Source of the DNA: a virus
DNA length: 38,342 bases
Virus record (IMG/VR): IMGVR_UViG_3300010413_000086
Span: 1 to 38,342 of that record
Reading direction: 5' to 3' (one strand)
The stretch's first letter is position 1. Every line of letters begins with the position of its first letter. The notes below the pieces were generated by a model. It saw nothing but the letters and a program-made list of their open reading frames with translations. It ran no database searches and was not told where the DNA came from. The position numbers and the translations under genes are program-made. This document shows positions 1 through 38,342 of this stretch, one piece after another.

Positions 1-5584: not shown

Positions 5585-5759
5585 GCACTATGACGAGGCA
5601 GTAGTAAAAACACCGATCAATCTAAAAAAAGGCGATATGATTGTAATTGATATTTCTATGCGTCCATTTATAAACGGGAAAGTTGTCAAGGTCGTCCGAG
5701 GCGAAAAAATCATCTATGAAACAAAATTATCTCCATTCCATAAATTAGGGAGTATGTAA
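5571..5759 (+). CDS. Hypothetical small beta protein
   Basis: The 62-residue product has a basic start and beta-strand-like repeats (KKGDMIVIDISMRPFINGKVVKVVRGEKIIYE), suggesting a small beta barrel such as an SH3-like fold. GGAGG lies close upstream of the ATG inside the previous gene. There are no cysteines and no membrane segment. Family not recognised. Confidence 0.65.
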   Translation: MKKNRHYDEAVVKTPINLKKGDMIVIDISMRPFINGKVVKVVRGEKIIYETKLSPFHKLGSM

Positions 5760-5760
5760 A

Positions 5761-6228
5761 ATGAAAAAGCTGACGGATGAGGAAAAAGAAAAACAATATT
5801 TCGAAGCTCTTATATATCAATTGCAATGCGAACCGGGAGCGTGGAAACGATCTATTGATGGTTTACTTCTATTTAACATCATACACATGGTAATGCAGGA
5901 ATGCAATAGACGTTATGTTAAAGATAATCGTAGTTTTGCCGCAGACGAAACGCCGCTGGAGAAGGCGCGGAAAATCAGAAACACAATATTGAATTGTAAT
6001 GATTATCAAAATGATTTTGGACAACTCGAATCAGCTTCTCTTGATATGGCTGATGACTACGAAGCCGCCATCACCCGCCTGAAGGCGTCGGCGTGGACGG
6101 ATGAGGATATGCGATATGCCGCATATTGGGGAGAATCGATGTGCACGATTCACGGAGCGCATTATCTGCTTAACCACATAATAGACAAATGGCTTGCCCA
6201 ACGTCGGGCCGGGAAAGGGGCGGAGTGA
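5761..6228 (+). CDS. Hypothetical helical protein
   Basis: The 155-residue product looks entirely helical, with a LLLFNIIHMVMQECNRRYV amphipathic segment near residue 36 and a C-terminal HGAHYLLNHIIDKWLAQRR. LEKARKIRNTIL in the middle is common in phage accessory proteins. There is no signal or membrane segment. GGGAG precedes the ATG. The stop TGA overlaps the next ATG. Function is unknown. Confidence 0.7.
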   Translation: MKKLTDEEKEKQYFEALIYQLQCEPGAWKRSIDGLLLFNIIHMVMQECNRRYVKDNRSFAADETPLEKARKIRNTILNCNDYQNDFGQLESASLDMADDYEAAITRLKASAWTDEDMRYAAYWGESMCTIHGAHYLLNHIIDKWLAQRRAGKGAE

Positions 6229-6482
6229 TGAAACCATTTATTGTTAAAGAGCGCAAGGCGTTAAAGGCTTTGCCGTACTGGTTAAAAGAACAACCGCTTG
6301 TCAATACGTGTAGTTTCAGTACTGGTAACACAATCCAGATCGGCCACGACACAAAGCCGGACAGTGATTGGGGAGGGAAATACACTATGCTTAACAGTAT
6401 CGTTATTCTCGACCCTTTATTATTCGATGAAGTATGGGAAATATGTGAGCGTTTCGTCGAACGCAAGGACGGCACCACATGA
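6228..6482 (+). CDS. Hypothetical protein
   Basis: This 84-residue frame is annotated from the ATG at 6228, which overlaps the preceding TGA and follows AAAGGGGCGGAG; an open extension upstream has no binding site. The product is basic at the start (MKPFIVKERKALKALPYWLK) and ends FDEVWEICERFVERKDGTT. It has no motif that I recognise. It overlaps the next gene by four bases (ATGA). Confidence 0.65.
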   Translation: MKPFIVKERKALKALPYWLKEQPLVNTCSFSTGNTIQIGHDTKPDSDWGGKYTMLNSIVILDPLLFDEVWEICERFVERKDGTT

Positions 6483-6877
6483 AAAAGCGGGTGAAAAAAC
6501 AGATGATGATTGGTACTGGTTTTATTGCCAGACTGAACGGACACGACAAGCCGCACGAATATAACTATGTGTGTGACTTAATACCAAAATGCAAACCGAT
6601 TACCACCCTGCGAGAGGAGCAAAGCAAAGGAGGCCGGGAGATGACCATTGATGATGCCAAACGACAAATCGAAGCGCAAAAGAACCTGATCGAAGACCTG
6701 TCAAATAAACTCGCAGAGGCGGAAAAGAAGATCGAGGGGATGCAGAATGTTTTGAAGTTTTATGCCAACCCCGTCCGGTACGTATCATCAGAAATGAATA
6801 TGTGCGGTCATCCGGGGAAACATGAAATAACTATCGACAATGGGAGGCGGGCACGTAAGGCGCTCGGCGAAGAATAA
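6479..6877 (+). CDS. Coiled-coil phage protein with an internal start candidate
   Basis: The 132-residue product has a basic N-terminal third, then a coiled coil (DDAKRQIEAQKNLIEDLSNK, about residues 57-76), then LKFYANPVRY and a C-terminal DNGRRARKALGEE. The latter two recall a widespread phage accessory (Ea22-like) C-terminus. A very strong AAAGGAGG (6627-6634) precedes an in-frame ATG at 6641 (residue 55), which would yield a 78-residue product consisting of just the coiled coil and tail. The ATG at 6479 overlaps the previous gene but has only a weak binding site. Either or both may be used. Function is unknown. Confidence 0.65.
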   Translation: MKKRVKKQMMIGTGFIARLNGHDKPHEYNYVCDLIPKCKPITTLREEQSKGGREMTIDDAKRQIEAQKNLIEDLSNKLAEAEKKIEGMQNVLKFYANPVRYVSSEMNMCGHPGKHEITIDNGRRARKALGEE

Positions 6878-6889
6878 AGGAGCGGAATA

Positions 6890-7723
6890 ATGGATGAGAT
6901 ACCAAGGGAATATAAATCAAAAATGCTTGATCCGACAGAAGAAGAACAAAAAAAGTGGAATAAACTGACAGAAGAAATGCAAAAGGTAACGGCGACAGAT
7001 CATTGTCCTGCTTGTGGCACTGGGCCTGAAACCTTCTGGCACCACGAAAAAGGATGCCGCGTAGCAGAGCTGGAATCCGCCCTGCAATCGGCGCGGGAGC
7101 AACTCGACGTACATATCGACATCTTGAAACAAACACAACAGGAGCGCGACACCCTCAAGGCCGAGGCCACCAGGATGCGGGAGGCTTTCGGTAATTTGCT
7201 GCGGTCACACAGCTATTTTACGCAACGCGAATATGAATCCGATACAACTTATAATGCTTCAAGTATTGGATATAAAGCAGAAGAAAAGGCTATAAACGTA
7301 TTAAGGGATATTTATGGAGAACAAGCCTTGTCGGACTTATTCATCATCCCCGCCGCACCGGAGAAGGCGGAGACGTACAACCGGCCAAAGATCGTTACGC
7401 TTTGCGGATCAACACGATTTATGGAACAGTTTTTCAATTCGGGATGGGATGAAACCATGAAAGGAAACATCGTCCTGTCAGTTGGCGTAAATCTCAAAAT
7501 GGAAACACCGGATGGAGGTCACGTTGGGGAAGCGATGGGACTTGAGGTCAAGGAAATGCTCGACGAACTTCATAAACGCAAGATCGACCTATCCGATGAA
7601 GTGCTTGTCTTGAATGTCGGCGGCTATATCGGAGAATCGACACGGAGCGAAATAAACCACGCGATTAAAAATGGTGTTCCTGTTCGATACCTTGAGCCCA
7701 TAGCGGAAGGCGGTGAGGGATGA
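6890..7723 (+). CDS. Nucleoside 2-deoxyribosyltransferase-like protein with Zn/coiled-coil N-terminus
   Basis: The 277-residue product is composite. Residues 1-60 include CPACGTG and HHEKGC, a zinc-like site. Residues about 58-97 form a coiled coil. The C-terminal third starts KIVTLCGSTRFMEQFF and continues through MLDELHKRKIDLSDEVLVLN to VGGYIGESTRSEINHAIKNG. This matches the Rossmann-like deoxyribosyltransferase/DUF4406-type family common in phages: GSTRF nucleotide-binding loop, DE strand, and GESTR-E catalytic-type element. Family members cleave or transfer N-glycosidic bonds of nucleosides; the substrate here is unknown. GGAG precedes the ATG. The N-terminal extension is unusual. Confidence 0.75.
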   Translation: MDEIPREYKSKMLDPTEEEQKKWNKLTEEMQKVTATDHCPACGTGPETFWHHEKGCRVAELESALQSAREQLDVHIDILKQTQQERDTLKAEATRMREAFGNLLRSHSYFTQREYESDTTYNASSIGYKAEEKAINVLRDIYGEQALSDLFIIPAAPEKAETYNRPKIVTLCGSTRFMEQFFNSGWDETMKGNIVLSVGVNLKMETPDGGHVGEAMGLEVKEMLDELHKRKIDLSDEVLVLNVGGYIGESTRSEINHAIKNGVPVRYLEPIAEGGEG

Positions 7724-7974
7724 ACGAGATATGCAAACACTGCGGGAAAGTAAAATCAAAGCACTGGGATGATGGTGAATATGGAATTAACTGCCATGGA
7801 GGAATAGGAACCTCATTCGAGCCCTCCGGCCTTGTCGCCGTGTCCAGGGAGCTCATGGAAGCGGTTGTCAAATATTTTGAAAAAGAGGCTGAGCAACCAG
7901 TAGAATATTCCCAGAAGATATCACTTTATAGATTGATCCGCTCCCTGCTCGCCCAGATGAAAAAGGAGGGGTGA
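7720..7974 (+). CDS. CxxC/H/C mini-protein, paralogue C
   Basis: The 84-residue product begins MNEICKHCGKVKSKHWDDG, then INCHGG, then TSFEPSGLVAVSRELME and a helical tail. It is the closest match to the consensus of the three paralogues (3288, 5046, 7720). It overlaps the preceding gene by four bases (ATGA) after GGCGGTGAGGG. The single C-x2-C, H and C probably bind one zinc. Function is unknown. Confidence 0.7.
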   Translation: MNEICKHCGKVKSKHWDDGEYGINCHGGIGTSFEPSGLVAVSRELMEAVVKYFEKEAEQPVEYSQKISLYRLIRSLLAQMKKEG

Positions 7975-7975
7975 T

Positions 7976-8197
7976 ATGATTGTAATGGATGAACCTTCAG
8001 ATGATAAAAAAATGCAATTCGCATCTGCATTATATGAGAGTATCGAAGCAGAAGTACGCCTCAAAACCCTGGTGGAGGTTGAGAAGATGATTGAAGAGCG
8101 AATAGAGCGAAACAAAAACAATTACGGATACCCGATGGCGGAGGTATATTACATCCTTGAAGCCATCCAAGAGCTGAAAGAGGGAGGCCGGGGATGA
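7976..8197 (+). CDS. Hypothetical acidic helical protein
   Basis: The 73-residue product is mostly helical and acidic (YESIEAEVRLKTLVEVEKMI), with an amphipathic C-terminal helix ending EAIQELKEGGRG. AAGGAGGGG lies six bases before the ATG. An in-frame ATG three codons later is possible. The stop overlaps the next gene by four bases. Family not recognised. Confidence 0.65.
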   Translation: MIVMDEPSDDKKMQFASALYESIEAEVRLKTLVEVEKMIEERIERNKNNYGYPMAEVYYILEAIQELKEGGRG

Positions 8198-8559
8198 TAT
8201 GTATTAAGACAAGCAAAATAATACCAGACGCCATGTGTTACAGAGAGGCAATCTTAAAAGAACTGCCGATAGCAAAAAAATGGGATGTAACAAACATTCC
8301 CGATCTTATGGAGACTGAAATAAAAACATATCAAGCTGAATGCTTTGTCAGGATAACAGATTCCAACAGAGAGCGCATGTATGTTGTTGCCGGAGATGAC
8401 GGCTCGCAGATTATTATAGATATGGCAAGAAGCGCAGTCGAGGAAAGAGACAGGGCAAACTATGAACGGAGCTGTTTACGTGATGAAATGAGTAATTTGT
8501 ATCATAAAATGAAAAAATTACGCTACCGTTTGAAAGTTCTATTCACAGGGAGAACCTAA
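8194..8559 (+). CDS. Hypothetical protein
   Basis: The product is 121 residues. The first 75 residues look alpha/beta (RMYVVAGDDGSQIIIDMARS) and the last 45 form a basic helix or coiled coil (ERSCLRDEMSNLYHKMKKLR). It has no membrane segment. GGAGG lies upstream, and the gene overlaps neighbours at both ends. It does not match a family that I know. Confidence 0.65.
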   Translation: MICIKTSKIIPDAMCYREAILKELPIAKKWDVTNIPDLMETEIKTYQAECFVRITDSNRERMYVVAGDDGSQIIIDMARSAVEERDRANYERSCLRDEMSNLYHKMKKLRYRLKVLFTGRT

Positions 8560-8849
8560 TGAAACAGCGAACGTGTGAGACGTGTAAACGAATCGGCTGG
8601 ATTGCGGCCTTTGTCGCGTTATCCGCCTTCTTGCTTTTTTGCGCACTGTCCGCCGCAGAGGATCAACGAAGGATAGACGCCATGCCAGACGCAAAAGCGC
8701 GTGTGTATGATTTCCAGTTTTTCGAACGGCAGGAGTATTATCTTGAACAACAAATACGATGGAAGCGCGGTCAGACCATCACATGGACGATTTATGACAA
8801 CATGGCCGGTGACGACGGTTGCGCGATTGGGAAAGGAGAGGGTGAATGA
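8559..8849 (+). CDS. Small membrane protein with CxxC N-terminus
   Basis: The 96-residue product starts MKQRTCETCKRIGW, then has a hydrophobic helix (IAAFVALSAFLLFCALSAA, residues 15-33), then a charged soluble tail of about 60 residues. The cytoplasmic CxxC ahead of the helix may hold metal or form a thiol pair. GGGAG precedes the ATG. It is not clearly a holin, being far from the lysis region. Function is unknown. Confidence 0.65.
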   Translation: MKQRTCETCKRIGWIAAFVALSAFLLFCALSAAEDQRRIDAMPDAKARVYDFQFFERQEYYLEQQIRWKRGQTITWTIYDNMAGDDGCAIGKGEGE

Positions 8850-9829
8850 AACTCGATGATATAGGATTTTACACTCTATCCGATGAAAGAGCAAAAAATG
8901 TTAGCTGGAATAGCAGACTGCAAAGATGTGAAATGATATTGACAGACAGATGTAATTTCAAATGCCAATATTGTCGAGGAATTAAAGAAGATTTGCGAGG
9001 CGATTTAACATTTTCCCAAGCCAAAGAGATTGTTGATATATGGAGTAGCGGAGAATTAAAAAATATAAGACTTTCTGGCGGGGAGCCTACTGTTTGGATA
9101 GATTTATATGAGCTTATTATATATATAAAAAGCAAAGGGAATATCAATAGGATTGCTTTATCAACAAATGGTTCGGCTGATCTAGATTATTATTTCAGAT
9201 TACATAATGCCGGTGTTGATGATTTCTCTATTTCTCTCGATGCGTGTTGTTCGATGACTGCGGATGCTATGGCAGGAACTGACGCTAAATTTGAACACAT
9301 AAGTCATGTTATAAAAGAATTGAGCAAAATAACATATGTTACCGTCGGGGTGGTATTGAATAATAGAAACAACATTGAATTAAATAACATAATTGATTAC
9401 GCGACAAATCTTGGTGTTTCGGACATACGTATAATACCGTCGGCGCAAACAAACGAGAGATTAAAAATAAATAGAGAGACGGAATATAAAATACTAAAAT
9501 ATCGTATTTCTAATATAAATAACGGTCGGCATGTCAGGGGTATCACCAAGAACGATTGCCATAAATGCCATTTAGTAAAAGACGATATGGCTATTTTGCA
9601 TGGGCGACATTTCCCTTGTATTATTTATATGAGAGAATTTGGTCAGGCAATTGGTACTGTATACGGAAAATCATTAACACAAATCAGGCAAGAAAGAAAG
9701 AAATGGTTTGAAAAAACAAACACATATAACGATGATATATGCAGGCGCAATTGTCTTGATGTATGCATAGATTATAATAATAGAGTCGAACAGATTAACA
9801 ACACCCCCACCCAGCGGGAGAAGGAGTGA
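8846..9829 (+). CDS. Radical SAM enzyme
   Basis: The 327-residue product has the radical SAM signature LTDRCNFKCQYCRG (C36-x3-C40-x2-C43), which binds the 4Fe-4S cluster that cleaves S-adenosylmethionine. The GGE motif in RLSGGEPTVW (about residues 76-85) and a TNGS strand follow. The C-terminal part has further cysteines (NDCHKCHLV, FPCIIY, DICRRNCLDVC), which suggests a SPASM/Twitch-like auxiliary cluster as in MoaA/PqqE-type enzymes. The substrate is unknown; peptide or nucleotide modification are both possible. AAAGGAG precedes the ATG. It is clearly more AT-rich than neighbours on the left, suggesting separate acquisition. Confidence 0.9.
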   Translation: MKLDDIGFYTLSDERAKNVSWNSRLQRCEMILTDRCNFKCQYCRGIKEDLRGDLTFSQAKEIVDIWSSGELKNIRLSGGEPTVWIDLYELIIYIKSKGNINRIALSTNGSADLDYYFRLHNAGVDDFSISLDACCSMTADAMAGTDAKFEHISHVIKELSKITYVTVGVVLNNRNNIELNNIIDYATNLGVSDIRIIPSAQTNERLKINRETEYKILKYRISNINNGRHVRGITKNDCHKCHLVKDDMAILHGRHFPCIIYMREFGQAIGTVYGKSLTQIRQERKKWFEKTNTYNDDICRRNCLDVCIDYNNRVEQINNTPTQREKE

Positions 9830-9833
9830 GGAA

Positions 9834-9986
9834 ATGAGTGTTACAATGAAGAAAAGACAATTTACTCTCAATCAAATAGAGAATGGGTTTGTGCTCACGA
9901 TAGAAGGTAGTGGGTTAGATGAAACAAGCATATTTCTTGCAGATATAGATGCTGTAAAAACCAGGTTATGTGAAGAACTTGATTAA
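9834..9986 (+). CDS. Hypothetical 50-residue protein
   Basis: This short frame starts at an ATG seven bases after AAGGAG (9821-9826), inside the end of the radical SAM gene. The product is a compact alpha/beta peptide (KKRQFTLNQIENGFVLTIEG and then DIDAVKTRLCEELD). It could be a partner or substrate of the radical SAM enzyme purely by position; there is no leader-like glycine/cysteine core to support that. Function is unknown. Confidence 0.6.
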   Translation: MSVTMKKRQFTLNQIENGFVLTIEGSGLDETSIFLADIDAVKTRLCEELD

Positions 9987-10027
9987 ATACAGCGTGTTTT
10001 GAATTCATTTTGACCGGAGGCCACGCC

Positions 10028-10216
10028 ATGAATCTGTTTTTTGGGATTACTGATATAATGATTGCCGTAGTTTTTTTGCTTATGGCTATCTATCAAAAAT
10101 ACATTACCACGTCGATAACCAGGCTCATGCTTATTGGGTTGTTTGTGATGTTTTTACTTTTTGGCCTTGTAACGATTATTTTGGCCGCAACCGGAATGTG
10201 TTTGAGTACGTGTTGA
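10028..10216 (+). CDS. Small protein with two membrane helices
   Basis: The 62-residue product has two hydrophobic helices (about residues 3-22 and 33-55) and a short basic loop between them. CCGGAGG lies seven bases before the ATG at 10028. A TTG further upstream in frame lacks a binding site. Two-helix size would fit a class II holin or a small toxin-like membrane protein, but it sits outside the lysis region, so neither is claimed. Confidence 0.65.
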   Translation: MNLFFGITDIMIAVVFLLMAIYQKYITTSITRLMLIGLFVMFLLFGLVTIILAATGMCLSTC

Positions 10217-10225
10217 GGTGATAAA

Positions 10226-10420
10226 ATGAAAAACGATAAATATCAGGCAATATCAATAGCATTAAAGAGAATGGGCATGAAAATACCGCTTACTAATGCC
10301 TACGCTCTAATAAAAATAAACGAACTGATAAGGGTTAACAGATTTCTCGAACAGGTAACAAAAGGCTGGGCGCATGCATGGGAATGGTGGACTATAAATA
10401 TTATCGATAGGATGGAATAA
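10226..10420 (+). CDS. Hypothetical protein
   Basis: The 64-residue product is basic and helical (YQAISIALKRMGMKIPLTNA), with a tryptophan-rich end (KGWAHAWEWWTINII). TTGAGGTGA precedes the ATG. The stop overlaps the next ATG by one base. It lies between two small membrane proteins. The Trp-rich amphipathic end could touch a membrane. Family unknown. Confidence 0.6.
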   Translation: MKNDKYQAISIALKRMGMKIPLTNAYALIKINELIRVNRFLEQVTKGWAHAWEWWTINIIDRME

Positions 10421-10620
10421 TGCCGTTTTGGGAATCCATAGGTATATGTATAGCATTTCTGATTGTATCTTTAATAAGTTGTATATTGGCATTAAGTGAA
10501 ATTATAAAATGGGGCGCGGATAAAAGACGTAAGTTTAAAAAAGCTGATTTCATATTTTATGTAACAGTATGGGCCACATGTATAGTGTGCGCCATATTTG
10601 CTATTAAGTTAGGGAGGTAG
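10420..10620 (+). CDS. Small protein with two membrane helices
   Basis: The 66-residue product has helices at about residues 6-26 and 45-62, separated by a strongly basic loop (KWGADKRRKFKKAD) that should be cytoplasmic. It resembles the 10028 product in size and topology but not clearly in sequence. Its start overlaps the previous stop (TAATG). Function is unknown. Confidence 0.65.
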   Translation: MPFWESIGICIAFLIVSLISCILALSEIIKWGADKRRKFKKADFIFYVTVWATCIVCAIFAIKLGR

Positions 10621-10623
10621 AAT

Positions 10624-10797
10624 ATGATCGGCAGTATCTTCAACCGCAAAAAAAGATTAGATAAAAAAGACAGAAACGACAAAGCATTATTAAAAAGATT
10701 GCAAGACATAACAAGGCCGCAACCTAAGCTGCCAGAAAATGAGGCGACAGATTTCAGTGATTTAATCGAAAAGGGCGATATTCACGGAGCGGATTAA
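10624..10797 (+). CDS. Basic small hypothetical protein
   Basis: The frame encodes 57 residues: a basic N-terminal half (FNRKKRLDKKDRNDKALLKR), then a proline/acid-rich tail (QPKLPENEATDFSDLIEKGD). GGGAGG at 10612-10617 is the likely binding site, six bases before the ATG. The next gene starts directly after its stop. The N-terminal basic region may bind RNA or DNA; this is not shown. Confidence 0.6.
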   Translation: MIGSIFNRKKRLDKKDRNDKALLKRLQDITRPQPKLPENEATDFSDLIEKGDIHGAD

Positions 10798-11028
10798 ATG
10801 TCAAGAAAAGAGGCGTCTGATAAATATCTGCATTATTGGCGCTGGCCCCTTCGCAATGGAGATGACTTAATAATACGTGGGAGTATAAGACAAATGATTG
10901 ATTTACTAAACTTTACACCGGATATGATAAAAGATTTACGATGTATTCATCATGGAGCGGACGAAACACAAGCCGATATATTTCTGCATGGCAGATCATG
11001 GCAGCCGAGATACAGGAGAAAAGCATGA
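10798..11028 (+). CDS. Hypothetical protein
   Basis: The 76-residue product (for example KYLHYWRWPLRNGDDLIIRG, then SIRQMIDLLNFTPDMIKDLR) is alpha/beta with a basic C-terminus (SWQPRYRRKA). The ATG abuts the previous stop, and the ending overlaps the next gene by four bases. GGAGCGGA lies upstream. Family not recognised. Confidence 0.6.
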   Translation: MSRKEASDKYLHYWRWPLRNGDDLIIRGSIRQMIDLLNFTPDMIKDLRCIHHGADETQADIFLHGRSWQPRYRRKA

Positions 11029-11237
11029 ATAACCATCGTTGCTCATTATGCGATTTTTCGAGTGAAGATAGCCGGGGAATAGTAAGATCGTGCCGTATAG
11101 TGCCTGGTTATCTACACAATCCGGCTTTCGATTGCATCGAGTTCAGGCCGGATCAAGCACGATTAGAACATTGGATATTAGGGAAAAAGTATCTAAAAAT
11201 GTCGGCAATAGATAAACTAATGCAAAAATATAGTTGA
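11025..11237 (+). CDS. Cys-rich mini-protein (putative zinc ribbon)
   Basis: The product is 70 residues: MNNHRCSLCDFSSEDSRG, then VRSCRIVPGY, then FDCIEFRPD. Four cysteines with a C-x2-C pair suggest a zinc site. The C-terminal half is helical and basic. The ATG overlaps the previous stop (ATGA); the reading frame stays open upstream but without a start signal. Its 3' end overlaps the -35 element of the promoter at 11234. Function is unknown. Confidence 0.65.
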   Translation: MNNHRCSLCDFSSEDSRGIVRSCRIVPGYLHNPAFDCIEFRPDQARLEHWILGKKYLKMSAIDKLMQKYS

Positions 11238-11262
11238 CAATATAATAATAATGATGTATATT
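11234..11262 (+). promoter_or_regulatory. Sigma70-type promoter for the secreted-protein gene
   Basis: It has TTGACA (11234-11239), a 17-base spacer and TATATT (11257-11262). The first 15 bases, TTGACAATATAATAA, are identical to the promoter at 2769. Initiation near 11269 leaves a leader of about 11 bases with AAGGAGG before the ATG at 11280. Confidence 0.8.
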
Positions 11263-11279
11263 AAAAGAAGGAGGACATT

Positions 11280-11705
11280 ATGAAAGGGTTAATTTTAGTT
11301 TTCTTGCTTATTTCTGTATTTTGCTATGCTGACAACATGACTGGAGAATTTGCGTTTGAGGTTGGATATTTGCCTATTGATATGTTCAAAACAAGAGATG
11401 TTGATTATTATTTATCTGATATAGCTTTATATGCTGATTTTATGGCAAAAATATGGTTATTTGATTTAATATTTATAGGTGGCGGCATGAGAAGCCATTT
11501 CGTTTATTATGCTGATAAAACAGAATTTTGGCCATATACAGTTGATTATCGCTTTGAATTAGGAATAAAAATAGGAAATTTAACAATTGGATTTCGTCAT
11601 AATTGCTATCACCCAGCCGCACCATTCGAGAAAATATATGCAAAAATGGATGCAGCTTTTGAAGAATTATATGTCCGATTTGAAGGAAAGGTGAAGATAT
11701 TTTGA
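11280..11705 (+). CDS. Secreted beta-rich (outer-membrane-like) protein
   Basis: The 141-residue product has a clear signal peptide (MKGLILVFLLISVFCYA, cleavage probably after residue 17). A body of alternating hydrophobic and polar strands with many aromatics follows (FAFEVGYLPIDMF, YRFELGIKIGNLTIGFRH). It ends in a beta strand with terminal Phe (VKIF). This is typical of small outer-membrane beta barrels or periplasmic beta sandwiches. It has its own promoter and a strong GGAGG. Phage genes of this design often alter the host surface, for example superinfection exclusion or lysogenic conversion. No family recognised; a diderm host is implied. Confidence 0.7.
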   Translation: MKGLILVFLLISVFCYADNMTGEFAFEVGYLPIDMFKTRDVDYYLSDIALYADFMAKIWLFDLIFIGGGMRSHFVYYADKTEFWPYTVDYRFELGIKIGNLTIGFRHNCYHPAAPFEKIYAKMDAAFEELYVRFEGKVKIF

Positions 11706-11932
11706 CAGATTATCAAAGAACTATAGAATTTCTAAAATCATTAGGGTTCAAAGAATCATACGGCCCATACGGAGAAGAAGGGCAGGAGGGCTATTATTGC
11801 ATGGATGAAACAACAATAATTTTGCAGCCGTGGCCAGAGCAAAATAAAATCATAGGCCCCGATTGGGTTTCGGCATGGATAAATTATAATAACGACGGAA
11901 GTTTCAAAAACATAGAATTTAATGGTGATTAA
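11702..11932 (+). CDS. Hypothetical protein, TTG start
   Basis: The 76-residue product (TDYQRTIEFLKSLGFKESYG, then a strand-rich CMDETTIILQPW) is small and acidic. It begins at TTG overlapping the previous stop, with AAAGGTGAAG about seven bases upstream, so it is co-transcribed with the secreted protein. It has no membrane segment and is probably cytoplasmic. Possible partner by position only. Confidence 0.6.
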   Translation: MTDYQRTIEFLKSLGFKESYGPYGEEGQEGYYCMDETTIILQPWPEQNKIIGPDWVSAWINYNNDGSFKNIEFNGD

Positions 11933-11984
11933 GCTGCCGCCTTTATCAATAGCAGATTAGGAGAATGGAATCAATAAAACATTA

Positions 11985-12013
11985 TTGACAAAATAAACAA
12001 TGAATAATAATAT
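11985..12013 (+). promoter_or_regulatory. Sigma70-type promoter upstream of terminase genes
   Basis: It has TTGACA (11985-11990), a spacer of 17 bases and TAATAT (12008-12013), in the 119-base gap before the small terminase. This would start the packaging/late transcript. Confidence 0.65.
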
Positions 12014-12051
12014 AAATATATGGACATACTTTGTAAAACAACGGAAATGCA

Positions 12052-12381
12052 ATGGGCTTTAAAGAAAACCCAGAAAATATAAATAAAAATGGCAGACCTA
12101 AAAAAGGCCATACTTTAACTGATATATTAGAAAAAGAATTAAGTGTTAAAAAGTCAGATGGCAAGATAAAGAAACCGCAAAAAGAATTAGTTGTTAAATC
12201 ATTATTACAGCTTGCTATAGATAAATATATTGAGTGCCCATCATGTAAAAAACGCTTTCGATATGGAGGTGATCTGGGAGCATTAAAATATATATTTGAT
12301 CGTATAGATGGCAAGCCAATAGAGCATATTAAAGAAGAAGCAGAAATAGGGTATTATTGCATACCGCCTAAAAAGAAATGA
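12052..12381 (+). CDS. Terminase small subunit-like protein
   Basis: The 109-residue product begins MGFKENPENINKNGRPKKGH, the GF-x-x-NP-x-N-x-x-GRPK start of DUF5681-type proteins that commonly precede large terminases. The first part is basic and could bind DNA. A CPSC pair (about residue 64) is present without a second pair. The gene overlaps the large terminase by four bases. The small subunit would recognise pac/cos DNA and recruit TerL. The role is inferred from N-terminal motif and position. The binding site before the ATG is weak. Confidence 0.65.
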   Translation: MGFKENPENINKNGRPKKGHTLTDILEKELSVKKSDGKIKKPQKELVVKSLLQLAIDKYIECPSCKKRFRYGGDLGALKYIFDRIDGKPIEHIKEEAEIGYYCIPPKKK

Positions 12382-13637
12382 AAATCTGCGTTGATTTCTC
12401 CAACCTTTTTGATTATATAAATGAACCTTACCAGAAATATTTAACAGACTATAGACGTTATCAGATATTCAAAGGTGGCGCAGGTGCCGGGAAATCTGTA
12501 TTTATTACTCAAAAGATAGATTACAACATAATCAATGTAATGGGCTATAACGGGCTTATTCTGCGCAAAGTCGGTAAAGATAATCATGATTCTACTTTTG
12601 CGGAAATGAATAAATGTGTAATAGCTTTTGAGCATAATTCATTATTCGATATAAATTATTCAAAAGGCGCTGAGGAAATACGCTGTAAATTAAATAGCAA
12701 TAAAATAGTCTTTCGCGGCCTTGATGATGTAGATAAGCTTAAATCTATAACATTCAGTACCGGTGATTTAGCTTTTATCTGGGTAGAAGAAGCTGACGAA
12801 ATGACGGAAGATGACTTACAACAGTTAAATTTGAGATTGCGCGGATTAAGTAAAATACCGAAACATATTATTTTATCATTCAACCCTATAGACGAAACAC
12901 ATTGGCTAAAAGCAAAGTTTTTTGACAATCCGCTCGATGAACAAGATGGCTATATTTGTGAAACAACATATAAAGATAACAAATTTTTGGATGATGCCTA
13001 TATTAAATATTTAGAATCGCTAAAGGATCAGGACTATTATTTCTATATGGTTTATGCTCTCAATCAATGGGGGCGTAGGACTAAAGCCAGAGTATTTAAT
13101 AATATAAAGATCCATGATTTTGAAATAGTTGAACACAATATGCAAAATATTAGATGGGGTCAGGATTATGGATATAATCATGCTAATGCTATGATCGGAT
13201 GTGGCTATATAGATGGTGAATTATATATATTCAGAGAATTTTACGGGAAAAACCAACTGAATAAAGATTTTATAAAAGAAGTTGATGAAAGTGATTTCCC
13301 AAAAGATTATGATATCATAGGCGATTCTGCCGAACCGGACAAGATTAATGAGTGGAATAATGCCGGGTTTAGTGTGGGCGGAGCTAAAAAAGGGCCAGGT
13401 TCTTTGATGGCGGGAGTAGATTATTTAAAAGCGTTACCTTGTATTCATATACATAAAACAAATTGTCCTAATGCCGCAAGAGAATTCCCGCGTTTAAAAT
13501 ATAAAGAAAAAAAAGACGGCACAATTCTGGACGAAATCATGGAAATAGATGATGACACGATTGCCGCAACAAGATATGCTGTAGAGGATATGGTTGGGGC
13601 GGAAGGGAAATCACATTATTTTATTAAACGGAGGTAA
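12378..13637 (+). CDS. terL: Terminase large subunit
   Basis: The 419-residue product has Walker A GGAGAGKS (residues 33-40), Walker B FIWVEEADEM, coupling motif LSFNPIDETHW, and a C-terminal RNase H-like nuclease fold. The nuclease part has acidic residues at QDYGYNHANA (about residue 260), DIIGDSAEPDK and DEIMEIDDD. This is the full layout of PBSX-type (Terminase_3) large terminases, which translocate DNA into the prohead with ATP and cut concatemers. Length is normal. It overlaps the small subunit gene by four bases. Confidence 0.95.
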   Translation: MKICVDFSNLFDYINEPYQKYLTDYRRYQIFKGGAGAGKSVFITQKIDYNIINVMGYNGLILRKVGKDNHDSTFAEMNKCVIAFEHNSLFDINYSKGAEEIRCKLNSNKIVFRGLDDVDKLKSITFSTGDLAFIWVEEADEMTEDDLQQLNLRLRGLSKIPKHIILSFNPIDETHWLKAKFFDNPLDEQDGYICETTYKDNKFLDDAYIKYLESLKDQDYYFYMVYALNQWGRRTKARVFNNIKIHDFEIVEHNMQNIRWGQDYGYNHANAMIGCGYIDGELYIFREFYGKNQLNKDFIKEVDESDFPKDYDIIGDSAEPDKINEWNNAGFSVGGAKKGPGSLMAGVDYLKALPCIHIHKTNCPNAAREFPRLKYKEKKDGTILDEIMEIDDDTIAATRYAVEDMVGAEGKSHYFIKRR

Positions 13638-13639
13638 TC

Positions 13640-13852
13640 ATGGCCGACAATATTTACTGTAAAGATTGCAAATATCATAGAATGATGACAGATTTACAAG
13701 ATCACTGTTCGAGCAATCAGCAATACATAAATGATCCTGTAAATGGCAAAGAGCCTATCTTTCAGGACTGCCGCAGTAAAAATGCTGATTTGAACTGTAA
13801 AGAATATGAGGCGGACGAAAGAGCTATTGTAATAAAACGGGTAGCAAAATGA
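13640..13852 (+). CDS. Cys-rich mini-protein
   Basis: The 70-residue product has YCKDCKYHRM near the start, then DHCSSN, FQDCRSK and NCKEYE: six cysteines and two histidines, enough for two zinc sites. GGAGGTAATC precedes the ATG. It sits between large terminase and portal, where small genes are often inserted. It shares no clear alignment with the three paralogous mini-proteins. Function is unknown. Confidence 0.7.
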   Translation: MADNIYCKDCKYHRMMTDLQDHCSSNQQYINDPVNGKEPIFQDCRSKNADLNCKEYEADERAIVIKRVAK

Positions 13853-14145
13853 TAGATATTAAGCAATATTTAGATTGGCTTAATATGCGAAGTAATGACA
13901 TAAGAAAAAAGGCCGCGAATGCGATAGATAAAAACTATTTATATGGCATTTATAGATCATATCAATACGCCGCCGAAGCATATTTCTTGCAAAAAGGGAA
14001 ACCAGAAGATTTAATAAATCAGTTCTCAAAAGAAATATCAAATATTGATAAAATGATATTACAGGAAGCGCGGGAAGATAATAAAAGGCGTATGCAAGGA
14101 TGCGTTGACGGATTTAATGAAATAATAAAATACTTGAGTGAATAA
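13849..14145 (+). CDS. Hypothetical helical protein
   Basis: The 98-residue product is helical (SNDIRKKAANAIDKNYLYGI, then QYAAEAYFLQKGKPEDLINQ), with no cysteine pair. It overlaps the previous gene by four bases and is followed by a promoter, so it is the last gene of the terminase transcript unit. Role unknown. Confidence 0.65.
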   Translation: MIDIKQYLDWLNMRSNDIRKKAANAIDKNYLYGIYRSYQYAAEAYFLQKGKPEDLINQFSKEISNIDKMILQEAREDNKRRMQGCVDGFNEIIKYLSE

Positions 14146-14153
14146 ATAAACTA

Positions 14154-14182
14154 TTGCAATAAAAAGCAAAAAAAGTTATATT
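14154..14182 (+). promoter_or_regulatory. Sigma70-type promoter upstream of portal
   Basis: It has TTGCAA (14154-14159), a 17-base A-rich spacer and TATATT (14177-14182). It lies in the 87-base gap before the portal gene and could drive the head genes. Confidence 0.6.
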
Positions 14183-14232
14183 TTCGATATATTAGAGGTA
14201 GAATATTATATCAATCAGAAAAGCTGAAATGA

Positions 14233-15672
14233 TTGACCGATAAATTAAACAAAAATATATATATTTCCAGAGCAAAAATACAGGCTATGCAAAAAAGGCC
14301 TGTTCGCAATTTCTTTAAAATCAGAAAAGAGAAAAGAATATTACTTCATGCCATGACCGAAGGTGAGCGGGACATATTAAATCCTGCTATAACCGATGCG
14401 GCTAGTACGTCCGGCGTGGTCGATAAAAACAATTATACAGAATATTCGGCACAAGTTGACCGCCTTTATGAGATGTACGATGCAAGAAGTGATTACGGCG
14501 CGGAAATATGTAAAGGCATTATTGACACATGGGTTGCTTTTATCGGCGGTGAAGGAATAAACGTAACAGCCAAAGGCGCAACAGCTAAATATATAGAGAA
14601 GTTTCTTAAATACAATAAATTAAGCGGCTCAAGATTGCTTGATATGATGACAATCGGAGCATTAGAGGGCCGGTGTCTCACGATATTGAAAAAAGATACT
14701 ACAGATAAAAATATTAAAGTGCGAAATATACCATGGATAACTACAAAGTATGATGTTGAACATGACAAAATCGATATCGAAAATATAAAAAAAATAACAT
14801 ATACAGATGATAATGGAAGTAAGCAGGAATTAAAGGGCGATTATATTTATACAAAACTAGGCGGTTCGCGCTATGATATTAAAAAGACAAGCAATCGGTT
14901 CCATTCTGTTGTAACGCAGATAGAAAACTTTAGCCGGGCCGCATATGATTTACGCAAGAATACGCATGTGTTTGGCAAATATATGCCTTACTGGAAGACG
15001 GCAGATGCACACGAAGCTAAAGCGTTAAACAATCAGCTTACCGGCATTAATTGGGAAATAGGCTATGGATACGCCGGGGCCGCAGATTTTAGTATTGTAG
15101 AACCTTCGGGCGCAGCCGCAAAAGCGATTATTGAAGATATACTGATAAACCTTAAATCAATATCAGCTACTACAGGGTTGCCTATACATTGGCTTGCATG
15201 GCCTGAACTTATGAGTAATAGGGCAACGGCTGATAGTCTTATTGAGGTTATCATGGCCGCCACTAAAAAAGAGCGGTTGATATGGGAAGAAAGCTTTTAT
15301 GATATTATCAAGAAGTCTATGGAAATAGCGGTCGAACAAGGATTCGAGAAATCAAATATTATCGGTGACTTCGAGGTGTCATTGCCAATAGTTTCTATCG
15401 CTTTGCTTAAACAGATAGCGGAAGTCTGGATACCGCTACTTGATGCTGAAATAGTCCATATATCGACGGTAAGAAATAAAGTACCTGGAATTGATCCACT
15501 GGAAGAACAAAAGAAAATAGAAGCCGATGAAAAAGAGGCCGCAGAAAAAAGTCCTATGATAAACAGGACTACGGACGAAACATTAAATCAATTGCAGAAT
15601 GGTCAAAACATAGAACAAGGAGAACAGAATGCCGGTAATGAGAACGGAATCGAGCAGGGAAGGTCTGCGTAA
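14233..15672 (+). CDS. Portal protein
   Basis: The 479-residue product follows TerL and fits siphovirus portal proteins in length and composition. It has an N-terminal wing region with YEMYDARSDYGAEICKGIID, a stem/crown region around LINLKSISATTGLPIHWLAW, then SNRATADSLIEVIMAATKKE, a segment characteristic of portals. The C-terminal tail is acidic and Gln-rich (about residues 440-479) and probably disordered. The dodecameric portal is the DNA channel. The start is uncertain: the TTG at 14233 has no good binding site, and an in-frame ATG at 14287 would remove 18 residues. The 3' end overlaps the next gene by 44 bases. Confidence 0.85.
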   Translation: MTDKLNKNIYISRAKIQAMQKRPVRNFFKIRKEKRILLHAMTEGERDILNPAITDAASTSGVVDKNNYTEYSAQVDRLYEMYDARSDYGAEICKGIIDTWVAFIGGEGINVTAKGATAKYIEKFLKYNKLSGSRLLDMMTIGALEGRCLTILKKDTTDKNIKVRNIPWITTKYDVEHDKIDIENIKKITYTDDNGSKQELKGDYIYTKLGGSRYDIKKTSNRFHSVVTQIENFSRAAYDLRKNTHVFGKYMPYWKTADAHEAKALNNQLTGINWEIGYGYAGAADFSIVEPSGAAAKAIIEDILINLKSISATTGLPIHWLAWPELMSNRATADSLIEVIMAATKKERLIWEESFYDIIKKSMEIAVEQGFEKSNIIGDFEVSLPIVSIALLKQIAEVWIPLLDAEIVHISTVRNKVPGIDPLEEQKKIEADEKEAAEKSPMINRTTDETLNQLQNGQNIEQGEQNAGNENGIEQGRSA

Positions 15673-16156
15673 TTTCTGCCGATATATTCACTCTATAGTA
15701 CCGACAAAGAAATTGCGGCTAGTGGAAATAGGCGCTTTTGAAGGTGATTCAACAGAAATATTTTGCAATTGGTTCAAGGAAGTCGTAACAATCGATCCGT
15801 GGCAAAGCAATATTGGTGATATTACCAATACCGTAAACATGGACAAAGTATATGACAGATTTTGCAAGCGCATGATTAAATATGATAATATCACGGCGTT
15901 GCGGCATTATTCATATGATATAGTCAGTAACTTTGATGATGAGTCTATAGATATCGTATATATAGACGGGTCACATAAATATAATGACGTATTGAGAGAT
16001 TTAAAAGACTGGTTGCCGAAAGTCAAGAAAGACGGATTTATAGCTGGACATGATTACTGCAAGAAGTTTAAGGGCGTTGTCCAGGCCGTCAATCAGACTA
16101 TCGGAAAACCGGATAAAGTATTTAAAGATTATTCCTGGGTAAGGCGTAAAAAATGA
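15629..16156 (+). CDS. SAM-dependent methyltransferase (Methyltransf_24-like)
   Basis: The 175-residue product has class I methyltransferase motif I (LVEIGAFEGDST), the acidic loop (VVTIDPWQ), and IVYIDGSHKYNDVLRDLKDW with GFIAGHDY. The IDG-H-x-Y-x-x-V-x-x-D and G-x-x-x-G-HD elements are typical of Methyltransf_24 sugar or small-molecule O-methyltransferases. AAGGAG lies six bases before the ATG, fixing the start inside the portal gene (44-base overlap in another frame). It interrupts the head gene order, so it is an accessory gene. It may act with the carbohydrate cassette at 21064-28089; this is inference. Confidence 0.8.
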   Translation: MPVMRTESSREGLRNFCRYIHSIVPTKKLRLVEIGAFEGDSTEIFCNWFKEVVTIDPWQSNIGDITNTVNMDKVYDRFCKRMIKYDNITALRHYSYDIVSNFDDESIDIVYIDGSHKYNDVLRDLKDWLPKVKKDGFIAGHDYCKKFKGVVQAVNQTIGKPDKVFKDYSWVRRKK

Positions 16157-16689
16157 GTGATGCTAATTTTGATACCGAACCTGTAGAATCAATCGGTATT
16201 TTAAATAAACTAAAAATAGGCGAAAAAACAGGACATGTTGCTATTCCGTTTACGCTCGGCAACAATACTATATTTGATTTACTGAATACCGGATATTACC
16301 ATGTTCATGGCGAAGCATTGACATATCCTCTTTTAGCAAATCCAGTTTTGTTGACTGCGGCGGCCGGGGCTTGGGGAAATACTGGAACAATAGTGGAAAT
16401 TATACCGGCAGGAGTTACAAACAGAGCTTTTGATTTACACTGGGCGCAAGTATCTGATATATCAGTTGCATATTATGGTATTGTAGAACTGTTTAAGGGA
16501 GCGGCAGGAGCAGAAATCAAAATAACTGACTTTCCAATATTCAGGACTAATAACTTTATTTCTGAGGGGAATATGAGAATACAAATACCGCAACAAATAG
16601 CTGGTCAAAGGATAAGTGCCAGATTATCAGATTCAACGGCTGGACAAGGGACATGCAGAATTAAATTGTTAGGACATTATTACGGATAA
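16153..16689 (+). CDS. Putative virion-associated beta protein
   Basis: The 178-residue product is strand-rich, with many glycines and alanines and no cysteine pair (GHVAIPFTLGNNTIFDLLNT, then RIQIPQQIAGQRISARLSDS). It resembles structural decoration or fibre-like proteins rather than an enzyme. It overlaps the methyltransferase by four bases and precedes head maturation genes. The call is from composition and position only. Confidence 0.5.
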   Translation: MSDANFDTEPVESIGILNKLKIGEKTGHVAIPFTLGNNTIFDLLNTGYYHVHGEALTYPLLANPVLLTAAAGAWGNTGTIVEIIPAGVTNRAFDLHWAQVSDISVAYYGIVELFKGAAGAEIKITDFPIFRTNNFISEGNMRIQIPQQIAGQRISARLSDSTAGQGTCRIKLLGHYYG

Positions 16690-16699
16690 GGAGCAAAGG

Positions 16700-16954
16700 A
16701 TGGAAGATGTAAGCACTCATGAAATCATCGGAAAAGAAAAAAGAAAGCTTTTCGACGCAGATTCAAAGAAAGTGATTTCGACAAGGAATCTGGTGCCGAA
16801 TAAAAGAACGGTCAATCAGTCAGATATAGACCGAATGGCAAAACTGGCAAGTAAAAATGTGGTTGAAGAAAAAGAAACGGTTGAGGTAGAACAGCCGAAA
16901 CCAAAACGCGGAAGGCCGCGAAAAGAGGAAATCAATGCCGTATCCGAGCAATAG
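16700..16954 (+). CDS. AT-hook-containing small protein
   Basis: The 84-residue product is highly charged and probably mostly disordered. Near its C-terminus it has KPKRGRPRKEE (about residues 68-78), a canonical AT-hook core (RGRP flanked by basic residues) that binds the minor groove of AT-rich DNA. AAGGAGCAAAGG precedes the ATG. It overlaps the next gene by 20 bases. Placement among head genes suggests a DNA-contacting role in the capsid or a packaged protein; this is not shown. Confidence 0.65.
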   Translation: MEDVSTHEIIGKEKRKLFDADSKKVISTRNLVPNKRTVNQSDIDRMAKLASKNVVEEKETVEVEQPKPKRGRPRKEEINAVSEQ

Positions 16955-18233
16955 CGATTTGCCGCAAGGCGTAAAAGTATTGCCAGCCGAAGCGCAGACT
17001 ATATGGCGTAAAACGTTTAACTCAGCCTTGGCGACATATAACGATGATGAAGACAGGGCGCGGAAAGTTGCATGGACAAGCGTTAAGCGTAAATACAAGA
17101 AAAACGATAACGGCGAATGGGTATTGATAAAGCCGGTTCAGTCTTTCCTGGAGCTTGTATGTAAGCGAATAGACGCATTTACGCAATCGGAAATATTGCA
17201 TATGATACCGAGAAACACATTGCAACAGATAAGGGAAAAAGACCAGCATCCTTATTTCGCGGCATATTCGATATGTCATGAGGGAGTCAGTTCTCCTAAA
17301 GTAATAGGCGAGGGGTTCAAGCCGATTTTATGGACAAGGAAAGCAGTACAATCATTAAAAGGCGTGGTGCTTAAAGGGTTAAAGTTTTTTCTTGGACATA
17401 ATGAAGATAATTCAACTAATGATCGTGAACCTGTCGGAACCGTTGTAGCTGATACACAAAAAGAAATAGAAGGGAAATTGCATCATATTGTGGTCGGCTA
17501 CTTTCCTAATAAAGAAATAGTTGCTAATAAAGATGTATGCAGTCAAGAAGGCAACTGGAATCTATTGGAAATGGCTAAAAGATGGGTGGCCGATACGGTA
17601 CACAAGATAACGGCTATTGCGTTAGGAGATTCAAAGATAGATACTCCTGCATTCAGCGAGGCAAAACGTCTGGGCATGGTACAGGCTTTTGAAACATCCG
17701 GTACGGATGATAAGAATAAACAAAGAACAGAGGAAAGAATAATGGACATCCAAGAGCTAAGAGATGCGGCAAGAAAATTAAATGTAACGCCTTCACAGTT
17801 ATTCATGAAAGAAGACATTGAGAAGGACAGGGAATTTGCACCTATATTTGAAAGCCATAAAAAGGATATCGAGGCAAAGGAAGCGGAGATTGCCAACCTT
17901 AAGAAAGACAAGGATGGTTTGAATCGCCAAGTACAGCAATCTACGGCCAAAACTCGATTGACTGAAATGGTCGGCAAACGCAGTCTTACCGAAAAACAGA
18001 AAGAGTATATTACAAGTAGATTTAGTGATGCGGTAAATGATTTGACCGATGATGGCTTGCAAAAATATATAGATGAAAAGCTTGAAGATTATAAAACAAA
18101 TGCTTCATTTTTTGGTACTGAAAAACCGGAAGATGAAATTGCAGAAGGTGGAACAGGAAAAACAGACGATTTGACGAAAGCTGAAAATAACGAACTACTC
18201 GACGAAGATTTCGACGAGGAAGATTTCGGCTAG
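16935..18233 (+). CDS. ChaB-domain fusion to prohead protease/scaffold candidate
   Basis: The 432-residue product appears tripartite. Residues 1-65 match ChaB: MPYPSNSDLPQGVKVLPAEA, then AQTIWRKTFNSALATY and ARKVAWTSVKRKYKK. The middle (about 75-250) has GHNEDNSTNDREPVGTVV and other features compatible with a prohead protease, but I cannot confirm catalytic residues. From about 270 the product is a coiled coil (AKEAEIANLKKDKDGLNRQV) and then an acidic tail (DEDFDEEDFG), typical of scaffolding proteins. An in-frame ATG at 17742 (residue 270) after AGAGGAAAG could start a separate scaffold, as lambda Nu3 starts inside C. It precedes the decoration and capsid genes, as expected. Confidence 0.7.
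   Translation: MPYPSNSDLPQGVKVLPAEAQTIWRKTFNSALATYNDDEDRARKVAWTSVKRKYKKNDNGEWVLIKPVQSFLELVCKRIDAFTQSEILHMIPRNTLQQIREKDQHPYFAAYSICHEGVSSPKVIGEGFKPILWTRKAVQSLKGVVLKGLKFFLGHNEDNSTNDREPVGTVVADTQKEIEGKLHHIVVGYFPNKEIVANKDVCSQEGNWNLLEMAKRWVADTVHKITAIALGDSKIDTPAFSEAKRLGMVQAFETSGTDDKNKQRTEERIMDIQELRDAARKLNVTPSQLFMKEDIEKDREFAPIFESHKKDIEAKEAEIANLKKDKDGLNRQVQQSTAKTRLTEMVGKRSLTEKQKEYITSRFSDAVNDLTDDGLQKYIDEKLEDYKTNASFFGTEKPEDEIAEGGTGKTDDLTKAENNELLDEDFDEEDFG
17742..18233 (+). CDS. Putative internally started scaffold protein
   Basis: The in-frame ATG inside the protease/scaffold gene, with AGAGGAAAG about five bases upstream, would yield a 163-residue coiled-coil protein starting MDIQELRDAARKLN. This matches the C-terminal scaffold portion alone. 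The arrangement parallels lambda C/Nu3. Use of this start is inferred, not shown. Confidence 0.5.
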   Translation: MDIQELRDAARKLNVTPSQLFMKEDIEKDREFAPIFESHKKDIEAKEAEIANLKKDKDGLNRQVQQSTAKTRLTEMVGKRSLTEKQKEYITSRFSDAVNDLTDDGLQKYIDEKLEDYKTNASFFGTEKPEDEIAEGGTGKTDDLTKAENNELLDEDFDEEDFG

Positions 18234-18242
18234 GAGTAATAA

Positions 18243-18629
18243 ATGGCTTTTCGTTGGAAAGACGACGTTATTTATGATGAACTATGGGACGTAATTCCCG
18301 CTACTGCCGTAACTGTCGGCCAGGCCGCAGTTATTCAGGATGTTTTCGGGTTTTATATTAAAACACGCGAACAAGTAGGCGAGGAAATATGTTTCATTTA
18401 TAGATGCAGACAGGTAGAAGCAGACAAAATTCAGGGAACGGGCGAAGCAATCCGCGCCGGTGACCGCGTTTATGCGGTTGTAGCGCAGAATTTCTTTGTA
18501 ACCGCCAATCCTACAGGCGTAGCTGGTACAGATTATTATTTCTGCGGCTGGGCCAAAAAGGACGCGGCGGCTAATGCCGAAAAGGTTTTGATTAACTTTG
18601 ACGGCACCCGTTACGATGAAAACATTTAA
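18243..18629 (+). CDS. DUF2190-type head decoration protein
   Basis: The 128-residue product shows the DUF2190 pattern: an early AVTVGQAAVIQDVFGFYIKT, then GDRVYAVVAQNFFVTANPTG, then FCGWAKKDAAANAEKVLINF near the C-terminus. DUF2190 proteins lie directly before major capsid genes and are considered capsid cement/decoration or fibre proteins. AGGAGTAATAA precedes the ATG. Length is normal. Position just upstream of the capsid gene supports the call. Confidence 0.8.
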   Translation: MAFRWKDDVIYDELWDVIPATAVTVGQAAVIQDVFGFYIKTREQVGEEICFIYRCRQVEADKIQGTGEAIRAGDRVYAVVAQNFFVTANPTGVAGTDYYFCGWAKKDAAANAEKVLINFDGTRYDENI

Positions 18630-18640
18630 GGGAGGAGACC

Positions 18641-19639
18641 ATGAGTAAACTTGTTAAAGTTGCCGAAGCTGCTATTCAGGCAGTAGACAAAAAAGACAGA
18701 CAACTGTTCAATAAAATACAGGTCGCCCTTAATGCTTTCATGCTGGAACCTGTAAGAGCAGTCAGAAAGAAGATTCAGGCGGTCGGTGTTTCAACCGATT
18801 TTGCACAACTTACAAAAGACGCCTATAATGTGACTATCCAGGAAGACAATTTTGACCTTGGTTGGGAAAGAGTTTTCCGCATGGTTACCTTGGGGCGCGG
18901 CCAGGATTCATGGGAAATTTACGATGTGGATAATTCGCTTACTTTCCACAAAGTAGAGGAAGGCCAGAGAATTCAGGTAGACGAATTGAGCGGTTCAAAA
19001 ATCACCGCTTATGTAGACTATTATGGTGGCGCGTTAGGCTGGACTGACAAAATGATACGTTTCAGGAAAGTACCGGCTATGGTAGATATGGCCATGATTT
19101 TCAGAAACAATTTTTGGACAAATAAAGCCAATAACCACTATGCTTTGGTAGCCGCTGCCGCTGCGGTCGCTGGCAATCAAACAGCATATCAAGGCGTAAA
19201 TGCAGACGGACAGTTGAGACGCGATATTCAGACCTTGAATAGAGGCGCTTTCGCGCTGTCAAACAGAAACAAAGACAAAGGATACGGCGACACCGCGAAT
19301 GTCCGGCTTGTGCTATATGCCAATCCGCTTGACAAAGCGCGCATCAATGCCGCTATTCGTGCAACAACTAATCAGACGTTGGGCGCTGGTAATGGGACTG
19401 TTGGCCAACAGGTAGACTGGAATATTGAGGTAATTTATACTTTCAATACAGCTATTACGGCACAGCATCCTGTAATGGTATTGCCTTACAATAAGATTCA
19501 AAGAGCGGATGCCATGCAGCCGACTACTTTCACGCAGCCTAAAGACCCGTTGACACTGAATGAACTTCAGGCAGTCTGGGCTATTTATGGTGCAATAGTT
19601 GGTGATACCGACCAAGTTCAGCGGATTGATCTTATTTAA
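18641..19639 (+). CDS. Major capsid protein
   Basis: The 332-residue product has HK97-type features: a helical N-terminal arm (residues 1-60), an E-loop-like region (NSLTFHKVEEGQRIQVDEL), a spine and P domain, and an A-domain end with PVMVLPYNKIQRADAMQPTT. A strong GGGAGGAGACC ribosome binding site precedes the ATG and an intrinsic terminator follows, both typical of the most highly expressed phage gene. The N-terminal helical arm may act as a delta-like scaffold. The GC content is slightly higher than neighbours, as often seen for capsid genes. Confidence 0.88.
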   Translation: MSKLVKVAEAAIQAVDKKDRQLFNKIQVALNAFMLEPVRAVRKKIQAVGVSTDFAQLTKDAYNVTIQEDNFDLGWERVFRMVTLGRGQDSWEIYDVDNSLTFHKVEEGQRIQVDELSGSKITAYVDYYGGALGWTDKMIRFRKVPAMVDMAMIFRNNFWTNKANNHYALVAAAAAVAGNQTAYQGVNADGQLRRDIQTLNRGAFALSNRNKDKGYGDTANVRLVLYANPLDKARINAAIRATTNQTLGAGNGTVGQQVDWNIEVIYTFNTAITAQHPVMVLPYNKIQRADAMQPTTFTQPKDPLTLNELQAVWAIYGAIVGDTDQVQRIDLI

Positions 19640-19645
19640 GTAATT

Positions 19646-19674
19646 GAGGGGAGGGGAAACTCTCCCCTTTATTT
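19646..19674 (+). terminator. Intrinsic terminator after the capsid gene
   Basis: AGGGGAG (19647-19653) pairs with CTCCCCT (19662-19668) around an eight-base loop and is followed by TTTATTT. It lies between capsid and connector genes, so it may reduce expression of downstream genes relative to the capsid. Confidence 0.8.
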
Positions 19675-19688
19675 AAAGGATTACAGAT

Positions 19689-20111
19689 ATGGCATGTAGT
19701 ATAACGGTCGGCGTCAATTCCTGGGTTACTATAGCGGAAGCCGATGCATATTTCGAAGCCAGATATAACGCTACTGCATGGGCGGGATTGGCGGAGGCTA
19801 ATAAATGTGTTTTATTGCGTCATGCGTATGCCTGGATACAACAGCAAGCTATGTTTAGTATTCCGGCGGCGTCTACGGCACAGATAGTTAAGCAGGCGCA
19901 ATTTGAAACTGCATGGTATATCTATAATTACTTTTCACAGCATGAAAAAAGACGGGCGCTTTATATGCAAGGCGTCAGAGATTTCCAGATATCAAAGTTT
20001 AGAGAAAGGTTGGATATGCCGCAATTCCCCGCGTGGATAGCGGATATGCTTGAGGATTTCCTTGAGGATATAGGCGGTCAGTTTCCGAAGGTAGAAAGAG
20101 ATTTTGAATAA
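19689..20111 (+). CDS. Head-tail connector / DnaT-like adaptor
   Basis: The 140-residue product (VNSWVTIAEADAYFEARYNA, then RHAYAWIQQQ) matches the N-terminal pattern of DnaT-like phage proteins found directly after major capsid genes. These act as head completion adaptors rather than replication factors. It is helical, with the typical SW-T-EADAYF element. AAAGGA lies upstream of the ATG. It overlaps the next gene by one base. Confidence 0.75.
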   Translation: MACSITVGVNSWVTIAEADAYFEARYNATAWAGLAEANKCVLLRHAYAWIQQQAMFSIPAASTAQIVKQAQFETAWYIYNYFSQHEKRRALYMQGVRDFQISKFRERLDMPQFPAWIADMLEDFLEDIGGQFPKVERDFE

Positions 20112-21061
20112 TGGCGAATATAAAGGTAACTGATAAACAGGCGCAAGAACTAGTAAAGCGCTTGGAGCGTGTTAACAACAATCTGGATTCAATAGTCCGG
20201 GAAATAGCAACTACAAAAGAAACAACCAATGTCTTTTGGCGCAGAATAAATAGAGATATCAGAAAGTATTACGATGAAGCCCGCGAAATAACATCTTATT
20301 GGGTAGATGAAACCCTGCCGCGATATTATAGAAAATCCATGCAAGTCCAGATAGCGAAACTAAAAGAACGCACTATCAAAATGCCTAATAAAATAGGTTT
20401 CCGGGAATTGGCAAATAAGGATTCTATAAGACAATCAATCCGCTCTTTAGTATCGGAAACTAATGCAACCTTTGCAACAGGATATTTGAGCGGCGAAAGA
20501 AATATGACGCGGTTGACCAGTTTGACGCAACAGGTGAACTTGAGAGAACGTCAGATTGAAAGAGCAATTGCCGATGGTTTTATTGAAAAAGGCAGCGTTC
20601 GGGGGCCGATCAAGAATATACAATCGCAGTTATTGAAAAAATCACTTGACGGAAAATATATAACGATTATCAACAAAAACGGTAAACCAATGCAGTATGG
20701 CATTAAAAGCTATAGCGAATTGGTGGCACGAACAAAACTAATAGAAACTAGTTCTCAAGCGATAGTCGATACAACGGTAAATGCCGGGTTTGATCTTGTG
20801 CAAGTATCTTCACATAATACTACTACGCCGATATGCCAAGAGTTTGAAGGCAAGATATTTTCATTATCTGGAGGTGATAAAGATTTTCCAGCCGCGACAG
20901 ATTTGCCCCCCTATCATCCAAATTGTAAACATAGTCTGACAACAGTTATCAAAGAAGGCCTTGAAGCGCAAGGCACATTAGAAAAATATGTCGATTTTTC
21001 ACGCGGTGAAACAGAAGTGCATCCGACGCGGACGGCGCATATTCCTGTGTCGCAGAGGTAG
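20111..21061 (+). CDS. Minor head protein (Mu F / minor capsid 2-like)
   Basis: The 316-residue product has a helical N-terminal two thirds. It ends with TTPICQEFEGKIFSLSGG, then DLPPYHPNCKHSLTTVI, the C-x-x-x-G-K-x-F and PPYHPNCKH element of phage Mu gpF / minor capsid protein 2 families. These are internal or portal-proximal head morphogenesis proteins. It marks the end of the head block before the carbohydrate cassette. Length is normal. Confidence 0.85.
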   Translation: MANIKVTDKQAQELVKRLERVNNNLDSIVREIATTKETTNVFWRRINRDIRKYYDEAREITSYWVDETLPRYYRKSMQVQIAKLKERTIKMPNKIGFRELANKDSIRQSIRSLVSETNATFATGYLSGERNMTRLTSLTQQVNLRERQIERAIADGFIEKGSVRGPIKNIQSQLLKKSLDGKYITIINKNGKPMQYGIKSYSELVARTKLIETSSQAIVDTTVNAGFDLVQVSSHNTTTPICQEFEGKIFSLSGGDKDFPAATDLPPYHPNCKHSLTTVIKEGLEAQGTLEKYVDFSRGETEVHPTRTAHIPVSQR

Positions 21062-21063
21062 AA

Positions 21064-21963
21064 ATGGGAGCTATACAGTTACGTGATTTTAAAAGGAATT
21101 ATGAAAAAACAATCAAGAAATTCAAAAAGCAGAATGTTATACAAATAAGGGATTTGAATATGTTAGAAGATGACACCTGGGGCTGGTTTGTCAGAATGGG
21201 ATTTATTGATAGTAACGTTATGCCAATATTAGACTATAAACACATTAATGGGGCTTTGGCAAATAAGCCGATAGCCGTAATAGGGTCGGGATATTCAGGG
21301 CGCGAGATCGAATGGAAAAACCTAAAGAACATATATACCATCGGTATCAATCATATCATCGAGCTATATCATGATCTTGACTATCTTATTTTTCAAGATC
21401 ATAGGTTTTTGCGTAAAAACAAATATCCTTTAGGTCAGTTTAAAGGATTGATATTTGTCGCCACAAGCAACCCGGCTGCCAAGAGGTATGGAATAAAGAA
21501 CATCCGGCCATTTATACCAATAAGCATGAACGCCGAAGTATCGGAGCGGATAGAAAAAGGATTGTATGCAAGAAAAAGTACCGGCCTTTGCGCCTTGAAT
21601 CTTGCCTTGATACTGGGAGGCAACCCTATATACATGATAGGCTTGGACAATCCTAAAGACTGGGAAAAGCAGTTTCCGAATTACAAAGGCGGAATACATA
21701 TTCATCCTAATTATTCTGGAAGCGTTAATACTAAAAAAGCCGCCGATGGATACGTCCCGGTATTACAATATTTCAAGAAGTTTATACGATACAAAAAGCG
21801 GATTGTTAATGTGTGTGAGAATGGTATCATGGACTGGTTTAAACAGATATCAGTTGACCAATTTAATAAAATCATATCAAAGAATATAAAAAATAATGTA
21901 AAGACAGATGACGAAAAGCGACAGGAAAATAAAGAGCAAAGAACGGTAGCAATAAACAGGTAG
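21064..21963 (+). CDS. DUF115 / GT42-like glycosyltransferase candidate
   Basis: The 299-residue product has IAVIGSGYSGREIEWKNLKN (about residues 71-90) followed by TIGINHIIEL and a DYLIFQDHRF strand. Near the middle it has STGLCALNLALILGGNPIYM and then IGLDN. The two halves resemble the CMP-sugar-binding core of GT42 sialyltransferases (AGNGPSLK...N, then SG-x-x-A-x-A-x-x-G-x-x-x-I-x-x-x-GID) and DUF115 proteins. The predicted role is transfer of a nonulosonic acid from its CMP form; the acceptor is unknown. It opens the carbohydrate cassette and follows the minor head gene by two bases. The family call is by pattern; the substrate is inferred from neighbours. Confidence 0.6.
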   Translation: MGAIQLRDFKRNYEKTIKKFKKQNVIQIRDLNMLEDDTWGWFVRMGFIDSNVMPILDYKHINGALANKPIAVIGSGYSGREIEWKNLKNIYTIGINHIIELYHDLDYLIFQDHRFLRKNKYPLGQFKGLIFVATSNPAAKRYGIKNIRPFIPISMNAEVSERIEKGLYARKSTGLCALNLALILGGNPIYMIGLDNPKDWEKQFPNYKGGIHIHPNYSGSVNTKKAADGYVPVLQYFKKFIRYKKRIVNVCENGIMDWFKQISVDQFNKIISKNIKNNVKTDDEKRQENKEQRTVAINR

Positions 21964-21972
21964 GAGGAGATT

Positions 21973-22344
21973 ATGGAAATAAAAGTTAATCTGTGCAAAG
22001 AGATTGTATTAAAAAACCCTAGCGAAAAGGAATTTGAATATCATCTAAAACATTACGATTTATTTATTGTTCTATCTGGAAGTATGAAAATATTGATAGG
22101 TGGTCAAATAGTAACAGAAAAAATAGGCGGAGCATATCGTATTTTAGGAATAAATAAAGAAGAAGAATTAAAAAATTATAATAACGAAAAAGATTTCGGA
22201 ATGGTAAAAGAAACATTTTTTGAAGAAATAATATTGAAAGAAAATGAAAATATTTTAATACCGCCAGGAGTGTTACATAAACCAAGCCTGAAATATGATT
22301 GCCCTAAATGTACTTTTTATGTAGTTAAAATAGCCAAGGAGTAG
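21973..22344 (+). CDS. YhcH/NanQ-like sialic acid anomerase
   Basis: The 123-residue product lines up with YhcH/YjgK/YiaL cupins. EYHLKHYDLFIVLSGSMKIL matches the E-x-H-x-x-YID-x-x-x-x-x-x-G-E-x-I element. NNEKDFGMVKE and IILKENENILIPPGVLHKPS match the later D and F-P-x-x-x-H-x-P elements, and it ends in YVVKIAK. In E. coli YhcH (NanQ) interconverts sialic acid anomers. H-x-P and the early H-x-x-x-D residues could hold the metal. GGAGGAG gives a strong ribosome binding site. It is more AT-rich than the head genes. A role in supplying the correct anomer to the neighbouring pathway is inferred. Confidence 0.7.
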   Translation: MEIKVNLCKEIVLKNPSEKEFEYHLKHYDLFIVLSGSMKILIGGQIVTEKIGGAYRILGINKEEELKNYNNEKDFGMVKETFFEEIILKENENILIPPGVLHKPSLKYDCPKCTFYVVKIAKE

Positions 22345-22348
22345 AATA

Positions 22349-23263
22349 ATGACTATATGTCATGTAATCAGCATGCCAGACATGGAACAGATGGGCGCTA
22401 TTACTCGCCATATTTATGATGAATGTGAAGGTTGGCATATATGGTGCAATGTTTGGGAGAAGCCGCCAGCCGCAGATATTTATATATTGCATTGCTTTAA
22501 GAATCAAAAGCATTTTCCATCATTTATCATGTGGCAGAAGCCAAATAAATCAAAAGTCATATCGGTTATACATTCATCGGAACCTTGTATGCCAGCGCAA
22601 TGTAGCGACGTTGTCGTGACTATCACAAAAGCATGGCAACAGAGGATGAAATGGCTTTATAACATAGATTCGTTAATGATATATGGCGGAATAAATGTAG
22701 ATAAGTACGCAGGCGCGCAAATAGATTATACTAAAAAAGTATTCGGCAAAATAACGCGCCCCGAACCGGGAAAATATCATAAATGCTGGAATCAAATAGT
22801 AACCAATATGATAGAACAGCATGGAGCGACTTGTCGAATAGTAAGTAACGGGTATCAACGAATAAACCATTTAGAACACGATAATATGGTATGGGTTGAA
22901 GGCTTAAAGATAAATGACGATGAAATGAGAATCAAAGAGCTTGAGAAATTGAGCGTATATACAGAATGCCATGATGACGGCGGCAATGCGTTTATTGATA
23001 CTTTTTGCGTGGCTGTTTTAGAAGCTATGGCGGCGGGATTGCCGGTTATAATCTATAAAGGTTTACAAGAAGCTATGGCGGAAGTAATAGGAGATGCAGG
23101 AATAGTATGTGAGAATATAGAGGATTATGAAAGGCATTTAGAATGGATATTGCAAGATGAAGTATCTAAAAGGAAATACGGTCTCGCATCTTTGGAGCGG
23201 GCGCAATATTTCCATAAAGATAAAATGATAAAGGAATGGAATAGACTTTTACAAGGAGTGTAG
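22349..23263 (+). CDS. GT-B (family 4-like) glycosyltransferase
   Basis: The 304-residue product has a C-terminal GT4 signature: VEGLKINDDEMRIKELEKLS, then CVAVLEAMAAGLPVIIYKGL, then EVIGDAGIVCEN, including the E-x7-E-type EAMAAGLPVI nucleotide-sugar loop. The N-terminal Rossmann half has DIYILHCFKN and VISVIHSSEP. These enzymes transfer a sugar from a nucleotide-sugar donor with retention. Donor and acceptor are unknown. A good AAGGAG binding site precedes the ATG. It probably builds or extends the glycan acted on by neighbouring genes. Confidence 0.85.
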   Translation: MTICHVISMPDMEQMGAITRHIYDECEGWHIWCNVWEKPPAADIYILHCFKNQKHFPSFIMWQKPNKSKVISVIHSSEPCMPAQCSDVVVTITKAWQQRMKWLYNIDSLMIYGGINVDKYAGAQIDYTKKVFGKITRPEPGKYHKCWNQIVTNMIEQHGATCRIVSNGYQRINHLEHDNMVWVEGLKINDDEMRIKELEKLSVYTECHDDGGNAFIDTFCVAVLEAMAAGLPVIIYKGLQEAMAEVIGDAGIVCENIEDYERHLEWILQDEVSKRKYGLASLERAQYFHKDKMIKEWNRLLQGV

Positions 23264-23264
23264 A

Positions 23265-23411
23265 ATGAAAAACTGGATTGGCACATTAAGAGTTAAAGTC
23301 AAAGTTGAAATGTCATTATGGGATGCTATTAAGTTAAGAATAGCTGGTATGGATAAGCCGTTTAAGAAAAAAATAACTATTGATGAACTGATAAAAGAAG
23401 GCAAGTCATGA
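23265..23411 (+). CDS. Hypothetical 48-residue protein
   Basis: This short frame starts six bases after AAGGAG (23253-23258) and overlaps the next gene by four bases (ATGA), so it is well embedded in the operon. The product (MKNWIGTLRVKVKVEMSLWD, then a basic MDKPFKKKITIDELIKEGKS) is a small basic alpha/beta peptide. No family is recognised. It could be a phage virion or regulatory peptide unrelated to sugars. Confidence 0.6.
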   Translation: MKNWIGTLRVKVKVEMSLWDAIKLRIAGMDKPFKKKITIDELIKEGKS

Positions 23412-23953
23412 AAATAGCCGCTATCAGTTGTGCAAGAATGGCAAGCACCAGGTTCCCTGGGAAATGTCTTGCTTTGTTAAACGGTAAGCCTTTACTACAA
23501 TACACAATAGATTTTGCCAAAGAAATCAATATACCTTTATATATCTGGACAAGAGATATTGAGATAATGGAATATGTGAAAGATAAGTGTCCGATTATTT
23601 ACGAACCTAAACATTTATACGATACTAAAGAAGACACGACACGCGAAAAAATGGCTTTTGCCAATAAGATTATAGACGCTGACTATTTAGTGCTATTGCA
23701 ACCTACGCAACCGATAAGGGGCGTTGTTGAAAAATCAATAATAGATTCAGCGGTTGGGTTATGTCTTGGATATGCTTATAGCGGTGAAAAAGGATATCCA
23801 GATGGTCGGATATATGTCTATTCAAGAGGATATTTTTTTCAAGAAGATTGCGAATATGGATGGCATGTACCAGATTTTGACTATTTCGACATAGACACTA
23901 AAGAAGATTTGGAAAGGTGCGAAAAATGGCTACAAGCACAAGAGTCTGGCTAG
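23408..23953 (+). CDS. NeuA/SpsF-like cytidylyltransferase
   Basis: The 181-residue product begins MKIAAISCARMASTRFPGKC, the AR-x-x-S-x-R-x-PGK nucleotide loop of acylneuraminate/KDO cytidylyltransferases (PF02348). NGKPLLQYTIDFAK and YLVLLQPTQPIRG follow, matching the family's L-QPT-P-R element. It ends with DFDYFDIDTKEDLERCEKW, like family C-termini. The reaction is CTP plus a 2-keto-sugar acid giving a CMP-sugar and pyrophosphate. It is shorter than typical NeuA (about 220-230 residues), so it may be a minimal form or act on another acid. It overlaps the NeuB-like gene. Confidence 0.8.
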   Translation: MKIAAISCARMASTRFPGKCLALLNGKPLLQYTIDFAKEINIPLYIWTRDIEIMEYVKDKCPIIYEPKHLYDTKEDTTREKMAFANKIIDADYLVLLQPTQPIRGVVEKSIIDSAVGLCLGYAYSGEKGYPDGRIYVYSRGYFFQEDCEYGWHVPDFDYFDIDTKEDLERCEKWLQAQESG

Positions 23954-24774
23954 AGTTTGGTTGTAATCATAATGGCATACTCGATAACGCCTATAAAATG
24001 ATAGACGAAGCTGTAAAGCTTGGAGTCTGGGGCATAAAGCTGCAAAAGCGCGATTTAACACAATTAGAATATGGAGCAAAATATATACCGCGTGATGATG
24101 ATAATTCCTTCGGGAAAAACTATTACGAACATCGGGCGGCGCTTGAATTTGATACAAAGCAAATAGAAGAGCTTAAGAACTACGCAGAAAAACAGAAGCT
24201 TGAAGTTGTAGTAACAGCATTTGATATAAACAGCATCCGTGAAATGTTTAAAATAGGAATCAAATATATAAAGATACCGTCTCAATTATTAAGCAATTAC
24301 GAAATAAACAGAGAGCTTGTAAAAACGAAAGAGAAATCGCCATTTTTTAATATTATCTGTAGTACGGGGATGCATACAATAAGTGAAGTCATAGAATGGC
24401 AATATATAAAAGATTTTGACGTTGTTATGTATTGTAAGTCGATATATCCGGCAAAAGCAAATCAAATGAATATGGCGAATTTTAGGTATTTACAAGAGAA
24501 TCTTAAAAACGCCGTTGGTTATTCAAGCCATGACGAAAACGGCTTCGCTATTCCATGTGCTGTAATTCTTGGTGCGCGATATATAGAGCGACATTATACA
24601 TTAAATAAGGCCATGAAGGGGTCAGATCATAGTACGGTCTCAAGTGATTATTTCGAAATGCAAAGGATTATTGAAGAGATAAAATACGCTGAAAAAATAA
24701 TGGGTAATGTCGAACTGACAGAATTGAGGGCAGAAGAGGAAAAACAAATAAAAAGAAGGTATAGGAAAATATAA
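23926..24774 (+). CDS. NeuB-like sialic acid synthase
   Basis: The 282-residue product has the NeuB TIM-barrel signatures in order: VWLEFGCNHNGILDNAYKMI (residues 8-27), WGIKLQKRDL, VVTAFDINSI, YIKIPSQLLSNYEI, IICSTGMHT, VGYSSHDENGFAIPCAVILG, and YIERHYTLNKAMKGSDHSTV. Residues such as the E at the start, N-H-N and the H of IERH match the active site that condenses ManNAc or ManNAc-6-P with phosphoenolpyruvate. The C-terminal SAF (antifreeze-like) domain of about 60 residues, normally present and covering the active site, is absent. ATG 23926 is preferred after AAAGGTG; a GTG at 23917 is in frame. Confidence 0.85.
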   Translation: MATSTRVWLEFGCNHNGILDNAYKMIDEAVKLGVWGIKLQKRDLTQLEYGAKYIPRDDDNSFGKNYYEHRAALEFDTKQIEELKNYAEKQKLEVVVTAFDINSIREMFKIGIKYIKIPSQLLSNYEINRELVKTKEKSPFFNIICSTGMHTISEVIEWQYIKDFDVVMYCKSIYPAKANQMNMANFRYLQENLKNAVGYSSHDENGFAIPCAVILGARYIERHYTLNKAMKGSDHSTVSSDYFEMQRIIEEIKYAEKIMGNVELTELRAEEEKQIKRRYRKI

Positions 24775-25388
24775 TGTTTATGCCGAGACCATTTGATGCA
24801 GATTATAGGCGATACGTAGGGCCGGATAGCAAATATGATATTATAGCCGCCAACCAGTTCATAGCGTTAATAAATAATGGATTAAGAGAATATCATACAA
24901 TTTTAGATATAGGCTGCGGAACTATGAGGGTGGGCCGCCTTTTAATAAACTATTTACTGCCAGAAAGATATTACGGCATAGAACCGAATAAAGAAATATA
25001 TGATTTAGCCTGCAAAAATGAAATCGGGCTTGAAATGGAAGCGTTAAAAAAGTTTGTCGTTTGTCACATAGATGACTTCAATCTAAATCATTTCGGTATT
25101 GTAAGATATGATTATATTCTGGCACATTCTATATTTTCGCATACGTCAAAAAGCCAGTTAGAAAAATGTATTAAATCGGCAAAGACAGTATTGAAAGAAA
25201 AAGGCGTATTCCTTGCTACATATATCGAGGGGCCGGATAATAAAAAAGAAGATTGGTCATATCCAAACGGAATAACATTTCGATATGAGACTATAAAGCA
25301 GATATGTAGATTAAATGGGCTAAAGTGTGATAAGATGGCCTTGAAACATCCTGGAAATCAAACGTGGATAAGGATTGAACATGGCTAA
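24774..25388 (+). CDS. SAM-dependent methyltransferase
   Basis: The 204-residue product has class I motif I (ILDIGCGTMRVGRLLINYLL), YYGIEPN as the acidic strand-2 end, and FDYILAHSIFSH with the downstream LKEKGVFLATYIEG typical of Methyltransf_11-type enzymes. The start overlaps the NeuB stop by one base. It sits between synthase and epimerase genes, so it may O-methylate a sugar of the same pathway, but the substrate is not shown. It overlaps the next gene by eight bases. Confidence 0.82.
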   Translation: MFMPRPFDADYRRYVGPDSKYDIIAANQFIALINNGLREYHTILDIGCGTMRVGRLLINYLLPERYYGIEPNKEIYDLACKNEIGLEMEALKKFVVCHIDDFNLNHFGIVRYDYILAHSIFSHTSKSQLEKCIKSAKTVLKEKGVFLATYIEGPDNKKEDWSYPNGITFRYETIKQICRLNGLKCDKMALKHPGNQTWIRIEHG

Positions 25389-25671
25389 ATATTATGTAGA
25401 TGACATTGTAGAAATAATAACGGCGCAATATAATAATTGGGATGATATTCCAGCATGTGAAAGAGGGTATTTCGAAAATCAAAATACTTATGCGCCAACA
25501 AGAGGACAAAGATTTAGGGTAGTAATGATTGATACTACATATAAAAATGAAATACGATTATATGGAAGTTATAAATTAGGATTGAGTGCAATTACAGAAT
25601 GCGTGATGCTATATAAAAGGCCATTAAAAAATAAAATAAAAGCGTTATTTGATAGAGGTGAATATGCTTGA
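25381..25671 (+). CDS. Hypothetical protein, similar start to a head-tail protein
   Basis: The product is 96 residues. Its opening (KYYVDDIVEIITAQYNNWDD) resembles that of the downstream head-tail gene at 28086 (EDYLTDTIDIITRLYDKWGA): same length, and shared D-I, I-I-T, Y and W positions. The rest does not obviously align. AAGGA is seven bases before the ATG at 25381. It may be a duplicated or decayed piece of a head-tail gene carried in with the cassette, or an unrelated protein. Function is unknown. Confidence 0.55.
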   Translation: MAKYYVDDIVEIITAQYNNWDDIPACERGYFENQNTYAPTRGQRFRVVMIDTTYKNEIRLYGSYKLGLSAITECVMLYKRPLKNKIKALFDRGEYA

Positions 25672-26290
25672 ACGTGGAATTATAGTTTCAATACAAGGAT
25701 ATCATCAAAAGACGATTGAAGAGTTGGCAAAAAATGCTATTAACGCCGGGGCGGTTGCTATTAGAACGGATAAGCCTATCCACTTTTCACCATATGAGAA
25801 AAAAGTACCACTCATAGGATTAAACAAATCTAAAGTAGTAAATCCAGAAATAACGCCATATATAACGCCGGATCTTGAATCAATAATAAGCGTTTCTAAA
25901 TGGGCCGAATATATAGCGATTGATTATCGACAACTAAATCCTAATCTTAAAAAAATAAGTGATTATTGCAAAGAGCAGAAACTAAACATCGTGGCGGATA
26001 TTGGATCATGGAAAGATTTTAACAATATCAAAGAGAATGACTATTATTATACATATATAGCGACATCATTTTCAGTATTTGATATCATGTTTTTTCCAGA
26101 TAAAGAACTGTTAAGCAAAGTATGCAAGATTGAAAAAAATGTAATAGCCGAAGGCAACTATAAAACACGCAAGGATGTAAAAGAGGCTTTGGAGATAGGC
26201 GCTTGTAATGTATGTATCGGAGGCGCAATATCAGACGTTTATAAACTAACAAGGAAATTCACGACGGTTAGCTATGCAGTTCGTAATTGA
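25664..26290 (+). CDS. NanE-like ManNAc-6-phosphate 2-epimerase
   Basis: The 208-residue product follows the NanE TIM-barrel order: GIIVSIQGY (residues 5-13), NAGAVAIRTDKP, VPLIGLNKSKV, ITPYITPDLESI, YIAIDYRQLNP, NIVADIGSW, NVIAEGNYKTRKDVKEALEI and GACNVCIGGAISDVYKLTRK. The K of NKSK, the D of ADIGS and the E of AEG correspond to conserved catalytic positions. NanE interconverts ManNAc-6-P and GlcNAc-6-P. Normally catabolic, here it may run toward ManNAc-6-P to feed the NeuB-like synthase. AGAGGTG precedes the ATG at 25664. It overlaps the HAD gene by 17 bases. Confidence 0.82.
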   Translation: MLERGIIVSIQGYHQKTIEELAKNAINAGAVAIRTDKPIHFSPYEKKVPLIGLNKSKVVNPEITPYITPDLESIISVSKWAEYIAIDYRQLNPNLKKISDYCKEQKLNIVADIGSWKDFNNIKENDYYYTYIATSFSVFDIMFFPDKELLSKVCKIEKNVIAEGNYKTRKDVKEALEIGACNVCIGGAISDVYKLTRKFTTVSYAVRN

Positions 26291-26591
26291 TATTGACGAT
26301 ACCATAATCTATAGCAACGAATCAAAATGTTTTGGATGCGGGCGCAATCTATACGAAATGATAAAAATAGATTGGGTAGAAGTATCAAGAGTAAATAAGC
26401 TATATGACGAAGGGCATACGATCATACTTTATACCGGGCGTGGATGGGATTGTTATGAAAAAACAATAGAACAGTTAAAACTCGCAGATATTAAATATCA
26501 TGAATTAGTTATGGGCAAGCCTTTGGGCATATATGTAGACAAGGATTCAATCAAGACATTAGAGGGTATAAATGATAATCAATCGGAATAA
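26274..26591 (+). CDS. Small HAD-family phosphatase candidate
   Basis: The 105-residue product has HAD motif I (FVIDIDDTII, D6-x-D8-x-T10), motif II (ILYTGRGWD), a lysine motif III (VMGKPLGI) and motif IV-like VDKDS. It lacks a cap domain, like short phage or capsule-locus HAD proteins. In context it is a candidate for removing phosphate from ManNAc-6-P or from the sialic acid 9-phosphate, giving a complete NanE-NeuB-phosphatase route. The substrate is inferred from neighbours. It overlaps the genes on both sides. Confidence 0.75.
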   Translation: MQFVIDIDDTIIYSNESKCFGCGRNLYEMIKIDWVEVSRVNKLYDEGHTIILYTGRGWDCYEKTIEQLKLADIKYHELVMGKPLGIYVDKDSIKTLEGINDNQSE

Positions 26592-26808
26592 ACTATGGAA
26601 AGCTATAGGGTATAGAGTATCTGCTTTTTGTTTGATAACTCTTGTTAGTTATATCTTCACAGGGAAAATAGAAATATCTTTGTTTATAGCTATTAGTGAA
26701 TTCATTATAAAGCTGGTTATGTATTACGCCTATGATGTTTTATGGGACAAAATAGAGCCTATGATAGTTAAAATGTGGGAAAAACTAAAAGGAATATTCA
26801 GGAGGTAA
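26572..26808 (+). CDS. DUF2061-like membrane protein
   Basis: The 78-residue product has two hydrophobic helices (about residues 14-29 and 34-55). It matches DUF2061 layout: KAIGYRVSAFCLITLVSYIF, a TGK turn, then SEFIIKLVMYYAYDVLWDKI. DUF2061 proteins often occur next to sulfate- or sugar-activation genes, and their function is unknown. AGAGGGT precedes the ATG. Here it stands before two sulfotransferase genes, consistent with that association. Confidence 0.7.
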   Translation: MIINRNKLWKAIGYRVSAFCLITLVSYIFTGKIEISLFIAISEFIIKLVMYYAYDVLWDKIEPMIVKMWEKLKGIFRR

Positions 26809-26811
26809 ATA

Positions 26812-27420
26812 ATGCTTTTAATCGCAATGCCAAAATCAGCAAGTACAAGTCTTGCCGCAACTATCGCGCAAATAGCCGGTTTGAAATGTAGCCTTGGTGT
26901 ACCGAGTATGAAGATAGACATACCATGCGAAGGATATGAAGAAATACAACATTATCATAATAATATGTGCGAAAGGTCGCCGTTATTTTTAGGGCAAACG
27001 GTAAACGGCAGAAAGACTATATTCAAAGAGCATATTTTACCGACTGACCGCCATTTAAAAATACTAAAGAAGTTAGGGAAGGTGGTAATATTACTTAGAA
27101 ATCCAGACGAGGTTGCCGATTGCTATAAACGATTGGATGAGGCGCATTTCAAAAAAACGGGAAAGCATATAGATACTGATAAAATATTTAAAGAAATGTG
27201 CGAATTCCATGATAGATGGCAATGGTGGAAATCAACAAATAAAAACGCAATCTTAGTGTATTATGAAGACTTAGTAAAAAACTATCGGGCAACGATGAAA
27301 AAGATATTAAAACATTACGGATTAAGCGGAAAGATCATACCTTTAAAAAAACTAAAATATACAGGCGTTGGAGTCGCAAGAATAAAAGAAGCGGAGAAAG
27401 TCAATAATGAAGATAGCTGA
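26812..27420 (+). CDS. Sulfotransferase-like protein 1
   Basis: The 202-residue product opens MLLIAMPKSASTSLAATIAQ, the P-loop-like PAPS-binding 5'-PSB motif of sulfotransferases (PKSAST). It has a 3'-PB-type VVILLRNPDEVADCYKRLDE and a later ILVYYEDLVKNYRATMKKIL, which matches the family's YEDL element. It would transfer sulfate from PAPS to a hydroxyl, probably on a sugar. No PAPS synthesis gene is seen, so host PAPS would be needed. It is paralogous to the gene at 27526, with a 39-residue membrane peptide between. AGGAGG precedes the ATG. Confidence 0.82.
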   Translation: MLLIAMPKSASTSLAATIAQIAGLKCSLGVPSMKIDIPCEGYEEIQHYHNNMCERSPLFLGQTVNGRKTIFKEHILPTDRHLKILKKLGKVVILLRNPDEVADCYKRLDEAHFKKTGKHIDTDKIFKEMCEFHDRWQWWKSTNKNAILVYYEDLVKNYRATMKKILKHYGLSGKIIPLKKLKYTGVGVARIKEAEKVNNEDS

Positions 27421-27526
27421 AATAATTGTCTTTATTTTATTGGTGATCGTTTTATTGATAGCGGTAATAATAATTGCAATCGCGGCTTTTTATGCGGCGG
27501 CTAATTTAAGTCATGGGGTGCAGTAA
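27407..27526 (+). CDS. 39-residue membrane peptide
   Basis: This tiny frame overlaps the first sulfotransferase end and the second sulfotransferase start (TAATG). The product is nearly all membrane helix (IIVFILLVIVLLIAVIIIAI), with a short tail LSHGVQ. GGAGAAAG lies about seven bases upstream. Such single-helix peptides may anchor or regulate neighbours, or act as holin-like peptides; none is shown. It is too short to place in a family. Confidence 0.55.
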   Translation: MKIAEIIVFILLVIVLLIAVIIIAIAAFYAAANLSHGVQ

Positions 27527-28089
27527 TGTTATTGATAGCGCAGCCTAAAAGCGCCAGCACGTCTTTGATGTGGTCATTATCAGAAATAATGAAAGTGCCG
27601 ATGAAAAACGGGACTAATAGAAAACAAAGTGATATAAATTGTCCAGGATACGATCAATTACAAATCTATCACGGAACTATGGTCAAACGTAGTTACAAAT
27701 ATCTCAAAGAATACATTACAAATAACGTGCTATATAAGGAACATATCTTGCCGGTGCCTGAACATTTAAAAAGTATTGATGATATCGGGAAGCCGGTTGT
27801 TGTTCTTTTGCGTGATCCGAAAGAATGTATAGAAAGTTATAAAAGAGTATTAAGCGTTATTTATGACAAAAAGATAGATTATGATGAAATGGAAAAGGAG
27901 TTATACCAATTTAACGAAACCTATTCGCAATTGACTAATAACAATATTTATATGATAATAGATTATAGGGAAATAGTAGACGATTTTATAAATACAATTA
28001 AAAAAGTATTGTTACATTACGGAAAAGATATACCTAATGATGTAGAACGTTATAGACTGCAAAAGAGAAATTATACGTGGTCTAAGTGA
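27526..28089 (+). CDS. Sulfotransferase-like protein 2
   Basis: The 187-residue product mirrors the upstream paralogue: MLLIAQPKSASTSLMWSLSE as PAPS loop; KPVVVLLRDPKECIESYKRV as 3'-PB (R-D-P-x5-S, closer to consensus than copy 1); and IDYREIVDDFINTIKKVLLH. Shared framework LYKEHILPVPEHL and FKEHILPTDRHL confirms duplication. The sequences have diverged well beyond recent duplication, so they probably act on different positions or acceptors. It is the last gene of the carbohydrate cassette, overlapping the head-tail gene by four bases. Confidence 0.82.
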   Translation: MLLIAQPKSASTSLMWSLSEIMKVPMKNGTNRKQSDINCPGYDQLQIYHGTMVKRSYKYLKEYITNNVLYKEHILPVPEHLKSIDDIGKPVVVLLRDPKECIESYKRVLSVIYDKKIDYDEMEKELYQFNETYSQLTNNNIYMIIDYREIVDDFINTIKKVLLHYGKDIPNDVERYRLQKRNYTWSK

Positions 28090-28412
28090 TTGAAGATTAT
28101 CTGACTGATACCATAGACATTATAACACGACTCTATGATAAATGGGGCGCTTTAATTAGCACAAACACACAATCTAATGTGAAAGCGCGTATTGAAGATC
28201 AAAACAAAATGGTTAGAAATCAAGAAGGAAAAGAAGTGGCCGGGAAAGGGCCGATATTCATAATAGATTCTGCTGCAGTTGAATATGAAAGCGTTATCAA
28301 GCTAAAAACAATAAACGGCGTGGCGACAATAGAACCGGATAAAGAATATCCGCTTAAAAGCATAGAGCAATCACATGGCTTTGAAGGCTCACACTGGGAG
28401 GTCTATATATAA
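28086..28412 (+). CDS. Head-tail joining / head closure protein candidate
   Basis: The 108-residue product begins with GTG and reads IEDYLTDTIDIITRLYDKWG, with NVKARIEDQNKMVRNQEGKE in the middle. The VKARIE-x-x-N-x-x-V-x-x-x-x-G element is typical of small head closure/adaptor proteins preceding tail completion genes. The ribosome binding site is poor, so translation is likely coupled to the upstream stop. Structural gene order resumes here after the cassette. Confidence 0.65.
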   Translation: MIEDYLTDTIDIITRLYDKWGALISTNTQSNVKARIEDQNKMVRNQEGKEVAGKGPIFIIDSAAVEYESVIKLKTINGVATIEPDKEYPLKSIEQSHGFEGSHWEVYI

Positions 28413-28891
28413 TGGGCTTGAAGATTAAAAATACATTAACGAAAGGATTTCAGAAATATTTTAAAATCGCAGGCGTGACCAATAAAGAACCGGAAGGCGC
28501 GAATCTAAAAGCACAGGTTGCGGTAGGTTTGCAGTTGTTGAACTGGATAGTAAATGGGTCGGCAAAAGAAAGCGTTGTCCCACCTATCAAAGACGGCATT
28601 TTAAGAGGATCGGGAAGCGTGTTTGTCGGCGATAAGTTTTTTGGTGATACTAAAGGTTTCTACGGACAAGGCAATCCGAATAAATCATATTCGGGAAGAC
28701 CTAATACTGTAACTGTCGGATTTAATACGGCCTACGCTGCGCGAATGCATGAAGGAACCTGGACGCCGGGGCCGACAAGCGCACAATCCGGTAATGTAGG
28801 CAATAAGTTTATTGAGCAACACTTAAAAGCAGACGGTAAAGACTTGATGGAAGTTTACGCAAAAGTTTTCAAAGGTGCTACAGGCGGATGA
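28412..28891 (+). CDS. HK97 gp10-like tail completion protein
   Basis: The 159-residue product has DGILRGSGSVFVGDKFFGDT and NTVTVGFNTAYAARMHEGTW, then GNVGNKFIEQHLKADGKDLM. The LRGSGSV, VGF-x-T-x-YA-x-x-x-HEG and KF-EQ elements match HK97 gp10-type proteins, which join heads to tails. GGGAGGT precedes the ATG. It overlaps the next gene by four bases. Size is normal. Confidence 0.75.
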   Translation: MGLKIKNTLTKGFQKYFKIAGVTNKEPEGANLKAQVAVGLQLLNWIVNGSAKESVVPPIKDGILRGSGSVFVGDKFFGDTKGFYGQGNPNKSYSGRPNTVTVGFNTAYAARMHEGTWTPGPTSAQSGNVGNKFIEQHLKADGKDLMEVYAKVFKGATGG

Positions 28892-29298
28892 TTTATAATT
28901 TGGCTGAATACATTATGACCGAAAAGCCCGCAGAAACACTTTATGTAAATGAAAGACGTTCCATATCCGGGGCGACAGTTCCAGATAGATGTTTACTATT
29001 AAGAGAAACAGGCGGCCCGGAAGGTGCATGGTATCCGTATACTGATAAATCCGGTCAACTATTGGCAAGAGATAAGTCAACTCCTGCGGCGCGAAAACTC
29101 ATATGGGATATATATACATTGATACAAGGGAAATTTGGTTTAATATTGCCCGCTGTCACAGTAGGCGGTGTAGTATATCCGGCGATTCAAACAGCACAAT
29201 TGTCATTTATTCAACAGCCTTTTTGTCTGGGGGATGATGGCGAAGGTAGAACGGAATTCACGGCGAATTTCAAGATAATTTATGTGAGGAGTACATAA
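28888..29298 (+). CDS. Tail terminator-like protein
   Basis: The 136-residue product (YVNERRSISGATVPDRCLLL, later LIWDIYTLIQGKF) is alpha/beta and fits the minor capsid/tail terminator family, which caps the tail tube. It directly precedes the major tail protein gene, the usual position. The start overlaps the previous stop (ATGA) and its own end overlaps the next ATG. The call relies on position as much as sequence. Confidence 0.6.
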   Translation: MIYNLAEYIMTEKPAETLYVNERRSISGATVPDRCLLLRETGGPEGAWYPYTDKSGQLLARDKSTPAARKLIWDIYTLIQGKFGLILPAVTVGGVVYPAIQTAQLSFIQQPFCLGDDGEGRTEFTANFKIIYVRST

Positions 29299-29846
29299 TG
29301 GCCGTAAACCCGCCTATTGGCAATAATTTTATTGAGGGGCCGCTAGGTGTAGTGCTGTTAACATTCAACGGGATTGATTTGGGAAAAACCACCGATGAAA
29401 CGTCGATTGAATGGATAGAAGATATTAAAGATATCATGTACGCGCAGGACGGCACACAGCCTTATGATAAAATACCTACAGGCCAAGCCTACCAGGTGAC
29501 AACTAAAATGGGTCAACCTACGTGGCGGCGCTTGCAACAGGTATTACGCGGTCTTACGGTTTCCGCCGATGGCAATAGCGCGGCCCTGGGCCGTGATATT
29601 TACAGAAGCGGAAGAGACAACTTTTCGCATCCGCTTGTAATCAGGCGTGCGGATAGTAACGGAAATCCGTCAACGAATGCTTTGTTTAGATTATATTTTT
29701 ACAAGGCATTTCCGATGGTGACCGGCCCGATTGGGGCTTTCGGCCCCGATACACAGCGGGAAGTAGAAGTCAATTTTTATTGCTTCTATGATGAAACAAA
29801 TGAGGCTTTCGGCTATGCCGGTATAGCTTCAAGTGTAGGACTTTAG
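29298..29846 (+). CDS. Major tail protein candidate
   Basis: The 182-residue product starts AVNPPIGNNFIEGPLGVVLL and is strand-rich, with TDETSIEWIEDIKDIMYAQD and PYDKIPTGQAYQVTTKMGQP. This is a pattern common to siphovirus tail tube proteins: N-terminal beta sandwich, then a loop, then strands. GAGGAG precedes the ATG. It sits between terminator and chaperone genes, the expected position. No Ig-like C-terminal domain is visible. Confidence 0.75.
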   Translation: MAVNPPIGNNFIEGPLGVVLLTFNGIDLGKTTDETSIEWIEDIKDIMYAQDGTQPYDKIPTGQAYQVTTKMGQPTWRRLQQVLRGLTVSADGNSAALGRDIYRSGRDNFSHPLVIRRADSNGNPSTNALFRLYFYKAFPMVTGPIGAFGPDTQREVEVNFYCFYDETNEAFGYAGIASSVGL

Positions 29847-29858
29847 GAGGTAGACTAA

Positions 29859-30146
29859 ATGGCTGAAAATGAAAAATCAATTGTAAACCCACCGCCAATT
29901 GCATGTACGATTGAAGACCTTAGCGGTAATAAAATAAGAATAGAAGGCAAGAGAATTACCAAGAAAAATATGAAAGAATATTTTGAAATGGTGGAAAAAT
30001 CTGAGCAGTTGCCGATTGAGGAAAAACTAATCAATCAAATGGCATGGGTTTACGGCGGTATGCCTGAAGACTATGAAAATTATGATATTCGAGTTTTACG
30101 GGCTGCCCTTTTTCATTTCGCCGAAAGCATACAAAACCCTATATAG
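29859..30146 (+). CDS. Tail assembly chaperone (short form, gpG-like)
   Basis: The 95-residue product (NKIRIEGKRITKKNMKEYFE, then INQMAWVYGGMPEDYENYDI) is charged and helical. It occupies the lambda gpG position, between the major tail protein and tape measure genes. It ends at TAG 30144-30146 immediately after the AAACCCT slip site. The longer frameshift product is annotated separately. These proteins bind the tape measure protein and recruit tail tube subunits. AGGAGG precedes the ATG. Confidence 0.85.
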   Translation: MAENEKSIVNPPPIACTIEDLSGNKIRIEGKRITKKNMKEYFEMVEKSEQLPIEEKLINQMAWVYGGMPEDYENYDIRVLRAALFHFAESIQNPI

Positions 30147-30481
30147 ACGGCGGGTACCTAGACAGTACCCTCCGTCTTATTAAATGGGGGTTTAGGTTAG
30201 ATGAAATCGAACGAATTGACCAGGATTACGATAGCAGGCTGTTGCCCGCAATATACAAAAGAATTGACAAGCTTGAGAAGATACAAAAGATACAGGACAA
30301 GCTTGATCTTGCGGAAATTATCAATATTGCCTACGTTGGGTCAAAGCCAGACAAGCGTAAATCGAATATCAGAAATCTCAGAAGATGGAGAAGCCAATTG
30401 ATAAACGAAGCTTGCAAGCTGTTAAAATTAAAGCAGAATACAATATGGGATAGTTTTAAAAAGAAATCTAGGGTGTTGTAA
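29859..30481 (+). CDS. Tail assembly chaperone frameshift fusion (gpGT-like)
   Basis: A -1 shift at AAACCCT (30134-30140) joins the first 94 residues of the short form to 113 residues in the -1 frame. That second frame is open from about 30086 to the stop at 30479-30481, giving a predicted 207-residue product. The extension starts YIDGGYLDSTLRLIKWGFRL and ends in a basic helical region (SNIRNLRRWRSQLINEACKL). The extension has no start codon with a good binding site. This is the standard arrangement of lambda gpG/gpGT. Confidence 0.85.
30134..30176 (+). promoter_or_regulatory. Programmed -1 frameshift signal
   Basis: Slip heptamer A AAC CCT (30134-30140, X XXY YYZ in the zero frame) is followed by a five-base spacer. 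A strong hairpin follows: GACGG/CCGTC (30146-30150 with 30172-30176), a C-T mismatch, and GGGTAC/GTACCC (30152-30157 with 30165-30170) around a seven-base loop. The zero-frame stop TAG is within the spacer/hairpin edge. Confidence 0.9.
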
Positions 30482-32943
30482 TGGCGTTTGATGCTGGCGC
30501 AGTTGTAGGCCATGTTGACTTAAAAACCGGCGATTTTGTAATAAATGCAAATAAGGTTATGAGCGCGTCAGGCGGTATGACTAAAAGCATGGTCGGCGCT
30601 CAGATACAATTTGCATTACTCGAAAAAGCAATTCAAAGTGTCAGTAACTTTTTAAAGGGTTCGGTTAATAAGTTCATCGAGCAAGAAAAAGTTGAGGCGC
30701 AACTGGCGCAGACTTTAAAAAGTACCAGTTATGCCGCGGGGCTGACAAGCAAAGAATTAAAAGACATGGCGACATCCATGCAAGGGCTGACAACCTACGG
30801 GGATGAAGCCGTAATAAGCGCCGAAAATCTTTTGTTGACATTTACCAATATCGGGAAGGATGTATTCCCGGATGCGCTGGAAACCGTGCTTGATATGTCA
30901 ACTGCCCTGGGGCAGGATTTAAAATCAAGCTCTATCCAATTAGGAAAAGCTTTACAAGATCCAATTTTAGGTGTTACGGCGTTACGGCGAGTAGGCGTTA
31001 ATTTTAATGAAGCACAGGCAGAGACTATTAAAAACATGGTCAAAGTCGGTAAAACTGCCGAAGCACAAGCCTATATATTAAAAGAATTAAAAACAGAGTT
31101 TGGCGGATCGGCAAAGGCGGCCCGTGATACATTCGGCGGATCGTTAAAGGCGCTTGAAAACAATCTGGGAGACATGCAGGAAAAAATAGGTGCTGCGATA
31201 ATACCGATTCTGCATGATATGACAAAGGCAATAATGCCTGTTGTAGATTTCGTCAAAGGTCTTGATAAAAGCACTATTCAATTGGCGCTTGGATTCGGCG
31301 CGGCTATAGTTGCCATTTTTGGCGCGGTTAAGGCGTTTCAAAAACTGTCTGCGGCATTTTCTGCCGGAATCAGTCCGTTGCAAGGCGTGCTGTTAGCGGT
31401 AGCCGCTATAGGAACAGCTATAGCCATTGCAAATCAGGCGTTTCTCGAATCAAAAGTAATACACCAAAAATTGGCCGAACAATATGAAAAAGAATATGAT
31501 GCTATTGACGGCCAAGTACAAAGATATAAAGAACTAAAGAACGCGCAGACTTTAACAGGAGCGCAAAAAGCCGAACTTGCTAAAGTAGAAGATGACCTAC
31601 AAAAACAATTAGGCGAAACGTCACTTTTCCTTGACCAGCAATCCGGCAAATGGACGGTAAATGCAAATGCGGTTCAGAATTATAAAAAAGAACGGCTTGA
31701 TTTAATGATCCGCGAATTGAAAGCACAAGAGATAGTCGCTAAGGCAGACGTGCAATGGGCTAAAGAGCGAGAGGCATGGTTTAAGCGCGGCGAAGCTGAA
31801 ATGAAGCGTTTTGGCATGAAAAGCACCGAGACAACCTTGCAATGGATTAGATACGGTCTTGATGTTATAAGCATAGACAAGGCGAGACTATTTACAATAC
31901 AAGAAGTAGGCAAAACACAAGACGATTTGGCAAATACTCAGGGCCAATTGAATGCCTTGCAAAAAGATGGCGTAACAGGATTGAAGCAATACAGAAGTGA
32001 AACTGAAAAAAATAATAGCGAATTGAAGGGAATGGCTGGAAATGTAAAAACATTAACAGGGGCGGAAGAGGAAAGACAGAAAAAACTAGAAGCCATGCGC
32101 GAATTGCAAAAGGATTTACTTGGCGAAACATTAGAAGGTCACGAGCAAGAAATATTTGAACTACAACGCAAACGCGAAATGTATGAGAAGGAATACGGGA
32201 AACAGGCTTTTATTACCGAATGGTATAATAAAAGAATGGCTGAAATCAATAAAAAGTATGCGGAAGATGCTAAAAGAGCATGGGCCGATGCTATTGAAGA
32301 TATAGTATCGACAATTGAGGATATTATAAGTCCGGTACAGCAAGCGTGGGGCGCTATTTCTGGCGTTTGGCAACAAGCTTTAAAAAATGAAGAAATAGCA
32401 ATGGAGAATGAATATACCAAACGCAAAGAGCGCATAGAAAATAGCGTCAAAGATGAAGATGAAAAAACAAAACAACTTGAGGCCCTGGACAAAGAGTACG
32501 CTGATAAACGGGCCGAATTACAGAAAAAGCAATGGGTGGCGCAACAGGCCGGGGCAATAACGACTGCCATAATGAATACGGCACAGGGCGTCACTTCTGC
32601 GTTGGCAGTCTTTCCGCCTTGGCTTGGTATTGCTTTGGCGGCTACGGTTGGCGCTTTGGGTGCCGCACAGGTCGCTTTGATAGCTTCACAACCTATGCCT
32701 GAATTTGCGGCTGGCGGCATGGCAAGCCCTGGGCTGGCATTAGTCGGTGAACGCGGGCCGGAGTTGGTTAACTTCGATAGATCGGCAAGAGTATATAATA
32801 ATGCCGATACGGAAAAGATATTATCCGCAGGAATGACTATGAATAATAATTTCTATGGAGATATGAGAACAGATATTGATATGTCGAGATTGTTACAATT
32901 AAGCGGTGCCAGATATAGGTCAACATTGAGGTTTGCGTCATGA
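30481..32943 (+). CDS. Tape measure protein
   Basis: The 820-residue product is the longest in the window. Its N-terminal part is alpha-helical and coiled coil. A membrane-like/hydrophobic segment lies near residues 275-310 (GFGAAIVAIFGAVKAFQKLS and GVLLAVAAIGTAIAIA), then a long charged coiled coil, another hydrophobic segment (AITTAIMNTAQGVTSALAVF), and the common tail-end signature GERGPELVNFDRSARVYNN near the C-terminus. Tape measures set tail length and enter the host membrane during DNA injection. The start follows AGGGTG. Confidence 0.93.
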   Translation: MAFDAGAVVGHVDLKTGDFVINANKVMSASGGMTKSMVGAQIQFALLEKAIQSVSNFLKGSVNKFIEQEKVEAQLAQTLKSTSYAAGLTSKELKDMATSMQGLTTYGDEAVISAENLLLTFTNIGKDVFPDALETVLDMSTALGQDLKSSSIQLGKALQDPILGVTALRRVGVNFNEAQAETIKNMVKVGKTAEAQAYILKELKTEFGGSAKAARDTFGGSLKALENNLGDMQEKIGAAIIPILHDMTKAIMPVVDFVKGLDKSTIQLALGFGAAIVAIFGAVKAFQKLSAAFSAGISPLQGVLLAVAAIGTAIAIANQAFLESKVIHQKLAEQYEKEYDAIDGQVQRYKELKNAQTLTGAQKAELAKVEDDLQKQLGETSLFLDQQSGKWTVNANAVQNYKKERLDLMIRELKAQEIVAKADVQWAKEREAWFKRGEAEMKRFGMKSTETTLQWIRYGLDVISIDKARLFTIQEVGKTQDDLANTQGQLNALQKDGVTGLKQYRSETEKNNSELKGMAGNVKTLTGAEEERQKKLEAMRELQKDLLGETLEGHEQEIFELQRKREMYEKEYGKQAFITEWYNKRMAEINKKYAEDAKRAWADAIEDIVSTIEDIISPVQQAWGAISGVWQQALKNEEIAMENEYTKRKERIENSVKDEDEKTKQLEALDKEYADKRAELQKKQWVAQQAGAITTAIMNTAQGVTSALAVFPPWLGIALAATVGALGAAQVALIASQPMPEFAAGGMASPGLALVGERGPELVNFDRSARVYNNADTEKILSAGMTMNNNFYGDMRTDIDMSRLLQLSGARYRSTLRFAS

Positions 32944-33722
32944 GCGTACCGTATATATGGTTAGTTAATCAAGCCGGAGATGTATATCAGTTTCCGCCAG
33001 ATTTCTTCATAAAAGATGACGGATGGAGTATGATATCAAATGTTCAGCATCCGGCATACGGAATGGGCGGCCGCGATTTAGGAGACGATCATCTTGAACA
33101 TAGGACTATTTTACTTGAGGGTGCGGTCAGGGCTGATACGTTAGGCGCACAGGAAACGAAAATCCGCTCCATGCAGAAAGCCTTAATATCAGGCGGCAAG
33201 CTGTATGTTTCCGATGATCCGGTAACAAGATTCATCATGGTATCAAATCCGAAAGTAGATTCTCAATATATCGGAGAATACCGTAATGAAAAAATAGTCA
33301 ACGTATCATTTTTGGCGCTCGATCCATTTTGGCAAGCAGACGTTGAGACAGTCAGTGAACATATATTAACAGTTACCGGCCCGACAACGATAGTTTCTTT
33401 TAGCGTCGATAATCGAGGAAGTGACTCGATTGTATATCCGTTATTTCTCATAGAGGCCGATCAAGGCGAGGATATTCCAGGATTGAGGCTAACCAATTTC
33501 AACGATGGCGGCATGAGTTTAGAATATAATGATCCGACTTTCAGACAGGGAGATTATCTTGAAATAGATTCATACTACGGTACGGTCAAGAAAAACGGAA
33601 ATGACAGTTTTCTGTATTTTACAAAAGCCAATTTTCTAAGATTGCAGCCAATGATAAATAACTTTGAATATGAAGGCGCGTCATGTACATTATCCGTAAT
33701 CTTTAGGAAAGTATATTTATGA
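32940..33722 (+). CDS. Distal tail protein (Dit-like)
   Basis: The 260-residue product has an N-terminal beta domain (EHRTILLEGAVRADTLGAQE, and then IRSMQKALISGGKLYVSDDP) and NVSFLALDPFWQAD, a pattern typical of Dit proteins, where an ADPF/FWQ-like element closes the N-terminal ring domain. It follows the tape measure gene, the normal Dit position, with a four-base overlap. Dit forms the hexameric hub connecting tail tube to baseplate. Confidence 0.8.
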   Translation: MSVPYIWLVNQAGDVYQFPPDFFIKDDGWSMISNVQHPAYGMGGRDLGDDHLEHRTILLEGAVRADTLGAQETKIRSMQKALISGGKLYVSDDPVTRFIMVSNPKVDSQYIGEYRNEKIVNVSFLALDPFWQADVETVSEHILTVTGPTTIVSFSVDNRGSDSIVYPLFLIEADQGEDIPGLRLTNFNDGGMSLEYNDPTFRQGDYLEIDSYYGTVKKNGNDSFLYFTKANFLRLQPMINNFEYEGASCTLSVIFRKVYL

Positions 33723-34948
33723 GTTATGTATACGGTTCTAGAGATTATGGACAAGGTTTTTATGGCGGACGTGATGAATGGAAGCATGATCTATTCAGGG
33801 GCGCGTTAATAGATGTATATGACCCTACCGGGGCGATAAAAGGCGCATATCAAACAGGAAGCGGAAATCTACTTTCGGTAACATTTTCTCATGATGATAA
33901 TGGATGCAAAGATTTCATGCTATCATTTTCCACATACGCAAATATAGATAAAGGTGATAGAGTATTAATTAGACTGTTTGACGGTGATGCATATTTCTTT
34001 AGGGGCGTTGTCCGTTTTATCCCCATAGATGGATCGACAAAGAATGAGTATATTTATGGCGGTTTTGGGTATGCCGAATATTTTAGCCGCATGAATACGG
34101 AAGAGTTAAACTATGTAGGCGATACGGTAGAGGATATATTATATGATTTGATTGACAATGTAATAACCGTCAAATCGCCTATAAATAGAAATGATGCTAA
34201 AATACAATTTGCCAGTGAAATTACAGTGACGGAAGTCACGTGGCATTATATACAAGTCAAAGAGGCGTTAAAACAATTACAGGATATAATGAATTCAGAC
34301 GGCAATGATTATATTTATGGCGTCGATTCTTTTGGAGATTTCTTTTTTAAGCCGCGTGATACAGAAGTAAAGAAAACTCTTGTGGTAAGCAAACGCGGGC
34401 GCGATACGATAGACGGATATGAACCGGAAGACAGCTACGAGGCTAAATCAAAACTATTCGTATTAAAAAAAGATGGTACATTTTATGGCACATATGTCAG
34501 CACAGAGGACATAGACATTTTTGAAGAAAAACTCACGGCCCCGGATATTGACGATAACGACATTGATAATTGGGCGAACGGCCAGCTTTTAATAAAAGAA
34601 CAAGAAACGCGGCAAGCAAGCATTAGATGGCGTATTGAAAGAATAAATCCGACAGCATTATTTTGTGATGGATACTTGCGTATCATATCACAGATACCGC
34701 CTAATAACCTTAATTTAGGCAATTCATATTTCGGGCGCGGTTTATTCGGTGCTGGATTGTTTGGTGGTAATCAATATGACGGTAAGTTGGTTGATGATAC
34801 GTTGAAAATAAAGTCAATAGCGTATACAATAAGCGGACAGGAAGCAATGCGCGATATACAGTTAGGCGCTATTCCTGTCAGGCTAGATCGTGAAATGCTT
34901 GAAATACATGAGGACGTATCAAGTTTGCGCGTGAGTTTGGGGAGGTAA
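33719..34948 (+). CDS. Tail hub / tip protein (Tal- or gp37-like)
   Basis: The 409-residue product has an N-terminal beta region (IDVYDPTGAIKGAYQTGSGN, SVTFSHDDNGCKDFMLSF), GDRVLIRLFDGDAYFFRGVV, and a helical middle (VGDTVEDILYDLIDNVITVK). It ends in small strands and LDREMLEIHEDVSSLRVSLG. The duplicated barrel plus VEDIL element is common in baseplate hub/tail-associated proteins. It follows Dit with a four-base overlap. No peptidase domain is visible. Confidence 0.7.
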   Translation: MSYVYGSRDYGQGFYGGRDEWKHDLFRGALIDVYDPTGAIKGAYQTGSGNLLSVTFSHDDNGCKDFMLSFSTYANIDKGDRVLIRLFDGDAYFFRGVVRFIPIDGSTKNEYIYGGFGYAEYFSRMNTEELNYVGDTVEDILYDLIDNVITVKSPINRNDAKIQFASEITVTEVTWHYIQVKEALKQLQDIMNSDGNDYIYGVDSFGDFFFKPRDTEVKKTLVVSKRGRDTIDGYEPEDSYEAKSKLFVLKKDGTFYGTYVSTEDIDIFEEKLTAPDIDDNDIDNWANGQLLIKEQETRQASIRWRIERINPTALFCDGYLRIISQIPPNNLNLGNSYFGRGLFGAGLFGGNQYDGKLVDDTLKIKSIAYTISGQEAMRDIQLGAIPVRLDREMLEIHEDVSSLRVSLGR

Positions 34949-34949
34949 A

Positions 34950-35828
34950 ATGTCATTTTTGAGAGAACCTATAATCGGCGGGGATGATAATACCTGGGGG
35001 ACGTATTTACTCGCACAATTTCAAGCAACATTAGGCGATTTATCTTGTAAGCTAGAAAATGTTGGCGGAACTTTATATATCAATCCTGGACATTTTGGAA
35101 TAGACGATGGAACTAATAGAGGTATTGTCACTGTACCAGCGGCGGAATCTATAAGTTTGGCTGGTACTTCTAATGAAACATGGATTGCTATTGAATGCGC
35201 GGTATCAGGCACGGCCCACACTTTCACAGCGACAGATATCGCGGGAGCGACCGATCCAACTTTACTACCGACAGATTTTAGGAATTCATATGATGGTGAA
35301 AAAGGCGGATTCTATATAACCAATAATAAACGCTGTATTGGCTTAGTCTGGAAAAATGCAGGCGGAGTATTACTTGCGGTTATCAATACAGTTGGTGGCC
35401 GTGAAGAGTGGTGGGCGTCACAGATCGGCTTGCATACCGGAACAATCCATGAACAATCAGGGCCGGGAAAAGGTTTCGTTATAGAAATAGGTAATTGGAA
35501 TATGAATGTTACTGGCGGAGGGTCTGCGTCTGTCACTGTAACAAATTATTTCGGTGTATTCTATGCGGCATTACAAAGAATGAATGCAATCGTTAGACCA
35601 GACTCAGGGGCGCTTGGCGCAGGCGTGGATATAGCTGGTGAATTGATGCGTTTTGGAAACAATGCAGATCCAAATTTGCTTTCTGGAGGATGGACTGGTA
35701 TTGGAATAAATGCCGGTAATACTTTTACAACATTATACATTAGAACTGGTGGATATTATGATAGTGCAAATTTTAATGATCCGGCATACAATCGAGGATG
35801 GGTAACTATACATATGAGGGATTTTTAA
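34950..35828 (+). CDS. Tail fibre-like protein 1
   Basis: The 292-residue product has an N-terminal helical anchor followed by LYINPGHFGIDDGTNRGIVT, then DIAGATDPTLLPTDFR and EKGGFYITNNKRCIGLVWKN. These elements recur in the next gene, so this is the first of two tandem paralogues. The C-terminal part (about residues 175-292) is strand-rich and unrelated, suggesting a receptor-facing domain. GGGGAGG precedes the ATG. The role of attachment or decoration is inferred from position after the hub. Confidence 0.7.
   Translation: MSFLREPIIGGDDNTWGTYLLAQFQATLGDLSCKLENVGGTLYINPGHFGIDDGTNRGIVTVPAAESISLAGTSNETWIAIECAVSGTAHTFTATDIAGATDPTLLPTDFRNSYDGEKGGFYITNNKRCIGLVWKNAGGVLLAVINTVGGREEWWASQIGLHTGTIHEQSGPGKGFVIEIGNWNMNVTGGGSASVTVTNYFGVFYAALQRMNAIVRPDSGALGAGVDIAGELMRFGNNADPNLLSGGWTGIGINAGNTFTTLYIRTGGYYDSANFNDPAYNRGWVTIHMRDF

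Positions 35829-38342: not shown

Follow-up and report, generated by a model that had tools for sequence, protein, structure and literature searches.

A predicted nonulosonic-acid synthesis and transfer cassette embedded among the virion genes of a phage group

The window, meaning the whole stretch of DNA from an uncultivated phage analysed here (38,342 nucleotides, IMG/VR record IMGVR_UViG_3300010413_000086), carries a block of genes resembling those for sialic acid synthesis. As proposed in an initial annotation of this DNA, the block sits among virion genes, with terminase, portal, capsid and MuF genes upstream and closure, neck and tail genes downstream. It is bounded by the MuF minor-head gene, which ends at 21061, and the head-closure gene, which starts at 28086. 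Every gene named in that annotation is present and intact on the + strand at the position originally given, and the block additionally holds a small membrane protein gene and a small ORF that its list lacked. The relevant features are as follows.

15629..16156, + strand: Methyltransf_24/TylF-like methyltransferase (PF13578, 1e-17), adjoining the portal gene, outside the cassette
20111..21061, + strand: MuF-type minor head protein, left border (PHROG 4611, E=1e-37)
21064..21963, + strand: Maf/GT42-like nonulosonate (sialic acid) transferase, 299 aa (phrog_4603, PF01973 in relatives, fold)
21973..22344, + strand: YhcH/NanQ-like cupin, possible sialic acid anomerase, a lower-confidence call (PF04074)
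22349..23263, + strand: GT-B (group 1) glycosyltransferase (PF00534)
23408..23953, + strand: compact NeuA/KdsB-type CMP-sugar synthetase, 181 aa (PF02348, PDB profile match, Foldseek)
23926..24774, + strand: NeuB-family nonulosonate (9-phosphate) synthase without a SAF domain (PF03102, TIGR03569, catalytic positions)
24774..25388, + strand: SAM methyltransferase, putative sugar tailoring enzyme (Methyltransf_12, Pfam 9e-10)
25384..25671, + strand: small conserved phage ORF, probably a passenger (DNA match to a Rhodobacteraceae phage gene)
25664..26290, + strand: NanE, ManNAc-6-P 2-epimerase (PF04131, 1y0e, invariant positions)
26274..26591, + strand: small HAD phosphatase (phrog_1238, 9iqw)
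26572..26808, + strand: DUF2061 small membrane protein (PF09834, 1e-12)
26812..27420, + strand: sulfotransferase 1, putative tailoring enzyme (PF13469, 2e-8)
27526..28089, + strand: sulfotransferase 2, tandem homologue of sulfotransferase 1 (family HMM, 5e-83)
28086..28412, + strand: head-closure/head-tail joining protein, right border (synteny in relatives)

The ends of the cassette genes overlap or almost touch, and no strong + strand terminator was found within the cassette. Promoter prediction gave no signal (52 predicted against 43 +/- 8 expected), and no terminal repeats were found in the window, so the genome ends are not defined. The closure protein has no match in PHROG; in relatives, its counterpart lies between the cassette and the neck and tail genes.

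Relatives were collected by capsid protein alone, independently of the cassette genes. The transferase gene directly follows MuF in all 15 of these relatives. Thirteen of them extend more than 3 kb past MuF, and 12 of these carry NeuB; the remaining one ends early. Gene content was counted in 14 complete MuF-to-closure intervals, all of which carry the transferase, NeuA and NeuB, with GT-B in 13, NanE in 12 (it is absent from L128 and L142) and YhcH in two. Because the same gene set is found in 14 phages, chance can be excluded, and dN/dS values of about 0.05-0.3 indicate purifying selection on cassette genes. Gene order is the same in 13 sister phages, which form one clade (support 100/96), except that MuF directly adjoins the closure gene. 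The Methyltransf_24/TylF-like gene near the portal follows this division, being present in 16 of 22 cassette-bearing phages versus none of the 13 with an empty site. NeuB sets adjoining terminase occur in other lineages (L038 and L052). Among 50,697 records, none came from a cultured phage carrying this transferase/NeuB cassette. Searching viral contigs with one NeuB sequence returned no matches, whereas an alignment-based search did find relatives. A host search with capsid and transferase queries against genome contigs gave no matches, and the related phage terminases share no more than 40% identity with that of the window and come from mixed hosts.

Profile searches placed the NeuB-, NanE- and NeuA-like proteins in the families expected of them. 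The synthase matches the NeuB catalytic domain (PF03102, E=2e-45, 155.5 bits against a cut-off of 22.1), its catalytic positions are invariant, and NeuB_NnaB gives the top score (159 bits versus 104 for PseI). The match to TIGR03569 (1e-46) reaches 159 of the 399.65 bits needed for the NCBIfam equivalog cut-off, and therefore we call the protein NeuB-family only. It is 282 aa long, the match stops at the barrel and the C-terminal SAF domain is absent; its closest PDB match, 6ncs, is described as a sialic acid synthetase and has a chain of just 290 aa, and 8h2c also matches. NanE is recognized by PF04131 (7e-15, 55.1 bits against a cut-off of 27) and scores under its NCBIfam cut-off. The NanE family profile matches PDB entries 1y0e (6e-24) and 6vva, and catalytic positions Q11, K55, D87 and E163 are invariant.

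The cytidylyltransferase, previously described as NeuA/SpsF-like, is a NeuA/KdsB-type enzyme on the strength of its CTP_transf_3 match (PF02348, 2e-9, 38 bits against a cut-off of 22.6) and its CMP-sugar synthetase fold (Foldseek neighbours 2y6p, 1eyr and 6ifd), with the correction that it is short, at 181 aa. It resembles both KDO and sialic acid synthetases: the single sequence favours KdsB, whereas the family profile favours CMP-Neu5Ac synthetase 6ifd (its best PDB match, 3e-26) and 1qwj. The small HAD phosphatase matches phrog_1238 (9e-16) and the capsule biosynthesis protein 9iqw (3e-6). Each of the 14 complete cassettes encodes exactly one phosphatase, either a small HAD (10) or a KdsC type (4) and never both, and L099 encodes NeuA and KdsC as one fused protein. 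The KdsC-type enzyme matches the Bacteroides-type entry 3e81, a KDN-9-P phosphatase (BT1713), at 1e-20. On the capsid tree the phosphatase type has switched at least three times. The occurrence of strictly one phosphatase, drawn from two unrelated types, supports a route through a 9-phosphate.

Searched alone, the protein encoded from 21064 gives no significant Pfam match (PF01973 at E just 0.03, below cut-off), but it matches phrog_4603, 'alpha-2,3-sialyltransferase', at 1e-7. PF01973 (Maf/DUF115/MptE) is matched by 12 of 20 members of the transferase family, the best at 9e-6 with the curated cut-off not applied. The top Foldseek matches of its AlphaFold model (pLDDT 79) are Maf 5mu5 (4.9e-5) and CstII 1ro7 (1.1e-4), at probability 1.00 and with modest TM-scores of 0.35-0.45, and the model also lies near human ST8SiaIII (5bo9). 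The predicted fold agrees with the original DUF115/GT42-like call. Against PDB sequences, the family profile gave sub-threshold matches alone, with GT42 and Maf entries near the top ranks. In relatives the transferase is often fused to a GT-B domain, and the window's separate GT-B gene matches Glycos_transf_1 at 1e-7.

The cupin matches DUF386 at 1e-6 (29.3 bits against a cut-off of 26.5), and the Methyltransf_12 type is seen in the window only. Two sulfotransferases had been annotated and both are present; the first belongs to Sulfotransfer_3, a family also found in L022, L099 and L128, and the second falls below the Pfam cut-off (2e-4) and is joined to it by the family HMM. The small ORF has no Pfam match and shares 72% DNA identity over 145 bases with a hypothetical gene of a Rhodobacteraceae phage.

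Our favoured reading, which we consider reasonably probable, is that the block is a nonulosonic-acid synthesis-and-transfer cassette of the virion assembly operon in this phage group. The earlier proposal was that the phage both makes and attaches such a sugar. Its first half has strong support from profile matches, structures, conserved residues and the recurrence of these genes in relatives, which together predict a phage-encoded route to a CMP-nonulosonic acid via a 9-phosphate. NanE would convert host GlcNAc-6-P to ManNAc-6-P, and the NeuB-family synthase would join this to PEP, giving a nonulosonate 9-phosphate. Dephosphorylation by the HAD or KdsC-type enzyme would follow, after which the NeuA-type enzyme would form the CMP-sugar. 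Since NanE is missing from two cassettes, the precursor there may be host-derived or another sugar phosphate. While the particle is being assembled, or earlier, the Maf/GT42-like transferase, aided by the often fused GT-B, would use this sugar to modify a virion protein at Ser/Thr in the cytoplasm, and the methyl- and sulfotransferases may diversify the glycan.

For the second half, we infer that the phage probably coats its own particles with a sialic-acid-like sugar, because of the location of the cassette, its Maf-like transferase and the fact that no export or lipid-linked machinery was identified. A search of virion proteins for Ser/Thr columns specific to cassette-bearing phages found no excess over a reverse control. 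We likewise infer the enzyme activities, the exact sugar, a virion protein as acceptor and a benefit to the phage.

The same pathway might instead place the acid on host LPS or capsule, blocking superinfection or altering adsorption of released phage, which we regard as unlikely. Surface polysaccharide loci also carry GT-B and sulfotransferase genes. Moreover, phage lipopolysaccharide-type gene sets, one with NeuA, have been read in this manner (PMC5332604). Among the cassette genes, however, we identified neither a flippase nor a polymerase nor an undecaprenyl-linked transferase; the cassette is embedded among head genes, apparently co-transcribed with them and expected late; and the nearest neighbour of the transferase, Maf, glycosylates proteins in the cytoplasm. 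Less likely still is that proteins are decorated with a related acid (KDN, KDO or other) rather than an N-acetylated sialic acid. The closeness of NeuA to KdsB, the KdsC match to 3e81 and the two cassettes without NanE would fit such a product, but NanE in the other 12 points to ManNAc-6-P, the synthase scores higher against NeuB_NnaB than against PseI, and no legionaminic/pseudaminic dehydratase or aminotransferase was identified in the cassettes. That the genes serve sialic acid breakdown, or are bacterial cargo picked up by accident with no virion role, is very improbable: NanE and YhcH are catabolic in bacteria and the block is lower in GC than its flanks (34.7% versus 42.1%), but lyase NanA and kinase NanK were not identified, NeuB and NeuA are biosynthetic, every complete cassette occupies the same position, and the genes are under purifying selection. 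A role in DNA modification was rejected, as no DNA-sugar transferase or base hydroxylase was identified in the block.

Several known systems resemble parts of the cassette. The animal-type CMP-sialic acid pathway (NANS, NANP, CMAS) and the Bacteroides KDN pathway (BT1713-BT1715) likewise run from a synthase through a 9-phosphate phosphatase to a CMP synthetase, and share a KdsC-type phosphatase adjacent or fused to the synthetase. Unlike these, the phage version lies inside a virion operon, draws its precursor from NanE, has a synthase without SAF and mostly uses an unrelated small HAD phosphatase. Maf (PF01973) and GT42 (CstII) share with the phage transferase a predicted fold, a glycine-rich loop and an SG...GxD motif, and a CMP-nonulosonate donor is expected. 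Maf enzymes O-link Neu5Ac onto flagellin Ser/Thr (PMC11339370), whereas the phage protein is much shorter, often GT-B-fused, and adjoins head genes rather than flagellin. In mycobacteriophage virion glycosylation (Freeman et al. 2023, as cited in PMC12619734), phage-encoded enzymes are likewise expected to decorate virion proteins, and the present phage would differ in also making its own activated acidic sugar. Among giant virus glycan pathways, Cafeteria roenbergensis virus has a putative KDO pathway (PMC9614988), in which viral enzymes, among them a dedicated phosphatase, would similarly make a CMP-activated ulosonic acid; that virus, however, is a eukaryotic giant virus, and the predicted product is KDO.

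A bolder proposal, which we advance tentatively and with slightly more doubt than belief, is that self-made sialic acid is a core virion component on which the entire phage lineage relies. On this view the cassette is as constant as the neck genes, a minimal phage-specific O-sialyltransferase modifies a head or tail protein directly, and comparable sets originated on more than one occasion next to terminase or head genes in other phages.

Single sialic acid genes are known in viral sequences and are usually read as auxiliary, changing the cell surface. Here, a full predicted route from an amino-sugar phosphate to a transferred CMP-sugar is fixed at one head-operon site in a diverse phage group and missing from its sister group, which makes phage self-sialylation directly testable. 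Self-sialylation of virions would represent a form of virus decoration about which little is known. It would yield compact enzymes, including a SAF-less NeuB, a 181 aa NeuA and a small Maf-like transferase, and it bears on virus particle charge and on recognition by hosts as well as in mucus or biofilm.

The late genes of this 38.3 kb IMG/VR virus record follow a siphovirus-like order, interrupted by a 7.0 kb cassette between the minor head gene MuF and the head-closure gene (positions in the window):

12378, terminase
14233, portal
16935, protease/scaffold
18641, capsid
19689, head adaptor
20111, MuF, left of the cassette
28086, closure, right of the cassette
28412, neck
between 28412 and 29298, tail terminator
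29298, tail tube
30481, tape measure

The initial annotation had proposed a sialic (nonulosonic) acid pathway here, and every cassette gene it named is present and intact. Profile searches gave strong matches for NeuB and NanE, clear matches for the cytidylyltransferase, GT-B transferase, methyltransferase and first sulfotransferase, and a moderate match for the YhcH-like cupin, and placed the HAD protein in a small phage/capsule-type HAD family. NeuB-family synthases from eight phages lack the SAF domain and share invariant positions at the sites known to contact PEP, metal and sugar; the closest solved relative is the 290 aa PDB entry 6ncs. NanE retains Q, K, D and E at the invariant positions where an epimerase active site should have them. 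The short NeuA retains an N-terminal R..S.R..GK loop, a QPT.P.R-type motif and a C-terminal D.D motif, and its predicted fold is that of a CMP-sugar synthetase. A DUF2061 small membrane protein (26572-26808), found among cassette phages in the window only, immediately precedes the two tandem sulfotransferases and might be connected with the provision of sulfate or PAPS. A small ORF (25384-25671) shares 72% DNA identity over 145 bases with a Rhodobacteraceae phage hypothetical gene, by which it appears to be a mobile passenger.

The transferase encoded at 21064 itself gives only a weak Pfam signal, 12 of 20 relatives match PF01973 (Maf/DUF115/MptE), and a phrog_4603 match labels it alpha-2,3-sialyltransferase. 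For an AlphaFold model built from 20 phage sequences (pLDDT 79), the nearest PDB structure is the Maf flagellin glycosyltransferase 5mu5, followed by the CstII sialyltransferase 1ro7, an MptE-type enzyme and human sialyltransferases; because TM-scores are modest (0.35-0.45), this placement is at the fold level only. Many relatives fuse the transferase and GT-B domain into one 550-610 aa enzyme.

Relatives were gathered by capsid search alone (23 loci), which precludes bias toward NeuB carriers. The transferase directly follows MuF in all 15 loci extending beyond MuF, and NeuB is present in 12 of the 13 extending >3 kb beyond it; the exception, L011, stops early. Farther along, NeuA and KdsC are carried by L115, a partial contig very similar to L011. 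Across 14 complete MuF-to-closure intervals, transferase, NeuA and NeuB are universal, GT-B (13) and NanE (12) nearly so, and tailoring genes variable; the smallest cassette (L142) holds transferase, NeuA, HAD and NeuB. Each interval has exactly one phosphatase type, small HAD in ten and KdsC-type in four (fused to NeuA in one, L099, as in some cellular enzymes), with at least three switches required on the capsid tree. That a phosphatase is always kept, whatever its origin, is good evidence that a phosphorylated intermediate must be dephosphorylated. Values of dN/dS between relatives (0.05-0.3) indicate that cassette proteins are under selection.

A MuF search also recovered phages that match the portal-to-tail-tube order, yet whose MuF abuts closure directly. 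Compared with 22 cassette-bearing phages, 13 of these form a single supported clade (100/96) on the capsid tree, and one change explains both states, with long-branch L154-L156 unsettled. The cassette is thus, on this phylogeny, a discrete insertion, gained once or a few times and then retained. A Methyltransf_24 enzyme, beside portal or within the cassette, occurs in 16/22 cassette phages versus 0/13 empty-site phages, counts that ignore relatedness. In 13 of 14 phages, G+C is lower in the cassette than in the flanking sequence (34.7% versus 42.1% for window 21062-28085). The window's sole tRNA gene is tRNA-Ile (TAT anticodon, 2618-2693). Radical SAM proteins occur at window 8846-9829 and in the compared locus L007 (5915-6691), the latter called by sequence motif and lying between portal and scaffold genes.

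NeuB sets that include NeuA, NanE and a HAD or KdsC phosphatase also occur in other phage lineages. Those of L038 (257-4800) and L052 (123-3992) adjoin terminase, and L028 (3732-8254) has a sulfotransferase-like gene after its transferase-HAD-NeuA-NeuB set. In these unrelated lineages the sets neighbour terminase or packaging genes, which suggests that the head region has recruited them repeatedly. In distant relatives (L154:3598-9027, L155:3854-4543), a Maf/DUF115-like gene instead lies between capsid and head adaptor, followed in L154 by GT2-like and methyltransferase-like genes to form another head-linked glycan island, without NeuB. None of 50,697 phage genome records holds a window-type cassette, the best NeuB matches among them being three uncultured or misfiled records at 27-31% identity. 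Phage virion glycosylation and giant-virus glycan pathways are already known, and NeuA/NeuB have been noted before in viral sequences; our literature search, incomplete in coverage, found no complete sialic acid pathway within a phage head operon.

The main alternative is that the product modifies the cell surface. We favor a virion protein because of the cassette's location, its probable co-transcription with the head genes, the Maf-like transferase and the lack of an identified export gene in the cassette; Maf enzymes O-sialylate Ser/Thr of proteins (PMC11339370). Some cassette phages encode MuF proteins with a long C-terminal extension (L011:6638-8602, L113:7681-9453, L014:10084-11697) or a 799 aa portal ORF (L012:1545-3944), which may serve as acceptors or as additional enzymes. 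The best-supported reading is that the cassette enzymes would synthesize a CMP-nonulosonic acid by way of a 9-phosphate, and that its sugar would be transferred in the cytoplasm onto a putative virion protein acceptor.
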